Shown one piece after another: positions 1 to 64,000 of a stretch of 64,000 nucleotides of DNA; the first letter of the stretch is position 1, and the number at the start of each line of letters is the position of its first letter. The stretch covers positions 1-64,000 of the forward strand of contig JAJCYP010000022.1 in NCBI GenBank assembly GCA_029262855.1, read 5' to 3'. The position numbers and the translations under genes were made by a program. The DNA is from Bacteroidota bacterium (lineage in GTDB: Bacteria > Bacteroidota > Rhodothermia > Rhodothermales > UBA10348). The notes under the pieces were generated by a model that made no database searches, was not told where the DNA came from, and saw only the letters and a list, made by a program, of their open reading frames with translations.

Positions 1-1704
1 CGTGAGCATGTTGAACTCGGCCTCGGTCGGTTTGGCCTGCATGGTGTTCACGCACAGCGTGGAGAGATCGCTTAGGAGCGTCCGAAGGCTGTGGACGGTA
101 TGGCCGTCCTCGGTGCGTTTTGATGAGGCCTTGTGGAGTGCCTTGGCAGACCGCTGGGCGGGATGGACCGCTGAGGGCCGCGCCTGCTGCGCCGCTTGCG
201 GATCGTCTTCCTTGAAGAGCAGGGGCTGCAGCTTCTGTTGCATGTGCCATTGCACGTAGTAGGCGAGCATGCAGAGAAAGACATGTGCGCGCACACGCTC
301 CTCCAGCCGGTGGTGGATGGGGCGGATCCTCAAGTCGATCGTCTTCAGGCTGCGAAAGGCCTGCTCGACCTTGGAAAGACTCTTGTAGGCGGCCACCACC
401 TTGGCGCCCGGAATCGTTTCCTCATGGAGCGACGTACGCAAGATGTACAACCCGTCCAGCTTGGCCTCCTTGGCAATGCGCTCTTCCCTGCGCTGGTAGG
501 TGAATCCATCATCGGTGATCGTCAGCTCGAAGTGCTTGGCCATCTTATAGCGGTTGAGCACGCTGCCGAGCTTGAGGCCGATCTGGTCGGCGCCCTTGAG
601 ACGCCGTTTTTCACGCTGGGTGGCCGCAGTGACCTTCCTCAAGAGATCCTCGGTCGCTTGAAGCAATGACTCGCGATGGCGCGCACGTTCATCGGCCAGA
701 AGCGGGTTACGACACACGACCAGGCGTTCTGCCGGGTAATCAGGCGAGGTAATCTCCACGAGGCCATACTCGTCAAAAAGCGTCGTATCGACCAAGCCCT
801 GCTCGGCCAGCTTCTGAATGGCCGGGGCCCGCAGCGCCGTAATCCAGTCCAGACGCGCCGCACGAAGCTCCTCCTCAATCCGCTTGCCGGTCAAGAGCCC
901 ACGGTCACCGACCACCACCAGGTTTTCGAAGCGATCACCCAGTTTGGCCAACTGAGGACCCAGCGTCATCGGATCGGCCGTGTTGCCCTTGAATACCTCC
1001 ACCGCCACCGGACAGCCCTCCCCATTGGCGATCAACCCGTAACTGATCTGAGGAAAGCTCCTCTTGCCATCCTTACTGTTGCCGAAGGCGGCCAGTGTGC
1101 AGTGCGTGCCGGTGTAATAACTGGCCGAGACATCCATGAGGACCGGCGAGAAGGCCTCATCACGCGTACCGAGGTGGCGCTTGATGAGTTTGGCCTCAAT
1201 GCGAGCCTGCCCCTTTCGGAGCCAATCCATCGCGCCGTAGAGCTCCTCTTCCGAGACCGAGTCATCGAGTCCGAGTACCCCACCGAGGCTTGTGCTCGCC
1301 GTCTTGCGGCTCAGCGCCCGAGCGGTGGCCAGCTTCGAGCCCGGATCCAATACCCGGGCCACGATCATCGCTACCACCAGGTCACGCTCCTTCGAGGCCC
1401 GAGAGGCCAGCATCGTATCCAGGCCGATCTGCTTCAACGTACCGAGGACCGCCGCCACATGGCCGTGGGGGAGTGAGCGTACCACTTCAAAGCGATCCGA
1501 GGCCGGGAGGTAGGTCTCTCCGGCCAACATGCCGCGGATGGCATCAATAATGGGCCGCGAGAGATGGGAGAGGTTTCCGAGGGTCTCGTTCTTGACCTTG
1601 CCTGCTTCGCGGTAGGTGCGCCTCAGGAGGTGGGTTTCGTAGACTTTTCCTTTGTAGTGTCTACGCGTTGTCGCGACGTGTACGGCTCCAGATCTCTTTG
1701 CCAT
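1..1704 (-). CDS. IS1634-type (IS4 superfamily) DDE transposase, C-terminus cut by window edge
   Basis: The frame is open from ATG at 1704 down to base 1, giving about 568 codons without a stop, so the C-terminus lies outside the window. The protein begins MAKRSGAVHVATTRRHYKGK. It carries the three acidic patches expected of this family: LMDVSASYY (first Asp), VVGDRGLL (second Asp) and YKSLSKVEQAFRSLK (Glu). The stretch YGLIANGEGCPVAVEVFKG, followed by NTADP, is typical of IS1634 transposases. It would cut and paste the element that carries it. The right end of the element must lie between 1705 and about 1800. I cannot define the terminal inverted repeat because the other end is missing. The frame is intact, so the copy could be active. 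Confidence 0.9.
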   Translation of the reverse strand, partial: MAKRSGAVHVATTRRHYKGKVYETHLLRRTYREAGKVKNETLGNLSHLSRPIIDAIRGMLAGETYLPASDRFEVVRSLPHGHVAAVLGTLKQIGLDTMLASRASKERDLVVAMIVARVLDPGSKLATARALSRKTASTSLGGVLGLDDSVSEEELYGAMDWLRKGQARIEAKLIKRHLGTRDEAFSPVLMDVSASYYTGTHCTLAAFGNSKDGKRSFPQISYGLIANGEGCPVAVEVFKGNTADPMTLGPQLAKLGDRFENLVVVGDRGLLTGKRIEEELRAARLDWITALRAPAIQKLAEQGLVDTTLFDEYGLVEITSPDYPAERLVVCRNPLLADERARHRESLLQATEDLLRKVTAATQREKRRLKGADQIGLKLGSVLNRYKMAKHFELTITDDGFTYQRREERIAKEAKLDGLYILRTSLHEETIPGAKVVAAYKSLSKVEQAFRSLKTIDLRIRPIHHRLEERVRAHVFLCMLAYYVQWHMQQKLQPLLFKEDDPQAAQQARPSAVHPAQRSAKALHKASSKRTEDGHTVHSLRTLLSDLSTLCVNTMQAKPTEAEFNMLT

Positions 1705-1766
1705 ACCCAACTATACACACAAGCACCCAGAAGTGCAATAGGGAACGGCACCGTTTAGTGTCTACG
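1655..1766. repeat. 11-bp direct repeat at the 5' end of the IS transposase
   Basis: The 11-mer tagtgtctacg occurs at 1655-1665, inside the first transposase codons, and again at 1756-1766, upstream of the start codon. It could be a transposase-binding site near the element end, or chance. The sequence alone does not decide this. Confidence 0.3.
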
Positions 1767-1860
1767 TATGGACCGTCATGACTTGGCCGTATGGTGTTGA
1801 CAAGAAACGACTTACATGCCGACAAACGACCCGACCGCCTCAGAACTTGACTCTATCCGT

Positions 1861-2120
<260 letters not shown>

Positions 2121-2185
2121 GCGCTCGCCAACGTGCCTGGGACGGAATTGCTCCGGGCAAAAAATCGTGAAGGGCACGCATCGGG

Positions 2186-3490
2186 TCACCTGCTGGGGAT
2201 GAGTATGAGTTCGTCCTGCGGGGGCGTCAGAAACTCGGCCCCCGACTCGGTGATGACCACCATTTCTTCCACGGAAATCGTCTTGGTGGTCGAATCGGAC
2301 AGCGGCCACGAAAAGAAGCCATCGTACGCAAAAGTCATCCCGAGTTTGAGGCGTTGGTCTGCGCTGCGATTGAGTTCGCGCCCGAGATTGCCGCCACCCA
2401 ATCGGGGACCCACATCGTGGGCCCAATAGCCCACCGGATGGCCGGTGCCCCACATGACGGGCAGCGAGCCGGCCTCGTCCAGTATCTCCCGCTGAGCCCG
2501 GTCAACCTCGCTTCCGAAGGCGCCGGGCCTCATGGCCTCGAACGCGGCCCGACTGCCCCGTACCGCCGTGTCCCACTTGTGTTGGGCGTCGGCGGGCGGG
2601 GCGGTTTCTCCCGGAGCCAGCACGTAGGCGAAGCGCTGAATATCGGTGACCCACATATCGTGGACCTTGATGCCGAAGTCGGTCTGAATAAAGTCGCCAG
2701 TCTGAATCACCCGTTCCGTTGGATGCGAATGGCCCCGGTCCTTTCCCGAATTGACGGCGGGGTTCTGGGCGGGTGACCAACCGTCGCCCACGCCAGCGGT
2801 CGCCATCTTCTCCTCAAGGACACGCGCCAGATCAAGATCAGTCGTGACCCCCGGGATCACAGTCGCGTAGGCCTCTTCCTCCCACAGCGCCGTAAGGTCC
2901 GCCGCCCGGCGCATGATCTCGATTTCCGCGGGGGTCTTGACGGAAAGCCACTCGGTCACGAGCGTCTCTGAAGATTCAGTTCGCGCCATCCAGTCCTCGC
3001 CCAGGCCACGGGAGAGCGCAGTGAATTGAACCATGGAGAGGCCATCTGCGGCGGCGCGCGAGCCCGAATTGATGGCGAGGCGTTCGACGCCATAGGTTTC
3101 CAACTGGCCCGCGACATGTCCCCAGATACCGGTCCCCCGCTCAATCTGGATGACGCGGTGGGTGCCCAGTTCTGCGAGGGAGGTGGCCTCGCCGGCCGGA
3201 GAGACGGCCACAGGATCCACGCCGTCCGGGGTCCTGAAAAACAGGAAGGCCGCCGTGCCCCCGGCGTTCTCACAGCCGACGTGGCGGGCGAGCGGGTCAT
3301 TGTTGTTCTCGCGGCACAGGGTCAGCCATGCGTCAACGCCGGCACGGTCCATGGCACCGGGCAGCAGCGTATTGATTCGGTCCTGCCTGATTTCGGGCCA
3401 CGGATCGCCCGTGAAAAGTCGAGGCGACTGCGTGGCTGCTTCGGTCGCGCAGGCCAGAGGAATCAGTAGGAGGAGAGGAAGGAATCGCAT
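2186..3490 (-). CDS. M24-family (Xaa-Pro aminopeptidase-like) lipoprotein
   Basis: This 434-residue protein starts at ATG 3490 with a lipoprotein signal ([18 protein letters not shown], lipid Cys in PLAC). The reading frame is open farther upstream, but that extension has no signal character. An N-terminal creatinase-like domain contains [12 protein letters not shown]. The C-terminal pita-bread domain shows metal-ligand positions IQTDFG, VTDIQR, WAHDVGP and VEEMVV. The usual third-ligand Glu (E-P-G context) is replaced by FAYDGFF, so an Asp or a changed site is likely. It is a paralogue of the plus-strand gene at 11015, which has the same length. A secreted dipeptidase or prolidase role is inferred, and activity is uncertain. 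Confidence 0.85.
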
Positions 3491-3576
3491 GCCGATGAAT
3501 GGTTTGGGAGACCAAGATATACGTGGAACGGAAGTACCGCCGATGTCGACCTTAAGCTTCCATTCTTCGGAAGACG

Positions 3577-4106
3577 ATGCGCCGATCGCTTCTATGTCTC
3601 TGTATGAGCGTGGGTCTCTGTATGGGTGTGGCCACACAGGCGTTCGCACGCCAAACAGCGCCCCGCCCGGGCTTCAGCCTCCCAGCGGTTTCCGCCTCGA
3701 CCCTCCAGGGCGACATTGCCATTGACGGTCGGCTGGATGACACGGGTTGGGAGGGGGTGCCCATCGCCAACAAATTGACGATTTCGTGGTCGGGTTCGAC
3801 ACGAATCTCGATCTTCGCACGGGGACCTGCCTGGAGGGCGATACCCGGCGATTCGACTTCGACCGGGACGGCGTCGCCGACGCCTCGACCTCGGATCGAA
3901 GCTTCAACGTCCGATCGCTGATCGGGAATGCGGTCCTGCGTTGGGAGTATCGCCCAGGCTCGACGCTCTTCGTGGTCTGGCAGCGTCAGCAGCGCTCCCG
4001 TGTCGGGTTGGGCAACTTCGACTTCCGCCGGGATGCAGACGCGCTGTTGGCCGCGGACGCCGACAACGTGTTTATTCTCAAGCTCAACTACTGGTTCGGC
4101 GTCTGA
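3577..4106 (+). pseudogene. Internally deleted and frameshifted DUF5916 outer-membrane protein
   Basis: The 5' part (from ATG 3577) encodes a signal peptide ending near FARQ and the start of a CBM9-like domain (GDIAIDGRLDDTGWEGV). At about 3770 the family pattern stops. In another frame the typical C-terminal strands of DUF5916 proteins follow (DFDRDGVADAS, then NAVLRWEYRPGSTLF) and end at LKLNYWFGV, stop at 4106. Intact relatives such as the gene at 18766 have close to 800 residues. About 600 codons are therefore missing and the frame is shifted, which makes this a deletion remnant. The first frame reads on to a stop at 3921 with no sensible protein after the junction. Confidence 0.8.
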
Positions 4107-4838
4107 TCAGCCCTCGCCCTTCAATTCGTCGATGCGGGGCTGGATGAGCCGTGCTGGTGCGCCCAGCTCGAGCGCCTTTTCGTAGGCTCTCAAAGCTGCA
4201 TCCAGGTCACCGATTTCCTCATACAGTTGTCCCAGACTACCCTGGATGGTGGCCGACTCCGGGTGGAACTCCGCGTTGAGCTCGTAAATCACGATCGCGT
4301 CAGCTGTCCGGCCCTCTTCCGCGAGCTCGGCCGCCAGTTCGTTCGTTTCCCATTCTCCAAAGTCGTAGGCGCCACTCATCCCGTAGCGATCTCGCAGAAA
4401 CCGATAACGAGAGGCGGCTGAGTCGGCACCCGCCTCGTGAGCAGTCATGAGCAGGTCCTGCCCGAGCAGGAGCGGCTTCGCCTGGCCCCGGTGACACGTC
4501 TTGCAGGTGATCTGGACGGGCGGATCTCCCCGGTTGGGGGTCATCGGAAGGATAAACTCGTTGAGGTTCCGTGTCATCCGGATCATGAACCTGGCCTTCT
4601 CCTTTCGTGGATTTGCGTCACTGGCAAAGTCGATGTCGCGGAAGTTTCCTTCACCGCCCGCATCGTAGTGGCAGCCCTCGCATCGAAAACCCGTTCCGAA
4701 GGAGAAGTCCCGCATCATCGGAATCAGCTCTGAACGGGGGGTGTCCTTGGGAAAGACCTGGAGATTCTGAGGAGCGCGCTGAGCCGAAACAGCAGTGACG
4801 ATCAGCGCGGATGCCAGAAGCAGAGAGACGCGTTGCAT
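4107..4838 (-). CDS. Diheme c-type cytochrome (reaction-centre cytochrome subunit-like) with TPR tail
   Basis: ATG 4838 starts a signal peptide (MQRVSLLLASALIVTAVSAQ), giving 243 residues. The heme-binding motifs CEGCH and CKTCHRG are spaced as in the photosynthetic-reaction-centre cytochrome c family, which also occurs in non-phototrophic Bacteroidota and Acidobacteria. The surrounding motifs FPKDTPRSELIPMMRDFSF and DFASDANPRKEKARFM fit that family. The last 100 residues form TPR-like helices (AIVIYELNAEFHP, AALRAYEKALELG). It is probably a periplasmic electron carrier or scaffold. The gene lies tail to tail with the DUF5916 remnant. No redox partner is adjacent. Confidence 0.8.
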   Translation of the reverse strand: MQRVSLLLASALIVTAVSAQRAPQNLQVFPKDTPRSELIPMMRDFSFGTGFRCEGCHYDAGGEGNFRDIDFASDANPRKEKARFMIRMTRNLNEFILPMTPNRGDPPVQITCKTCHRGQAKPLLLGQDLLMTAHEAGADSAASRYRFLRDRYGMSGAYDFGEWETNELAAELAEEGRTADAIVIYELNAEFHPESATIQGSLGQLYEEIGDLDAALRAYEKALELGAPARLIQPRIDELKGEG

Positions 4839-4909
4839 AGCGGCGGCGGAGTGTTGGTTCGTACCAAACCTAGTCCCAGGCCCTGCTGACCGCAATGCGC
4901 TTTGCTTTC

Positions 4910-5185
4910 CTAGTTGCTGAACAGTCGGGGAGACTCCTCATCAATCACCTCGACGTCCTGAACCGCAAACCAGGACTCGTTCTCTTCGCCCGTGCTGTTC
5001 GTATAGGGCACCTCCGGATCGCCTGTCTCGATATCCACGACGTAGACCAGGTCCTTGTTCATCCCCGGGCCGACTTTCACCTTGGGAGAAAAATCGACGA
5101 CCCGTCCGGAGACCGTGCCGAGAGCAATGCCTTCGCGGGAGTAGAGGTGTACGCGGACGTGCTTGCCGACCAGAGTGTAGGACAT
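4910..5185 (-). CDS. Small conserved-looking protein of unknown function
   Basis: This 91-residue soluble acidic protein (MSYTLVGKHVRVHLYSREG...) starts 3 bp after the hisH stop, so it is probably the last gene of the his transcript. The N-terminal 50 residues look like a small beta-barrel (alternating VRVHLYS, LGTVSGRVVDFS, LVYVVDIETG). I do not recognise a family or catalytic motif. There is no signal peptide. A link to histidine synthesis is only positional. Confidence 0.65.
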   Translation of the reverse strand: MSYTLVGKHVRVHLYSREGIALGTVSGRVVDFSPKVKVGPGMNKDLVYVVDIETGDPEVPYTNSTGEENESWFAVQDVEVIDEESPRLFSN

Positions 5186-5188
5186 GGT

Positions 5189-5770
5189 CTAGAGGGTCAG
5201 GAAATTCTTGAGAATGGCTGCGCCTACGTCCCCGCTCTTTTCCGGGTGGAACTGGACAGCGTGGAAGTTTCGGCGCTGCATCGCGGCGCTGAATGGTAAA
5301 ATGTAGTCAGTCACCGCCGTGGTCAGGGGGCCGGTCTCGGCATAGTAGCCATGGACGAAGTAGACATGAGAGCCCTCCTCAATGCCCTGGAAAAGCGGAC
5401 CCCGCAGCTTTCCCAAGCTGTTCCAACCAATGTGGGGCACTTTGTCATCGGGCGGGAAGGCCAGGATCGCACCCGGAAACACGCCAAGACAGGCGGTGTC
5501 GTTTTCCTCAGACCTCCGGCAGAGCAGCTGCTGGCCGAGGCAGATTCCCAGAACGGGCTGCTCGAGCTGGGGAATCAGCGCGTCGAGTCCTCGCTCACGC
5601 AGGTATTGCATGGCGGAGGACGCCTCGCCCACCCCCGGAAAAATCACGCGGTCGGCCTGGCGGAGAGCAACCGGATGGTTCGTCACCTCAGGCTCGACGC
5701 CCAGGCGACGGAGGGCATGCACGACGCTGCGAATGTTGCCCGCGTTGTATCGGACGATTGCGATGTTCAA
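5189..5770 (-). CDS. hisH: Imidazole glycerol phosphate synthase, glutamine amidotransferase subunit
   Basis: HisH releases ammonia from glutamine for HisF, which makes imidazole glycerol phosphate and AICAR. The 193 residues show the class I amidotransferase triad: nucleophile Cys in [10 protein letters not shown], and His and Glu in VQFHPEKSG. The start is TTG at 5770, overlapping the TGA of the upstream hisDB gene in a TTGA junction, so translation is likely coupled. HisF and HisA are not in the window. Confidence 0.95.
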
Positions 5771-7641
5771 AGCACACCCTTTGAGCTCGGGATCGCATCA
5801 TCGGGACCCTGGCGAACGGCGTCGCGGAGGCAGCGCCCAAAGCCCTTGAACACCGACTCAATGATGTGATGGTCGTTGTCTCCGGAAGCCTTGATGTTGA
5901 GGTTGCAGGCGGCCGCATCGCAGAGGCTCTTGAAGAAATGCGGCCACATCTCAGTGGGCACGTCGCCGACCACGTCCCTGGTAAAAGGGACATTCCAGAC
6001 CAGGTGGCTCCGTCCTCCGAGGTCCAGGGCGACGTGTGCGAGAGCATCGTCCATCGGCAGGAGAAAGGCGTAGCGTTGGATCCCCCGTTTGTCTCCAAGC
6101 GCGGTGCGCAAGGCAGCGCCAAGGGCAATCGCGGCGTCCTCGACCGTGTGGTGTTCGTCAATCTCCAGGTCGCCGGCTACTTGGACATCCAGATCCACGC
6201 CGCCGTGCCGGGCAATTTGGGTGAGCATGTGGTCGAAAAACGCCAAACCAGTCGCGATCTGACCTCGCCCCGAACCGTCCAGGTTGATGCGGACGAAGAT
6301 GTCGGTTTCCGAAGTTTGGCGGGAAGTATGGCCGACCCGGGCCTTGTTGACCGCCGCCTCCGGAAGCGAGTCGAGGCGCCTTGTAACCGCGCGGGCGTGA
6401 CCCTCCAGTTCCTCGGCCCGCGCCATGGTCTCGACCACGGGACCCAGTGAGCGCAGGCCTTCCGCGGTAACTTCCTGGAAGGTGATCTTGCGCACGAAGG
6501 AGTCGACACTCACTCCCGAGAAGGCCCGACTGGCACCGCCTGTCGGTAGGGTGTGATTAGTGCCAGACGCATAGTCGCCGGCGGACTCGGGGGTCAGATG
6601 GCCAACGAAGACCGAGCCCGCATTGGTAATCCTGGTAGCGATACCGGAAGCGTTCTCGGTACTGATAATCACGTGTTCGGCGGCGTAGGCGTTGAGCAGG
6701 TCGGTCGCCGTGTCCAGATCCGGTTCAATGACTACGATGCTGTTTTCAAGCGCGGTCGTCGCGATCTCCCGCCGAGGGAGATTCACCAACTGGGCGTCCA
6801 AGGCAGTCTGCACAGGAGCCAGGAGACTTTCCTTCGTCAGAACCACAAAGACCTGACTATCGGGGCCATGCTCCGCCTGCGACAGCATGTCCGCCGCTAC
6901 GAAGGCCGGGTTGGCTGAGGCATCGGCCAGAATGGCGACTTCAGTCGGTCCGGCCGGCATGTCGACACCGCGGCCCAGCACAGATGCCCATTGCTTCGCG
7001 GCCGTCACATACTGATTCCCCGGTCCAAAGAGCTTGTCGACGCGGGGCACAGTCTCGGTCCCGAAGGTCATGGCCGCAATCGCCTGTGCGCCACCGACTC
7101 TGAAAACACGGTGCACACCCACGAGCCGGGCGGCGAAGAGGACCGCAGGATGCACGCTCCCGTCCGAGCGCGGGGGCGTGCAAAGCAGGACCTCAGGACA
7201 GCCGGCCAGGCGTGCCGGGATCCCGAGCATCAGGACCGAAGAAAACAGCGGGGCCGTGCCACCAGGAACGTAGAGCCCGACCCGCTGGATGGCCACGCTG
7301 CGTCGCCAGCAGACCACGCCGGGCATCGTCTCAACGCGCTGGGTACCCTGAATCTGGGGGGCGTGAAATGCCTGGATGTTCGCCGCGGCAATTCGAATAG
7401 CGTCCTTCAGGTCTGGCGCAAGGGAATCGCCGGCCCGGTCGATATCTGCCCGACTCACTTCCAAATCGTCGAGCGCGACGCCGTCAAAGCGGGCGGTGAG
7501 TTCGCGCAGGGCGGCATCGCCCCCGGCCGACACCGCGTCCATGGTTGGCATGATCTCGCGGACCATGTCCTGCAGCGGGGCCGTGGGCCGAGCCGTCAGC
7601 TCATCCCAAATTCCACGCATGGGCGAACGAACGACGCGCAC
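5767..7641 (-). CDS. hisD-hisB: Histidinol dehydrogenase fused to imidazoleglycerol-phosphate dehydratase
   Basis: One 624-residue frame carries two enzymes of histidine synthesis. Residues 1 to about 428 are His[46 protein letters not shown], the Zn/active-site stretch [10 protein letters not shown] and TNHTLPTGG. From about 440 HisB follows: [46 protein letters not shown] and [15 protein letters not shown]. The linker has no ATG or GTG codon and no stop, so this is a real fusion. No HisB-type histidinol-phosphatase domain is attached and hisC is missing between the two. The start is GTG 7641, overlapping the hisG TAG by one base; ATG 7620 is an alternative. Confidence 0.93.
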
Positions 7642-8495
7642 TACATCACCATCTTTTCAATGGGCACCACCAGCATTCCTTCGGCGCCGGCCTCTTTCAG
7701 CTGGTCGACAATGGACCAGAAGTCATCGTCCTGAATCACGCTGTGTATGGAGACCCACCCTTCATCGGCGAGGGGTACCACGGTCGGGCTGCGCATGCCT
7801 GGAAGCAGTCGAATGATCTGCCCCACCGCTCCCACGGGAGCATTCAGGAGGATGTAGCGAAATCCCTTGGAGCGGAGAACCGCATCCATTCGGAATCCGA
7901 TTCGCTCGAGAAGCTGCCGCTTTTCTTCGGACAGGTCGGGATTGGCCACCAGGACGGCCTCGCTGCGCAGGATGGTCTCCACCTCCTTGAGCCCGTTGCT
8001 CAGGAGTGTGGAGCCCGTGGAGACCAGGTCACAGATGCCGTCCGCCAGCCCGATTCCGGGAGCAATCTCGACGCTCCCGCTGATCTCGTGGATGGACGCC
8101 TGCACGCCATTCTCCGAGAGGAAGCGTTCCAGAAGGCGAGGGTAGGACGTAGCCAGATGGCGACCCTGCAGGCTCGAAACCCCGTCGTAACGCTCGCCGC
8201 GAGGTAGCGCAATGGCCAGTCGGCATCGGCCGAATCCAAGCCGCCTGACCTCCTCGACCTGGACGCCCTTTTCCAGCACCACATTCTCACCGACCATTCC
8301 AAGATCCGCCACTCCGTCGGCCACGTAGCCCGGGATGTCATCGTCCCTCAGATAGAGGATCTCGATTGGGAAGTTGTCAGAGACCGCTCTGAGTCGCCCT
8401 TTGGGATGCGAAAACCGGATGCCGCAACCGTGCAGCAGGTCTATCGACTTGTCGGAGAGACGTCCGGATTTCTGGATGGCGAGGCGCAACAGCAT
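7641..8495 (-). CDS. hisG: ATP phosphoribosyltransferase, long form
   Basis: HisG catalyses the first, committed step of histidine synthesis (ATP plus PRPP). The 284-residue length and C-terminal ACT-like region (about residues 210-284, [17 protein letters not shown]...) mark the long, histidine-inhibited, HisZ-independent form. Catalytic-domain motifs include [26 protein letters not shown] and the PRPP-binding [14 protein letters not shown]. The ATG at 8495 is only 6 bp after the stop of the upstream protease gene. A GGAGGAG sequence inside that gene's last codons can serve as ribosome-binding site. Confidence 0.95.
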
Positions 8496-8501
8496 GGCGA
8501 T

Positions 8502-10961
8502 CTAGTCGGCCTCCTCCAGGATGCTCGCGATTCTGGCCGTCAGGTCGTCCAGGTGATAGCGTGCGGTTCGGTCGCGGGTCAGCGATCGAACGCGCGATAT
8601 GTGATCACTCAACTCGCCGAGTTGTCCGCGGACCATGGGTCGAATGTCGGACTGGCTCATGTTGACCGTGGTCCCAAAGAAGGACGCTGGACGAGTAGGC
8701 TCCTCGGTCATGAGGTACTCCATCCGGTCGAGATATGCCCGCTGAAGCGCCCGGCGATAGGTGTCAATGACGGGCCGGTTGCCGTTCAGTTCGGCGAAGA
8801 CGTAGGAGCGGATGTCGTCCAGAAAGTCCATGGGCGGGTACCCGGCCCCATCAATCGTCTGGGCCTCAATCATCCTCGCCAAACGCGACGGGTCGAGCAG
8901 GTTGTTCAGAATCGAAACCTGGCGTCCCCGGATCCGGTCAACGGCCCCGGCCGGCTCGATCCGCCTCAGGATGGAAGGATCAAGCAGCCACGTAGGCGTC
9001 GTGAATACGTTCTCGGCCAGGAACGTCAGCGCCTGTTCCTGCCGGTCGCGAGGAACGACCTCGTAAACCATTCCCGGCTGGTTGGTGGCCTTTGGATTGA
9101 CATAGAGCCCGCCCGTCAGGGTTACCACGTGATTCATGTAGCGCGACCACTGTCCGAGCAGTTCGCCATACAATTCTTGGAGATCATCATAGGGCTGCCC
9201 ATCAGTCGATGTCCATGCGACCAGGTTTGGGACCACACGCTTCAGATTGGCCACCGCATACCCGGACGCTTTCACCGGGTCATCCCCCATGTCCTCGGTC
9301 TGCGCCTCCGGCGTGAACTGGGTGCTGGAGAGGAAGCGGTACATCTTGTTGCCCGCCTTCTCGAGAATCAGGGCGTCCAGTACCGCTTTCTCGTCGTCGG
9401 GATGGGTCACGTCGGGATACCAGCGATACCCCCAATTGATGACGTAGTCGTCATAGGGGCCGACCTTCCGGACGAACCGGGTCACACCATCGCCAGGCTG
9501 AGCGATGTAGTTCTGCCGGGTGTAGTCCATGATGGTCGGGGCGACCCCGAACTCGGACGTGAAGGTCGGAGACCGAAGGGAATCGACCGGGAAGCTCGAA
9601 CTGGCAATCATGTTGTGGGGAAGGCCCAGCGCATGCCCGATCTCGTGGGCGATCACCTGACGCATGGTCTCCCCGATCAGGGACTCCTCTGTGTTCAGCG
9701 AGCGCGCCGGCGGGTTGGCGGCGCCCGTTTCAATCATGAGGCGGTTCCGGTAGGAGCGCATGTGGTTGTGATACCAGATGATGTCGCTCTCGATGATCTC
9801 GCCCGAGCGTGGGTCGGAGACGCTCGGGCCGACGGCGTTTCGGGTCGTGTTGGCCACGTACCGGACGGTGGAGTAGCGAACGTCCTCGGGATCAAAGTCC
9901 GGGTCATCCTCAGGGGCCTCATGGCACTGCACGGCGTTCTTGAATCCGGCCGCCTCGAAGGCGCGGTTCCAGTCCTCCACGCCCCGGCAGAAGTACGGTC
10001 GCCAGCGCTTGGGCGTGCCGGGATCCAGGTAGTAGACGATGGGCTTGATGGGCTCAACGAGTTCTCCCCGGAGGTAGGCGGCCGGATCCTTGGGCTCAAG
10101 GCGCCATCGCCTGATGTAGGAGCGGGTACCGGCTTTCAATTCGTCGAGACTGAAGTCGTTCTGGCGAACGGTGAAGAAGCCCACCCGGGGGTCATGCACC
10201 CTCGGCATCATCGCTTCCGGGAGCAGGATCATGGACTGATACATCTCCATGGAAATGGTCCCTGTATCTCCGTTTGACGGCGGCTCGGTGGCCTCGAAGG
10301 TCATGGTATGCCGGACATTCACGTTCTGCGGAAAGCTCTTCATTTCGTTGATGAACGAGCGGGATCCGTCGAGCCGACGGACACGGAACTGCGTACGCTG
10401 CCTCGGGGACAGCCCGGAGAGCGCGGGGACATCAGTCTGAAACAGATCTCCGACGTCGATGACCGTCCCGGTGGAATCTTGCGACAACGCCTCTATATCG
10501 AAGGCCATCAGGATAGGCTCGAAATTATTGGCGGCAACCGAGAACGCTACCGGAAGCGAGTCGGGAGCGACGCTCGAATACGCCATTCTGCGGAGTAGCA
10601 GGCGGTTTCCGTTGCGCTCGAAGCGTACCACCTGCTCGTTGACCTTGCTTCCCCCGTTGGTAAAGCCAGAGAGATTCGCGGGCGTCTTCGCGATGCGGCT
10701 GACCAGGAGCATCTCCTTGCCGAGCACGGCATCTGGTACTTCAAAATAGTAGTCGGTGTCGACCCGATGCACCGTAATGACACCCACGTCCGAGACGGCC
10801 TCGTCTGTGATGACCTCGGAGTATTTCTTGAGGGGCGAATCGGCCTTCTTCTCTCTCGCGGATTTTTCTTGGTCCTGGGCCGCATCCGATGCGGCGCGGG
10901 ATGCGGCGCATCCAGTGAGCAGGAGGGAGGACGTGGCCAGGAAAAGGAGCAGGTGTTTCAT
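8502..10961 (-). CDS. Zinc-dependent metalloprotease lipoprotein (DUF5117/DUF5118 type)
   Basis: This protein of about 819 residues starts at ATG 10961 with a lipoprotein signal (lipobox LLLTGC). N-terminal DUF5118/DUF5117 features include VHRVDTDYYFEVPDAVLG and LLVSRIAKTP. The catalytic zinc motif IAHEIGHALGLPHNM lies near residue 455, followed by a Met-turn candidate TIMDYTRQ. The family is common in Bacteroidota and is thought to act in the periplasm or at the surface; its substrate is not known. The his genes follow with a 6-bp gap, so they may be transcribed from this gene's promoter. Confidence 0.88.
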   Translation of the reverse strand: MKHLLLFLATSSLLLTGCAASRAASDAAQDQEKSAREKKADSPLKKYSEVITDEAVSDVGVITVHRVDTDYYFEVPDAVLGKEMLLVSRIAKTPANLSGFTNGGSKVNEQVVRFERNGNRLLLRRMAYSSVAPDSLPVAFSVAANNFEPILMAFDIEALSQDSTGTVIDVGDLFQTDVPALSGLSPRQRTQFRVRRLDGSRSFINEMKSFPQNVNVRHTMTFEATEPPSNGDTGTISMEMYQSMILLPEAMMPRVHDPRVGFFTVRQNDFSLDELKAGTRSYIRRWRLEPKDPAAYLRGELVEPIKPIVYYLDPGTPKRWRPYFCRGVEDWNRAFEAAGFKNAVQCHEAPEDDPDFDPEDVRYSTVRYVANTTRNAVGPSVSDPRSGEIIESDIIWYHNHMRSYRNRLMIETGAANPPARSLNTEESLIGETMRQVIAHEIGHALGLPHNMIASSSFPVDSLRSPTFTSEFGVAPTIMDYTRQNYIAQPGDGVTRFVRKVGPYDDYVINWGYRWYPDVTHPDDEKAVLDALILEKAGNKMYRFLSSTQFTPEAQTEDMGDDPVKASGYAVANLKRVVPNLVAWTSTDGQPYDDLQELYGELLGQWSRYMNHVVTLTGGLYVNPKATNQPGMVYEVVPRDRQEQALTFLAENVFTTPTWLLDPSILRRIEPAGAVDRIRGRQVSILNNLLDPSRLARMIEAQTIDGAGYPPMDFLDDIRSYVFAELNGNRPVIDTYRRALQRAYLDRMEYLMTEEPTRPASFFGTTVNMSQSDIRPMVRGQLGELSDHISRVRSLTRDRTARYHLDDLTARIASILEEAD

Positions 10962-10985
10962 CAAATCGGTACGTTTGAACGCCGC

Positions 10986-10993
10986 CAAAGATA
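10986..10993 (-). promoter_or_regulatory. Candidate -7 element (TATCTTTG) for the protease-his transcript
   Basis: On the minus strand TATCTTTG matches the Bacteroidota -7 consensus TAnnTTTG exactly and lies 24 bp before the protease ATG (10961). No clear TTTG is found at the expected -33 distance, so support is moderate. The divergent M24 gene starts at 11015. Confidence 0.45.
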
Positions 10994-11014
10994 AACGCCC
11001 TGCCCCCCTCCGCC

Positions 11015-12319
11015 ATGCGATTTTTAGCCCTCCTGTTTTTGATCCTGCTCGTGAGCATCACCGATTCATTTGGACAGGAAGCCAAGCGGCGGTGGGAGAT
11101 GATGAATCAGATCCGCAGCGACAAGTTTGACTACGTCCTGCCGGAGGTGATGCGGGAAAACGGAATCGACCTGTGGATCGTCATGAATCGGGAAGGCAAC
11201 AACGACCCCCTATGGGCCGACCTCGGTGGCGGCTACACGGGAGACACCAGCTACTACGTATTCCACGATTCGGGCGGGGATCGCATAGAGCGCGCGGCCC
11301 TGGGCGTTTCCGGCTATCTGTTGGAGGAGGGCGGTGCCTACGACCACTTTGGCAGCAGTGACGAGTTGGCTGACTTCGTCTCGGAGCGCGAGCCGAAGCG
11401 CATCGGGATCAATATGTCGCGCGCCATGGGAGGGGCCGATGGGCTGACGCATTCTGGATACGAGCAACTCGTAGAAGTCCTCGGCCCGAATTACGCGCCG
11501 CGATTGGTATCCGCCGAGAAACTGGTTTCAGATTTTCGATCGCGTCGGGTGGCCACTGAGATCGCTGTATTTGCAGAGGCCGGCGAGTTGTCCCGCAAGA
11601 TCGCGGAACGGGCATTCTCCAACGAGATCATCACGCCGGGCGTCACCACGCTGGAGGATGTGGCGTGGTGGATGACCGAACAGCAGTTTGAGAACGGACT
11701 CGGGACGTCGTTCGGGTTTCCATCGGTGTACATCACGGGACCCGAGGGCATAGTCGCCACATCGTCCAACCGCATCATCCAGCGGGGCGACCTCCTGATG
11801 ATTGACTGGGGCGTGGGCCTCATGAACTTCCACACCGACATGAAGCGCATCGCCTACGTGCTGCGTGAGGGTGAAACGGCTCCGCCCCCCGGAATCCAGA
11901 ACGCCTTTGACAGGGCATTGGCGGCCCGCGATGTTGTACGGAAGACCATCAAAGCCGGCAAGACTGCTGAGGCCATCGAGGAAGAGGTCTACGTGGCGTT
12001 GGTCGAAGCCGGTTTTGGTCGGATTGTCGAATTCAACCAGCCCACTTCCGGTAACCTCACGGACGTGATCATTGGGTGTCATTCGGTGGGAAATCTGGGC
12101 CACGGAATCGGGCCCTCAATCGCTTTCTTCAATCCGGTCCGTCGCACCTATGTGGTGAGGCCCACCAACTTGCTATCCATCGAGCTGTTTGCCTACACCA
12201 GTGCGCCCGAGTGGGGAGGAGCGAAGATCCGCATCCCTCTGGAAGACGATGCCATCGTAACGGAGCGGGGGGTAGAATGGCTCTATCCTGTCAACCAGCG
12301 CCTGCTTGTAATCAAGTAA
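11015..12319 (+). CDS. M24-family (Xaa-Pro aminopeptidase-like) secreted protein
   Basis: The 434-residue protein begins with a signal peptide (MRFLALLFLILLVSITDSFG, then Q). The N-terminal domain has NREGNNDPLWADLGGG, shared with its paralogue at 2186. The C-terminal pita-bread domain keeps the metal positions MIDWGV, FHTDMKR, LGHGIGP, LLSIELFAY and IVTERGVEWL, so it looks more canonical than the paralogue. It probably acts on peptides in the periplasm. The aminotransferase gene follows 2 bp after the stop, so the two are probably co-transcribed. Confidence 0.87.
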   Translation: MRFLALLFLILLVSITDSFGQEAKRRWEMMNQIRSDKFDYVLPEVMRENGIDLWIVMNREGNNDPLWADLGGGYTGDTSYYVFHDSGGDRIERAALGVSGYLLEEGGAYDHFGSSDELADFVSEREPKRIGINMSRAMGGADGLTHSGYEQLVEVLGPNYAPRLVSAEKLVSDFRSRRVATEIAVFAEAGELSRKIAERAFSNEIITPGVTTLEDVAWWMTEQQFENGLGTSFGFPSVYITGPEGIVATSSNRIIQRGDLLMIDWGVGLMNFHTDMKRIAYVLREGETAPPPGIQNAFDRALAARDVVRKTIKAGKTAEAIEEEVYVALVEAGFGRIVEFNQPTSGNLTDVIIGCHSVGNLGHGIGPSIAFFNPVRRTYVVRPTNLLSIELFAYTSAPEWGGAKIRIPLEDDAIVTERGVEWLYPVNQRLLVIK

Positions 12320-12321
12320 CA

Positions 12322-13503
12322 ATGGACTCCCGCTTCCGCGACCATGTAGCCTGGACCAGCGACAACCCGATCGGGCTCTCGGTGAGCCGGGCGGAGGGTC
12401 CGTTCCTGTTCCTCGAGGATGGCCGCCGGATCACAGACCTGATCAGCGGCATCGCCGTATCCAGCCTGGGCCACCGGCATCCCTCGGTGATCGATGCCAT
12501 CAAGCGCCAGGTAGACCGGCATCTGCACGTGATGGTCTACGGCGAGTTCGTTCAGGAACCGCAGTCGGCCATCGCCGCCCGACTTGCTGCGAACCTGCCT
12601 TCGAGCCTGTCCAATGTCTATTTCACGATGACAGGGACTGAGGCCAATGAGGGCGCCTTGAAGTTGGCCAAGAAGTACACCGGCCGAACCCGCCTGGTGG
12701 CCTTCGACGACTCGTACCACGGTGACACGCACGGCGCGCTCTCTGTGACCGGCCGCGCGGTCTATCGAGACCCGTTTCAGCCGCTACTGCCCGATGTACT
12801 GTTCCTGCCTTTCGATGACATCGAGGCCCTGGAGGTGATTGATGAATCGGTGGCAGCCGTCATCACCGAGCCGATTCAGGGCGAGGGGGGTATCCGGGTT
12901 CCAGGCGATGCCTGGATGAGGCGACTCAGGGATCGGTGCACCGAGACGGGAGCGCTTCTGATATTCGATGAGATACAGACCGGGATGGGACGCACCGGCA
13001 CGCTGTTCGCCTTCGAGGGATTTGGCATCGTCCCCGACATCATGACCGTGGCCAAGGCGCTGGGCGGGGGGATGCCGCTGGGAGCCTTCATCTCGTCGAA
13101 GGAGATAATGGCGACGCTGCGCACGGACCCGCCCCTGAGCCACGTGACGACCTTCGGTGGCCACCCTGTTTCCTGCGCAGCCGCCAATGCGGCCCTGAGT
13201 GTGCTTGTAGACCAGGGCCTGGCAGCGCGAGCGACGGAGATCGGAGCGCGGGTTCGGGAGGGTCTCACGCACTCCGGAATTCGTGAGGTGCGCGGGCGCG
13301 GAGCCATGCTGGGAATGGAACTGCAGTCGGCTTCTCAGACCGAGTCCGTGGTTTCAGCCGCACTCGGGAAAGGCGTGCTCCTGGGATGGACGCTGCACAG
13401 CAATACGCTGGTGCGGATTGCGCCTCCCTTGAACATTCCGTGGGATGTTCTGGACGACGCACTCGGGGTAATCGTCGACTGCCTGGACGCGAACCGGGCC
13501 TAA
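12322..13503 (+). CDS. Class III PLP-dependent aminotransferase (acetylornithine/4-aminobutyrate type)
   Basis: The 393-residue enzyme starts at ATG 12322, two bases after the preceding stop. Fold-type I class III motifs are present: TGTEANEGALKLAKKYTG, FDDSYHGDTHGALS, the cofactor-binding FDEIQTGMGRTG and Lys in TVAKALGGGMPLGA. Members transfer amino groups from omega-amino acids such as N-acetylornithine, ornithine or GABA. The substrate cannot be fixed from sequence, and no arg genes are adjacent. It is not the missing HisC, which belongs to another aminotransferase class. The stop overlaps that of the convergent gene by 3 bp. Confidence 0.88.
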   Translation: MDSRFRDHVAWTSDNPIGLSVSRAEGPFLFLEDGRRITDLISGIAVSSLGHRHPSVIDAIKRQVDRHLHVMVYGEFVQEPQSAIAARLAANLPSSLSNVYFTMTGTEANEGALKLAKKYTGRTRLVAFDDSYHGDTHGALSVTGRAVYRDPFQPLLPDVLFLPFDDIEALEVIDESVAAVITEPIQGEGGIRVPGDAWMRRLRDRCTETGALLIFDEIQTGMGRTGTLFAFEGFGIVPDIMTVAKALGGGMPLGAFISSKEIMATLRTDPPLSHVTTFGGHPVSCAAANAALSVLVDQGLAARATEIGARVREGLTHSGIREVRGRGAMLGMELQSASQTESVVSAALGKGVLLGWTLHSNTLVRIAPPLNIPWDVLDDALGVIVDCLDANRA

Positions 13504-14042
13504 TGGGCCATGCCGGGCAGGTATGGCGCCGGAATGGGAAGGCTCTCCGTCTCGGACTGCCAGAAGATGTTGACCACCCACCAGCGCGCGCCGTCGTTCA
13601 TGAGCTGGAAGCTGTTGATTCCGCGCGCGAAGGGCTCGGTGGCGTCCGCGGTGTCGAAGGACTCGTAGGTCGAGAAGAGATGGACCAGCGGCCCGAACCG
13701 TTCCGCCGTACGATGTAGTTCCTTCTCAAAGAAGCCCCGCTCAGAGAACCAGCCTGAGGCGCGCTCGGCATAATCGCCAGGACTCCAGTACACCGGGAAG
13801 GTGCCGCCATCCGGGGTCGTGGCGATGGGGATGAGTTTGGCCTCCGGCCGAAAAAGGGATCGAAATCTGTCCCAATCGCGCGGTCCGGCGGGGCCGGAAA
13901 TCACATCGTAGACCGCCGCGACGATCGAATCGACGGATTCAACATCGGCATCGGCGGCAATCGGCCAGTCCTCCGGAACGGGCTGCGCGAGGCAGACCGT
14001 GCAGAGGGCAAACGAGGTGAGCAGAAGTGAAAACGAACGCAT
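13500..14042 (-). CDS. Secreted NTF2/SnoaL-like protein
   Basis: The 180-residue protein has a signal peptide (MRSFSLLLTSFALCTVCLAQ). The remainder (AAVYDVISGPAGPRDWDRF, LFRPEAKLIPI, FARGINSFQLMNDGARWWV) has the helix and cone-like strand pattern of NTF2-like domains found in many secreted Bacteroidota proteins. No catalytic residues are evident, so the function is unknown. Confidence 0.7.
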   Translation of the reverse strand: MRSFSLLLTSFALCTVCLAQPVPEDWPIAADADVESVDSIVAAVYDVISGPAGPRDWDRFRSLFRPEAKLIPIATTPDGGTFPVYWSPGDYAERASGWFSERGFFEKELHRTAERFGPLVHLFSTYESFDTADATEPFARGINSFQLMNDGARWWVVNIFWQSETESLPIPAPYLPGMAH

Positions 14043-14096
14043 GATGGCGGCGGATTGGTCTCTGAGAGGATGGTCGAGAGGCGGCGTGCGGGAAAG

Positions 14097-15281
14097 TCAG
14101 TCTGCCGTCTCGGCGGTTGACTTCCCCTTTATCGAGCCCTGGTACATGTCATAACGCGCCAGTCGACCTTCTAGTGCGCCGTTGACCAAAGCCTTCTTCC
14201 ACGTGGTCCTCAGTCCGACCGATTTCAGCATCTCTGGCTTGCCGGCGTACACGTAGGCCGTCCGACCCTGGCAGGACTGTTTGAACCAATCGCCCAGTTC
14301 CCGCATCAGCGCGCCGGCAGAGTCGGACGTGCCGAGCCTAAGGCCATAGGGCGGGTTGGTCAGGATAATCCCCGCATCGACGGAATCGATGGCCCGGAAA
14401 TCGCTCCGGGCCAGGGATACACGCTCACCGTAGGGTAGCCTGGCGAGATTGTTTCGCGCAGCCTCGACGGCACCGGCATCCACATCCGAACCGCGAATGA
14501 GGCCCTCGGGGACTTCCCTCATCTTTGCGTCTGCGGCGTCGCGCACCTTCTCCCATGCGGCCTGGTCGAAGTCGGGCAGATGCTCAAATCCGAATCGCCC
14601 CCTGAGATAACCTGCAGGTACCCGGCCGGCCTTCATGAGCGCCTCGGCGAGCAGGGTCCCGGATCCACACATCGGGTCCAACAGCGGCTCCGCCGCATCC
14701 CAGCCGGAATATCGAAGAGCGGCGGCCGCAACGGTCTCCTGCATGGGGGCCTGTACGGATTCGGTTCGGTAGCCCCGTCGATGCAGCGATCCGCCAGACG
14801 TATCGAAGCTGATCGTGGCGTAGTTCGCGTGGATGTGCAGGTTCAGCCAGACATCCGGGTCTGGAGTGCGAACGCTCGGGCGTTGCCCGGTGGCTTCCCG
14901 GAACTGGTCGACAATCGCGTCCTTGAGCCTGCGAGCCGCAAACTGGGAGTGCGAAACCTTGCTGTTCGACACCGTGGCGAAGACGGCGAACGTGGTCTCA
15001 AGGGTCAGAAGCTTCGACCAATCAATCTTCTGGGCCTGTGTGTAGAGGTAGCGATCCGAGTGGCACTGGAATTCCGTGAGAGGCGCGAGTACCCGGGTGA
15101 GCAGGCGGGACTCGTAGTTGACGCGGTAGAGCGTCGCCGGATCGGCCTCGAAAAAGACGCCGCGGTACCCGTCGTGCGTGCGCTGCACACCCAGCTCCTG
15201 CAGTTCCTCGGCCGCCAGCCTCTCGAGTTTTCCTGCGGCCAGGGCGAAGTAGCGGCCGTTTTCCTGGTAGGCGAGACTCAC
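14097..15281 (-). CDS. THUMP-domain class I SAM-dependent RNA methyltransferase (RlmL N-domain/YpsC-like)
   Basis: This 394-residue protein has an N-terminal THUMP RNA-binding region (about residues 5-160) and a C-terminal methyltransferase domain with LLDPMCGSGTLLAEA (motif I) and ILTNPPYGLRLG (motif IV, N-P-P-Y). The family makes N2-methylguanosine in 23S rRNA or tRNA; the exact target is not decided here. The start is GTG 15281, directly after the upstream stop (TGAGTG), indicating translation coupled to the small membrane protein. Confidence 0.88.
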   Translation of the reverse strand: MSLAYQENGRYFALAAGKLERLAAEELQELGVQRTHDGYRGVFFEADPATLYRVNYESRLLTRVLAPLTEFQCHSDRYLYTQAQKIDWSKLLTLETTFAVFATVSNSKVSHSQFAARRLKDAIVDQFREATGQRPSVRTPDPDVWLNLHIHANYATISFDTSGGSLHRRGYRTESVQAPMQETVAAAALRYSGWDAAEPLLDPMCGSGTLLAEALMKAGRVPAGYLRGRFGFEHLPDFDQAAWEKVRDAADAKMREVPEGLIRGSDVDAGAVEAARNNLARLPYGERVSLARSDFRAIDSVDAGIILTNPPYGLRLGTSDSAGALMRELGDWFKQSCQGRTAYVYAGKPEMLKSVGLRTTWKKALVNGALEGRLARYDMYQGSIKGKSTAETAD

Positions 15282-15668
15282 TCAGATTCTCTCGATAGGG
15301 AGGAGCACCAATGAGAACACGAAGACGGTCAGGCCGGCAATGAAGGGGAGCGCTCCACCGGTCAGGATCAGATGGACGCCTCCCACGAGAGACGCCAGTT
15401 CGCAGGCGGCGTGTGCCACCAAAAACAACTTGAGGCGGCCCGAATCATCGGTCATGCCCTCCACCTTTCGGCGGACGAACATCACGAGACCAGCAGCCAG
15501 AATCACCAGAATGGCGACCACTGCAGCCAGCGGTCCGGGCCGGGTCATGGCGATGCCCTCCGGACTCTGCATGGCCACCAATGCCGCCACAAAACCGAAA
15601 AGCACGATTCCGCCCAGCAGAGCCAGTCGGATAAGTTTGACTTGAGCTGGTTGCAACTGTCTGTTCAT
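15282..15668 (-). CDS. Four-helix integral membrane protein of unknown function
   Basis: The 128 residues hold four hydrophobic segments (about 13-32, 43-62, 79-100 and 104-125), with basic loops such as RRKVEGMTDDSGRLK. I recognise no family. It sits between a phosphodiesterase (4-bp gap) and an RNA methyltransferase (adjacent), which suggests one operon without an obvious shared function. Confidence 0.65.
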   Translation of the reverse strand: MNRQLQPAQVKLIRLALLGGIVLFGFVAALVAMQSPEGIAMTRPGPLAAVVAILVILAAGLVMFVRRKVEGMTDDSGRLKLFLVAHAACELASLVGGVHLILTGGALPFIAGLTVFVFSLVLLPIERI

Positions 15669-15672
15669 AAGA

Positions 15673-16911
15673 CTACCTCAGGAAAGGCTGGGTGACCGAC
15701 GGATGTCCATCATTGGGAGCGGGCGTCAGACCCAGAAGTTCTGTGATCAGATGATACAGATGAATGTTCTCGAATGGATCCACGCGCAGTCCTTCACGGA
15801 ATGCAGGCCCCTGGGCAATGAACACCGCCCGCATGGACGGGAGACTGGGGTGAAATCCGTGGTTACCCGGGCTGGCAGAGCCGGACCGTTTGTGGAAGGC
15901 CCTGGTTGAATAGACCGTCCAGCCTTCGTGCGCTTGCGCCATCACATTCGGTATACGGTAGTGGCCGGCATAGTGGAGGTCCTTGAGGTCTTGAGGGCTG
16001 AGTACGTCCAGGCCGGGAGCACGCCTAAGCGAGGCCCTCACGCTCTCCGCGCGATCTGGCTCTGCCTGTATGGCCAGTACCGGGGAGTAGTCGATGAACC
16101 GGCCTGCATCGCGCTCAATGAAGTCTTCGAGGTAAATCACGCTGTCGGCCTGAACCTCAGCCATCCCGTGATCGGAGACCACGATCAGATTGACCGAGTC
16201 CCGGATGCCACGGAGGCTCAGGCCGGTCACCAACCGCCCGATGTGCCGATCGGCCTCTGAAACCGCCTGGGCTGCGCGGTCCGACTTGGGGCCCGCAAGG
16301 TGCCCCGCCGTGTCCACGTCACTGAAGTAGAGCGTGATCAGACTCGGGCGCTTCTCCGGAGGAAGGTCCAGCCAGGCGAGAACCTGATCGACGCGTTCCT
16401 CTCCCGGGACGGACGCGTCGTGGCGGAACCAGTAGGTTGGCTGAATCCCCTTGACGGGCGCTTCGGAGCCCACCCAGAAGAAGGTGGCGGACGTCTGGCC
16501 CTGCAGTTCCGCTGTTACCCATACAGGCTCGCCACCCCACCAGTAGGGATCCTCGACCGCGGCTCGATCGCTGATCCTGAACCACGCGTCCCGCGGCTCG
16601 TCGTACATGGTGTTGGCCACCATGCCGTTGTGGGCCGGGTACAGACCCGTCGCGATCGAGTAGTGGTTCGGGAATGTCTTTGAGGGAAAGACGGGCAACA
16701 TCCCATCGTCAGCCCAAACCCCCGTTTTCGCCAGTCCCTTCAGGTTCGGGACGTCCTGGGTGGTCATGTAGTCAGCCCGGAATCCGTCGATGGAGATCAG
16801 GATAACGGTCCGATCCGGGCGATTGGCCCTTGGTCCGTCGTGCGGATCAGTCGTGGAGTCGGGGCCGCAGCCCCCGGCGACAATCGCAGCGAGGAAAATC
16901 AGAAAACGCAT
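15673..16911 (-). CDS. Alkaline-phosphatase-superfamily phosphodiesterase (ENPP type), lipoprotein
   Basis: The 412-residue protein has a lipoprotein signal (MRFLIFLAAIVAGGC). The nucleotide pyrophosphatase/phosphodiesterase pattern is complete: first metal Asp in LISIDGFRADY, nucleophile Thr in PSKTFPNHYSIATG, then YFSDVDTAGH, VVSDHGM and GNHGFHP for the metal ligands. The enzyme would hydrolyse phosphodiester or pyrophosphate bonds in nucleotides or lipids in the periplasm. Confidence 0.9.
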   Translation of the reverse strand: MRFLIFLAAIVAGGCGPDSTTDPHDGPRANRPDRTVILISIDGFRADYMTTQDVPNLKGLAKTGVWADDGMLPVFPSKTFPNHYSIATGLYPAHNGMVANTMYDEPRDAWFRISDRAAVEDPYWWGGEPVWVTAELQGQTSATFFWVGSEAPVKGIQPTYWFRHDASVPGEERVDQVLAWLDLPPEKRPSLITLYFSDVDTAGHLAGPKSDRAAQAVSEADRHIGRLVTGLSLRGIRDSVNLIVVSDHGMAEVQADSVIYLEDFIERDAGRFIDYSPVLAIQAEPDRAESVRASLRRAPGLDVLSPQDLKDLHYAGHYRIPNVMAQAHEGWTVYSTRAFHKRSGSASPGNHGFHPSLPSMRAVFIAQGPAFREGLRVDPFENIHLYHLITELLGLTPAPNDGHPSVTQPFLR

Positions 16912-16946
16912 GCTGGGGAGTGCTGGGTGCGGCTATAGTTGACGAA

Positions 16947-16972
16947 CGCCGACCCGTCAAAACGAGTCGGCG
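16947..16972 (-). terminator. Hairpin after the small PLDc_N-like gene
   Basis: The stem cgccgac/gtcggcg (16947-16953 with 16966-16972) encloses a short loop. It lies 30-55 bp after the minus-strand stop at 17003 and before the next minus-strand gene. There is no T run, so it is only a weak terminator candidate. Confidence 0.35.
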
Positions 16973-17002
16973 CTCTCAAAGTCAGTAGACTTGGGCCGGA
17001 TT

Positions 17003-17272
17003 TCACTTACCGAAGAACCACCAGAGAAGGAGTCCGCCGACTGGGAAGAACACGATAATCAAGGCCCACATAGCCTTGCGGCCGAACGTCCAGTTGGTCC
17101 CCACAATCTGGGCCAGAGCAAGGATGTCGAGGATCAGAACGACAGATCCGCACAGCCCGGCCGAAAACCCAATGTCGATACGATCGAAGAATGTGGGTCC
17201 ACCGCAGCCGGTGAGAATGACGGCAACCGTCATCAGGACGAGAGGGAGGGCGAGAGTCTGCAGTCGTTTCAC
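17003..17272 (-). CDS. Small membrane protein, PLDc_N (cardiolipin synthase N-terminal)-like
   Basis: About 89 residues starting at GTG 17272. A lipoprotein-like signal (LMTVAVILTGC) is followed by one hydrophobic hairpin. The second helix region (LDILALAQIVGTNWTFGRKAMWALIIVF, ending GGLLLWWFFGK) matches the short PLDc_N pattern found as stand-alone proteins. The frame is open farther upstream, but that part overlaps the divergent dusB gene and lacks protein character. Confidence 0.65.
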   Translation of the reverse strand: MKRLQTLALPLVLMTVAVILTGCGGPTFFDRIDIGFSAGLCGSVVLILDILALAQIVGTNWTFGRKAMWALIIVFFPVGGLLLWWFFGK

Positions 17273-17324
17273 GGAATCGGGTTTTGGTGAGTAACTCCAG
17301 TATATACGGAATGGCCCCTGCGGG

Positions 17325-18506
17325 TTGCACCGGAACGCCAGAATGGGGCGCTCGTTGGTGGGAACGCTCCCACGCGCGGGTCCGTCCGGCGGCCGATCGG
17401 TCCCGGTATCCTGCGCCTCGACACCCTCTGGCTTGCGCATCGGCTCCATCGAACTTGGCGATCGCCCGGTATTTCTGGCTCCCATGGAGGATGTCAGCGA
17501 TCCGCCCTTCCGGCTGCTCTGCAAGCGGTTCGGAGCGGACCTGCTGTACACCGAGTTCATTTCTTCCGGGGGTCTGGTCTACGGGGCCGACGGATCGCAC
17601 CAGAAGCTGGATTTCTACGAGACCGAGCGGCCGCTCGCCATTCAGATATTCGGCGGCGATGTCGAGAAGGTGCGTGAGGCAGCAGCGATCGTCGAGGTGG
17701 CCGGGCCGGACATTATCGACATTAATTTCGGATGCCCCGTCAAGAAGGTGGTCTGCAAGGATGGCGGTGCTGGCATTCTGCGCAACTTGCCCAAGATGGA
17801 GGCGATCACCACCGCGGTGATCGAGGAGTCTTCGCGTCCGGTCACGGTCAAGACCCGACTGGGATGGAATGATGAATCCATCCGGATCATCGAGGTCGCC
17901 AGGATGCTGGAGGGAATCGGTGTGCAGGCTCTGGCCGTTCACGCCCGAACCCGGGCCCAGATGTACCGCGGAGAGGCCCGATGGCAGTGGCTCCGGAAGA
18001 TCAAGGAGGAGAGCGGAATTGAGATTCCACTCATCGGCAACGGCGATGCCACGACGCCCGAGAAGATCGAGGCCATGTTTGAACAGACCGGCGTCGATGC
18101 GGTGATGGTTGGTCGGGGTGCGATCGGCAACCCGTGGATCTTCCGGGACCTGAAGGTCTACCGTGAGACGGGCGAAGTGCCGCCCCGGCCCAGCTGGGAG
18201 GAGCGAATGGTCGTGGTGGCGGAGCACCTGACGCTCAAGTGCGAATGGCTGGGCGAACGCAAGGGCGTACTGGAGATGCGCCGCATGTACGGGGGCTACC
18301 TCAAGGGCTTCCGGAATGCGAGCCGGCTTCGTATGCTGATGATGGAAGAGGTAACCCGCGATGGTGCGCTGGAAGTGCTGCTGAACTTCCGGGAAGACGA
18401 CGATGCGCCGGTCATTGCCACGGCCCCCCGTCCGGCGGGAATGACGGCCGCGATGAAGGCCAAACTGCCGGTTCCGGCCAACCGCCGGACGAAGGCCGTA
18501 GCCTGA
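17325..18506 (+). CDS. dusB: tRNA-dihydrouridine synthase
   Basis: This FMN-dependent enzyme reduces uridine to dihydrouridine in tRNA D loops. Motifs include FLAPMEDVSDPPFR, DIINFG-type DINFGCPVKKVVCKDGGAG with the catalytic Cys, AVHARTRAQMYRGEA, IPLIGNGDATTPE and VMVGRGAIGNPWIF. The ATG at 17325 gives 393 residues. The first 36 residues are Arg/Pro-rich and atypical, so TTG 17433 (protein starting LRIGSIELG, 357 residues) is a likely true start. DusB is the closest assignment. Confidence 0.9.
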   Translation: MHRNARMGRSLVGTLPRAGPSGGRSVPVSCASTPSGLRIGSIELGDRPVFLAPMEDVSDPPFRLLCKRFGADLLYTEFISSGGLVYGADGSHQKLDFYETERPLAIQIFGGDVEKVREAAAIVEVAGPDIIDINFGCPVKKVVCKDGGAGILRNLPKMEAITTAVIEESSRPVTVKTRLGWNDESIRIIEVARMLEGIGVQALAVHARTRAQMYRGEARWQWLRKIKEESGIEIPLIGNGDATTPEKIEAMFEQTGVDAVMVGRGAIGNPWIFRDLKVYRETGEVPPRPSWEERMVVVAEHLTLKCEWLGERKGVLEMRRMYGGYLKGFRNASRLRMLMMEEVTRDGALEVLLNFREDDDAPVIATAPRPAGMTAAMKAKLPVPANRRTKAVA

Positions 18507-18765
18507 TCGGGTTTGTACTCCATCCGGCGGGCAGTGGGTTTTGGGGCACAATTCAGTGCACTTGCACACCAAATGCCGTGTCGGCGTGTCTATACATGAA
18601 TAGATAATTCTCAAAAGGGGAAAAAATTAGCATCCCCTGTAACTCTGCGGAAACCTGACCCGTAGGGCTGTTAACAAAGCAGTCATCACATCCCTTCCCA
18701 TCGGAAGCGCAACCGGGATGTGGTCGGCTTCAAGCCCCACGCTACACTCTCCACTCAGGTATCCC

Positions 18766-21081
18766 ATGACCCGGAGCTACAGAATTATTCTGGCAGGCGT
18801 CCTTGCGCTGACGATCGTCCTGCCATCAGCTGCCCAGACATCACGCCAGGTATCAGCCACCAAGCTGACGGACCCCGACACCTTCGTCCCCAACGTGAAG
18901 CCGGTCGTGGCTCCACGGGCGATGTCCGGCGAAATTCACATCGACGGCGACCTCACGGATTCGGGGTGGCAGTCCGCAGAGAAGGCTGTCAATTTCTCCG
19001 AGACCAATCCAGGCGACCAGACCAAGCCGCCAATTGGCATCGAAGTCTGGACCACCTACGATGCGAACAACATCTACTTCGCGTTCCTCATCGAAGACGA
19101 CCCGGACGCCGTCCGGGTCAACATGAGTGATCGGGATGCGATCTGGCAGGACGACTATGTCGGCGTCATTCTGGATACGTACGGAACGAGCACGTGGTCG
19201 TACTTCCTCGCTTCAAACCCGATAGGCATCCAGGGCGACACCCGGATCATCAGCGGCGGAAATGAGGATATCGGATTCGATATCATTTTCCAGACCGATG
19301 GCAAAGTCACCGAGTCGGGCTATCAGGTGGAGATGGCGGTTCCCTTCCAGAGTCTGAGATTCTCGAAGGCGGAGGTTCAGGACTGGAGCATCAACTTCTG
19401 GATCACGCATCCCCGGGATAGCCGAAACACCTACTCCTGGGCGGCCATCTCGCGGGACGATCCATGCTGGCTCTGCCAGATGGGCTCCGTCCGGGGCATC
19501 ACGGGCGCTGCTCCGTCGGGCAAATTCGAATTCCTGCCGGCCTTCACCGGATCGCAGGCCGCCTCACTCCCGAACTTCGACGATCCCACGGGTGGCCTGG
19601 ACAACGGGCGCATGTCAACCGACCCGTCGTTTGGAGCGAAGTACTCGTTTTCCTCCAACCTGGTAGCGGATGTGGCCGTCAATCCCGACTTCAGCCAGAT
19701 TGAATCTGATGCAGCCCAGATCGACGTGAACTCGACGTTCGCTCTCTTCTTCGATGAGCGGCGGCCGTTCTTCCAGGAGGGGAGCGAGTTGTTTGATACG
19801 CCCACCCAGACAGTGTACACGCGGTCGATCAACAACCCACGAGGTGTGGCCAAGGTGACCGGACGAGCGGGAAAGACCAGTTTCTCCTACGTCGGCGGGT
19901 TCGATCAGGACAGCCCGATCATTCTGCCTTTTGAGGAGCGCAGCCGCTTTGTGGAGGCAGGCGAAAGCTATTCGAGCCTCCTGCGTCTCAAGCAGGAATT
20001 CGGGACAAACAGTCACGTGGGTGCCCTCGTGACGGACCGTCGCTACACCGAGGTCGGAGGCTCCGGCTCCACGTTCGCACTGGACGGCAATATCCGGCTG
20101 TCCAACTCGGTTTCGCTGCAGACACAGCTGACGGCCAGCCAGACGGCGGAAGCCAACGACGCCGAACTCTCGGAGCAGGTAGGGGACATCACCTTTGATG
20201 ACGGAAAGCGGACGGGTGCCTTCGATGGAGAGTCCTTCGCGGGCTGGGCCGCAGACGTCGAGCTGAACCGCAATACACGCCACATGTACACGGAGGTGAG
20301 CTACAAGGCGCGCAACCCCACATTCCGCGCGGCGAACGGTTTCATCACCCAGAACAACCAGCAGGAGGCGTTTTTCTTCACGAACTACACCTTCTTTCGG
20401 GATTCCGATTCCTTCATCCAGCGAATCTCGCCGCAGACGATGGGCGGCTACTTCTGGAATTTCGAGGGTCAGCGGAAGGACGAATTCCTGTGGGTCGGCT
20501 TGAACATGCAGATGAAGGGCCAGACGTGGATGAACGCGCGCGTTCTGGTGGCGAGCAACGAACGGTTTGCCGGAGAGGACTTTCGCGGGATGAACCGGTT
20601 CAACTTCAATGTCAACTCAAACTTCAGTCAGCGTATGCAGGTGGGCGCGTTCGTCGCCTACGGGGATGCGATCTCCCGCAATCCGTCCAACCCGGAGATG
20701 GGTACGGGGACTGACCTGAGTGTCTGGACCACGCTCAAGCCAACGTCGCGCCTCTCATTCAGCCCTCGCATCAGCTTCTCGCGACTCGAGAGCCAGGCCG
20801 CAGGCGAGGAGATTTTTTCCGGGTACATCCTGCGGACGCGGACCAACTACCAGTTTACCAAGCGTCTATTCATCCGGGTGATTGCCCAGTACAACGATTT
20901 CGCCAAACGCTTGGAGATCGATCCGCTGGTGACCTACAAGGTGAATCCGTTCACCGCCGTCTACGTCGGCTCGACGCACGACTTCCTGGACTTCGACCAG
21001 AGCACAAACGGTCAGAACCCCGGGTTCTACCAGACGCAGCGGCAGATCTTCTTCAAACTCCAGTACCTCTTCCGGATATAA
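18766..21081 (+). CDS. DUF5916 outer-membrane protein with CBM9-like N-terminus
   Basis: ATG 18766 gives a 771-residue protein with a signal peptide (LALTIVLPSAAQ). Residues about 45-240 form a CBM9-like domain (GEIHIDGDLTDSGWQSAEKAVNF, then VWTTYDANNIYFAFLIEDD). The remainder is the DUF5916 barrel-like region (FSQIESDAAQIDVNSTFALF, RRPFFQEGSELFD) and it ends in an aromatic strand (FFKLQYLFRI), as outer-membrane proteins do. The substrate is unknown; carbohydrate binding is inferred from the N-terminal domain. The pseudogene at 3577 is a deleted relative. A strong terminator follows. Confidence 0.85.
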   Translation: MTRSYRIILAGVLALTIVLPSAAQTSRQVSATKLTDPDTFVPNVKPVVAPRAMSGEIHIDGDLTDSGWQSAEKAVNFSETNPGDQTKPPIGIEVWTTYDANNIYFAFLIEDDPDAVRVNMSDRDAIWQDDYVGVILDTYGTSTWSYFLASNPIGIQGDTRIISGGNEDIGFDIIFQTDGKVTESGYQVEMAVPFQSLRFSKAEVQDWSINFWITHPRDSRNTYSWAAISRDDPCWLCQMGSVRGITGAAPSGKFEFLPAFTGSQAASLPNFDDPTGGLDNGRMSTDPSFGAKYSFSSNLVADVAVNPDFSQIESDAAQIDVNSTFALFFDERRPFFQEGSELFDTPTQTVYTRSINNPRGVAKVTGRAGKTSFSYVGGFDQDSPIILPFEERSRFVEAGESYSSLLRLKQEFGTNSHVGALVTDRRYTEVGGSGSTFALDGNIRLSNSVSLQTQLTASQTAEANDAELSEQVGDITFDDGKRTGAFDGESFAGWAADVELNRNTRHMYTEVSYKARNPTFRAANGFITQNNQQEAFFFTNYTFFRDSDSFIQRISPQTMGGYFWNFEGQRKDEFLWVGLNMQMKGQTWMNARVLVASNERFAGEDFRGMNRFNFNVNSNFSQRMQVGAFVAYGDAISRNPSNPEMGTGTDLSVWTTLKPTSRLSFSPRISFSRLESQAAGEEIFSGYILRTRTNYQFTKRLFIRVIAQYNDFAKRLEIDPLVTYKVNPFTAVYVGSTHDFLDFDQSTNGQNPGFYQTQRQIFFKLQYLFRI

Positions 21082-21123
21082 ACCCGGAAATGGCCGCCGG
21101 TCAGGGAGGGTCAGCGGCCTATT

Positions 21124-21164
21124 GGGGGGCATCACCTGTGTGGAGGGGATGCCCCCCCTTTTCT
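21124..21164 (+). terminator. Rho-independent terminator of the DUF5916 gene
   Basis: The stem GGGGGGCATC (21124-21133) pairs with GATGCCCCCC (21148-21157) and is followed by CTTTTCTT. It lies 43 bp after the stop codon and fits a classical intrinsic terminator. Confidence 0.85.
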
Positions 21165-21203
21165 TGTCGCGGGCGTCGGGCGGCGGCCTATCGGGGCAGG
21201 CGC

Positions 21204-22382
21204 CTACCGGGGCAGCACGGGCTGGACCCACGCCATCTCCGTCTCGCCCTCCCGGTATGGATTGTCTTTGACCGCCGTCGAAACCACCGTGGCCCGCACG
21301 AAGAGCTCCGATCCATCCAGCGTGTAGCTGGCCTCAAGGCCCGATACCGTTGCGAGCACCTCACCGGGCTGGGCCGGATCGCGGGTTCCGATAAAGTGTG
21401 TCGTATAGCTGACACCCTCCTCCGGCTCGATGTGTACTGAGAGCGTCCGTCCGTCGAAGCCGACCTCGCGAAGTGTCACGCCGGAGGACGAATAGAAGTC
21501 GCCAATCAGCAGCGAGCCGATGAGTGGGCCCGACTCCAGACGTCGAGCGCGGACCATGACCCATCCTCGACCCGTGTTCGCCAGTCCAACGCGCTGCTCG
21601 TGGTAGCTGTGGGCATCATCGACAGCGAGTCCGTAGAGCAACTCTCCTCCGTTGAGCAATCGCTGGGTGTTCACGTAGTCCCACATGGCCTCGGTGCCAG
21701 GCCGTTCAGAATCGCCCTCGTTGTGAACCGCCGGATGCCCGTTGTAGACCTCGAAAAAGTGCTCGCCGGTCAGGGGCACGAGGTCATCCGGCGTCACGGC
21801 CCAACCGAAGTTGGGGTGGTTGACGTGAGGAAGAATGGGCACCCGAAGCGACTCGGCCTGCGCCAGCACGGCATCGATGTTTCGCTGCAGGACGTCGGTC
21901 ACACTGGATCCGCCCCTGGGGCCGATACGCGCCTGGATGTTGGTGGCGTTGAGGTGCAGGGGTTTTCCTTCGAAGCCGTCGGTGATCTCTTCCGCCTGGA
22001 CGACCAGGAAAGAGTCTGCCACGTTGAAGAGGCCGCTGTACTCGGCGAAGGTCTTCAGGCGCACCTGCAGCGTGTCGTTCTCCACGCGGTACTCGATCCA
22101 GGAATCTGGGAATGCTGCGTCGTATTTCTGCATCGCTGCTTCCCGGTCAGGCAGCACCGGCAGCCACCGTTCACCCTCTGCAAGCGTGTTATGGTCGGAG
22201 AGGGCCACGAAGTCATAGCCCGCCTCCCGGTACCAGGCGATTATGGACTCCGGAAAATCGTCCCCGTCACTCCAGAGGGAGTGCGTGTGTAGGTTGCCTT
22301 TGAACCAGTGCAGGGGCTCCGGTTCGGGTGTCGAACAGGCCGCCAGGATGAGCAGCAGGAGGACGGATCCGGTTCGGGACAT
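21204..22382 (-). CDS. PHP-domain metal-dependent hydrolase, lipoprotein
   Basis: ATG 22382 gives 392 residues with a lipobox (LLLILAAC). The PHP (polymerase and histidinol phosphatase-like) metal motifs are NLHTHSLWSDGDD, FVALSDHNTLAEG, ILPHVNHPNFGWA and, later, LAVDDAHSYHEQ. PHP proteins are usually phosphoesterases. Histidinol-phosphatase activity occurs in one PHP subfamily, but a secreted lipoprotein is not expected to serve histidine synthesis. The substrate is unknown. Confidence 0.85.
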   Translation of the reverse strand: MSRTGSVLLLLILAACSTPEPEPLHWFKGNLHTHSLWSDGDDFPESIIAWYREAGYDFVALSDHNTLAEGERWLPVLPDREAAMQKYDAAFPDSWIEYRVENDTLQVRLKTFAEYSGLFNVADSFLVVQAEEITDGFEGKPLHLNATNIQARIGPRGGSSVTDVLQRNIDAVLAQAESLRVPILPHVNHPNFGWAVTPDDLVPLTGEHFFEVYNGHPAVHNEGDSERPGTEAMWDYVNTQRLLNGGELLYGLAVDDAHSYHEQRVGLANTGRGWVMVRARRLESGPLIGSLLIGDFYSSSGVTLREVGFDGRTLSVHIEPEEGVSYTTHFIGTRDPAQPGEVLATVSGLEASYTLDGSELFVRATVVSTAVKDNPYREGETEMAWVQPVLPR

Positions 22383-22437
22383 AAGATCAGCGGTCGGATG
22401 AACCCGCAATCTAGACCAGGCTAAACATCGAATCAGG

Positions 22438-23460
22438 CTACCGCCTCGCTTCCATCAGGTACTCGTCTCCACGACCCTTGATGTTCTCGTCCCAGTGCTG
22501 CATCCAGCCGGCCCCTTCCTTCTCAAGCCGATCCCAGTCGACATCCATGGGGACAATTGGCGAGGCCATCCAGGAAGGAAGTCGATCGGCGGGAATATCC
22601 TGGCGTACTGGGATCCGAAAGTACCGCTCTGCTTGCCTGACAAGCGCGGAGTCGGAGGTGACGAATTCGTAGAACTCGCGCGCGGCAGCCTGATTCGGTC
22701 CTCCCTTGACGAGCGCGATGGCGTCGTTCAGGATGGGGGTCCCGCTGGCGGGAACGGCAAACCCGAACGGGTAGCCGTTCAGCTCGGACTGGATCTCGGT
22801 GTCGGGCAAATTCCAGAGCGACACATCGCCTTCCTCCCTCGCAATCTTGAGGTAGAGCTGGGTCGGATCCGCGGTGTACGTCTTGGTATTCGCATCCAGA
22901 CGGGCCAGCCACTCATATCCTTCTTCCACCGTGGGTTGACGCATGATCAAGGCACCCCAGATGGTCCGCATGGTGCTTGACGCAAGCGGGTACCGGATGA
23001 TGATCCGATCGTGCCAGACCGGCTCCAACAGATCGTCCCAGTCTGCTGGGCGCTCGGCCTCGGCAACCGTTCGGGTGTTGAACAGGATGACCTCCGGAGT
23101 CAGGTACGTGGCGTACCAGGCATCGTTCGCGTCGTAGGAGCCCGGCGGCATGGCAGCGGCCCAACTGGGTCGATAGGGCTCGAGCAGGCCTTCCGCCGCT
23201 GCCTTGGAGAACGTCGGACCGTCGCCACCCCACCAGAGCGAGGCCTGGGGATTGGCCGACTCGGTTCGGATTCGGTCATAGGCGTCCTGGCCTCCCATAT
23301 CGATCCACCGGATGTCGACGTCGGGTCGGGCGGCCTCGAAAGCCAGCTCGTACTCCCCCAGCATTTCCTTGCCATGGGGCGAGTAGATCACCAGGCGCTC
23401 GCGGGAATCACTGGCGCAACCGGCCAGGAGGAGAACAAGAAGTGTGACCGAAGTGCGCAT
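22438..23460 (-). CDS. ABC-type substrate-binding lipoprotein (iron/family 1 type)
   Basis: The 340-residue protein has a lipoprotein signal (MRTSVTLLVLLLAGC) and a periplasmic binding fold: VIYSPHGKEMLGEYELAFEA, WWGGDGPTFSKAAAEGLLE and FALVKGGPNQAAAREFYEFV-like C-lobe features. It resembles FbpA/AfuA-type ferric or small-anion binding proteins. No permease or ATPase gene is adjacent, so it is an orphan here. Its ATG follows the helicase stop after one base, which puts it in the helicase operon. Confidence 0.82.
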   Translation of the reverse strand: MRTSVTLLVLLLAGCASDSRERLVIYSPHGKEMLGEYELAFEAARPDVDIRWIDMGGQDAYDRIRTESANPQASLWWGGDGPTFSKAAAEGLLEPYRPSWAAAMPPGSYDANDAWYATYLTPEVILFNTRTVAEAERPADWDDLLEPVWHDRIIIRYPLASSTMRTIWGALIMRQPTVEEGYEWLARLDANTKTYTADPTQLYLKIAREEGDVSLWNLPDTEIQSELNGYPFGFAVPASGTPILNDAIALVKGGPNQAAAREFYEFVTSDSALVRQAERYFRIPVRQDIPADRLPSWMASPIVPMDVDWDRLEKEGAGWMQHWDENIKGRGDEYLMEARR

Positions 23461-23461
23461 G

Positions 23462-25840
23462 CTATCCTATCCGCTGAAGGTGGGCGAAGCGGAGCATCAG
23501 TTTCTTCTCGCCGACCTCCTTGAAGAAAACCACGGCCTTGGCCTGGGGGCCATTGCCCTCGATGGCGATGATCTTGCCCTCACCGAACGTCCCGTGCTCC
23601 ACACGCATTCCGGCGGCCAAGTCCGCGGACTCCTCGGCGTCGTAGACGATCCGTCTTCCGGCAGGCTCGGCCTTTGATGGGCCGGGAGCCGTACCCTGCC
23701 GACGGGCGGCCGGAGGCTTGGTGTTGTGGGTCCGTCCTTTTTCGCTGGGACCCTTCGTTCCGCCGAGTGGCCGCCGGTAGTAGAAGGGGTCCATCTCGGT
23801 GTAGTTGCCTGATCCGGATGACCGCTGTAATCGATCCTGCTTCGACGAGAACGGCTCGCCGGCCTCGGTCCTCAGCAGATCGCCACTGAGTTCATCCAGG
23901 AAGCGGCTGCGAATGCCGGACTGGTGTTCGCCGTACCGGTAGCGACTCCGGGCATAGGTCAGGTAGAGATAGCGTTCGGCCCGCGTCGCCCCGACGTAAA
24001 ACAGGCGCCGCTCCTCTTCGAGCTCCTCAGGATCCTGCATGGCTCCCGATAGCGGAAAGAGACCTTCTTCCAGACCGGTTACGAACACGGCCTTGTACTC
24101 CAGACCCTTGGACGCGTGCATGGTCATCAGCGTGACCTTGTCGTCAAAATCTCCCCCGGAGTCCGCATCGGTAAGCAGCGAGACCTCCTGCAGGAAGGCA
24201 CTCAGTGTATCCGGGGTATCAGGGTTGTCGGAAAACTCACGAACCGCGGAAACGAGCTCCTCCAGGTTCTCCCTGCGGACCAGGTTCTCTGGCGTGTGTT
24301 CGCGCATCAACTCGTGTGTCAGTCCGGCCTCGTTGAGAATCGACCGCATGAGATCGCCGGCCGGCTCCGTCTCCGCCTTGCCCATGAATCCGTCCATCAT
24401 GGTGCGGAATCTGGCCATCGCGTTCCGAGCGCGCGAAGACAGTCCGGGGACTTCACTTACCCGTTCGAGGGCCTCCCAGGCGGTAACCCCGGCGCCCTTG
24501 GCCCACTGAAAGAGCAGGTCCTGCGACTTGTTGCCGATCCCGCGGGTGGGGTAGTTGATGACGCGCCGAAGGCTGCCGTCGTCGTATGGGTTGACCACCA
24601 GTCGCATGTAGCTGATGGCATCCTTGATTTCCTTCCGCTGATAGAAGGAAACGCCGCCAACAATGCGGTACGGCACGTCTTCCCGGCGCAGCGATTCCTC
24701 AATGGAACGGCTCTGGGCGTTCGTCCGGTACAGGACGGCAATGTCCCTGTAGCGAATGCCGTGTCTCAGGCAAAGGTCACGAACGCGTCGCTCGATTTTT
24801 TGCGCCTCATCCCGCTCGGACAGCGCCTCCATGACGATGATCGGATCGCCCTGGTCATTCTCTGTCCAGAGCTCCTTTTCGATCTGCTTCGAGTTTCCCT
24901 TGATGATGGCGTCGGCAAGGGCCACAATCGCCTTGCTGGATCGGTAGTTCTGCTCCAGGCGGACCGTTCTCGCCTCCGGATAATCCCGCTGGAACGACAG
25001 GATGTTTCCGATGTCGGCACCACGAAAGGCATAGATGCTCTGCGCATCGTCGCCCACGACACACAGGTTGTGGTGGCCGTCTGAGAGGAGCTTCGCCAGG
25101 ATGTACTGGGCGTGGTTGGTGTCCTGGTACTCATCGATGTGGATGTACTGCCACAGGAACCGGTACCGCTCGAGGGTCTCCGGATGATTGCGGAACAGTT
25201 CGATGGGCTTCAGCAGCAGGTCGTCGAAGTCCATGGCGTTGGACGCACGCAGGAGATCCTGGTACGGCCCGTAGACCTTGGCCGCCTTCTCCTGGGCAGG
25301 CCCCACCGCCAGCCTGGCATACTCCGAGGCGCCAATGAGCCGATTCTTGGCGCCAGAAATGAGGCTGTACATGGACCGCGGCGAGAATTGCTTCGGATCG
25401 ATGTTGTACTCATTCAAAAGCTGCCGAAGTGCGCGCTTGGTATCGTCGGAGTCGTAGATCGAAAAATCCGACGTGTACCCGATCTGCTTGCCCTCCTTCC
25501 TCAGCAGGCGGGCGAACGTGGAGTGGAAGGTCCCGATGGTCATCCCCTTGGACTGATCGCCGATCAGTTCGTACACGCGGTGCCGCATTTCGCGGGCCGC
25601 CTTGTTCGTGAACGTGATGGCCAGAATCTGGTGGGGCCGGGCCTTGCCGGAAGCCAGCAAGTAGGCGATTCTGTGGGTCAGTGTCCGTGTCTTACCCGAA
25701 CCCGGTCCTGCGATGATCAGGACGGGACCATCCGCCGCCGCCGCCGCTTCCTGCTGTGCCTCGTTCAGCCCTGACAGGATGTCGGCTGTATTCAGTTCCG
25801 GTTGGGCATCCAGAGCAGGGAGGAGGCTGTATTGCTTCAT
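23462..25840 (-). CDS. pcrA: UvrD/PcrA-type 3'-5' DNA helicase
   Basis: This 792-residue superfamily 1A helicase has all core motifs: LNEAQQEAA (Q motif), IAGPGSGKTRTLTHR (Walker A), ITFTNKAAREM (Ia), IDEYQDTN (II), VVGDDAQSIYAFRGADI (III), RLEQNYRSSKAIV (IV), TMHASKGLEYKAVFVTG (V) and YVGATRAERYLYL (VI). It unwinds DNA in repair and replication restart. The C-terminal tail (about 690-792) is variable and ends in a Tudor-like RNA-polymerase-binding patch (GMRVEHGTFGEGKIIAIEG), typical of PcrA. The orphan binding-protein gene follows. Confidence 0.95.
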   Translation of the reverse strand: MKQYSLLPALDAQPELNTADILSGLNEAQQEAAAAADGPVLIIAGPGSGKTRTLTHRIAYLLASGKARPHQILAITFTNKAAREMRHRVYELIGDQSKGMTIGTFHSTFARLLRKEGKQIGYTSDFSIYDSDDTKRALRQLLNEYNIDPKQFSPRSMYSLISGAKNRLIGASEYARLAVGPAQEKAAKVYGPYQDLLRASNAMDFDDLLLKPIELFRNHPETLERYRFLWQYIHIDEYQDTNHAQYILAKLLSDGHHNLCVVGDDAQSIYAFRGADIGNILSFQRDYPEARTVRLEQNYRSSKAIVALADAIIKGNSKQIEKELWTENDQGDPIIVMEALSERDEAQKIERRVRDLCLRHGIRYRDIAVLYRTNAQSRSIEESLRREDVPYRIVGGVSFYQRKEIKDAISYMRLVVNPYDDGSLRRVINYPTRGIGNKSQDLLFQWAKGAGVTAWEALERVSEVPGLSSRARNAMARFRTMMDGFMGKAETEPAGDLMRSILNEAGLTHELMREHTPENLVRRENLEELVSAVREFSDNPDTPDTLSAFLQEVSLLTDADSGGDFDDKVTLMTMHASKGLEYKAVFVTGLEEGLFPLSGAMQDPEELEEERRLFYVGATRAERYLYLTYARSRYRYGEHQSGIRSRFLDELSGDLLRTEAGEPFSSKQDRLQRSSGSGNYTEMDPFYYRRPLGGTKGPSEKGRTHNTKPPAARRQGTAPGPSKAEPAGRRIVYDAEESADLAAGMRVEHGTFGEGKIIAIEGNGPQAKAVVFFKEVGEKKLMLRFAHLQRIG

Positions 25841-25977
25841 GCAGGCTCAGAAACGGGATTCAGGGCGTGGGGAAGGGGACGGCGGGGCCAGATGCAGGGT
25901 GACTGCGGGGGTCCCGGAAAGGCCAGCGCGTCGACGCCTGTTTAGAATTGCCCCGGCGCGTTGGTGTTTCAACATAG

Positions 25978-26010
25978 TTTCCGGCTTCAACCGGTTCGCG
26001 TCTATATTTG
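25978..26010 (+). promoter_or_regulatory. Candidate Bacteroidota-type promoter of the nucleoside transporter
   Basis: TATATTTG (26003-26010) matches the -7 consensus TAnnTTTG. TTTC (25978-25981) lies 21 bp upstream near the -33 position. The transporter ATG is 53 bp downstream. A GC-rich inverted repeat (cccgg-ccagg-ccggg) just after the -7 element would lie in the leader. Confidence 0.45.
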
Positions 26011-26062
26011 CCCGGCCAGGCCGGGCTCCTTCGGCCATTCCGAAAACCATCCGGCAAAGGAA

Positions 26063-27394
26063 ATGGGGTTTGAGTCAATAGCCAGAGGTCTCCTCGGGAT
26101 CGTTGTGATCCTGGGTGTCGCGCTGGCGGTATCGAACAACCGCAGCAAGGTGAACTGGCGGACCGTGGGTGCCGGCCTGGGTCTGCAGCTTATCCTGGCG
26201 ATTTTCCTCCTGAAGGGGACCGCCATGGGAGCGTACTTCGCCCCATTGGCTTGGCCGAAGGCGTTCTTTTCCTGGGTCAGTTCCTTCTTCGTGGTGGTTC
26301 TGGAGTTCACCACGGCCGGAGCCGAGTTCGTCTTCGGGCCCCTTGCGCTTCCGGCAGGGACCGAGGGGAGCATGGGATTCTTCTTCGCCTTTCAGGTCCT
26401 GCCGACGATTGTATTCTTTGGCTCCCTGATGGCCCTTCTGTATCACTTGGGAATAATGCAGAAGATCGTCCAGTACATGGCCTGGGGCGTCAGCAAGTTT
26501 CTGGGGACCTCGGGAGCCGAGTCACTCTCTGTGACCGCGAACATCTTCGTTGGTCAGACCGAGGCGCCGCTTGTGATTAGGCCCTATCTGGAGGGGATGA
26601 CCCGGTCCGAACTCATGGCCATCATGACAGGCGGCATGGCTACGATTGCGGGTGGTGTCATGGCCGCATACATCCAGATGCTGGGAGATCCGTACGCGGT
26701 CGCCCGCGGACTCGAGCTGAGCGTGGGTCGACTCATATTCGCCGAGCACCTGTTGGGAGCCAGCGTCATGGCCGCGCCTGCCGCGCTCATTCTGGCGAAG
26801 ATCATCATTCCCGAAGTCTCCGAACCGGAGACCAGGGGCATGGTCAGGATTGATACCAAGACCGGCTCCGCGAATTCGATCGATGCCATCGCCACGGGTG
26901 CCGTGGACGGCGTGAAGCTCGCTATCAATGTGGGTGGGATGCTGATCGCCTTTCTCGCGATGATCGCCATGGTCAATTACATCCTGGGATGGGGCGCCGG
27001 ATTCTTTGGTGCCGAACTGACGCTTCAGCAGCTCTTGGGTTGGACCATTTCGCCGGTTGCGTGGCTGATCGGGGTGCCCTGGGCTGACGCGGTGGCGTTC
27101 GGGTCACTTCTTGGGACGAAGGTCATCGTGAACGAATTCGTGGCCTACCTGGACCTGTCGAGCGCAATCGCCGCCGGATTGCTGAGTCCGAAGGCCACCA
27201 TCATGGCCACGTTTGCGCTGTGCGGATTCGCCAACCTGTCGTCCATCGCGATTCAGATCGGAGGAATCGGACCGCTGGCTCCGTCGCGAACCGGTGAACT
27301 TGCGGCTCTTGGTGTGCGCGCTGTTCTGGCTGGAACGCTCGCAAACATGATGACCGCGACCATCGCAGGAGCCATCGCATCCGGTACCGCTTGA
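26063..27394 (+). CDS. Concentrative nucleoside transporter (CNT/NupC family)
   Basis: The 443-residue protein (ATG 26063) has many transmembrane helices. It carries the CNT signatures FFGSLMALLYHLGIMQKIV, SLSVTANIFVGQTEAPLVI, GGMATIAGGVMAAYI and SLLGTKVIVNEFVAYLDL. CNT proteins import nucleosides with Na+ or H+; the Na+-binding N-x-x-x-Q-T-E and N-E-F-x-A motifs are intact. It acts in the inner membrane. It stands alone, convergent with the next gene. Confidence 0.93.
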   Translation: MGFESIARGLLGIVVILGVALAVSNNRSKVNWRTVGAGLGLQLILAIFLLKGTAMGAYFAPLAWPKAFFSWVSSFFVVVLEFTTAGAEFVFGPLALPAGTEGSMGFFFAFQVLPTIVFFGSLMALLYHLGIMQKIVQYMAWGVSKFLGTSGAESLSVTANIFVGQTEAPLVIRPYLEGMTRSELMAIMTGGMATIAGGVMAAYIQMLGDPYAVARGLELSVGRLIFAEHLLGASVMAAPAALILAKIIIPEVSEPETRGMVRIDTKTGSANSIDAIATGAVDGVKLAINVGGMLIAFLAMIAMVNYILGWGAGFFGAELTLQQLLGWTISPVAWLIGVPWADAVAFGSLLGTKVIVNEFVAYLDLSSAIAAGLLSPKATIMATFALCGFANLSSIAIQIGGIGPLAPSRTGELAALGVRAVLAGTLANMMTATIAGAIASGTA

Positions 27395-27415
27395 CTCCTG
27401 GGTGACCCGGCTGGA

Positions 27416-28132
27416 TCAGCCTGGGAAGCGAATCCGGAACCGAACCCAGGCCCTGATGGGAATCGATTTCCGGCCTTTCAGCAGGTAGGCCGGCTGCCAC
27501 CGCATGGCCATGGTCGTATGCAGGCCGATCAGGTCCAGCGTTGGCTGGACCCCACCCAAGAGTTCAATGGCCAGTGGCGTGCCCTCCTCGGAGACATAGA
27601 CCTGAAACGAGACGGCGCGACCCGCGGCGGTCATCTTAAGCGAATCGGGAATCTCCACCGAGATGTCCTGTCCGAGTTTCAGGACGGTGCGCGGCTCATG
27701 GAAGTGCCGATATATCGCCCGGTAGCCCTCGCGTTTGAACCTCGCAACGTCACCGGCCGCATCCTGGCTGGTCCCCGCCTTCTTAATCTTCGGGGAAACC
27801 AGGCTGTCGAATAGTGAGTCAACCACCTCGGGCTGATTCCGGAATAGCGGCAGCAGGCTCTGTTTCACGTAGCGAATCATCCGATCCTCGCCGACCGTGT
27901 ACTGCTCCGACAGGGGCCGGGTGGCGTCGTAGATGACTTCGGCCATGTGGATTCCCATGGCCTGCAGTGTCTCGAGATCCCGGAAGGCCTCAAGCGTGTC
28001 GACGCCCGACACCCACCAGCGTCCCTGGGAGTTGGAAACCCATCCAGAGGGAAGCTCCAGATCGAGACCTCGTTCCGCGATACACCCGCACAGCAGGATC
28101 GGAATCAGAAAGACGAGAAGTTGTCGGCGCAC
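27416..28132 (-). CDS. Lipoprotein with TonB C-terminal-like domain
   Basis: A start at GTG 28132 gives a compact lipoprotein signal (RRQLLVFLIPILLCGC); TTG 28162 is an alternative. The middle part is helical (residues 60-150) and resembles no family I know. The last 70 residues (VSFQVYVSEEGTPLAIELLG, then MAMRWQPAYLLKGRKSIPI) follow the TonB C-terminal pattern. The protein has a lipid anchor instead of the usual inner-membrane helix and Pro-rich arm, so it is unlikely to be a standard energy transducer. Confidence 0.7.
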   Translation of the reverse strand: MRRQLLVFLIPILLCGCIAERGLDLELPSGWVSNSQGRWWVSGVDTLEAFRDLETLQAMGIHMAEVIYDATRPLSEQYTVGEDRMIRYVKQSLLPLFRNQPEVVDSLFDSLVSPKIKKAGTSQDAAGDVARFKREGYRAIYRHFHEPRTVLKLGQDISVEIPDSLKMTAAGRAVSFQVYVSEEGTPLAIELLGGVQPTLDLIGLHTTMAMRWQPAYLLKGRKSIPIRAWVRFRIRFPG

Positions 28133-28204
28133 AGAGTGTCTGGTGGGCGGAGGGGGCAGCAAATGGACCGTCTGGGTCCCAAAAAGTTGCGGCTGGCCCG
28201 GCGC

Positions 28205-28711
28205 TCAGGCCTGGGCTGGCTTTCCCTCGGCGGTGTCCGCCAGACGCACGAAGAACCGGCGGCGGTCCATGGCGACAACGCGAACCCAACTGCCGGTGGC
28301 TATGAACTCGCCTTCTGTGGCGACTTCAATCCGGTTGCCCTCAATCTCGACAACACCTGTCGGCCGAAGCGGCGTAATGGCAAGCCCCTTCTTTCCCAGA
28401 TAGCTGGATCGCTGTCCCGTTTCAAGAGGCTCCTCACCGCTACCCCGCCCGAGGCTTGTCGACAGGACGAATCGCTCCCAGGCGCCTGACCGCCACATGG
28501 CCCAGAACATGAGTGCGCAGGCCCCGGAGGCTCCGAGCAACGTGATGACCCCACCCAGAGGGCCCGATTCAGTGAACACGTAGCCAATGGCAAAAACTAT
28601 CACCACCAGCCCAATGATTCCGAACACATTGATCCCCGGCACGAGGTAAACCTCGATCGCGATCAGCGCCAGACCCAGCGCAATCAGGCCTATGGGAATT
28701 AACAGTTCCAT
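28205..28711 (-). CDS. NfeD-family membrane protein, short form
   Basis: This 168-residue protein has three or four transmembrane helices in the first 95 residues (PIGLIALGLALIAIEVYLVPG, VFGIIGLVVIVFAIGY) and an OB-fold tail (KGLAITPLRPTGVVEIEGNRIEVATEGEFI), as in NfeD1a/NfeD2. Such proteins pair with stomatin-like membrane proteins. Here it lies downstream of the long NfeD protein, separated by about 130 bp. No stomatin gene is adjacent. Confidence 0.85.
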   Translation of the reverse strand: MELLIPIGLIALGLALIAIEVYLVPGINVFGIIGLVVIVFAIGYVFTESGPLGGVITLLGASGACALMFWAMWRSGAWERFVLSTSLGRGSGEEPLETGQRSSYLGKKGLAITPLRPTGVVEIEGNRIEVATEGEFIATGSWVRVVAMDRRRFFVRLADTAEGKPAQA

Positions 28712-28840
28712 ATGGGCAATGTGGGAGGGAGTCTACGGGTCAACATGGCAATGTTGCACCCCGTGAGGTGAATGCTTTGGCTGGAGGCCGAGTGGTCTCC
28801 GTGAAGAACGAAACGTCCGCCTGCCGGAAGGGTGTTGAGC

Positions 28841-30217
28841 CTACGACGGGACCGTGATCTCGCGCACCTCGACGCGACTGCCTCGGACGCGAACGACGCG
28901 AATATCGGCGCCTTTTTCGATGTACTCCCCGGCCGTCATGACATCGATTCGGCGGTCGTTGATCATGGCAATCCCCGCCGGCCGCAGTGTAGTCAGGGCC
29001 TTGCCGACCTGCCCGTTCAGCGTGTCATCCGTGGCGGCGGAGGTAAAGCCGGCGGCGCTTCCAAGCTCCGGCGCAAGGACCAGCTGGTTGAAACGCGAAG
29101 ACTGGGGAAGCCATCGCGCTCCCATGACCAGCATGACCACCAGCAGTACCATGGTGATGGCCAGCGTCCAGACGGCCGAGCCCACTGCCTCGAGACTCGG
29201 GAAGTCCAGTCCCACATTTCCGATGAGGGAAACGCCCAGCGAGAAGACCACCAGCGCCAGTCCGCTCAGGCCTGCGATTCCGAATCCAGGAAAGACGAAC
29301 AGTTCCACCAGGAGCAGGCCGACCCCCAGAACAAACAGGATCAACTCCCAGGACTCCACGAGTCCCAAGATATAGTGGGGCCCAAAGAAGAGGGCGGCGC
29401 CAATCAGGGCCATCAGCCCGGGGAATCCGACCCCTGGGGTCTGCAACTCGAAGTACAGCCCGCCCAGCATCATCAGCATGAGAATGGACTGAACCACCGG
29501 CGATCCGAAGAAGCGGAGCGTCGCTTCCAGACGCGTGGCATTGTGATTCACGATTCGGTCGTCGGTCAGTTCGAGGGCTTCCTTGAGCCTGTCCATGTTG
29601 TCGATGACCGCGTCAGCCACACCGAATTCCAGGGCTTCTGTCGCGGACAGGGTCAGGACCTGACCGCTGGGAGAAATACCGGGGACTTCCAGCTCCTCGT
29701 CCACCATGGCCTCGGCAATGTCGGGGTTCTTGCCATTGGCCTCGGCCGTCGAACGCATGAGTCCCCGCATGTAGCTCTGGTACTTGTCCGGGGCCGCCTC
29801 GCCCCCGACCCCCTCGACCACCGTAGCGGCGCCGATGGAGGCGCCCGGGACCATGACAATGCGATCCGCGGCGTAGGAAATGAGGGCCCCCGCGCTCGCC
29901 GCATTCTTGTTGATGAAGGCAATGGTCACCATCGGCGCATCGAGAATCGCCTTCCGGATCTGATCAGCCGCATCTACGAGGCCTCCAAAGGTATCCACGT
30001 GGAAGATTACGGCTGCGGCACCGGCTTTCTCGGCGTCGGACAGCGCGCGATCGAGGTAGGAAGCCAACCCGTTGTCGATCATTCCCTCCACCGGGACCAC
30101 ATAGACGGGCCCTTCTGGAAGGACCGGGATCCAGGTGTAGGCGGCACTCTGTGCCCGGGCCGGGAGAACGGATGCCAAGGTGAGCAGAAACAGGGAGGCG
30201 AATCGCATGATCGTCAT
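28841..30217 (-). CDS. NfeD1b: membrane-bound ClpP-class serine protease with NfeD domain
   Basis: The 458-residue protein has a signal peptide, a ClpP-like serine protease domain (about 35-235), four or five helices (235-365) and an OB-fold tail. The catalytic Ser is in NKNAASAGALIS and the Lys in APDKYQSYMRGLM. Characterised relatives cut stomatin-like proteins, and the protease faces the periplasm. The ATG at 30217 overlaps the upstream stop (ATGA); an in-frame ATG at 30208 gives a better signal peptide start. Confidence 0.88.
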   Translation of the reverse strand: MTIMRFASLFLLTLASVLPARAQSAAYTWIPVLPEGPVYVVPVEGMIDNGLASYLDRALSDAEKAGAAAVIFHVDTFGGLVDAADQIRKAILDAPMVTIAFINKNAASAGALISYAADRIVMVPGASIGAATVVEGVGGEAAPDKYQSYMRGLMRSTAEANGKNPDIAEAMVDEELEVPGISPSGQVLTLSATEALEFGVADAVIDNMDRLKEALELTDDRIVNHNATRLEATLRFFGSPVVQSILMLMMLGGLYFELQTPGVGFPGLMALIGAALFFGPHYILGLVESWELILFVLGVGLLLVELFVFPGFGIAGLSGLALVVFSLGVSLIGNVGLDFPSLEAVGSAVWTLAITMVLLVVMLVMGARWLPQSSRFNQLVLAPELGSAAGFTSAATDDTLNGQVGKALTTLRPAGIAMINDRRIDVMTAGEYIEKGADIRVVRVRGSRVEVREITVPS

Positions 30218-30951
30218 GGTTCGATGAGAACCGGCGTTCCCACGTGGATGAAGTCCCAGAGGCTGTCAATCGAATCGTTTTCGATGGCAATGCATCCCTG
30301 TGTCCAATTGGCGCGACGACCGGTGCCGTCTCCATGGATCTCAATGAAACCGCCGAGACTGGTATTCATCGGTGGCATCGAAAACAGCGAATCGGCCCTC
30401 ACAATGGCCCGATACTCAGAGTTGGAGATCAGTTGGTCGCGCAGCCCACGCACCGCATCCTCCCGGTTGGGATAGTTCAGCACAAAGGCCCGGTGAAACG
30501 CGCTCGCCGGGTTCTTTCGTACTACGTGGAAAATGCCGTCCGGGGTTCGCCAGTGATCCGGATCATCGCTCGAGCCCCGCTTGACCTTGTCGGAGAAGAA
30601 GTTGTACCCCAGATCGGCGGGGAGTCGGCGAATCAGGACGTCGCCGCGGTACACGAACAAGGTTTGGGTCTTCTTGGAGATCCGAATCCACACATTCGAA
30701 ATGTCGGCGCTGCGAACCAGACCCCGTGCACCATCTGCCGTCTTGACCTCCACCCACGACGAATCTCCTCCGATCCGGAATACCGGCTCACGGAGACTGA
30801 GCGAGACATAGGGCTTCGTCGTATCACTCCGCGCATAGATGGTCGCATCTGACCGCACCGCATAGTAGAGGCCGGCGTCCTCGGGTGACTGACCGAGGAC
30901 GGCAGGGGGCGCTGACGCGGCCAGGGCAGCCAACGCCAGCACCAACGTCAA
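30214..30951 (-). CDS. L,D-transpeptidase (YkuD) with SH3-like N-domain
   Basis: The best start is TTG 30951, overlapping the TGA of the upstream gene (TTGA). This gives 245 residues beginning with a signal peptide (LALAALAASAPPAVLGQ). An SH3-like stretch (YYAVRSDATIYARSD, WVEVKTADGARGLVRS) precedes the YkuD domain with the active-site pattern IEIHGDG and TQGCIAIENDSID (catalytic Cys). The enzyme would cross-link or modify peptidoglycan, or anchor proteins to it, in the periplasm. The frame is open farther upstream but overlaps the HAD gene there. Confidence 0.87.
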   Translation of the reverse strand: MTLVLALAALAASAPPAVLGQSPEDAGLYYAVRSDATIYARSDTTKPYVSLSLREPVFRIGGDSSWVEVKTADGARGLVRSADISNVWIRISKKTQTLFVYRGDVLIRRLPADLGYNFFSDKVKRGSSDDPDHWRTPDGIFHVVRKNPASAFHRAFVLNYPNREDAVRGLRDQLISNSEYRAIVRADSLFSMPPMNTSLGGFIEIHGDGTGRRANWTQGCIAIENDSIDSLWDFIHVGTPVLIEP

Positions 30952-31706
30952 TGGGGAGATGTGCGATTTTTTTCTATACACGCCTGTACGGCTTCCAGAA
31001 CACCTGCTGACACACCACCCCGCGTAACGGTTCCGGCGGCCGCACGTACTTCCGGGGTGCCGTTGGCCGGCGAGAAGCTGCTCCCGACAATCTTGATGGC
31101 GCCCAGGTCTCCGTTTGTGTCGCCGATGAAGGCCATTTCGCCCACCGAGATTCCCATTTCCGAGGCCAACCAGGCAAGTCCCTGCGCCTTGGTAAGGGTT
31201 CCCAGCATCACGTCCACGGAGATGGGGGTGTAGGCAACCACAAACTCCGGGTGCTTGGCCTCTATGAAACGCGTCGTTGCTTCCACCGCGCGCTCGATTT
31301 CGAGTACCTCGGCACCAATAACACCCGCCTGCGTGTGCTTGCCCCGATCCACTGCCAGCGTGGTCCCCTGAACGAGTCCTTCGAGCCAGGTCTGGATATC
31401 CTCGACCGCATCGGCGGCTCCTGCACTGAAATCCGCATGCCACCGGCGAACTCCGGAGACAGGAAAGTACATGCCCGCGCCGGCCTCGAAGAGGAAGGGT
31501 TCGGTTATTCCGAGTGCCTGTGCCACGGCTTCCGCGTAGCCCAACGGACGCCCCGTGCAGAGCGTGAAGGCCGGCGGTGTGTCCGGGACCCCTCGCAGGG
31601 ACCCCTCCCCTACGAGCGTTTTCAACAGCCGAAAATGCTCGAGGTTGAACGGGACGTACGGTTCAGCCAGGCAACCGTCTACGTCGGAGACAAAGAGTCT
31701 GATCAT
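30948..31706 (-). CDS. HAD-family (subclass IIB) phosphatase
   Basis: The 252-residue soluble protein has motif I FVSDVDGCLAE, motif II FTLCTGRPLGYA, a cap region, Lys in LTKAQGLAWLAS and motif IV AFIGDTNGDLGAIKI. Subclass IIB members act on sugar phosphates or phosphoglycolate; the substrate is not decided. It starts 6 bp after fabI, and its stop overlaps the next start, so it belongs to the fabI-HAD-transpeptidase-NfeD run. Confidence 0.83.
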   Translation of the reverse strand: MIRLFVSDVDGCLAEPYVPFNLEHFRLLKTLVGEGSLRGVPDTPPAFTLCTGRPLGYAEAVAQALGITEPFLFEAGAGMYFPVSGVRRWHADFSAGAADAVEDIQTWLEGLVQGTTLAVDRGKHTQAGVIGAEVLEIERAVEATTRFIEAKHPEFVVAYTPISVDVMLGTLTKAQGLAWLASEMGISVGEMAFIGDTNGDLGAIKIVGSSFSPANGTPEVRAAAGTVTRGGVSAGVLEAVQACIEKNRTSPH

Positions 31707-31712
31707 GCGTGG

Positions 31713-32552
31713 TCAGTCGCCCAGCGCCTTGTCGTTCAGCACCTCGTTGAGGTTCTCAACCAGCAGGTCCGAGATGCCCATCGAGCTGAAGCCGCCGTCA
31801 TGATAGAGTGTCTGCATGGTCACCATCCGGGTGAGGTCACTCAACAGCGAAACCGTGTAGTCGGCGCAGGATTCGGAGTCGGCGTTGCCGAGAGGGGCGA
31901 GCCGCTCGGCGAATTCGTACATGGCGTTGAATCCGGTGATGCCAGAGCCTGCCGTGGTCTTGGTCGGACTCTGACTGATGGCGTTGATACGAATCCCGCG
32001 AGTACCCAGCCGGTAGCCGTAGGACCGGACGATGCTTTCCAGCAGCGCCTTGGCGTCACCCATTTCGGAGTACTTCGAGAACACGCGCTGTGCACCGATA
32101 TAGGAGAGGGCTACAACCGAACCGCCGTCCCGGAGCGCGCCCGTCTGCTCGGCCGCGTGGACTGTTCGGTGCAGCGAGATGGCGGAGATGTCCAGGGTCT
32201 TGTGGTACCACTCGTACTTGAGGTCCTCGTAGGGCCGGTTCTTCCGGACATTCATACCCATGCCGATGGAGTGGACGATGAAGTCTACGCCGCCGTACGT
32301 CTCCTTGGCCTCGTTGAAGAGGGCCGCGAGATCGTCGTCGTCTGTGGCGTCCGCCCAGACGATCTTGGCGCCCGTCTTGTCCGCCAACTCGTCCAGGCCG
32401 CCGAGTTTCTGGGCGACCGGGGCGTTGGAGAGGATGAACCGACCGCCTTCGCGGTGAACCGCCTCAGCGATTTTCCAGGCGAGGGAAGAGTCGTTGAGGG
32501 CGCCGAAAATGACGCCAGTCTTGCCTTCCAGAATTCCGGGTCCCTTGGCCAT
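31713..32552 (-). CDS. fabI: Enoyl-[acyl-carrier-protein] reductase (NADH)
   Basis: FabI performs the last reduction of the fatty-acid elongation cycle. The 279-residue protein (ATG 32552) shows KTGVIFGALNDSSLAWKIA at the cofactor site, HSIGMG and the catalytic Tyr-Lys pair in FSKYSEMGDAKALLES, then INAISQSPTKTTAGSG. It is the first gene of a minus-strand run. The upstream in-frame ATG at 32597 adds 15 atypical residues. Confidence 0.95.
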   Translation of the reverse strand: MAKGPGILEGKTGVIFGALNDSSLAWKIAEAVHREGGRFILSNAPVAQKLGGLDELADKTGAKIVWADATDDDDLAALFNEAKETYGGVDFIVHSIGMGMNVRKNRPYEDLKYEWYHKTLDISAISLHRTVHAAEQTGALRDGGSVVALSYIGAQRVFSKYSEMGDAKALLESIVRSYGYRLGTRGIRINAISQSPTKTTAGSGITGFNAMYEFAERLAPLGNADSESCADYTVSLLSDLTRMVTMQTLYHDGGFSSMGISDLLVENLNEVLNDKALGD

Positions 32553-32618
32553 GTATACTCGCTGAGGTGGGTTCGACGTGTGCCAGAGAATACGCACTGG
32601 CGCCCGTCTCTGGAACGT

Positions 32619-33440
32619 CTAGAACCGAATCCGGGACATGGGTTCTACCAGTTCCAGCATTCGGTCGTGGATCTGGCCGTTGGAGGCCACCACCTGACGG
32701 GAGAAGGCCGCGTCTGGACTTCCGGCGTAGTCGGTCACCCTGCCGCCTGCACATTCGACCAGCAGCATGCCGGCGGCAACATCCCACGGAGCGAGGCCGG
32801 TCTCGAAAAAACCGTCGAAACGGCCTGAGGCCACCCAGGCCAGATCCACGGCAGCGGATCCCGGCCGGCGGACACCCTGGGCCTCCCGCATGAAGTCCTT
32901 CAGGACGGCCAGATAGGCATCGACATGCGCGAACTCGCGATACGGGAAACCGGTCGTAACCAACGCATCTCCCAGGAAATCGACCGTGCTTGCGTGGACT
33001 GGCCGACCGTTGAGCAGCACCGGGCGGCCACGAACCCCGGTGAAGAGCTCGTCACGGGATACGTCATAGACGACGCCGACCAGCATGTCGGCCCCCCGCT
33101 GGATGCCAATCGAGACCGCATAGGGAGGCACGCCATGCGTGAAATTGGTGGTGCCGTCAATCGGGTCAATGATCCACCGCCAGTCCGACTCGGCCACGCT
33201 CGGTTGGAGATCGTGCTCCTCATCTTCTTCTGCGAGCACATGATGGCTTGGGAAAGTGGCCTGAATGGCCGATACGATGATGGACTGGGCGCGCTTGTCT
33301 ACCTCCGTCACCAAATCATGCAGGCCTTTCGCCGAAATATCGTCCGGCTCTACGTGTCCCGACTCACTTCTGATGAGTCGTCCCGCGGTCAGTGCGGCTG
33401 CAATGGCCGTGTCGAGAACACGGGCGGTAACGTCTGGCAT
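32619..33440 (-). CDS. Inositol-monophosphatase-family phosphatase
   Basis: The 273-residue enzyme (ATG 33440) has all Mg-site motifs of the family: VLAEEDEEHD, WIIDPIDGTTNFTHG and GLAPWDVAAGMLLVECAGG. Members act on inositol phosphate, 3'-phosphoadenosine phosphate or histidinol phosphate (HisN). The his cluster in this window has no histidinol-phosphatase, so HisN is one candidate role, but nothing in the sequence or position proves it. The gene lies 66 bp upstream of fabI. Confidence 0.87.
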   Translation of the reverse strand: MPDVTARVLDTAIAAALTAGRLIRSESGHVEPDDISAKGLHDLVTEVDKRAQSIIVSAIQATFPSHHVLAEEDEEHDLQPSVAESDWRWIIDPIDGTTNFTHGVPPYAVSIGIQRGADMLVGVVYDVSRDELFTGVRGRPVLLNGRPVHASTVDFLGDALVTTGFPYREFAHVDAYLAVLKDFMREAQGVRRPGSAAVDLAWVASGRFDGFFETGLAPWDVAAGMLLVECAGGRVTDYAGSPDAAFSRQVVASNGQIHDRMLELVEPMSRIRF

Positions 33441-33487
33441 GGCGGGTCTCCGGGAATCCTGTCCTGTATCGAAGCGTATCGTCGCCC

Positions 33488-34399
33488 ATGAACCGGACGC
33501 CATCATACTTGGTCCACCGGCGAAGCCCGCGAGTGATTTTTCTCGCCGCCTTTGCCTCGCTTCTCATTCTGACCGGGTGTCTGGACAAGTCAGGTGAACT
33601 AGGCGTTGGTGAGGCCACGAAGGTCGACAGCGTGGCCACGCTCCTGAGCGGTGTCGATGACACGGCCTTTCGGGCCGCTTTCACGGGTATCAACGACTAC
33701 CGCTACACGCGCTATACCCGCACCGAACAGTTTGACACGGACGACTACCTGGTTGCCTTCCGGGAAAACGTCTACCGGGCAGGTTGGGAAGAAGGCGTTC
33801 GCCAGATCAACGTGCAGCAGGAAGACTCGGCGGGTACGTTCGATTTTGGCTTTTTCGACCGCTTCACCTCCAGCAACATGAGCGGACTGGACCCGGTGGA
33901 TCTGGTTCAGTACCTGCTTCCCGAGGATCCTCCGTATCTCCTGGGTAGAAACCGCGAGAAGTACGAGTGGCGTTTTCTACCCGACACGCTTCTCTGGGAC
34001 ACGCAGGCCAGAGTCATCGAGGTCAAGGCCCGCCGCTTCAAAGGCGATGGCGAGAACATCCGCAAGGTGCGACACTATGTGGATCGGACCACCAACGAGT
34101 TGATTGCGATGTATCTCGAGCGCATCGACCTCGCCCTCTTGTTCCGCGAGGAAAGTCAGTTCTACGTCCACATGAGGCGCGCAGATGACGGGAAGCTGGT
34201 GCCGCACAACACCCGGTTCCAGACCCATATTCGGACACCTTTCGAGACCGACAGCAAGTTCAGGACGGTCTCCACGTACTATGAATTGGAGCCAATTCCC
34301 AGCGTGGGCTCCGCGACCGTTGAGGCCGCATCGGAAGACGGCGTTACCCAAGGCGCGGTCAGTTCGGAAACCACGGGCGAAGCCCGGCCTGAGACCTGA
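33488..34399 (+). CDS. Lipoprotein of unknown function
   Basis: The 303-residue protein has a long n-region and a lipobox (LLILTGC). The mature part is rich in aromatic beta-strand patterns (YRYTRYTRTEQFDTDDYLVAF, YEWRFLPDTLLWD, VRHYVDRTTNELIAMYLER) similar in layout to LolA/RseB-like periplasmic folds. I do not recognise a family. Its 3' end overlaps the convergent TPR gene by 41 bp. Confidence 0.7.
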   Translation: MNRTPSYLVHRRSPRVIFLAAFASLLILTGCLDKSGELGVGEATKVDSVATLLSGVDDTAFRAAFTGINDYRYTRYTRTEQFDTDDYLVAFRENVYRAGWEEGVRQINVQQEDSAGTFDFGFFDRFTSSNMSGLDPVDLVQYLLPEDPPYLLGRNREKYEWRFLPDTLLWDTQARVIEVKARRFKGDGENIRKVRHYVDRTTNELIAMYLERIDLALLFREESQFYVHMRRADDGKLVPHNTRFQTHIRTPFETDSKFRTVSTYYELEPIPSVGSATVEAASEDGVTQGAVSSETTGEARPET

Positions 34400-35027
34400 G
34401 TTTGGCCAGATCGGGGTCAGACGTGACGTCTGAAGGCGAAACGGCCCCTTTTCCCAATCCGCTCGCCAGGGTCATGGTGGCCGCGTCAAGGCGGTTCTTT
34501 GCAACGAAGACCCTCGCCAGCTGCAGATAGGCTCCCGGTAACGAGTCGTCCTGTGCCAACGCCAGTCTTCCGAAGGCCTCGGCCTGATCCAGGTCGCCCA
34601 GCATCTGCGCGTTGTAGGACAGGCGAATGTGCAGCGCGGCTCCACTCGTAATCAGAGAGCCTGCTTTTTCGAGAGCGGAAACCGCCTCGCGGGCCGATCC
34701 TGCTGCCCGGTGAGTCTCGGAGAGCAGCAGCCAGGCCTCGCCATTCCCGGGCTGGAGCGCGACTGTTGCCGCGGCGTCCTCGACGGCTTCCTCTGGACGG
34801 CCGAGCGCCAACAACACCTCGCTGCGAAGCATCAGCGCCTCGGAGTCATCCGGAAGCGCCTCAATGACCGTATCGAGGCGGCTCTTCGCCTCGTGGAGGC
34901 TGGAGCCCGTGCGAAACGCCCGCTCAGCCCGATGGTACTGGAGCCTCAGTTCTGGAGGGCGTAAAATCTGACCCGGACTTTCGGTCGGGAGGCACAGGAA
35001 AAGAAGAGCGAGCAGCGCGATGCGCAT
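34359..35027 (-). CDS. Secreted TPR protein
   Basis: The 222-residue protein begins with a signal peptide (MRIALLALLFLCLPTESPG, then Q). It contains about four TPR units, for example ALMLRSEVLLALGRPEEAVE, AWLLLSETHRAAGSAREAV and AYLQLARVFVAKNRLDAATM. It is probably a periplasmic protein-interaction scaffold with unknown partners. It diverges from birA. Confidence 0.78.
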   Translation of the reverse strand: MRIALLALLFLCLPTESPGQILRPPELRLQYHRAERAFRTGSSLHEAKSRLDTVIEALPDDSEALMLRSEVLLALGRPEEAVEDAAATVALQPGNGEAWLLLSETHRAAGSAREAVSALEKAGSLITSGAALHIRLSYNAQMLGDLDQAEAFGRLALAQDDSLPGAYLQLARVFVAKNRLDAATMTLASGLGKGAVSPSDVTSDPDLAKLRSQAGLRPWFPN

Positions 35028-35110
35028 GGCGATAACGACAATCGGGATAACCCGAACCTTAGAGACAATAACCGTGCCCTCAAGGGCAGGCGCAAGCGCA
35101 TCCTCACCGT

Positions 35111-36046
35111 GTGGCGAAGCCGGCGCCCTTGCGCGGGACCCGGCCTCGGTGGAGCGTACACTTTACTGTTCAGCCCGATCCCGCATGTGGACACGCTCTC
35201 GTGCTTGACTGGCTTCACACAACGGGCCGGCTGCTGACAACACGCAGCCTGGGGCGGTCTATCGAGGGCTATCCGGAGATCGACTCGACGAATGCGCGCG
35301 GGTTGTCGTGGGCGGCCGAGGGTGCGCCTTCCGGGGCCGTGGTAGTCGCCGAATACCAATCTGCGGGACGCGGGCGATTGGGTCGCCGCTGGGTCGGCGG
35401 GCGTGGGGAGTCCCTGCTTTTTTCGGTCGTATTCAGGCCTGAGGGTCGGCCTGAGGGTCGCCCGGAGGCGGCGGGCCGAACTTCCGGGGCGAATCGTCCG
35501 GCCAATCACTTTGGCCTCCTGCCGCTGGCAGCGGGTCTCGCACTGCGCGACTCGGTCCAGAGCTATGTCGGAGACAAGACGGTCGATCTCAAGTGGCCCA
35601 ACGACCTGTTGGTCGGCGGCAGAAAGTGCGCGGGGGTACTCGTGGAGTCGGTGATCATACCAGGGCGAGAGCGCTGGGCGGTAGTTGGCGTCGGCCTGAA
35701 CGTGAACCAGCGTGACTTTGGGAGGGAGCTCTCGGGTCATGCGACGTCGCTGCGCCTCGCCGGTGGTCAAGAGGTGCCCCGACCGATTCTGCTGGCGCAG
35801 GTCCTGGGAGCGCTGGAGGAGCGGATTGAACAAATGGAATCCCACGCCGAAGAACTGGTTGCCGACTACGGCGCCGCCCTGCGGGGAACCGGGGACTCCG
35901 TGACGGTGGCGCAGGCCGACGGACGTGTGGTTCGAGGCACCCTCATGGGCATCGACTCAAGTGGAGCACTCCGCGTCTCCACGCAGGATCGGGATCACGT
36001 ATTCACGGCTGGCGAAGTAACACTGTCCAAGGCGATCCTGACATGA
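35111..36046 (+). CDS. birA: Biotin-[acetyl-CoA-carboxylase] ligase, class I (no HTH)
   Basis: BirA attaches biotin to the carboxyl-carrier protein. Motifs are IDSTNARGL, AGRGRLGRRWV (biotinyl-AMP loop), LKWPNDLLVGGRKCAGVLVE and VVGVGLNVNQ, followed by the C-terminal SH3-like domain. It has no N-terminal DNA-binding domain. The first 30 residues from ATG 35111 are atypical; GTG 35201 is a plausible start (281 residues). A tandem 12-bp duplication at 35436-35459 adds residues in a loop (PEGRPEGRPE). The coaX ATG overlaps the stop (ATGA). Confidence 0.9.
   Translation: MAKPAPLRGTRPRWSVHFTVQPDPACGHALVLDWLHTTGRLLTTRSLGRSIEGYPEIDSTNARGLSWAAEGAPSGAVVVAEYQSAGRGRLGRRWVGGRGESLLFSVVFRPEGRPEGRPEAAGRTSGANRPANHFGLLPLAAGLALRDSVQSYVGDKTVDLKWPNDLLVGGRKCAGVLVESVIIPGRERWAVVGVGLNVNQRDFGRELSGHATSLRLAGGQEVPRPILLAQVLGALEERIEQMESHAEELVADYGAALRGTGDSVTVAQADGRVVRGTLMGIDSSGALRVSTQDRDHVFTAGEVTLSKAILT
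35436..35459 (+). repeat. In-frame tandem 12-bp repeat in birA
   Basis: The unit ggcctgagggtc is present twice back to back. It adds four residues (the doubled PEGR) without a frame change, in the loop after FSVVFR. Confidence 0.8.
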
Positions 36047-36816
36047 TCCTGTCCGTTGACATTGGAAACACGGCGACCAAGATCGGCTGGACGGATGCCG
36101 GCGGAGACTGGACCGTCTGCCGACTGGACACCCGCCGTCTGGAGACGGAGCTTGCGGAGTTCATTGCCGGGCAGGGCAGCGAGTTGACGCTAACGGGGGT
36201 CGGGATTTCTTCCGTGGTTCCGGCGGGCGTGAAGACCGTGCGGGATGCGTTTTTCCCGGCTCCGGTTTTCGAGGTGAGGCACACCTGTCGGCTCCCTTTC
36301 GTGATGGGCTACGAGACCCCCGAGACGCTTGGAAATGACAGGCTGGCTGCGGCCGCTGGGGGATGGTTGCAGTACGCCGGCATCGGGACGGCGCTCCTGG
36401 TAATCGACGCGGGCACCGCCATCACCTACGAGGTGATCGATGCCGCCGGGGTGTACAGGGGGGGTGCCATTGGTCCGGGGCCTGCCCTGCTGTCGCGGGC
36501 GCTGCATACCGGAACTGCTCAGTTGCCCGAGTTGCTGGATCTGCCAGGAGAGAGCGCCATCGGAGGCTCTACGGTGGAGGCCATTCGCATCGGGGTGCAC
36601 TGGGGTTTCCGCGAATCGGTCGCCGGAATGATCCGGCGCATTCGGGAAGAGCTTCAGACGGCTCTGCTCGTGATAGTCACGGGAGGGTGGGCAGCGGACC
36701 TCGCGGCCGAAGTCACGGAAATCGACCTCGTTGATCCCCATCTCGTGCTTCGTGGCACCCGCCTGCTACTGGACTTGAACTCCGACGCTACTGAAGCGAA
36801 CGCAGATACCCGATGA
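36043..36816 (+). CDS. coaX: Type III pantothenate kinase
   Basis: CoaX phosphorylates pantothenate, the first step of CoA synthesis. The 257-residue ASKHA-fold protein has the phosphate motif MILSVDIGNTATKIGW, TPETLGNDRLAAAAGG, LLVIDAGTAITYEVID and GGAIGPGPALLSRALH. Type III enzymes are not feedback-inhibited by CoA. The start overlaps birA by 4 bp, and the pairing of birA and coaX is common. The 3' end overlaps the convergent udk by 29 bp. Confidence 0.95.
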   Translation: MILSVDIGNTATKIGWTDAGGDWTVCRLDTRRLETELAEFIAGQGSELTLTGVGISSVVPAGVKTVRDAFFPAPVFEVRHTCRLPFVMGYETPETLGNDRLAAAAGGWLQYAGIGTALLVIDAGTAITYEVIDAAGVYRGGAIGPGPALLSRALHTGTAQLPELLDLPGESAIGGSTVEAIRIGVHWGFRESVAGMIRRIREELQTALLVIVTGGWAADLAAEVTEIDLVDPHLVLRGTRLLLDLNSDATEANADTR

Positions 36817-37420
36817 GGACGTCGATGGCGGCCTGGTTGTGGCCGCCGCGCGGCACGATCAGATCCGCATTCAGCATGGACGGCTGGACGAATTTCATGT
36901 ACATCGGACGTACGGTCGATTCGTACTGATTGAGCACCGACTCGATGGACCTGCCGCGTTCGGAGATGTCGCGTCGAATGCGCCGGACCAATCGGATGTC
37001 GTCGTCTGCGCGAACAAATACGCGCAGGTCGAGTCGCTCCGTAAGGGGCTTGTCTGCAAGGACAAGGATGCCTTCCACCAGCACTACCGACTTGGGCTGA
37101 ATCGTCACCGTGCGATCCGAGCGCGAGTGCGTCGTGAAGTCGTAGACCGGCTTTTCTATGGTCCGCCCGTCTCGTAGGGCGTCAAGATGCCGGCAGAGGA
37201 GCTCCGTTTCCAGGGAGTCGGGGTGGTCGAAATTCTGGGCGGCCCGCTCAACGAGTGACAGGTCCGACAGGTCACGGTAGTAGGCATCGTGATCCAAGAC
37301 GGCCACGTTCTCCCGGCCAACCGCCTCAAGCACGCGCTCCATCACGGTCGATTTTCCAGACCCCGATCCACCCGCCAAGCCGACAAAAACCGGTCTCCCT
37401 GATTTGCAGTCGGCCGACAC
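36788..37420 (-). CDS. udk: Uridine kinase
   Basis: Udk phosphorylates uridine and cytidine in pyrimidine salvage. The 210-residue protein has a P-loop (GLAGGSGSGKSTVMERV), DHDAYYRDLSDL, FDHPDSLETELL and FVRADDDIRLVRRIRRDISERGR. The start is GTG 37420, four bases after the yaaA stop. A CNT nucleoside transporter lies in the same window at 26 kb. Confidence 0.94.
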   Translation of the reverse strand: MSADCKSGRPVFVGLAGGSGSGKSTVMERVLEAVGRENVAVLDHDAYYRDLSDLSLVERAAQNFDHPDSLETELLCRHLDALRDGRTIEKPVYDFTTHSRSDRTVTIQPKSVVLVEGILVLADKPLTERLDLRVFVRADDDIRLVRRIRRDISERGRSIESVLNQYESTVRPMYMKFVQPSMLNADLIVPRGGHNQAAIDVLIGYLRSLQ

Positions 37421-37424
37421 CGGG

Positions 37425-38237
37425 CTAGTGGCGGACCATCACGATGTTGTGCGTCCGGGTGGCAGCATCGTAGGAGGAGCGTTCCTCGTCGTACGTGTAG
37501 CCGTCAGGGTGTCGCCACGAAAGTAGCGGCTCGATATCCTCGAGCGTCTCCCGCACAATGAAGTTGACCAGCCGTCCGCGAAGGGGCACCTGCTCATCGA
37601 CCCGTGTCATCGTGCCGCCGATGTTTCGAAGGAAGGTCACACGAACCATCGAGCTGTACGTCATCTCATTGTCCCACATAGCTTCGTGAGGCTCGGACAG
37701 CAGATTCCAGACGAGCTGGTTCTTGATGGTCTGATTCAGGGGGGCGGAAATCCGCGGCCTCCAGTATTCCAGGGTGGATCCGATGTCGGGGACGACCGCA
37801 TCAATGCCGAGGCGGTACCGTGGGATGAGATCGTCCGGCCGCAACAGCCCGAACAGGCCCGAGAGGATCACGCCCTCTTCCAGAAGTCGACGTTGGGCGC
37901 CCGTTGGGAGCCCGGGAAAGTCCATCGCCTTGTACATCACGCCTGGACCGTACCGATCCAGGGCGGACATGAGGGGAGCCTTGTAGATCTGTCGATTAAC
38001 CTCGACCCAGTCCACGTCGCCATCATCGGCAATGGTCCCAAACAAGGCGTCCTGATCTTCGACACCCCCTGCGATGGACGCTTGCAGCGCGTCAATGAGC
38101 GCACGCCGATCCGTGTTCAGGGAATGGAAGTAGTTGAACGTGTTCGACGAGCGATAGTCGAACATGTCGGGAGCAAACGGATTGCCACCATCAGTCTTTG
38201 GGCCAGCAGAAGGGAGCAGAATGGAGAAATTTGGCAT
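37425..38237 (-). CDS. yaaA: YaaA-family (DUF328) peroxide-stress protein
   Basis: The 270-residue protein starts MPNFSILLPSAGPKTDGGNP and contains VILSGLFGLLRPDDLIPRYRLG and, near the C-terminus, VNFIVRETLEDIEPLLSW, all typical of YaaA/UPF0246. In E. coli the protein lowers intracellular iron damage under H2O2; the biochemical activity may involve DNA binding. The ATG shares one base with the preceding stop (TGATG). Confidence 0.88.
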   Translation of the reverse strand: MPNFSILLPSAGPKTDGGNPFAPDMFDYRSSNTFNYFHSLNTDRRALIDALQASIAGGVEDQDALFGTIADDGDVDWVEVNRQIYKAPLMSALDRYGPGVMYKAMDFPGLPTGAQRRLLEEGVILSGLFGLLRPDDLIPRYRLGIDAVVPDIGSTLEYWRPRISAPLNQTIKNQLVWNLLSEPHEAMWDNEMTYSSMVRVTFLRNIGGTMTRVDEQVPLRGRLVNFIVRETLEDIEPLLSWRHPDGYTYDEERSSYDAATRTHNIVMVRH

Positions 38238-38557
38238 CAGCCGGTTTTCCGGTGCTCTCGCATTTCGCCGATCAGGTTGTCGATATCGGCACGAATCTGC
38301 TCGGCCTTCTCCTCGGCGTCGGCCACAAGGGCGTTGCCGTCACGGCGTGCGTCGCCCGACTCATCCGGATTGAGGACATCCTCCAGAAGCTCGGAAACGC
38401 GGTTCCCGAGGTGGTCCAGTTGGTACGCAAGACGACGCCGAACCTTGCGTCCCTCTTCCGGGGCCGTGATCAGGCCAAGTCCGAAACCGACGATACCGCC
38501 GGCGACTACGCCCCAAAACCATGCACGCGCACTGCGTCCTATTCCGTTATCACTCAT
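38237..38557 (-). CDS. YtxH-domain small membrane protein
   Basis: The 106-residue protein (ATG 38557) has one N-terminal helix (AWFWGVVAGGIVGFGLGLITAPEEGRKVRRR), the typical G-x-x-x-G...APxxGxxxR pattern of YtxH proteins, then a charged coiled-coil tail. YtxH proteins are linked to general stress responses, but their mechanism is unknown. It is translationally coupled to yaaA. Confidence 0.8.
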   Translation of the reverse strand: MSDNGIGRSARAWFWGVVAGGIVGFGLGLITAPEEGRKVRRRLAYQLDHLGNRVSELLEDVLNPDESGDARRDGNALVADAEEKAEQIRADIDNLIGEMREHRKTG

Positions 38558-38681
38558 GGAACCGGCTGGATTATTTGACCCATTCAACCGGCCGACATGC
38601 GAACCAGTTTCCGGGAGAAGACATACGAACTCAGAATATGTGGATTGCTCCATGGAGCCAATCGGCGCCAATCCACCTAGA

Positions 38682-38777
38682 CTAATTCTTCTTCTTCTTG
38701 TGCCGATTCTTGCGCAGGCGCTTCTTGCGCTTGTGCGTCGCAATCTTGTGTCGCTTACGCTTCCGACCGCAGGGCAT
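38682..38777 (-). CDS. AURKAIP1/COX24-domain ribosomal protein (bL38-like), 31 residues
   Basis: ATG 38777 to TAG 38682 encodes MPCGRKRKRHKIATHKRKKR followed by LRKNRHKKKKN. The high Arg/Lys/His content and the K-R-K-R-H-K-(I/M)-A-T-H-K-R-K-K-R-x-R-K-x-R core match the small AURKAIP1/COX24 protein of Bacteroidota, described as a ribosomal protein (bL38) and related to mitochondrial mS38. It is a lineage marker. A very good promoter match lies upstream (38817-38848). Confidence 0.9.
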   Translation of the reverse strand: MPCGRKRKRHKIATHKRKKRLRKNRHKKKKN

Positions 38778-38816
38778 ATTCAGTGTTGCTTGGAGAAAAA
38801 AATCTGTGGCAGAAGA

Positions 38817-38848
38817 AAAAGGTACCCTTGCAGCCATCCTCATACAAA
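38817..38848 (-). promoter_or_regulatory. Bacteroidota-type promoter of the bL38-like gene
   Basis: On the minus strand TTTG (38848-38845), 20 bp, then TACCTTTT (38824-38817) matches TTTG-N19/20-TAnnTTTG except for the last base. Transcription would start about 30 bp before the ATG at 38777. Confidence 0.7.
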
Positions 38849-39046
38849 CTGATTCCGTATGAAGAGGGCGCCGTCTGCCGGTCAGGGTTCAGCCCGTGAG
38901 ATCCCGCAGTTTGTGCCGCCCTCACCAGGAATGAACGCGCATCAGGAATCATTGTTTGAGAGAACGAATGGAAGTCCAAAATCCTCTCGTTTCTGTATAT
39001 TCCGGAGCGGAAAGGCCAACGAGTAGTCGGCCGGCCCCACCGAATA

Positions 39047-39844
39047 ATGACGCACACCGACTACACAATCCACACCAAGGCAGGCTTCCGATACGCCGAC
39101 GAGGGTCCCTCGCACGGCAAGGGGCCCATCCTGCTACTCCATGGCATGATGGGGGAGGTCGGGAACTGGGAGCACACCATCGGCACGCTTGCCAGCGAAG
39201 GCTATCGGGTCTTGGTACCGATCCTGCCCTTGTACGGAATGCCCATGAAGCAAACGCATCTACCAGGCCTGGTGGACTTCGTTATCTCCTTCATGGATGA
39301 AATGGGGGTCTCAAGCGCGGTCGTGAGCGGGAATTCCCTCGGCGGCCATATTGCGCTCCTTCTTGCCATCGGGCACTCGGACCGGGTCCGTGCCTTGATC
39401 CTGGCGGGTGCTTCCGGGATCTACGAAGTGGATATGGGCCAGTCGGTCATGAGACGAAAGGACCGCGACTACCTGCGAGAGCGTGCCGCCATCACGTTCT
39501 ATGACCCGAAGCATGCCACCGAGGAGTTGATTGACGACGTCTACAAGACGGTCAATGATCGGACGCGAGCGGTTCGGCTGATCAAGATGGCGCGTTCGGT
39601 CAAAGCGGAGAACGTCCGGGATGAGTTGGACACCATTGAAGTACCGACCCTGCTGGTCTGGGGGCGTGATGATGAGATTACTCCGCCGGATGTGGCCGTG
39701 ACGTTCAATGAGCTGATTGGCAGTTCGGAATTGCACTGGATCGAGGAATGTGGGCACGCCCCGATGATGGAGCGGCCGGAGCAGTTCAACGAGATCGTGC
39801 TTGATTTCCTGGGACGGGTGACGGCATACGAGGCGGTGGCGTGA
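39047..39844 (+). CDS. Alpha/beta-hydrolase
   Basis: The 265-residue soluble enzyme has the oxyanion stretch ILLLHGMMGEVGNWE, nucleophile Ser in VSGNSLGGHIALLLA, acidic residue around VWGRDDEITPP and His in ECGHAPMMERPE. It could be an esterase, lyase or C-C hydrolase; the sequence does not fix the substrate. The stop overlaps the next start (GTGA). Confidence 0.85.
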   Translation: MTHTDYTIHTKAGFRYADEGPSHGKGPILLLHGMMGEVGNWEHTIGTLASEGYRVLVPILPLYGMPMKQTHLPGLVDFVISFMDEMGVSSAVVSGNSLGGHIALLLAIGHSDRVRALILAGASGIYEVDMGQSVMRRKDRDYLRERAAITFYDPKHATEELIDDVYKTVNDRTRAVRLIKMARSVKAENVRDELDTIEVPTLLVWGRDDEITPPDVAVTFNELIGSSELHWIEECGHAPMMERPEQFNEIVLDFLGRVTAYEAVA

Positions 39845-40293
39845 GTTTGGGAGCGAGAGCCTGCATAGCCGCCTTCCTGTCGCTTGCTGCGTGCTCTGTG
39901 GCTCCGATTGACGAGGGAACGATTGTGGTCACCCTGTCAACGTCTGAGGCCATCGTCTCGCCCCAGGCACCCGCCACGATATCGGTCACGGCTCGCAACC
40001 AGTCTCAGGAGCGGGTCACCTGGGGACGCGGCAGCTCCTCCTGTCAGCTGACCCTCGCCGTCCTGACGCCCGCGGGCCAGCGCTACGCCGCCGATGTTCG
40101 CGCGTGTACCGAAGACCTGGTTGAGCAGGGTCTTGACGCGGGTGCTACCCGAACGGAGACCTTCGAATGGGGTGGAGAAGCCTACCAAGGGGGTGAGATG
40201 ATCTTCCTGGCGGCCGATTCCTATAGGTTGATTGCCAACGCCGGGCAGAAGGGTGAGAGCCAGGGGCTGGACTTGCAATTGGTCAGGCCCTGA
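39841..40293 (+). CDS. Small lipoprotein with Ig-like (BsuPI-type) fold
   Basis: The start is GTG 39841, overlapping the hydrolase TGA. The 150 residues have a lipobox (AFLSLAAC). The mature part (VVTLSTSEAIVSPQAPATIS, VTARNQSQERVTWGRGSS, ETFEWGGEAYQGGEMIF) looks like the seven-strand intracellular-proteinase-inhibitor/BsuPI-like fold often seen in lipoproteins. Function unknown. Confidence 0.65.
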   Translation: MSLGARACIAAFLSLAACSVAPIDEGTIVVTLSTSEAIVSPQAPATISVTARNQSQERVTWGRGSSSCQLTLAVLTPAGQRYAADVRACTEDLVEQGLDAGATRTETFEWGGEAYQGGEMIFLAADSYRLIANAGQKGESQGLDLQLVRP

Positions 40294-40370
40294 AGGTCGG
40301 CCAGCCCGTCTATTTGACGCACGGGTCTGAAGGCAGGTTGATTTGAGTCCGGGACCTCCGATCTTTGGGC

Positions 40371-40820
40371 ATGCGTCGATCCCTCGCCCCACTGATCCTG
40401 TTGGTTGTTGCCTCAGGCTGCGCTCCATCGCTATCCCCATTGTATCGGGACTATAGTGTCGAGACTGACAGCGGCAACGACGTATTCGCCCGGATCGAGC
40501 GCGCTCTGGTGGCGGCGGACTGGACGGTGACCGAAGGGATCACCGACAATGTTGTCGCGACCGAGCCTCGGCAGTTCAGGTCCTGGGGGATTTACAGTGT
40601 CGAGATCGAACTGGAAGTCGTTCCCTTGGCGGGCGATCACGTCCGGGTGTTCGTCAATCCCTACCGCCACTTCTATCAGGGCACGAGGCGCAAAGTACCC
40701 TATCTCAGGAAATCCTGGGCTCGTTCGGCCCTCAAAGACCTGAGCAATGCCCTTGAGTCTGAGGGTCTGGCGTATGAGGGGACGGCCATGGAGCGCGCTC
40801 GCGACGCCGGCGTTCGGTAG
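40371..40820 (+). CDS. Small lipoprotein of unknown function
   Basis: ATG 40371 gives 149 residues with a lipobox (LILLVVASGC). The mature part (DVFARIERALVAADWTVTEG, then FRSWGIYSVEIELEVVPL) suggests a small alpha/beta domain. A TTG two codons upstream is an alternative start. No family is recognised. Confidence 0.65.
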   Translation: MRRSLAPLILLVVASGCAPSLSPLYRDYSVETDSGNDVFARIERALVAADWTVTEGITDNVVATEPRQFRSWGIYSVEIELEVVPLAGDHVRVFVNPYRHFYQGTRRKVPYLRKSWARSALKDLSNALESEGLAYEGTAMERARDAGVR

Positions 40821-40896
40821 ATCGCTCGAAACTGCGTTGGACTCCCGCCGTATGCAGGGGAGTTGCGCCCTACGGCGCGGCCGTTCTTTTACTTAT

Positions 40897-41264
40897 GGGG
40901 ATGTCACGGTTTCGACGGGTGGTATGATTCGTCAGACTGCGCTCCGAGCCATTCTTGGTGATGCTCGTTAATACTCCCAAGAACATTGCAACTGCGAACG
41001 ATTACTCGTACGCGATGACGGCTTAGTTCCGTTATCTGTCTCTAGCTCGCCTGATCATTGGTGGGTCGTGAGGCATCATGCTTAATGATCTAGCGCCTCA
41101 GACGCCGTCTGAGTACTGAGGCGCGAAATTTTATCAGACTGTGCTTTCGGGTCGCCTTGTTGACTGGCAATGGCCCGCGAGCGAGAACCCCAATAGGTCA
41201 GCTATGAGCGTAGACGTCTGGCAGGACATTCATTCGGACGCGGGTTCGACTCCCGCCATCTCCA
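40897..41264 (+). ncRNA. ssrA: tmRNA (SsrA)
   Basis: The gene starts GGGGATGTCACGGTTTCGACGG and ends GGTTCGACTCCCGCCATCTCCA, and the two ends pair as a tRNA-like acceptor (GGGGATG with CATCTCC). It rescues stalled ribosomes together with SmpB. The tag frame around 40992-41027 reads ATANDYSYAMTA then TAG; the exact resume codon is uncertain, so the tag may be the shorter ANDYSYAMTA. CCA is not encoded. A strong terminator follows. Confidence 0.93.
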
Positions 41265-41284
41265 CTGGGCAGGACCCCAATAGG

Positions 41285-41318
41285 AAGGCCCCGGCAGCAC
41301 ACGCCACCGGGGCCTTTT
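41285..41318 (+). terminator. Rho-independent terminator of tmRNA
   Basis: The stem AAGGCCCCGG (41285-41294) pairs with CCGGGGCCTT (41307-41316) around a 12-nt loop and runs into a short T tract. Confidence 0.85.
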
Positions 41319-41388
41319 CCATTCTCGGTCGGCTGTCATCCCCCCAGAGACAAACCGACCCGGGTCTCAAGGACCCCATCAATCGCGT

Positions 41389-41448
41389 GTGAGGCACCAG
41401 GTGCGTCACCGTGACCGCGCGTGAGGCACGTAGTGCGTCACTGTGACC
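41389..41448. repeat. Tandem pair of 28-bp hairpin-forming repeats
   Basis: Copies at 41389-41416 and 41421-41448 share 24 of 28 bases. Each contains gtgaggcac followed after 3 bp by gtgcgtcac, a small imperfect hairpin, and ends gtgacc. They lie 70-180 bp after the tmRNA gene. Function unknown. Confidence 0.7.
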
Positions 41449-41762
41449 ATAGATACGCCCGGTCATGAAGAAGGCACGTACGACAAGTGCGCAACGTTTT
41501 GTAAGTATTTGACTGCTCCGCCTATAGGAGGAGTCTTACGCGGCCCACCTCGTCCGCCACCGATATCGCCTGGATCGTGACACCCAGACCAGATCCGTGC
41601 GGTGGCCATTCTCAAACCGCCAAACCGCGTCTGGCACATCGCCGTGCTTGCGCTTCGGTGCTGGTGGAACTTTCTCCGCGAGCAGACGGGCGGATCGGGT
41701 AGTGTTGGGTTTAGAGTTGTCCCGGTGATGGAGCAGATTTCCGAGAAGACAGCCAAGCGATC
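41449..41762. other. Gene-free stretch between tmRNA and the sigma factor
   Basis: Short overlapping frames exist on the minus strand, but none has recognisable family features or a sensible start. No RNA gene or integrase remnant is seen. The only structure noted is ctcc-gcctata-ggag near 41514-41528. Confidence 0.5.
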
Positions 41763-43010
41763 TCACTGCTCTGTGGGTACCCCACACTCGCGACGCCGGC
41801 GCCGGAGGAATTGGACGACCACGCTGTTGTCCGTCAGGGCGAGGGCGCGGTCGTAGGACTCTACCGCTTCGCCATAGCGCTGCAACCGACGGAGCAGATC
41901 GGCCCGGGCTGCAAAGTAGGGTTGATAGTCGTCCATATCTGAAAGTTCTTCGATCCTTCGCAGGGCGAACTCCGGTCCCCGAAGATTCGCCAACGCCACA
42001 GACAAATTCAGCTCAACCACGGGCGTCGGGTATTTCGCGGCCAACTCTCGATAGAGCAGCACGATCTGGGGCCAATCCGTGTCAGCTGCAAGGCTAGCCT
42101 CGGCGTGCAGAGCAGAGATTGCAGCCTGGATCTGATACGGACCGGGGGCCCTGAGCTTAATGGCACTGTTGAGGATCTCCAGGCCCACTTGTGTCTCGTC
42201 AGCGCGCCATCGAGCTCGGTCGTGATCTTCGAGCCTGACCATGACTCCGTCCGCATCAACCCGAGCGTCACGCCGCGCATGCTGTAGGACCATGAGCGAC
42301 AATAGGCCCAACGTCTCGGCCTTTGGGAGCAGGGAGACGATGTGCCTGCACAGACGAATCGCCTCGTCGCACAAATCCGTTCTCGTCGCCCGTTCGCCGT
42401 CCCTTGGAAAGTAGCCTTCGTTGAAGATCAGATAGACGACGGCGAGCACTCCGGCTAAGCGCTCACCGAGTTCGGACGCATCCGGGACCCTATACGGGAT
42501 TCCAGCGTGCTTGATTTTGCGCTTAGCTCGGACGAGTCGCTGAGCCATCGTCACCTCGGGCACCAGGAACGCGCGTGCAATCTCTTTGGTATTCAGACCT
42601 CCGAGGATGCTCAGAGTCAACGCCACTTGCGCTTGGGCGGAGAGGGCAGGATGACAGCACGTGAACATCAGCCGCAGTTCGTCATCGGGCACGGGCTCGA
42701 GGGCTTTCGGCGCCGCAAGATGCTCCTCGCGTTCAGTCATGAGCACTTGCAGCTTGCGCTCGCCCGTCCGCCGCCGGCGGATGCGATCGAGTGCCTTGCG
42801 GCGAGCGGTGGTCAAGAGCCAAGCTGCGGGTCTATCTGGCAGCGGCGCGGTCGACCACTTCTCCAGCGCCGTCACGTATGCGTCCTGCAGCACTTCCTCG
42901 GCGAGATCGATGTCGCGCAACTGTTCGATGAGGGTGGCCAGAATCGCGCGCCCCTCATTGCGAAACACCCGGTCGACGGCTTGTCCAGCCAACGTAGACA
43001 CGGCTCGCAA
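41763..43010 (-). CDS. ECF42-type RNA polymerase sigma factor with C-terminal extension
   Basis: The protein has about 415 residues from TTG 43010; GTG 43001 is an alternative. Region sigma-2 is LIEQLRDIDLAEEVLQDAYVTALE and sigma-4 is LTLSILGGLNTKEIARAF. These are followed by the long TPR-like extension (about 190-415) with the marker LAVVYLIFNEGYF. This is the ECF42 group, whose members pair with DGPF (YCII-like) proteins instead of an anti-sigma factor. That partner is encoded 3 bp upstream. The target genes are not known. Confidence 0.9.
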   Translation of the reverse strand: MRAVSTLAGQAVDRVFRNEGRAILATLIEQLRDIDLAEEVLQDAYVTALEKWSTAPLPDRPAAWLLTTARRKALDRIRRRRTGERKLQVLMTEREEHLAAPKALEPVPDDELRLMFTCCHPALSAQAQVALTLSILGGLNTKEIARAFLVPEVTMAQRLVRAKRKIKHAGIPYRVPDASELGERLAGVLAVVYLIFNEGYFPRDGERATRTDLCDEAIRLCRHIVSLLPKAETLGLLSLMVLQHARRDARVDADGVMVRLEDHDRARWRADETQVGLEILNSAIKLRAPGPYQIQAAISALHAEASLAADTDWPQIVLLYRELAAKYPTPVVELNLSVALANLRGPEFALRRIEELSDMDDYQPYFAARADLLRRLQRYGEAVESYDRALALTDNSVVVQFLRRRRRECGVPTEQ

Positions 43011-43013
43011 CGC

Positions 43014-43367
43014 CTACTCTTCGAAAACCATGAGAGGGCGCACTTCGATAGTGCCGAACTTGGCGGTGGGAATCCTGGCCGCCCACTCGATCGCCTCATC
43101 GAGATCCTCACAGTCGAGCAAGTAGTAGCCGCCCAGCTGCTCCTTGGTTTCCGCGAAAGGTCCGTCGGTGGCACCGGTCTTCCCGGCGCGAACCCGGACA
43201 CTGGTCGCAGTGCCCGTTGGCTGAAGAGCATCGCCCCCGACGAAGACGCCGGCTTTCTTGGCATCCTCGTTGAACTGCCAGTAGCTCTGCATGAATTCCT
43301 GGCGCACACCGCCTTCCATGCGGCTCATGCGAGTTTCGTCATCGTAGATCAGACATAGATATTGCAT
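43014..43367 (-). CDS. DGPF/YCII-related protein, partner of the ECF42 sigma factor
   Basis: The 117-residue protein (MQYLCLIYDDETRMSR...) has the hallmark TDGPFAETKEQLGGYYLLD and ends IEVRPLMVFEE. YCII-like domains are ferredoxin-fold dimers. DGPF proteins are regularly encoded beside ECF42 factors, and their biochemical role is unsettled. It is the first gene of the two-gene unit. Confidence 0.88.
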   Translation of the reverse strand: MQYLCLIYDDETRMSRMEGGVRQEFMQSYWQFNEDAKKAGVFVGGDALQPTGTATSVRVRAGKTGATDGPFAETKEQLGGYYLLDCEDLDEAIEWAARIPTAKFGTIEVRPLMVFEE

Positions 43368-43765
43368 CTCAAGTTCTCCTGTTTTCTGGCGGCTACGCCG
43401 CCCGTTTTGTAATGTCGACGATTGAGCGACGTCGAAATCGACAGGTCTTGTGCCCTTTCTTGCTTTTAGGCTCAGATCGGGTCAAAGAGCGGCGCGATGT
43501 CTCGATCGTGTGATCGGCGCAAAGGATCAATCCTACGCTAAGATACTGAGATCACTTGGCTGACCATCTCTGTGAGCCGCCGCCCGAATGCTGGTGCTGG
43601 CGATCAACGGTGCAAAATGGGCTTGGAGATCGTCAATTCCCGCGCACCGGGTCACAACCGTCCACGTCGGCAACGTGGGCGCGTCAGAGCTGCCGTCCCA
43701 GCACGGATGGCCTTGCCCGATCCGCGCGCCACGGGCCAGACCGCCTCTGGGGTACAACGGCGAGT
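43368..43765. other. About 400 bp without a supported gene
   Basis: The stretch presumably contains the promoter of the DGPF-ECF42 unit (minus strand). Overlapping short frames occur on both strands but show no family features. I see no clear -7/-33 match or RNA gene. Confidence 0.5.
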
Positions 43766-44884
43766 TCAGGCGCCTCCCCCGAGTTGGTTCAGCAGATCAA
43801 AATAATCCTGGCTGGTCATCGGTCTGGGCGCAGACGAATTGGAACCGTTGGCCTCGGCAGCGCGGGCAATCGCCTCGAAATCCTGCACGTCGATTCCCAG
43901 TCTACCGAAAGCGGGAAGTCCGAGTTGCACGGTCAGCTTTCGTATGGCCATTCGCAGATCCGGCCGGCCGCAACGACTCCCCAACTCCGAGAGACGTGTC
44001 TCGACGTCATCGCCGTAGTACTCCAGAACCGGCAGCAGCAGCACGGCATTGAGCAGGCCGTGCGGGAGATCGTGGCGCCCTCCGATCGATTCTGACAGGC
44101 AGTGAACGGGCCCGACGTCGGCGTTGCCGAAGGACATGCCCGCAATCGTGGAGGCTCGCATCACCGCGTCCCGGGCCGCGGCGTTGGCCCCGATGTCGGC
44201 CGCGGCCGCTCCGAGGTGCTCGAGGAGGAGTGTGACTGCACTGATGGCGAGTTCGTCTGAGACCGGATTGGAGGCGCGACCAATGAATGCTTCAATGGCG
44301 TGTGTCATGGCATCCATCCCCGTGGCAGCTACCAGATCCGCAGGCAGCGAGATCAGAACATCCGAATCCACAATGGCCCATTCTGGAAACAGGCCATCAC
44401 CCTTGACACTGATCTTCCTCCGCTGCCTCGAGTCGGTCAGCACGGAAACCCAGGTCACTTCCGAGCCTGTCCCACAGGTGGTCGGAATGGCAACCACAGG
44501 TGCCGCAGGTGTGTGAAATTGATTTCGCCCCTCGTAGTCGCGGATACTGCCCGGGTTGGTGAGCAGCAGCGCCACGCCCTTGGCGGCATCGAGGACCGAG
44601 CCGCCACCAACCGCCACAACTACTTGAACGGCATGGCCCCGTACCTGGGCCGCCATCGCGTCGACATCAGCGACGCGGGGGTTTGGCTTGACCTCATCCA
44701 GCACCCAGGGGCGAAACCCCGCGGTCTCGATGAATCCGCAGACACGTCGAGGAAGATCCGTCTTGCCCAGGCCTGGATCTGTGACAACCAGCGCCGTGCC
44801 GGCTTCATAGTCTCCCAGTACGGTGCCTAGCTGTTTGAGCGAACCCGGTCCGACAATGGTCCGGGTGGGAAGTCTGAACGCCAA
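43766..44884 (-). CDS. Iron-containing alcohol dehydrogenase
   Basis: A start at TTG 44884, directly after the upstream TGA (TGAGTTG), gives 372 residues beginning LAFRLPTRTIVGPGSLKQL, as is usual for the family; an in-frame ATG at 44944 would add 20 unrelated residues. NAD(P) is bound by VAVGGGSVLDAAKG, and TTCGTGSEVTW follows. Metal ligands are in ATGMDAMTHAIEAF and in CLSESIGGRHDLPHG. It reduces aldehydes or oxidises alcohols; the substrate is unknown. Confidence 0.9.
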   Translation of the reverse strand: MAFRLPTRTIVGPGSLKQLGTVLGDYEAGTALVVTDPGLGKTDLPRRVCGFIETAGFRPWVLDEVKPNPRVADVDAMAAQVRGHAVQVVVAVGGGSVLDAAKGVALLLTNPGSIRDYEGRNQFHTPAAPVVAIPTTCGTGSEVTWVSVLTDSRQRRKISVKGDGLFPEWAIVDSDVLISLPADLVAATGMDAMTHAIEAFIGRASNPVSDELAISAVTLLLEHLGAAAADIGANAAARDAVMRASTIAGMSFGNADVGPVHCLSESIGGRHDLPHGLLNAVLLLPVLEYYGDDVETRLSELGSRCGRPDLRMAIRKLTVQLGLPAFGRLGIDVQDFEAIARAAEANGSNSSAPRPMTSQDYFDLLNQLGGGA

Positions 44885-44885
44885 C

Positions 44886-46568
44886 TCAGTCTCCGCGCGG
44901 CTCGAACTCCTTGGAGGCCGGGAGCGAAGCAAGCTCCTCAGCATTGGACCAGAAGCCCAGCGCCCGAGTCACGGTCTGGTCGATTCTGTTGAAAATGGGG
45001 AACCAGGACTCGCTACCGTACAGGCGTTGGGCGAGCCTTGCCTTCATCACCGTCCGGAGGAGCTCCTCGGAGGCCGCCCGGTCCACTGCGCTGAATTCTC
45101 CTTCGCCAGGGACCGAGTCTCCCTCAACCACCTTTACGCTGAAGTCCTCCGCGAACGTCCAGAAATCGCTCATGAAGGCGTCCGTGACTTTGTAGTTCGC
45201 CACGAAATCGTCCTGCCGCTCGCCCCACTCTTCACGTAGGGCAACCTCGCGTTCCAGGAACCACTCCCGGGTAAACCGCACGTCGGCACCCTGTCTCACG
45301 ACGGCTCTCAGAATCGGTGCATTCATGCCAGCGACGCTGTCCGGCGCAATGACAAAGTCAGGCATGACACCGCCTCCGCCGAAAACGACACGCCCGTGCG
45401 CAGTCTCGAAGCGCAGGGAATCTGGAAGGTCGCTCAGGTACTCCGCGGTGGCGTACGTGGCCTCCCGCAGCGAGCCGAACTTGGAGGCGTAGTAGTCTTC
45501 GGCGCGACCATCCGAGTAGGGCGTCTGAATCAGGCGACCGCTGGGCATGAAGTACCTGCTCACGGTCAGCTGAAGAATGCTGCCGTCGCGCAGCTGGAAG
45601 GGGCGCTGGACCAGCCCCTTGCCGAATGTCCGTCGACCGACAACAAGGGCCCGGTCGTGGTCCTGCAGGGCACCCGAAATGATCTCGCTGCCAGAGGCCG
45701 TGTTCTCGTTTACCAGTACAATTACAGTACCCTCCTCAAACAGGCCGCCGTCGGTGGATGTGTCTGTTTCGGACTCCCGTTCCACCCGTCCCTTCGTGTA
45801 GACAATGGTCTTGCCGCCCGTCAGGAACTCGTCGGCAATCTGGACAGCGGTCTGCTTGATCCCGCCCGGATTGTCCCGAAGGTCGAGAATCATCCGCGTC
45901 ATTCCCTGCCCGAGGAGTTCGCGGGCGTGTTCGACAAATTCGTCGTGCGTGGTCATCGCAAATCGACCGATCCGGAGGTACCCGGTCTCATCGTCCACCA
46001 TATAGCTGGAGTCGATGCTGTAGAGCGGAATCTCGCCTCGGGTGATGACGAATTCGATCAGGCCGTTCGCCCTGCGCCGCTTCACGTCCAGTCGGACGTC
46101 CGTGCCGATGGGACCCTTGATCCTGTTCTGAATCTCGATGGAGTTCATCCCCACGACGGAGGAATCGTCCACTGCGACAATCAGGTCTCCAGGCATGAGG
46201 CCCACGCGCTCACTGGGTCCATCGGAGATTACTGAGGTAACACGGGCCGTGTCCGGAGGAGGAGCCTCAAACCAGATTCCAATACCGCCGAATGAACCTC
46301 GATATCCCTCCTGAACGAGGGCGACCTGCTTCTTGTCTATGTAGGAGGAGTGCGGATCCAGCTCCTCCAGCATCGCCCCGATGGACTTGTCGACCAGGGT
46401 CTCCGGGCTGACTTCCTCCACGTACTGCCGATCGATCAGGAGAAAAGCGTCCTCCAGCTTGCGCAGCTGCTCGAGCGTGTCGGGCTGCGAAAAAATGCCG
46501 CCGAATCGAGCACCGAGGAAGGTGCCGGCGGCAAATACGAACAGGGCAGGGAGGACAAAGCGCTTCAT
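44886..46568 (-). CDS. S41-family C-terminal processing protease with PDZ domain
   Basis: ATG 46568 gives 560 residues. There is an N-terminal membrane anchor or signal (MKRFVLPALFVFAAGTFLGA), a PDZ domain (about 90-170, GFGGIGIWFEAP, PGDLIVAVDDSSV) and the S41 core with catalytic Ser in NENTASGSEIISGAL and Lys in RTFGKGLVQRPF. The last 180 residues are a helical extension. It would degrade or trim periplasmic proteins. It diverges from the ECF sigma operon. Confidence 0.92.
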   Translation of the reverse strand: MKRFVLPALFVFAAGTFLGARFGGIFSQPDTLEQLRKLEDAFLLIDRQYVEEVSPETLVDKSIGAMLEELDPHSSYIDKKQVALVQEGYRGSFGGIGIWFEAPPPDTARVTSVISDGPSERVGLMPGDLIVAVDDSSVVGMNSIEIQNRIKGPIGTDVRLDVKRRRANGLIEFVITRGEIPLYSIDSSYMVDDETGYLRIGRFAMTTHDEFVEHARELLGQGMTRMILDLRDNPGGIKQTAVQIADEFLTGGKTIVYTKGRVERESETDTSTDGGLFEEGTVIVLVNENTASGSEIISGALQDHDRALVVGRRTFGKGLVQRPFQLRDGSILQLTVSRYFMPSGRLIQTPYSDGRAEDYYASKFGSLREATYATAEYLSDLPDSLRFETAHGRVVFGGGGVMPDFVIAPDSVAGMNAPILRAVVRQGADVRFTREWFLEREVALREEWGERQDDFVANYKVTDAFMSDFWTFAEDFSVKVVEGDSVPGEGEFSAVDRAASEELLRTVMKARLAQRLYGSESWFPIFNRIDQTVTRALGFWSNAEELASLPASKEFEPRGD

Positions 46569-46697
46569 GTACGACCAAATCCGATGTGTGGAAGGTTGAT
46601 TCTCCTGGGTATGCCTTTTGTTTCGGCCGGTTTGCCGGTTGAGCAAGCCGAAATCGCCGCTCGGCGCAACGGGCCACGCGGTGTAGTGTAACCTTCG

Positions 46698-47264
46698 ATG
46701 GCCGCCGGTCGTTTGCACCCCGACATCAGCAAGGATGCCCCCAGCGTGACTCTCCCCGAATACGAAACCCTGATAACCCGGCAGCAACATCGGGTGTACG
46801 GATACGCGCTCCGTTTGGTCGGAGATCGGGAGCAGGCGAAGGACGTCGTGCAGGATGCCATGCTTCGCATGTGGAAGCACCGGGAACGCCTGGAGGTGGA
46901 TGGCGCCGTCTCCTGGTTGCTCCGGGTGACCCACAACGCGTGCATTGACCAACTGCGTCGTCGAAAGCTCGAAACCCGAATCTTCCACGGCGACGCAGAA
47001 ACAGAACAGCTTGGCTCAGGAGAGTGGTCTCCGGCCAGAGAGACCGAATCGCGCGACATCATGAAGCACCTCCACCATGCGATTTCCCTGCTTGGAGAGC
47101 CCCACCGGAGCATCGTGGTGCTGCGGGAGGTGGAGGACTTTTCGTACGAAGAAATATGCGGCGCACTCAACCTGCCCATGTCAACGGTCAAGGTCTACCT
47201 GCACCGCGCAAGGAAACGACTCAGAAAGACACTCGAAGAGGTAATGCATCGTGAACTGGTCTGA
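46698..47264 (+). CDS. RpoE-like ECF sigma factor
   Basis: The 188-residue protein has sigma-2 (YGYALRLVGDREQAKDVVQD, then AMLRMWKHRERL) and sigma-4 (EPHRSIVVLREVEDFSYEEI, then CGALNLPMSTVKVYLHRARKRL). The anti-sigma gene starts 14 bp before its stop. Such factors are normally autoregulated and held by the anti-sigma protein until an envelope signal arrives. Confidence 0.92.
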   Translation: MAAGRLHPDISKDAPSVTLPEYETLITRQQHRVYGYALRLVGDREQAKDVVQDAMLRMWKHRERLEVDGAVSWLLRVTHNACIDQLRRRKLETRIFHGDAETEQLGSGEWSPARETESRDIMKHLHHAISLLGEPHRSIVVLREVEDFSYEEICGALNLPMSTVKVYLHRARKRLRKTLEEVMHRELV

Positions 47265-47814
47265 CCAACAGACGCCGGACAACCTGCCGGACGCGCTCAT
47301 TGAGCCGTTTCTGGACGGAGCCCTCACACCCGAGGAGCGAGACCGTGTGCTTGCCGCGGCCAGTCGGGATGCCGACTTCGCCGCGCAACTCGTGCTCGCC
47401 CGGTCCATCCGGGAGGCACTCAGGAGCATGCCGTCTGCAGTGGCGCCGGCCGACCTGGTGCCGTCGGTGATGGGTGAAGTGCGGCGCGATCGGTGGCGCC
47501 AATTTGTCAGGCAACTGCAGGGTCGCCTCCGGATGCTGACTACGGTGGATTTCCGGCCGGTGCTGGCGACGGCCACGCTCGTGGCAGTGATCGTTGCCGG
47601 CGCCCTGTTGGGCCGACCGGCTCCCACGGTTTCGCCGGAGGCAGAAGCAGCCCTGGCCCAGATCAAGTGGACACTGGCGCTGGTGTCAGAAGTCACCGAG
47701 CGCTCGACAGATCATATTCGCCGCGACGTCCTCGAGCCTCACGTGCTCGGACATATACGGTCTGCGGCCCACGACGTATTCGACGATTCCCGCCCGGGAC
47801 CCGTCGTGAATTAG
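47251..47814 (+). CDS. Membrane-bound anti-sigma factor
   Basis: The start is GTG 47251. The 187 residues have an N-terminal zinc-less anti-sigma-type helical region (IEPFLDGALTPEERDRVLAAA), one transmembrane helix (PVLATATLVAVIVAGALLG, about 110-130) and a periplasmic tail of about 55 residues. It probably binds the upstream sigma factor. The short tail could be a substrate for site-1 cleavage; membrane proteases are encoded 4-6 kb downstream. Confidence 0.82.
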   Translation: MNWSDQQTPDNLPDALIEPFLDGALTPEERDRVLAAASRDADFAAQLVLARSIREALRSMPSAVAPADLVPSVMGEVRRDRWRQFVRQLQGRLRMLTTVDFRPVLATATLVAVIVAGALLGRPAPTVSPEAEAALAQIKWTLALVSEVTERSTDHIRRDVLEPHVLGHIRSAAHDVFDDSRPGPVVN

Positions 47815-47821
47815 ATTGAGA

Positions 47822-48376
47822 ATGAACATGAACTATAGAACGCTTTTTCTCGCGCTCACCTTTGCTCTGCTGGTTCTTCCGGCTGGCCTGAGCAGTGCAC
47901 AGCGCATTGAAAACCTCCCTGGGTACTTCGACTTTGATGAGCTCGAAAGGATCGTCGGGGCCGAGACCACCCTGGAGGTCAATTTCAAGGGTGCGATCCT
48001 GAGAATGGCGGCCGAGGCGGCCCGCATTGAAGACGACACGCTGGCCGACATGCTCCTCAAGCTGAAGGGGATTCAGGTTCGCGGGTATACGCTGGACCGT
48101 GACGCCCGCAAAGCCCTCGAGAACCGCATTGGTCCGCTCTTTCGCCAGATGACGGACGGCGGCTGGGAGCGGGTCGTGCGGGTCCGCAACGACGGGGAGT
48201 TCGTCGAGATGCTCATTCGGGACACGACAGGGGAGCGGGTGGAGGGCCTGATTGTGTTCGTGATCGGCGGCGGAGAGAACGAGACGGTGTTCGTCAACAT
48301 CGTCGGCGAGATTGACCCCGAGGACATCGGTCGTTTGGGCAGACGTTTTCGTATTGGCGCGCTGGAGGTCCTGTAA
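47822..48376 (+). CDS. DUF4252 secreted protein
   Basis: About 184 residues from ATG 47822 (ATG 47828 also possible) with a signal peptide (FALLVLPAGLSSAQ). DUF4252 features include TTLEVNFKGAILRMAAEAA, GIQVRGYTLDRDARKALE and ERVEGLIVFVIGGGENETVF. The family often follows ECF sigma/anti-sigma pairs in Bacteroidota. Its function is unknown. Confidence 0.82.
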   Translation: MNMNYRTLFLALTFALLVLPAGLSSAQRIENLPGYFDFDELERIVGAETTLEVNFKGAILRMAAEAARIEDDTLADMLLKLKGIQVRGYTLDRDARKALENRIGPLFRQMTDGGWERVVRVRNDGEFVEMLIRDTTGERVEGLIVFVIGGGENETVFVNIVGEIDPEDIGRLGRRFRIGALEVL

Positions 48377-48913
48377 ATGAATCGCTTCCTCCCCACGCTG
48401 ATTGCAATTCTGATCCTGGCTCCCGCCCTCAGCGGGTGTATGTATTCCCGCGAAATGGCGCACATCCGGGATGACATTGAGGAGATCCTGGACGCCCGGT
48501 TTGAACGCGAAGTGGTCGTTACCGTCGGTCCCCGGTCACTTCGGGCGGCCAGTTGGATCACGGGCCACGTTCCGGACATCTATGCCCAGATGGCCAGTGA
48601 CTACGTCCGCGAAATCGACCGTGTGAAGGTCGGCGTCTACCAGGTCAGGGAGCGCCCCAGCACGACGGAGCTGCGCCTGGACAAAGTCCCCCGATTCAAG
48701 CGAAGCGGTTGGGAGGTATTGGTACGGGTCGAAGATGACGGTGATACCGTCTGGGTGCTGTATCGCGAGCGGTATGAAAACGTTCGCGACATGCTTGTCC
48801 TGGTCCTCGATTCCGAGCAACTGGTGATTGCCCGAGTCGAGGGTCATTTAAATGAGTTGGTCCGGCTCGCAGTGGCAGACGCGACATTCTTCAAGGATGT
48901 CGCGGCCTGGTAA
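48377..48913 (+). CDS. DUF4252-like lipoprotein
   Basis: ATG 48377 follows the preceding TAA directly. The 178 residues have a lipobox (LILAPALSGC). The mature part (VVVTVGPRSLRAASWITGHV, VGVYQVRER, WEVLVRVEDDGDTVWVLYRE) parallels the upstream protein and is probably a diverged paralogue. It may act with it at the envelope. This is the last gene of the sigma operon. Confidence 0.75.
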   Translation: MNRFLPTLIAILILAPALSGCMYSREMAHIRDDIEEILDARFEREVVVTVGPRSLRAASWITGHVPDIYAQMASDYVREIDRVKVGVYQVRERPSTTELRLDKVPRFKRSGWEVLVRVEDDGDTVWVLYRERYENVRDMLVLVLDSEQLVIARVEGHLNELVRLAVADATFFKDVAAW

Positions 48914-49015
48914 TAGAAACTCGGGCCCGAAGCTTCCGTAAGCGCTGGAGGGCAGTCACCCGTCCCCATCTCGGGGATGGCGTCGCTCGTACCTCCCACC
49001 AACACTGATTCGTTG

Positions 49016-49615
49016 ATGCGCAGCACTGGAACGCTTGTCATTGTCTTTATCGTCCTCGTGGTCGGCTTTGCCGGATGCGCCGGCTGTAGCTCCTACAACG
49101 GCATGGTGTCGCAGGAGGAAGGCGTCGAACAGGCTTGGGCCAACGTCGAGACTTCCTACCAGCGGCGGGCAGACCTGATTCCCAACCTCGTCCGCACGGT
49201 ACAGGGTGCCGCCGATTTTGAGCGGGAAACCCTGGAGTCGGTCACCAACGCGCGAGCTCGCGCAACCTCGATCAACCTTTCGGTCGATGACCTCTCCGAT
49301 CCGGCTGCCATGCAGGCCTACATGGCCGCCCAGTCGGCACTCGGCAGTTCACTCGGGCGACTGATTGCGGTGGCCGAAAGCTATCCCCAGTTGACGGCCA
49401 CGACGGCCTTCCGGGATCTTCAGACCCAATTGGAGGGCACCGAGAATCGCATCAACGTGGCCCGTAGGGACTACAATGCTGCGGTCAGGGGTTACAACAC
49501 CAAGATCCGGCAATTCCCGGGTTCGATCATTGCCTCCATCATGGGATTTGACCGCCGTACGCCCTTTGAGGCGGAGGCGGGTGCGGAGACAGCGCCGACC
49601 GTCGAGTTCAATTGA
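49016..49615 (+). CDS. lemA: LemA-family membrane protein
   Basis: ATG 49016 gives 199 residues: one N-terminal helix (LVIVFIVLVVGFAGCAGC), then the LemA coiled region (YNGMVSQEEGVEQAWANVET, YQRRADLIPNLVRTVQGAAD, ENRINVARRDYNAAVRGYN) and FPGSIIASIMGF. LemA often accompanies HtpX and TPM-domain genes. It may shape membranes or modulate signalling. The TPM gene starts at the last base of its stop (TGATG). Confidence 0.92.
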   Translation: MRSTGTLVIVFIVLVVGFAGCAGCSSYNGMVSQEEGVEQAWANVETSYQRRADLIPNLVRTVQGAADFERETLESVTNARARATSINLSVDDLSDPAAMQAYMAAQSALGSSLGRLIAVAESYPQLTATTAFRDLQTQLEGTENRINVARRDYNAAVRGYNTKIRQFPGSIIASIMGFDRRTPFEAEAGAETAPTVEFN

Positions 49616-50394
49616 TGAAGATGCTCCGATCAGGAGTCGCTTTTTGGGTGTTTCTGCTGATTGCGGGGACCGTGCAGGCTCAGGACGTGATCCCGCCGAG
49701 TGGCGAGTGGGTCACGGACCGAGCCGACCTCCTCTCTGACCAGGAGGAAAGCCTGCTGTCCGCCAGGCTCGCGGGCTACGCGGACACCACATCCACGCAG
49801 ATGATCATTGTGACCCTGCCGTCGCTCGACGGTGCTGTGGCGGCTGACTACGCGCTGGCGCTGGGTCGAGCATGGGGCGTTGGCCAGGGTGACAAGGACA
49901 ACGGCGTGGTCATCCTGGTGTCCCGCGATGACCGGCAGCTGTTCATCGCCACGGGTTTCGGCCTCGAGGGGGCGATCCCGGATATCGTCGCCGGCCGGAT
50001 CGTGCGGGACGTCATGGTGCCTCGATTCCGGGAGGGACGCTTCTATGACGGACTCTCCGGTGCCGTGGACAAGCTGTTTCTGGCCGCAGCTGGCGAATAC
50101 ACGGCGGAGGAGGCCACGGAGGGTATTCCGATTTCGGTGATCATCATCCTGTTCATCGTGGCCTTGATCATCATCCTTTCCATCTCCGCGGCGCACGACG
50201 AAGGATCCGGCGGCGGCACCCGGTATCGGCATGGATCCGGCCCGGTTATTATCTGGGGCGGAGGACATGGCGGCTGGGGACACGGCCGGAGCAGTGGCGG
50301 ATTTGGCGGCGGCGGATTCGGTGGCGGAGGATTCGGTGGCTTCGGCGGCGGTGGAGGCGGCTTCGGTGGTGGCGGAGCCGGAGGCTCCTGGTGA
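49615..50394 (+). CDS. TPM-domain (DUF477/YgcG-type) membrane protein with Gly-rich tail
   Basis: The 259-residue protein has a signal peptide, a TPM domain (about 25-150: GEWVTDRADLLSDQEESLLS, VIVTL-type strands, DNGVVILVSRDDRQLFIATG, LEGAIPDIVAGRIVRDVMVP), one transmembrane helix (ISVIIILFIVALIIILSISA) and a Gly/Phe-rich cytoplasmic tail ending GGAGGSW. The family partners LemA in many genomes; one plant member works in photosystem II repair. Confidence 0.9.
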   Translation: MKMLRSGVAFWVFLLIAGTVQAQDVIPPSGEWVTDRADLLSDQEESLLSARLAGYADTTSTQMIIVTLPSLDGAVAADYALALGRAWGVGQGDKDNGVVILVSRDDRQLFIATGFGLEGAIPDIVAGRIVRDVMVPRFREGRFYDGLSGAVDKLFLAAAGEYTAEEATEGIPISVIIILFIVALIIILSISAAHDEGSGGGTRYRHGSGPVIIWGGGHGGWGHGRSSGGFGGGGFGGGGFGGFGGGGGGFGGGGAGGSW

Positions 50395-50711
50395 TCGACC
50401 GCGTCCCACTCCTTCTCCAGTATCTGGAGGACGACCCGGATGACGCCTTTACACGCTTTGCGCTGGCGTCCGAATATCGGAAGCGGGGCGAGCAGGCCGC
50501 CGCACTGCAGTTGTTCGAGCGCTTGGTGGCCGACCAACCGGCGTACGTCGGCACCTACTACCATCTGGCGGCGCTCTATCAGGAACTGGACCGCCCCGAG
50601 GAGGCGCGTGCCACGTATCACGCCGGAATCCTTGAGGCCGGTCGACAGGCGGATCGGCACAGCGAGTCCGAACTCCGCACCGCACTGATGGAACTCGAGA
50701 TCGGGGAGTGA
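50391..50711 (+). CDS. Small TPR-like protein
   Basis: The start is GTG 50391, overlapping the TPM stop (GTGA). The 106 residues form two or three TPR-type helix pairs (DDAFTRFALASEYRKRGEQA, AYVGTYYHLAALYQELDRPE, ARATYHAGILEAGRQ). It has no signal peptide, so it is cytoplasmic. It may connect the TPM and LysM proteins of this run; the function is unknown. Confidence 0.75.
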   Translation: MIDRVPLLLQYLEDDPDDAFTRFALASEYRKRGEQAAALQLFERLVADQPAYVGTYYHLAALYQELDRPEEARATYHAGILEAGRQADRHSESELRTALMELEIGE

Positions 50712-50806
50712 CCTTCACCCTCTCGTCCGAACCCCGAAGCCCTATGCATGTCCTACCAGACCCGAGCCGGCCCAACGCATCCGCCAACGGGCGGTCTTCC
50801 GCGCCC

Positions 50807-51838
50807 ATGCGCGTAACTGCGCGTCTGGCCGCCCGTACGACGGTTATGCTCGTCCTACTCAGTTTCACGGCACTCGTCGCGCTCGGGCAGGCCCGAAAAA
50901 CCTACACCGTTCGCGCCGGAGACTCCCTGTATCGGATTGCCGTCAATAACAGGCTCTCCGTTCAGCAGCTTCAGGCCCTGAACGGATTATCCGGCACGGT
51001 CATTCGGGTTGGGCAGGTCCTGCGCCTTGCGGAAGGCGCGGAGATTGAGGACGCAGCGCCGCCGCCGGTGTCTCCCGCCGTCGTGGCACAACCGGTGTCC
51101 CCCGCCGTCACGCCGCCACCAGCACAGCAGGCCGCCGAACCACCAGGTCCCACCGAATCGGCCGTAGTCCCTGTGGTAGCGCACGCGCGCGACATCCAGG
51201 CCGTCTTTGACAGCACCGGTGTCATCGCCCACGGGGAGATCCGTCTGGCTCCGCAGCAGTCGTTCTTCGATCTCGCGTTCGCATTGGGCGTCCCTGTTGA
51301 TACGCTCGAAACGATGAATCCTGGCTATGGCAATGTGCTCGCAGACGGGCCTCCGGTGCGCGTCCCGGCCAGATTTGCTGCCACCTTCTATCGGGTGAAG
51401 ACGGGTGACACCCTGTACCGCGTCGCCGCGGAGCACGGGATATCACTCGGAGAACTGCGACTGGCGAACACCGACATCTCGGATGTCATCCGCGTGGGTC
51501 AACGCCTCCGGATTCCGTCCTCCGCGACCGAGCCTCTGATGCCTGTGATCATCGTCCAGGGGTCCGCCTCGGTCTACCCCGACAGATTCGCGGGCCGGCT
51601 CATGGCCAGCGGCCAGGCCTATGATCAGACGCGTCATACGGTGGCACATCCGGCTCTGCCTTTTGGAACTGTGGTGATGATTGAAAATGCAGAGACGGGC
51701 GCGCGAACCTTTGCAGAGGTGGCTGACCGGATGCCGCTGACCACCGACTTTGTGGTGGAGGTCTCCAGGGCTGTAGCGGAGGCCATCGATCTTGATACGG
51801 GCGAAGTCCGCGTACGCATCATCCACGCCAGCCATTGA
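50807..51838 (+). CDS. LysM-repeat protein with RlpA-like double-psi beta-barrel
   Basis: I chose ATG 50807 because a signal peptide follows (LAARTTVMLVLLSFTALVAL, then GQA); GTG 50708 overlaps the upstream stop and is an alternative. Two clear LysM domains occur (YTVRAGDSLYRIAVNNRLSV, YRVKTGDTLYRVAAEHGISL) with a degenerate one between them and a Pro-rich linker. The C-terminal 100 residues are RlpA-like (GSASVYPDRFAGRLMASGQ, HPALPFGTVVMIENAETG). It is probably a peptidoglycan-binding periplasmic protein, possibly a lytic enzyme. Confidence 0.85.
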   Translation: MRVTARLAARTTVMLVLLSFTALVALGQARKTYTVRAGDSLYRIAVNNRLSVQQLQALNGLSGTVIRVGQVLRLAEGAEIEDAAPPPVSPAVVAQPVSPAVTPPPAQQAAEPPGPTESAVVPVVAHARDIQAVFDSTGVIAHGEIRLAPQQSFFDLAFALGVPVDTLETMNPGYGNVLADGPPVRVPARFAATFYRVKTGDTLYRVAAEHGISLGELRLANTDISDVIRVGQRLRIPSSATEPLMPVIIVQGSASVYPDRFAGRLMASGQAYDQTRHTVAHPALPFGTVVMIENAETGARTFAEVADRMPLTTDFVVEVSRAVAEAIDLDTGEVRVRIIHASH

Positions 51839-52611
51839 AGACTCCCGGCTACTTTCAGATCACGCGTACGGCCACCTACAGTTTTCTGGTGGCCCTCCCC
51901 CTCTTGGCCGCCTACGAGATTCTGATTCTCGTTGTCAACGATGGGACCGAGACCGGCGTGCGCGTCGGAGCCGATGTCTGGATCAAACAGATCATCGCAC
52001 TCGTGGGTGATCCCGGAATGTTTGCGATAGGTCTGGTGGTCCTGGCCGTCGGGATCTGGGTGGTTCGGCGCGATCGGACCAAGGGACTACCGATCCGGCC
52101 GAAGTACTTTGGCTGGATGCTCGCCGAGAGTCTCGGGTACGCGGTGGTGGTCGCTGTCGTCGTGTCCAGGCTGGTGGGCGCGCTCTATTACAACGTCGCC
52201 GTGGGGGAAGCTGGGATGGCTTTGGTGCCCCAGGAACTGGGACTTCCCAAGATGCTCGCCCTGTCCCTCGGTGCAGGCCTGTACGAGGAGCTGGTGTTTC
52301 GAGTGTTTCTGGTTGGTGGGCTCTTCTGGGCGCTTTCGAAATGGCGGGGGCGGAGCAAGCCGAAGCTCGTCGAGGGTCAGACCGCCCGGAAGGATGTGTT
52401 CGCCTATGTGGTCTCCGCCGTTGTCGGTGCCCTTCTCTTCAGTGCCGTCCACTATATCGGCGCGTTCGGAGACCCGTTTCAGTTGCCGTCGTTCACATTC
52501 CGCTTCCTGTTCGGGTTGGCGTTGAATGTGCTCTTTCTCCTTCGTGGTTTTGGGATCGCGGCCTGGACCCACGCCATTTATGACATTCTCGTAGTAACGA
52601 ATACGCTCTAA
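51835..52611 (+). CDS. CPBP-family intramembrane metalloprotease (CAAX/PrsW-type)
   Basis: The start is TTG 51835, overlapping the preceding TGA (TTGA). The 258 residues have about six to seven helices with the catalytic motifs GLYEELVFRVFLVGG (E-E-x-x-x-R) and FSAVHYIGAF (His), plus a later helix with FRFLFGLALNVLF. CPBP enzymes cut within membranes; PrsW-like members start anti-sigma cleavage in Bacillus. The substrate is unknown here. Confidence 0.9.
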   Translation: MKTPGYFQITRTATYSFLVALPLLAAYEILILVVNDGTETGVRVGADVWIKQIIALVGDPGMFAIGLVVLAVGIWVVRRDRTKGLPIRPKYFGWMLAESLGYAVVVAVVVSRLVGALYYNVAVGEAGMALVPQELGLPKMLALSLGAGLYEELVFRVFLVGGLFWALSKWRGRSKPKLVEGQTARKDVFAYVVSAVVGALLFSAVHYIGAFGDPFQLPSFTFRFLFGLALNVLFLLRGFGIAAWTHAIYDILVVTNTL

Positions 52612-52638
52612 CACCAGCTCTAACTAACACCGGGGTTC

Positions 52639-53475
52639 ATGGGTAATTTTTTTCGCACAACGGCGCTGATGGCGGCCATGATGGTCTTGTTTGCCTTGAT
52701 CGGCGGCGGGATCTACGGCGAGACCGGAATGATCATCGCTTTCCTGGTGGCCGTCGCATTGAATTTTGGCAGTTACTGGTTCAGTGACCGTGTGGTCTTG
52801 AAGATGTACAAGGCACAGGAAGTGACGCGTGCCGAAGCTCCGGAGTTGGTTGACATGGTGGACCGCCTGCGTCAGCGGGCCGGATTGCCGATGCCCAAGG
52901 TGTATGTGGTGCCGAATGATCAGCCCAACGCATTCGCGACTGGGCGCAATCCTGAGCATGCCGCCGTGGCGGTGACCAACGGAATCGTCCGCCTGCTCCA
53001 GAAGGACGAGCTGGAGGGCGTGATCGCGCACGAGTTGGCCCACATCAAGAACAGGGACATTCTGACCTCCACGATTGCAGCCACTCTCGCTGCGGCCATT
53101 ACGCTCCTGGCCCGGTTCGGAATGTTCGCTGGAGGAAGCCGTGATCGCGGCGGGCTGGTGACCAACCTTCTCATGCTGTTCCTCGCTCCCGTCGCGGCCA
53201 TGCTGATTCAGATGGCCATCTCCCGGTCCAGGGAGTTCGCCGCTGACAAGAGCGGCGCCGAAATCTGTGGCAATCCTCGCTCGCTGGCCAGCGCCCTGTC
53301 ACGGCTCCAGCAGGGCAGCGAACGGGTGGCGATGGACGCCAATCCGGCCACGGCGCACATGTTTATTGTCAATCCCTTCGCCGGAGCCGCGAAAGGACTT
53401 CGCACCCTTTTTGCCACCCATCCGTCTACGGAGATCCGTATCCAGCGACTGATGGCGCTCGAAGGCCGCGTCTAG
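52639..53475 (+). CDS. htpX: M48 membrane zinc protease HtpX
   Basis: The 278-residue protein has two N-terminal helices, the zinc motif IAHELAHIKNRDILT (HExxH), two more helices and the third ligand region SRSREFAADKSGAEI. HtpX removes damaged inner-membrane proteins with FtsH. The nearby lemA supports the assignment. It starts 27 bp after the CPBP gene. Confidence 0.95.
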   Translation: MGNFFRTTALMAAMMVLFALIGGGIYGETGMIIAFLVAVALNFGSYWFSDRVVLKMYKAQEVTRAEAPELVDMVDRLRQRAGLPMPKVYVVPNDQPNAFATGRNPEHAAVAVTNGIVRLLQKDELEGVIAHELAHIKNRDILTSTIAATLAAAITLLARFGMFAGGSRDRGGLVTNLLMLFLAPVAAMLIQMAISRSREFAADKSGAEICGNPRSLASALSRLQQGSERVAMDANPATAHMFIVNPFAGAAKGLRTLFATHPSTEIRIQRLMALEGRV

Positions 53476-53515
53476 TCGGTCAATCAACACGACGACAGGG
53501 CAGGAGACCCAGAGC

Positions 53516-54205
53516 ATGAAGGGATCATCGAGAATAGGTACCATATCCGGAATCGGGATTTTCGTCCACTGGACGTTCTGGCTGATGCTGGCGGCGCTGT
53601 TCGGATACTACCTGTATCTGGGAGCGAGTGTGACCGCAGCCCTGATGGGAATCGTCCTGGTTCTGGCGGTATTTGGCTGTGTGATTCTGCACGAACTGGG
53701 CCACTCGATGGCGGCGCGCCGGTACGGGATCCCGACGCTTGACATCACCATGTATCCAATCGGGGGTATTGCCAGGCTCCAGCGGATTCCGCGGGAGCCC
53801 AGACAGGAGTTGGTCATTGCGCTGGCCGGTCCGGCCGTCAATCTGGGGATTGCTGCGCTGCTGGCTCTCCTGGGCGCGGCGGGACAGGGCGCAGATTCGT
53901 TTGCGACGGTTCTAGCCGGCGATGGCGGATTGCTCGAAATGCTGATGTACGTGAATCTGGTGCTGGTAGGGTTCAACATGATACCTGCCTTTCCAATGGA
54001 CGGCGGACGGGTTTTTCGCGCGCTGTTGGCCACGAAGCTTGACTACAGAAGGGCCACGCACATCGCCTCGCTGGTGGGCATCGTGATGGCCATCGGGATG
54101 GTGATCTACGGAATCGTGACGTTCAATCCCGCGCTCCCATTTGTGGGCCTCTTCGTGGTATTTGCGGGACGGCAGGAGGTGGCGCACGTGATGGAGACCA
54201 CCTGA
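53516..54205 (+). CDS. M50-family site-2 protease, PDZ-less (SpoIVFB type)
   Basis: The 229-residue integral membrane protein has the zinc motif CVILHELGHSMAARRYG and the third-ligand motif NMIPAFPMDGGRVFRALLA, with GIPTLDITMYPIGGIARLQR between them. It lacks PDZ and CBS domains. Such proteases cut membrane regulators after a first cleavage. The membrane anti-sigma factor upstream (47251) is a possible substrate, by position only. Confidence 0.92.
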   Translation: MKGSSRIGTISGIGIFVHWTFWLMLAALFGYYLYLGASVTAALMGIVLVLAVFGCVILHELGHSMAARRYGIPTLDITMYPIGGIARLQRIPREPRQELVIALAGPAVNLGIAALLALLGAAGQGADSFATVLAGDGGLLEMLMYVNLVLVGFNMIPAFPMDGGRVFRALLATKLDYRRATHIASLVGIVMAIGMVIYGIVTFNPALPFVGLFVVFAGRQEVAHVMETT

Positions 54206-54393
54206 TGGAAGGTGACTACTGGGTGGTCATTGTGGTCACCACGATCGCGTTTGGGGCTCTGGCAGCCATGCTGCTGGTCCCGATCTATCGATTCATGCGA
54301 AAGGAGGAGCGGATGCTGGCCGAGGTCACGGAGGACGAATTGATCGAGGAGGCCCGTCGGCGCGATCTCCGGGAGGAGGGGCCACAGGGCTAG
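54205..54393 (+). CDS. Small single-helix membrane protein
   Basis: The ATG shares a base with the M50 stop (TGATG). The 62 residues have one helix (VVIVVTTIAFGALAAMLLVP) and a strongly charged tail (EERMLAEVTEDELIEEARRR). It could be a regulator or partner of the M50 protease. Its 3' end overlaps the convergent HhH gene by 68 bp. Unknown function. Confidence 0.65.
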   Translation: MEGDYWVVIVVTTIAFGALAAMLLVPIYRFMRKEERMLAEVTEDELIEEARRRDLREEGPQG

Positions 54394-54868
54394 CCGTCAC
54401 GAGTAGTTGCAGGCCCTTCAGCACGGTTGGGCCAATTCCCTGGACCAGAACGAGATCGTGGACCGACTGGAAGGGACCGAAGGTCTCGCGGTACCGCACA
54501 ATCCGTCCCGCCAGAGCAGGCCCGATGCGCGGGAGGGTCTCCAGTTGGTCGGTCGTCGCCGAGTTGATGTCCAAGAGTTGCCGAGTCGGCAGGGTCGCCA
54601 TCGGTGCCACTGTCGGTTCCGGCAGTTCAACCAGGACGGGGCCAACCATGGCCTGCGCGAAGAAGCGCTCCGCGCGCCGCGCGAAATCCTCCTCGAGCTC
54701 TTGGTAGATGGCGGGGTCGACCGCGGGTATTCGAAGTCCCAGTTCCCGCACGGAGATCCCGAGAATCAGGAGGGCTGCGAAGAGGAGTAGACCCCGAAAT
54801 TCGGCTGACGTCAGGCCGAATCTGACTTCGAGTCGGTAGAGGTGCTTGCGAAATGTCTGCGGGATCAT
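54326..54868 (-). CDS. ComEA-like helix-hairpin-helix protein
   Basis: ATG 54868 gives 180 residues: a transmembrane helix (FRGLLLFAALLILGISVREL), a helical linker, and an HhH pair near the C-terminus (LLDINSATTDQLETLPRIG, PALAGRIVRYRETFGPFQSV, VQGIGPTVLKGLQ). It probably binds double-stranded DNA at the periplasmic face, as ComEA does in DNA uptake. No other competence gene is adjacent. Confidence 0.85.
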   Translation of the reverse strand: MIPQTFRKHLYRLEVRFGLTSAEFRGLLLFAALLILGISVRELGLRIPAVDPAIYQELEEDFARRAERFFAQAMVGPVLVELPEPTVAPMATLPTRQLLDINSATTDQLETLPRIGPALAGRIVRYRETFGPFQSVHDLVLVQGIGPTVLKGLQLLVTASPVAPPPGDRADGPPRSIRPP

Positions 54869-54931
54869 AACACCCTGGACACGAAAGCCGGATCGACATA
54901 ACCGGGCGCCGGGCCACGCGTACCTTCCCGC

Positions 54932-55696
54932 ATGCCGTCCAATCGAACGGAAATAATTCGGACCGATGCCGTGGTCCTGCGGTCGACGGACTATGGAGAG
55001 ACCAGTCGCATCGTCAATCTTTTCACGCGGGATCATGGGCGTCTTGGCGTGATGGCACGCGGCGCCCGGTCTCCAAAAAGCCGGTTCGGGGCGACCCTTG
55101 AGCCCATGTCCTGGATTCAGGCGGTAATCCACATGCGACCAGGCAGGGATCTCCAGACGCTGTCCGAGGCGAGCCATGTCGAGGTGTTCTCGAATATTGG
55201 ACGCTCACTCGAGCGGCTCAGCATCGGGGTTCGCATGATCGAGCTGACAGGGGCCCTGATGCACTCGGGGCAGGCCAATCCTGTGGTCCTGCAGCTTCAG
55301 GTCGAAGCCCTGCGGCTCCTGGATGAGTCCGGCGGGCACCTGGCCAACCTGTGGCCCTTCTACGCGCTGCGGTTGGCCGGCTTGCTGGGCTTTTCGCCAT
55401 CGTTCACGCGCGAGGATGTACAGGGACTGCCCCAGCAGGGAGGCTGGCTGGGCCTCGACGCCGGGCAGGTTCAGGATCACCGTCCAGCCGGCGTGCAGAG
55501 CATTCAGGCATCGCGACTCGCGCTGCGAGCCTTTGCCATCTGCACGCGGGCTACGCCCGAGGTGGTGCTGCACCTGGAGATGGACCCCGGAGTGCGGGCC
55601 GAGGTGAACCGACTGGTGGACGCGTTCATCGAGTTTCACGTCGAGGACGCCTTCCCTCACCGGACGTCTCGCGTCCTGGGACAGCTGAGTCAGTAG
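54932..55696 (+). CDS. recO: DNA repair protein RecO
   Basis: The 254-residue protein begins with the OB-fold pattern (TDAVVLRSTDYGETSRIVNL, FTRDHGRLGVMARGARSPKS) and continues with a helical domain. RecO helps load RecA onto SSB-coated DNA in the RecFOR pathway. The Cys cluster of the usual zinc-binding site is absent; only one Cys remains (FAICTRATPE). lexA follows 82 bp downstream. Confidence 0.92.
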   Translation: MPSNRTEIIRTDAVVLRSTDYGETSRIVNLFTRDHGRLGVMARGARSPKSRFGATLEPMSWIQAVIHMRPGRDLQTLSEASHVEVFSNIGRSLERLSIGVRMIELTGALMHSGQANPVVLQLQVEALRLLDESGGHLANLWPFYALRLAGLLGFSPSFTREDVQGLPQQGGWLGLDAGQVQDHRPAGVQSIQASRLALRAFAICTRATPEVVLHLEMDPGVRAEVNRLVDAFIEFHVEDAFPHRTSRVLGQLSQ

Positions 55697-55751
55697 ACGC
55701 GTTTTGTCGGACTGTTGCTCTTGTCCAACCCGCTGCGTATCATGACACATG

Positions 55752-55761
55752 ATACATGTAT
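55752..55761. promoter_or_regulatory. Palindrome upstream of lexA, candidate LexA operator
   Basis: The perfect 10-bp palindrome atacatgtat lies 17 bp before the lexA ATG, within cacatgatacatgtatgtg. LexA genes are usually self-repressed, and the position fits. The LexA box of this lineage is not known to me, so the call is inference. Confidence 0.5.
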
Positions 55762-55778
55762 GTGACCATGTTTAGACC

Positions 55779-56411
55779 ATGCCCAGACGACTAACCCACA
55801 AGCAGCGCCTCTTCCTCGACTACCTGAGACGGTTCAACCGGACTACAGGCAGTTGGCCAACCTATCGGGAGTTGATTGACGAGTTTGAGTACCGCTCGCC
55901 AAACAGTGTAACGCAAAATTTCGAGGCGCTCGCCAAGAAGGGGTATCTGGAGCGAGATGAAGACGGGTATCGCTTCCCGGATCCCGAGGATGAGGGATCT
56001 GCCGGTCGCGGAATTCCCATTCGTGGTATCATCACGGCGGGGACCCTGCAGGAGGCCGTTGACGCACAGCTCGGCACGATTACGCTGGACATGCTGTTTC
56101 CGAGCATGGACCGCATCTATGCGATTCGGGTCTCCGGTTCATCCATGATTGGCGCGGACATCAACGACGGTGACTATGTGCTGCTCATGGACGATGACAT
56201 TCCCAACGGCGGGATTGGTGCCATCCTCTACAATGGGGAGACGTCGCTGAAGCGCGTTTTCTACGATGAGCAGGGCCTGCGGCTCGAGCCGGCGAACCCG
56301 GAGTACCAGGCTATCAATATCCGCCCCGACGTGTTCGAGGAGGTGCGGGTGCTCGGGCGTTACGTGGGCCACGTCAATCAGACGGGCATCTACAAACGTC
56401 CAGCAGCGTAG
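55779..56411 (+). CDS. lexA: SOS-response repressor LexA
   Basis: The 210-residue protein has the N-terminal winged HTH (THKQRLFLDYLRRFNRTTGS, SPNSVTQNFEALAKKGYLER), a cleavage site Ala-Gly in GIITAGTLQ, catalytic Ser in VSGSSMIGADINDGDYVLLM and Lys in TSLKRVFYDEQGLRLEPAN. It represses DNA-damage genes until RecA-stimulated self-cleavage. It lies behind recO. Confidence 0.95.
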   Translation: MPRRLTHKQRLFLDYLRRFNRTTGSWPTYRELIDEFEYRSPNSVTQNFEALAKKGYLERDEDGYRFPDPEDEGSAGRGIPIRGIITAGTLQEAVDAQLGTITLDMLFPSMDRIYAIRVSGSSMIGADINDGDYVLLMDDDIPNGGIGAILYNGETSLKRVFYDEQGLRLEPANPEYQAINIRPDVFEEVRVLGRYVGHVNQTGIYKRPAA

Positions 56412-56482
56412 GGACCAGACCGGAGCGTCAGAATTCAGCCCGAGCGGGGGATCATGCCCGGTTGGTGGTTGTGGAACGTGCC

Positions 56483-57106
56483 ATGAAAACTCCAAGCTGG
56501 CGCAAGGGCCTCCTGGGTAAGGGAGGCTTCTGGCAGAACGGATACTGGTACGACCTGCACGTCGAGCGCCGGATTCCCCTCATATTGCCGATGCTGGAGG
56601 AAATCCTGGCGGCCTTGCCGCCGCTGGGCCCGGGCGTTAGTGTGTGCGATGTCGGTTGTGGCACAGGAAACGCCGGGTTTGCCGTCATGTCAGCCTATCC
56701 CGGAATCCGGCTGACCATGCTAGATCAGGACGAGGACCTGCTGACACTGGCGCAGGCGAAGGTATCCGAGATCAGCGAGGGTCCGCTTGCCATCCAGGCC
56801 ATCATCGCCGCGGATGGCGATCCGATTCCTGGTGGCCCCTACGATGTAGTGGTGGCATCCCTTGCGTTGCAGGAGATCGTGGGAGTTGATGTCGAAGGAG
56901 CCGAGGCCGAGTCGCGCTATGAGCTGCTCTTTCAGGGGATCTTCGATGCCCTGAGCCCGGGCGGCCACCTGATCGTCGCAGACGGCGCAGGCACCATTGG
57001 GCTCTATCGTCAGATGAAGGCCATGGAGCGTGCTGGATTCATGGATGTGGACTGCGCCTGGCGTCAAAACGAATTGTTCGTCTGCGGCGGGCGAACTCCC
57101 GAATGA
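56483..57106 (+). CDS. Class I SAM-dependent methyltransferase
   Basis: ATG 56483 gives 207 residues. A Trp/Gly-rich start (GLLGKGGFWQNGYWYDLHVE) is followed by motif I VCDVGCGTGNAGFAV, acidic residue LTMLDQDEDLL, PYDVVVASLALQEI and the post-core FDALSPGGHLIVAD. The substrate is unknown. The stop overlaps the next start (ATGA), so it is coupled to the secreted amylase-like protein. Confidence 0.82.
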   Translation: MKTPSWRKGLLGKGGFWQNGYWYDLHVERRIPLILPMLEEILAALPPLGPGVSVCDVGCGTGNAGFAVMSAYPGIRLTMLDQDEDLLTLAQAKVSEISEGPLAIQAIIAADGDPIPGGPYDVVVASLALQEIVGVDVEGAEAESRYELLFQGIFDALSPGGHLIVADGAGTIGLYRQMKAMERAGFMDVDCAWRQNELFVCGGRTPE

Positions 57107-57987
57107 TGCGAGCCCTGGCCCTCGTGATTCTTTTGGTTGCGCCACAGGCGACTCATGCGCAGGCTCCTGCTTTCTCGTGGTTCGCCACCACGATGTCATC
57201 TGCCGAGGCGGGATCGGTCCACGCCGGTGTTCAGGTACTTCCATCCTCATCCTGGGTGATGAGTGACTCCTTGATCAAGCTGACGCCGGAGGCCGCGTTG
57301 CTTGTGGCCGAAGGAAGACGCAATGGACTCCGCGTGATAGCCTCGGTCGGGGAAGGCCACGGAGGATCCGCGCTGGGCGAATTGTGGAGCGGTGCGCTGG
57401 ATGGACTGATAGTACCGGCAGGATCTTTCGTGGAGCCGGTGACCCGCCCCGCCGCAACGGTGCTTCTGGCGTCTGACTCCAAGGACCAGACCATGGACGG
57501 GGCGCTTGAACCCTTTGGTTTGCCCGACGGGGAATGGCTGGCGATCGATTCGGTCTTTGCCGCACGGGCACCTTCGGATGATAGACCCTCTCAGGCCACC
57601 GGCATCCTGGTGCCCGACACCTCCGGTTCGCCGCTCGGTGTGCTGGCTCCCGGATCCATCTTTCTGAGGGACGCGGCTCCCGAGGAATGGGTGTCCCTGC
57701 TGGATTTTCGTGCGAAGCACCACGCGATTGTGGCAGGTGTTCACCAGCGGCTTCAGGCAGAGCCTTATGCCTTCTACCGTGGACTTCGGACCGGTCGGGA
57801 CACGACGGACAAGGTCATTGTGGTGGTCGGCGCACAAGGTAATACCCGCGTAAACGTCTCCTCCGTGTTTGATGACGACGTCATACTGAAGGACGTGTTG
57901 ACGGGTGAAATTGCGCTCGTCGTGTACGGGCAGGTGTCGCTGAAGGCCGGTCCGTCGGGCATGCTCTTGCTCGAAGTGCTGGACTGA
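57103..57987 (+). CDS. Secreted protein resembling a degenerate, shortened alpha-amylase
   Basis: The 294 residues have a signal peptide (ALVILLVAPQATHAQ). The C-terminal 120 residues follow the end of GH13 amylases: SLLDFRAKHHAIVAGVHQRL, YAFYRGLRTGRDTTDKVIVV and the beta-sandwich VILKDVLTGEIALVVYGQVS. The preceding part is too short for a full TIM barrel and has no catalytic Asp/Glu/Asp motifs; GLRVIASVGEGHGG may correspond to the first conserved region. It may be a sugar-binding or inactive derivative. The assignment rests on pattern likeness only. Confidence 0.6.
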   Translation: MMRALALVILLVAPQATHAQAPAFSWFATTMSSAEAGSVHAGVQVLPSSSWVMSDSLIKLTPEAALLVAEGRRNGLRVIASVGEGHGGSALGELWSGALDGLIVPAGSFVEPVTRPAATVLLASDSKDQTMDGALEPFGLPDGEWLAIDSVFAARAPSDDRPSQATGILVPDTSGSPLGVLAPGSIFLRDAAPEEWVSLLDFRAKHHAIVAGVHQRLQAEPYAFYRGLRTGRDTTDKVIVVVGAQGNTRVNVSSVFDDDVILKDVLTGEIALVVYGQVSLKAGPSGMLLLEVLD

Positions 57988-58047
57988 GCGGCAACTCGAG
58001 ACGGGTTTGTGTGTCATGTCGACACCCGAACCCAACACTTCCCCGAA

Positions 58048-58725
58048 ATGCCCATCGCCCGCACCCTATCGACCGCCCTGGTATTCCTGCTCCTCATGTC
58101 CGGGTGTGCCCAGTCCAACTCCCAGGAGGAACCCAAGGAGTTCTACGAACTCTCCGGGATTGTGACAGACCACGACCTTGACATGCCGCTGGTGGGTGCC
58201 AACGTTGAATTGCTTGACACGGGAATCGGGGCTGCCACCGGTCCGGACGGGCGATATCTGATCCGCTCCGTTCCGGCGGGTAGCTACACGCTTCGCATCA
58301 CGCACGGAGGGAAGTTCGTCCGCACCGAGAAGATCGAGATACCCGGCAAGAATCAAGGGTACATCTCGTCTCAGTCCGCCGACCGGCCGGAGGCTACGTC
58401 CATGCGCAACGCCTCATCTGACGAGCAGGTCTTCGTGGTTGTCGAACAGATGCCAGAGCTGATTGGAGGACTTGAATCCCTCCAGCGGGAGATTCAGTAC
58501 CCGGCGATTGCCGCCAAGGCCGGGATCGAGGGTCGCGTCATCGTCCAGTTCATCGTGGACGAAGAAGGCAGGCCTACCAAACCAATGGTAGTCCGTGGGA
58601 TCGGCGCCGGCTGTGACGAAGAAGCGGTGCGCGCGGCCATGACAACGCGCTTCGAGCCCGGCCGCCAGCGCGGCAAGGCTGTCAAAGTGCAGATGTCCCT
58701 CCCAGTGACGTTCAAGCTCTCCTAG
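58048..58725 (+). CDS. Lipoprotein with carboxypeptidase-regulatory and TonB C-terminal domains
   Basis: ATG 58048 gives 225 residues with a lipobox (ALVFLLLMSGC). A CarboxypepD_reg-like domain (LSGIVTDHDLDMPLVGANVE, LIRSVPAGSYTLRI) precedes a TonB C-terminal domain (LQREIQYPAIAAKAGIEGRV, IVQFIVDEEGRPTKPMVVRG, then MTTRFEPGRQRGKAVKVQM). It has a lipid anchor instead of a TonB membrane helix. The stop lies 15 bp from the convergent aconitase stop. Confidence 0.82.
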   Translation: MPIARTLSTALVFLLLMSGCAQSNSQEEPKEFYELSGIVTDHDLDMPLVGANVELLDTGIGAATGPDGRYLIRSVPAGSYTLRITHGGKFVRTEKIEIPGKNQGYISSQSADRPEATSMRNASSDEQVFVVVEQMPELIGGLESLQREIQYPAIAAKAGIEGRVIVQFIVDEEGRPTKPMVVRGIGAGCDEEAVRAAMTTRFEPGRQRGKAVKVQMSLPVTFKLS

Positions 58726-58749
58726 GCCTGGGCGGGAAACCTAGGCCTG
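58721..58749. repeat. 10-bp direct repeat carrying both convergent stop codons
   Basis: cctaggcctg occurs at 58721-58730 and 58740-58749. Each copy supplies the TAG stop of one of the two convergent genes. It may be chance. Confidence 0.4.
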
Positions 58750-61461
58750 AACCTCGGACGCGTTCAAAAACTCTCTGAGCACGTAGTGCAGGATGCCACC
58801 GTTTCGGTAGTAGTCCACTTCGACCTCGGTATCCAGCCGACAGAGCGTATCAAACCCGACCGTGGAGCCGTCCTGCCGAGTTGCGGTGACGCGGATGGTC
58901 GAACGGGGCTGGACCTCATCCGTGACCGGAATGGAGAAGGATTCCGTCCCGTCCAGTTCCAATGAGCTGGCCGAGCTTCCGGCAGCATACTGAAGGGGGA
59001 GCACGCCCATACCGATCAGATTCGACCGATGAATCCGCTCGTAGCTGTCGGCGATGACGGCCCCGACACCGAGCAGAAGGGTGCCCTTTGCTGCCCAGTC
59101 GCGGCTCGATCCCATCCCGTAGTCCTTGCCGGCCAGAATCACGAGCGAGGTGTCGTCGTCCTGGTACTTCATGGACGCGTCGTAGATGGGCATGACCTCG
59201 CCGGTGGGGAAGTACTTGGTGACGCCACCCTCGATTCCCGGTACCAGCTGGTTCTTGATGCGGATATTCGCAAACGTGCCCCTCATCATCACCTGATGAT
59301 TACCACGACGCGAGCCGAAGGAGTTGAATTCCATGTACGGGACATCATTGGCCAGCAGATACTGCGCGGCCGGGCCGTTCGGGGCGATGGCCCCGGCGGG
59401 AGAGATGTGGTCGGTGGTGGTGGAGTCGCCCAGCTTTGCAAGGACCCGGGCATTCGAGATACCTGAGATGGTCGGGGTCTCGGGTGTGAGGCCGAAGAAG
59501 AAGGGAGGCTCCTGAACGTATGTGGACTCGGAATTCCAGTCGTAGATGGAGCCCTCGGCCACCGCGATGGCATTCCATCTCACGTTGGAATCCTCGATGC
59601 CGCTGTACTCACGCTCGAACTGCTCCGGAGTGACGCACCGGTTTACGAGTTCGCGAATCTCCGCACTGGTCGGCCAGATATCGCTGAGAAATACGTCTTC
59701 GCCAGCGGAGTCCTTCCCGATTGGATCGCAGGTCAAGTCAATGTCTACTGTGCCCGCCAGAGCATAGGCAACCACCAGCGGCGGCGAGGCAAGGTAATTG
59801 GCCTGTACCAACTGGTGGATGCGGCCCTCAAAATTGCGATTTCCAGAGAGGACACCTGCGACAATCAAATTGCCGTCCTTGATGGCGTTCGCCGTGTCTT
59901 CCGGCAGTGGTCCGGAGTTTCCGATGCACGTGGTGCACCCATACCCGACGAGGTTGAAACCGAGTTGGTTCAGATACGGCCAGAGCCCGGCCTCGGTGAG
60001 GTACTCGGTGACGACCTTGGATCCTGGCGCGAGAGAGGTCTTGACGAATGGCTTGACCCTGAGACCGCGTTCAACTGCTCGTTTGGCCACGAGTCCGGCG
60101 GCCAGCATCACCGAAGGGTTGCTGGTATTCGTGCAGCTGGTGATTGCGGCGATGGCCACATCACCATGCTTGAGCTCACCGCCCGGGGCGTAAGAGCCTG
60201 TCGCGTTGATTCGGTCTTCGGAGAGTCCGAATCCCTTCGGACCCGACGGGGAAGACAACGAAGCCCTGAAGGCCAGCTGCATGGCCGGCAATTCGAGCCG
60301 ATCCTGGGGGCGCTTCGGCCCCGAGAGGCTGGGCTTGACGGTGCTCAAGTCCAGTTCAAGTATGTCCAGGAACTCAGGCTCGGGAGTGTCATCGGTCCGG
60401 AATAGGCCCTGAATCCTGGTGTAGCGTTCGACGGCCATGACCAGCTCTTCTGGGCGGCCGGTCCGCCTCAGGAAGTCGAGCGTTTCCTGATCGATGGGGA
60501 AGAAGCCCATCGTGGCACCATACTCCGGAGACATGTTGGCGATGGTCGCCCGATCCGGGATGGTCATGTGGGACACACCAGGACCGAAGAACTCCACAAA
60601 CTTGCCGACCACGCCATAGGCGCGAAGCATCTCGGTTACCGTGAGGACCAGATCGGTCGCCGTGGCCCCTTCGGGGAGTTCGCCACGCAGGCGGAAACCG
60701 ATGACTTCTGGCATGAGCATGTAGACCGGCTGTCCGAGCATGACGGCCTCGGCCTCGATGCCACCCACACCCCAGCCTACGACACCCAGGCCATCGATCA
60801 TCGTGGTGTGAGAGTCCGTTCCGACCAGCGAGTCCGGGTAGTAAACCGGGACGCCGTCGTCACCCTTCTTGCTCCAGACTGCGCGCGCCAAATACTCCAG
60901 GTTCACCTGGTGGCAGATCCCGGACTCCGGGGGGACCACAGAGAAGTTGTCGAAGGCCTGCTTGCCCCAGCGCAGGAACTCGTAGCGCTCCTTGTTGCGC
61001 TCGAACTCGCGCCTGGAGTTGATCGACACGGCGGCTGCGCTCCCGAATGCATCCACCTGGACCGAGTGGTCGATGACCAGATCGACGGGCACGCGCGGAT
61101 TGATCTCGTCGGGATTGCCGCCGAGGCGGGCCATGGCAGATCGCATCGCGGCCAGATCCACTACGGCGGGCACACCCGTGAAGTCCTGCAGAAGGACACG
61201 CGCCGGCATGAACGGAATCTCTTCCTTGGCGGGAGCCTTCGGGTCGTAAGATGCCAACTTCTCGACGTCCTGCTCGGTTACCAGGAAGCCGTCGCAGTTG
61301 CGAAGCACCGACTCGAGCAGCACCTTGATGGAGTACGGCAGGCGGTCGATGTCGTGCCCCCTCGCCTTCAGGGTATCGAGCCGATAGACATAGCCGGAGC
61401 CGGAGCCGGTGTCGAAGGTGGATCGTGCCTGGAAGGGGTCGTGCTTGCGATCGGATGCCAT
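58741..61461 (-). CDS. acnA: Aconitate hydratase A
   Basis: AcnA interconverts citrate and isocitrate in the TCA cycle. ATG 61461 gives 906 residues, the normal AcnA length; the longer open frame to 61590 is not protein-like. Fe-S ligands are in [18 protein letters not shown] and [15 protein letters not shown]. Other motifs are [39 protein letters not shown] and [20 protein letters not shown]. It is preceded by a TAnnTTTG element. Confidence 0.96.
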
Positions 61462-61487
61462 GTAGGTAGCGCTGTTCGGGTGGAGAG

Positions 61488-61495
61488 CAAAAGTA
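61488..61495 (-). promoter_or_regulatory. Candidate -7 element (TACTTTTG) of acnA
   Basis: The minus-strand TACTTTTG fits TAnnTTTG exactly and lies 26 bp before the acnA ATG. No TTTG is seen at the -33 distance. Confidence 0.4.
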
Positions 61496-61634
61496 CCCGC
61501 AGAGCCACCAAAATGTTCGTTTCCAGGCGCGAATTGACATCGAATCACGGCCTCAAGAATTGGGGCTGCGGGCGTGTCCCCGGCGCACAATCAGTCGGAA
61601 CCCTCCGGAATCACCCTGAGTTACTGCGGCGATC

Positions 61635-61707
61635 GGGGCTATAGCTCAGTTGGTAGAGCGCTTGGATCGCACCCAAGAGGTCAGGAGTTCGAATCTCCTT
61701 AGCTCCA
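61635..61707 (+). tRNA. tRNA-Ala (CGC anticodon)
   Basis: The 73-nt cloverleaf starts GGGGCTATAGCTCAGTTGG. The acceptor stem GGGGCTA/TAGCTCC has the G3:U70 pair that identifies alanine tRNAs. The anticodon loop ATCGCAC gives CGC, and the T arm is AGGAGTTCGAATCTCCT. CCA is not fully encoded. Confidence 0.95.
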
Positions 61708-61718
61708 CATGCCGAGAC

Positions 61719-64000
61719 TCACTCGGCCTGCCCTTCGCCGAAGGCCCGTCCGTGGCCGTCCGCCGAATCCTTCTGCTCGGCCTCCTTCTCGGTTGACTCG
61801 CCCGCCAAAAGCGGGACTTTCAACGTGAAGACAGAGCCCTTTCCGGGCTCGCTCTCGGCCGTCAATTCGGCACCGATGATCTCGGCTCGTCGGGCCGCAA
61901 TAGCGAGTCCCAAGCCAGCACCTTCATGGGTTCGGGACAGTCCTTCACTTCCCTGGGCAAACGCCTCGAAGATTTTTTCGAGTTTGTCTGACTCAATGCC
62001 GACGCCGGTATCCCTGACCCGCGTTTCCACGTGGGTTTCCGTGGTCCGAATCTCGACCACGACATCACCCGACTCGGTGAACTTGAGTCCGTTGTCGACA
62101 AGAATCTCGACGATTCGTGCGTAGCTGGCCTCGTCCGTATTCGCAAACACCGGCTGATCCCTTGGCGACCGAACATGGAGCGACAGGCCCTTGGCCTCGG
62201 CCAGATGACGTCTGGCGTCGACAGATCGACGTACCTCGTCCGTAAGACTGAACTTCGTCTTCTCGAAGTCGAGCCCCGATGTGAGCATCGAGATCTCGCA
62301 GACCGATTCGAGCGTGGATTGAAGCCGCGATGCGCCACCCTGGATGTCGTCAGTGAAGTCCCTGAGTTCTTCGGAGACCTCTTCGGCCAGAACCTGGGTA
62401 GAGCCCAGGATGATCGACAGCGGTGTCCGAAACTCGTGGTTCATGTTGTCGAGGATAGTCGACTTCATGCGTGAGGCGGCCTGCGCACGGTCGCGCTCTT
62501 CGATCAGTTCGGCCTCGTAGCGCTCGCGCTCGTTCAGAATAAGCTTGAGCTGTTCCTCGACCTTGTCCTCCAGACTCGTGTTCAGGACCTCCAACTCCAT
62601 CTGGTGCTGGCGGAGTTTTAAGAGGTTCGCAATCCGTGCGAGCAGTTCCTCCGCGTTGAACGGCTTGGGGACGTAGTCGTCGGCGCCCACCAGAAGTCCT
62701 TCGACCTTGACCTGCTGCGTGTCCCGAGCGGACACGAGAATGATCGGGATGCTCCTCAGGTCTTCGTCAGCCTTGAGAGTCCGCACCAGTTCATTTCCAT
62801 CCATCCGCGGCATCATGACGTCGCTTAGGATGAGGTCGGGCGATTCGGAACGGGCCTTCTCGAGGCCATCGACGCCATCAACCGCATAGACCACGCGGTA
62901 GTGCTCGGAGATAATGCTCCCGACGTAGTCCCGGACGTCCTGGTTGTCGTCAACCACGAGCAGGAGGGGCGCGTCTGCGGCGGCCTCGCTCGGCTCGTTG
63001 GCTGCGACGGTCTGCTCGTCTCCACCAAACTCGCTCGCGGCATAGGTGCTCATGCGGGGAGACTCGAATTTCAGGCTGCCCGTCTGGATGATCTGATTTT
63101 CCTGGAGATGTGCACAGCCGGCGGGGAAGACAATATTGAACGTGGTGCCCTTGCCCACCTCGGACTCCACCTCGACCGAGCCACCGTGAAGGGTGACCAT
63201 TTCCTTGACAAGTGAGAGGCCGATTCCGGTGCCTTCGTGCTGGCGTGTATTGGATCCATCCACCTGCTGGAAGCGGTCAAAAATAGTCGGGATCGCGTAC
63301 GCAGGAATGCCGCGCCCGGTATCAGATACCTTGACGAGCACGGAGCCCTCGGAGTACTTCTCGTCGGCGGGCTGGCTGGAAACATCAATGGTGAGCTTAC
63401 CACCGGTGGGCGTGAACTTGGCCGCGTTCGAAAGCAGGTTGTAGAACACCTTCTCGAGCTTGTCGGGCTCGTAGTACACCTCCATCCGCTCGTCCTCGGA
63501 CGTTACACTCAATTCCAGGCCCTTCCTGTCGGCGAAGGGGGCAATTGTCAGCATGACGTCCTGCAGGAATCCGACGATGTTTCTCGAACCGGCCCTGAGC
63601 TGCATCTTGCCAGCCTCGAGTTTCGAGAGGTCCATCAACTGGTTAATCAGGCGCATCAGTCGCAAGGCGTTGCGCAGCATGATGTCCATCTGGCGCCTGA
63701 CACGTCCCTCAACCTGACCATATCGACCGCCCAGCGCGTTCTCAAGCGGGCCAATGATCATCGTGAGCGGCGTACGGAACTCATGCGAGACGTTGGCAAA
63801 GAAGCGGGTCTTGAATCGATCCAGCTCCTGCAGCTTCAGGGCCTGGGCCTCGATGACGCTCTTGGCCTCCTCGACCCGTTCCTTTTCCTCCCGCAACTGG
63901 AAGGTCCGCTTGTCGACAATGCGCTCCAATTCGGCTGCCTCGGCCTGGTGGTGCCTGATCCGGGCCTGGAAGAATCCAACCACGAGGCCGAGTATCGCCA
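61719..64000 (-). CDS. Hybrid sensor histidine kinase with two kinase cores around a receiver domain (N-terminus outside window)
   Basis: The frame runs off the window end; about 760 residues are visible. After a transmembrane segment (AILGLVVGFFQ) and coiled coil come the first HisKA (FFANVSHEFRTPLTMIIGPL) and HATPase (VFYNLLSNAAKFTP, VSDTGRGIP, GTGIGLSLVKEMV). A receiver follows (LLVVDDNQDVRDYV, LILSDVMMPRMDG, phospho-Asp, YVPKPF). Then come a second coiled coil, a second HisKA (LDNMNHEFRTPLSIILGS) and a second HATPase (ILVDNGLKFTESG, DTGVGIESD, GAGLGLAIAARRAE). The coiled-coil and membrane part resembles propeller-type hybrid sensors, whose sensory half would lie outside. Confidence 0.9.
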   Translation of the reverse strand, partial: AILGLVVGFFQARIRHHQAEAAELERIVDKRTFQLREEKERVEEAKSVIEAQALKLQELDRFKTRFFANVSHEFRTPLTMIIGPLENALGGRYGQVEGRVRRQMDIMLRNALRLMRLINQLMDLSKLEAGKMQLRAGSRNIVGFLQDVMLTIAPFADRKGLELSVTSEDERMEVYYEPDKLEKVFYNLLSNAAKFTPTGGKLTIDVSSQPADEKYSEGSVLVKVSDTGRGIPAYAIPTIFDRFQQVDGSNTRQHEGTGIGLSLVKEMVTLHGGSVEVESEVGKGTTFNIVFPAGCAHLQENQIIQTGSLKFESPRMSTYAASEFGGDEQTVAANEPSEAAADAPLLLVVDDNQDVRDYVGSIISEHYRVVYAVDGVDGLEKARSESPDLILSDVMMPRMDGNELVRTLKADEDLRSIPIILVSARDTQQVKVEGLLVGADDYVPKPFNAEELLARIANLLKLRQHQMELEVLNTSLEDKVEEQLKLILNERERYEAELIEERDRAQAASRMKSTILDNMNHEFRTPLSIILGSTQVLAEEVSEELRDFTDDIQGGASRLQSTLESVCEISMLTSGLDFEKTKFSLTDEVRRSVDARRHLAEAKGLSLHVRSPRDQPVFANTDEASYARIVEILVDNGLKFTESGDVVVEIRTTETHVETRVRDTGVGIESDKLEKIFEAFAQGSEGLSRTHEGAGLGLAIAARRAEIIGAELTAESEPGKGSVFTLKVPLLAGESTEKEAEQKDSADGHGRAFGEGQAE

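Follow-up and report, generated by a model that had tools for sequence, protein, structure and literature searches.

Which protein is encoded by a very short, highly basic open reading frame (ORF) in a Rhodothermales genome, how is it transcribed, and how widely is it kept among relatives? We addressed these questions in the window, by which we mean the whole 64,000-nucleotide stretch of DNA analysed; the features of the locus are listed in Table 1. Direct reading of the minus strand gives the peptide MPCGRKRKRHKIATHKRKKRLRKNRHKKKKN, of which 18 of the 31 residues (58%) are Lys or Arg, within the range of about 28-33 residues and 55-65% basic residues given for the small ribosomal protein bS22 (PMC10085706).

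Table 1. Positions of the features at the bS22 locus and nearby in the window.
Feature	Position	Strand	Remarks
bS22 coding sequence	38777-38682	minus	31 codons and TAG; ATG at 38777-38775, stop at 38684-38682
TTTG, -33-like element	38848-38845	minus	Direct reading; TTG invariant in three members of the genus
TACCTTTT, -7-like element (consensus TAnnTTTG)	38824-38817	minus	GGTA and its spacing unchanged in three members of the genus
Putative mRNA leader, about 35 nt	38812-38778	minus	Placed from the position of the -7 element
YtxH-like gene, 106 aa	38557-38237	minus	PF12732, E 5.5e-13; directly downstream of bS22
YaaA/DUF328-family gene, 270 aa	38237-37425	minus	PF03883, E 1.9e-28; conserved neighbour
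Divergent alpha/beta hydrolase gene	39047-39844	plus	PF00561, E 7.6e-22; conserved neighbour
388-aa ORF starting at GTG	37686-38852	plus	Antisense across yaaA, ytxH and bS22; likely a shadow ORF
tmRNA gene	40897-41265	plus	Tag peptide ANDYSYAMTA

A phmmer search of the peptide against the PDB at E values up to 10 returned three distinct chains: 7jil_5 (E 1.8e-9), 9i5v_10 (E 2.5e-9; labelled 'AURKAIP1/COX24 domain-containing protein') and 8fmw_V from Borrelia (E 5.9e-8; labelled '30S ribosomal protein bS22'). A family profile, which itself includes the structural bS22 chains, matched those chains at E 2e-15 to 2.6e-14. The peptide is homologous to the structurally defined bS22 chains of the Bacteroidota/spirochaete type, and the first-pass annotation was right to call the gene ribosomal and AURKAIP1/COX24-like. 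The bS22 of F. johnsoniae (7jil chain 5, known here through PDB labels and later papers) is 83% identical over 30 residues and shares its length and start with the window peptide; it differs in having Ser at residue 3, where the window has Cys, and Ala at residues 21 and 23. That of Borrelia burgdorferi (8fmw chain V) is 82% identical and shares the MPCGRKRK start, although the deposited chain has 28 residues and the gene has a GUG start and a different gene setting (PMC10618245). Mycobacterial and cutibacterial bS22, mitochondrial mS38 (AURKAIP1/COX24) and eukaryotic eL41 occupy the same small-subunit pocket (PMC10618245, PMC10085706); none of them was matched from the window's family by sequence or profile searches at E up to 10, and the F. 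johnsoniae and C. acnes proteins are only 37% identical to each other (PMC10085706). The gene is of an already familiar kind, bS22 being known from ribosome structures of related bacteria, and is ordinary for the phylum.

In those structures, bS22 is described as a short basic helix that lies in the 30S pocket of h2/h27/h44/h45 and touches 23S H68, and the F. johnsoniae protein is placed likewise (PMC10618245); C. acnes bS22 also sits there, with a contact to 23S H67 (PMC10085706). By analogy with these relatives, the window bS22 most likely binds in the h27/h44/h45 pocket of the 16S rRNA (h2/h27/h44/h45 in the fuller description) and most likely adopts its bent-helix shape only when ribosome-bound. 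There it would neutralise packed phosphates and touch 23S H67/H68 across the subunit interface. In related 16S genes the sequence of this pocket is conserved. We consider it improbable that the peptide is also active off the ribosome, for instance as an antimicrobial: a synthetic version of C. acnes bS22 is inhibitory to bacterial growth and to translation in vitro (PMC10085706), but any such basic helix could inhibit at high dose, and neither a secretion signal nor a linked export gene was seen at the window gene.

Within the ribosome, the first-pass annotation had named the gene bL38-like. That protein is described as a separate 50S component whose beta strands contact uL6 and 23S H95/H97, and the Borrelia ribosome contains both bS22 and bL38 (PMC10618245). 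The window peptide does not fit this description (a 50S location with beta strands by H95 and uL6), through which bL38 is known here (PMC10618245): phmmer matched it to the Borrelia bS22 chain and to none of the other chains of 8fmw at E up to 10. Since its matches are to bS22 chains and bL38 is a distinct 50S protein, we conclude that the gene encodes bS22 and that the earlier name was an error or, at most, a confusion of labels. Some PDB depositors do label the F. johnsoniae family sequence '50S ribosomal protein L38', and chain 5 of 7jil carries this label together with '30S ribosomal protein S22', which makes it a possible source of the misnomer; a 50S bL38 nonetheless appears very improbable.

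Codon comparison of the window bS22 with 64 distinct Rhodothermales coding sequences revealed 754 synonymous and 38 non-synonymous differences, a pattern that marks the ORF, at the level of sequence comparison, as being under purifying selection and coding far beyond chance. The first 29 residues were identical in most family members at the relatives' loci. A chance or pseudogene Lys/Arg-rich ORF resembling bS22 in composition only can be dismissed with near certainty, for the frame, although short, of low complexity and lacking a curated profile match, is defended by this codon pattern, by the constancy of those 29 residues and by its fixed position beside ytxH. The ORF list gives a 53-aa version starting from a further in-frame ATG at 38843; however, the extension overlaps the promoter and is unconserved, and in 36 of 65 distinct relatives a stop codon interrupts its frame, so the short start is the right one. 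Judged from these alignments, the start conserved among relatives is the ATG at MPCG, and the gene is real; with its 31-codon ORF, its matches to chains of solved ribosomes and its codon pattern, the 31-residue ribosomal gene originally proposed holds. We also observed a long antisense ORF on the opposite strand (Table 1), which could lead a gene caller to drop bS22.

A check against the AURKAIP1/COX24 profile had been suggested for this gene, and the lack of a match had been named as a refutation. The Pfam scan gave no PF08213 (COX24_C) match in the peptide or the genome. When PF08213 was run against seven bS22 sequences, including the F. johnsoniae, 9i5v and Borrelia chains, six were missed and one scored E 0.24; because the profile misses nearly all bona fide bS22 tried, its negative result here carries no weight, and the suggested check is blind in this branch. 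NCBIfam likewise gave no match for the window peptide or for any of the seven sequences scanned. PF08213 thus overlooks Bacteroidota and spirochaete bS22, chains from solved ribosomes among them.

The claim that the peptide carries Cys at residue 3 where relatives usually have Ala was contradicted. Cys occupied this position in all 31 relative loci, two of them being the window's own, and in 54 of the 60 named Rhodothermales loci with bS22, the other six having Ser (hand count); the two sets partly overlap, some records being common to both. Among loci of other families of the phylum, 34 were taken, four of one genus escaped the pattern (one of which reads MPSG), and the remaining 30 comprised 26 with Cys and four with Ser. 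The Borrelia protein, too, starts MPCG. Ala was found at residue 3 in none of the Rhodothermales, other-family or Borrelia sequences examined. An unusual Cys was therefore rejected; Cys is the norm and Ser the alternative.

To place the genome, we used the neighbouring YaaA protein as a profile, which recovered 77 loci from named genomes. The closest of these, from a 'Rhodothermales bacterium', showed 89% identity, and the cultivated matches include Roseithermus, Salinibacter, Salinivenus and Longimonas. The bS22 of Roseithermus (locus L094) is identical to the window peptide over residues 1-30. These named relatives place the genome in the Rhodothermales, Bacteroidota. The first-pass placement in or near Bacteroidota stands on this basis; the promoter motif from which it had been drawn is insufficient alone. 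bS22 was encoded in 39 of 41 relatives, in 376 of the 395 phylum genomes sampled and in 88 of 114 genomes of the order, nearly always once.

The gene order is kept across the order: a divergent hydrolase gene, then bS22-YtxH-YaaA and usually a uridine-kinase-like gene (Udk). YtxH came next after bS22 in all 29 relative loci and in all 60 named loci with bS22. A gap of 124 nt separates the two genes in the window, and their position makes ytxH a probable operon partner with which bS22 is perhaps co-transcribed. Elsewhere in the window we noted a tmRNA gene, which is covered by spurious ORFs in the ORF list.

The reported consensus for the Bacteroidota primary sigma factor is TTTG near -33 and TAnnTTTG near -7 (PMC7366714, PMC9723704). 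Upstream of bS22, the motif TTTG-N20-TACCTTTT agrees with this consensus, the two elements being separated by 20 bases and TACCTTTT lying 39 bases from the ATG. We scored such motifs over the three positions of TTG and six of TAnnTTTG, allowing spacers of 17-21, for a maximum of 9; the bS22 motif scored 8/9, and its -7 box agrees at 7/8 positions when n is counted as free. The whole window contains 12 sites scoring at least 8 with an exact TTG on both strands, so that a chance site in a given one-strand stretch of about 100 nt would be an event of about 1%. Among 150-base upstream regions of the order, 19 of 66 distinct ones scored at least 8, whereas the corresponding figures were 5.9% for dinucleotide shuffles and 4 of 66 for the reverse complements; at the motif level, enrichment across the order appears only modest. 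Two other genomes of the genus keep TTG and GGTA at the same spacing, while the -7 box of G001 departs from the consensus. Enrichment, conserved spacing in the genus and agreement with the consensus together argue that TTTG-N20-TACCTTTT is probably a promoter, and the near-consensus motif noted in the first-pass annotation was confirmed as a motif. Transcription would probably start near 38812, 5 nt beyond the -7 element and about 35 nt before the ATG, and the putative leader contains a pyrimidine/A-rich stretch, CAGATTTTTT, that is conserved in the genus. A sigma-70-type promoter and an intrinsic terminator were looked for near bS22, and none was found. Taken as a whole, we are highly confident in an account in which the gene encodes the 30S protein bS22, probably transcribed from a Bacteroidota-type promoter and most likely located in the h2/h27/h44/h45 pocket.

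The 77 named loci comprised 60 with bS22, 16 without it and one contig (L103) that starts inside YaaA. All 16 loci without bS22 (hydrolase-ytxH intervals L065, L068, L071, L075-L078, L080, L083-L087, L090, L106 and L107) keep YtxH and YaaA, and 15 also keep the hydrolase. A three-gene tree groups them into a single clade of halophilic relatives, that of Salinibacter, Salinivenus and Longimonas (support 0.89; deeper nodes poorly resolved). A hidden, diverged bS22 in these intervals was rejected: no 20-residue stretch in any of them holds more than 10 Lys/Arg, and the family motif is missing throughout. A whole-genome profile search of the order agreed: in family f13, bS22 was present in three genomes (genus g198) and absent from at least 18, a count that leaves aside six more no-match genomes of the order. 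Two bS22-less genomes of the order in other families are 78% and 89% complete. Family f13 includes Salinibacter altiplanensis and Salinivenus lutea, the loci of G228 and G363 matching the named records at 100%.

Absence was patchy in genus g36, from another family of the class, where single-sequence and profile searches found no bS22 in four of the eight sampled genomes (G255, G298, G310 and G367). The other four (G117, G183, G275 and G381) encode a more diverged form, exemplified by L167, MPSGKKRKRSKIAKHKRKKRLRKNRHKKK. The remaining absences in the phylum sample concern eight genomes of families f27 and f40, all of them assemblies of at least 230 contigs, one of which shows a 13-residue bS22 piece.

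A change in the 16S pocket alongside the loss was also rejected, as six genomes without bS22 and six with it showed no pocket difference. The 16S columns specific to the Salinibacter family lie outside the pocket, except for position 21 near h1/h2 and the pair 1427/1473 in far h44. In a separate observation, the 3' ends of L155 and L156 (16S of G363 and G450) align as ...CACCTCCA and not as CACCTCCT, which may be an end effect. Nor does salt emerge as a simple cause of loss, since ORF composition in 20-kb stretches of 23 genomes fails to tell those with bS22 from those without it; the crude ORF caller produces false ORFs in GC-rich DNA, which makes this comparison weak evidence. The excess of D+E over K+R was 0.003-0.030 in six Salinibacter-family genomes without bS22 and 0.023-0.030 in three with it, and 0.036-0.046 and 0.040-0.058, respectively, in the four g36 genomes without and the four with bS22. 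In a literature text search pairing bS22 with Salinibacter, halophiles, Rhodothermus or YtxH, bS22 was absent from the matches listed; the loss may still have been reported.

We tentatively propose, as a possibility that we consider rather doubtful, that bS22 is dispensable under salt-in physiology and that a single loss removed it from the Salinibacter-Salinivenus-Longimonas clade, where the flanking genes and the 16S pocket were retained. If this is true, the pocket in the bS22-less ribosomes must be occupied by ions or by a different peptide, and the clade's ribosomes would provide a natural bS22-free comparison for those of close relatives.

The gene itself is a routine, well-conserved bS22, and wider interest attaches only to its loss in the halophilic clade. 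The analysis establishes as real a very small ribosomal gene to which curated profiles are blind in this branch and corrects its name, and the conserved neighbourhood offers a means of finding bS22 genes. The clean, clade-wide absence would allow a pocket peptide like mS38 and eL41 to be studied through natural ribosomes with and without it.
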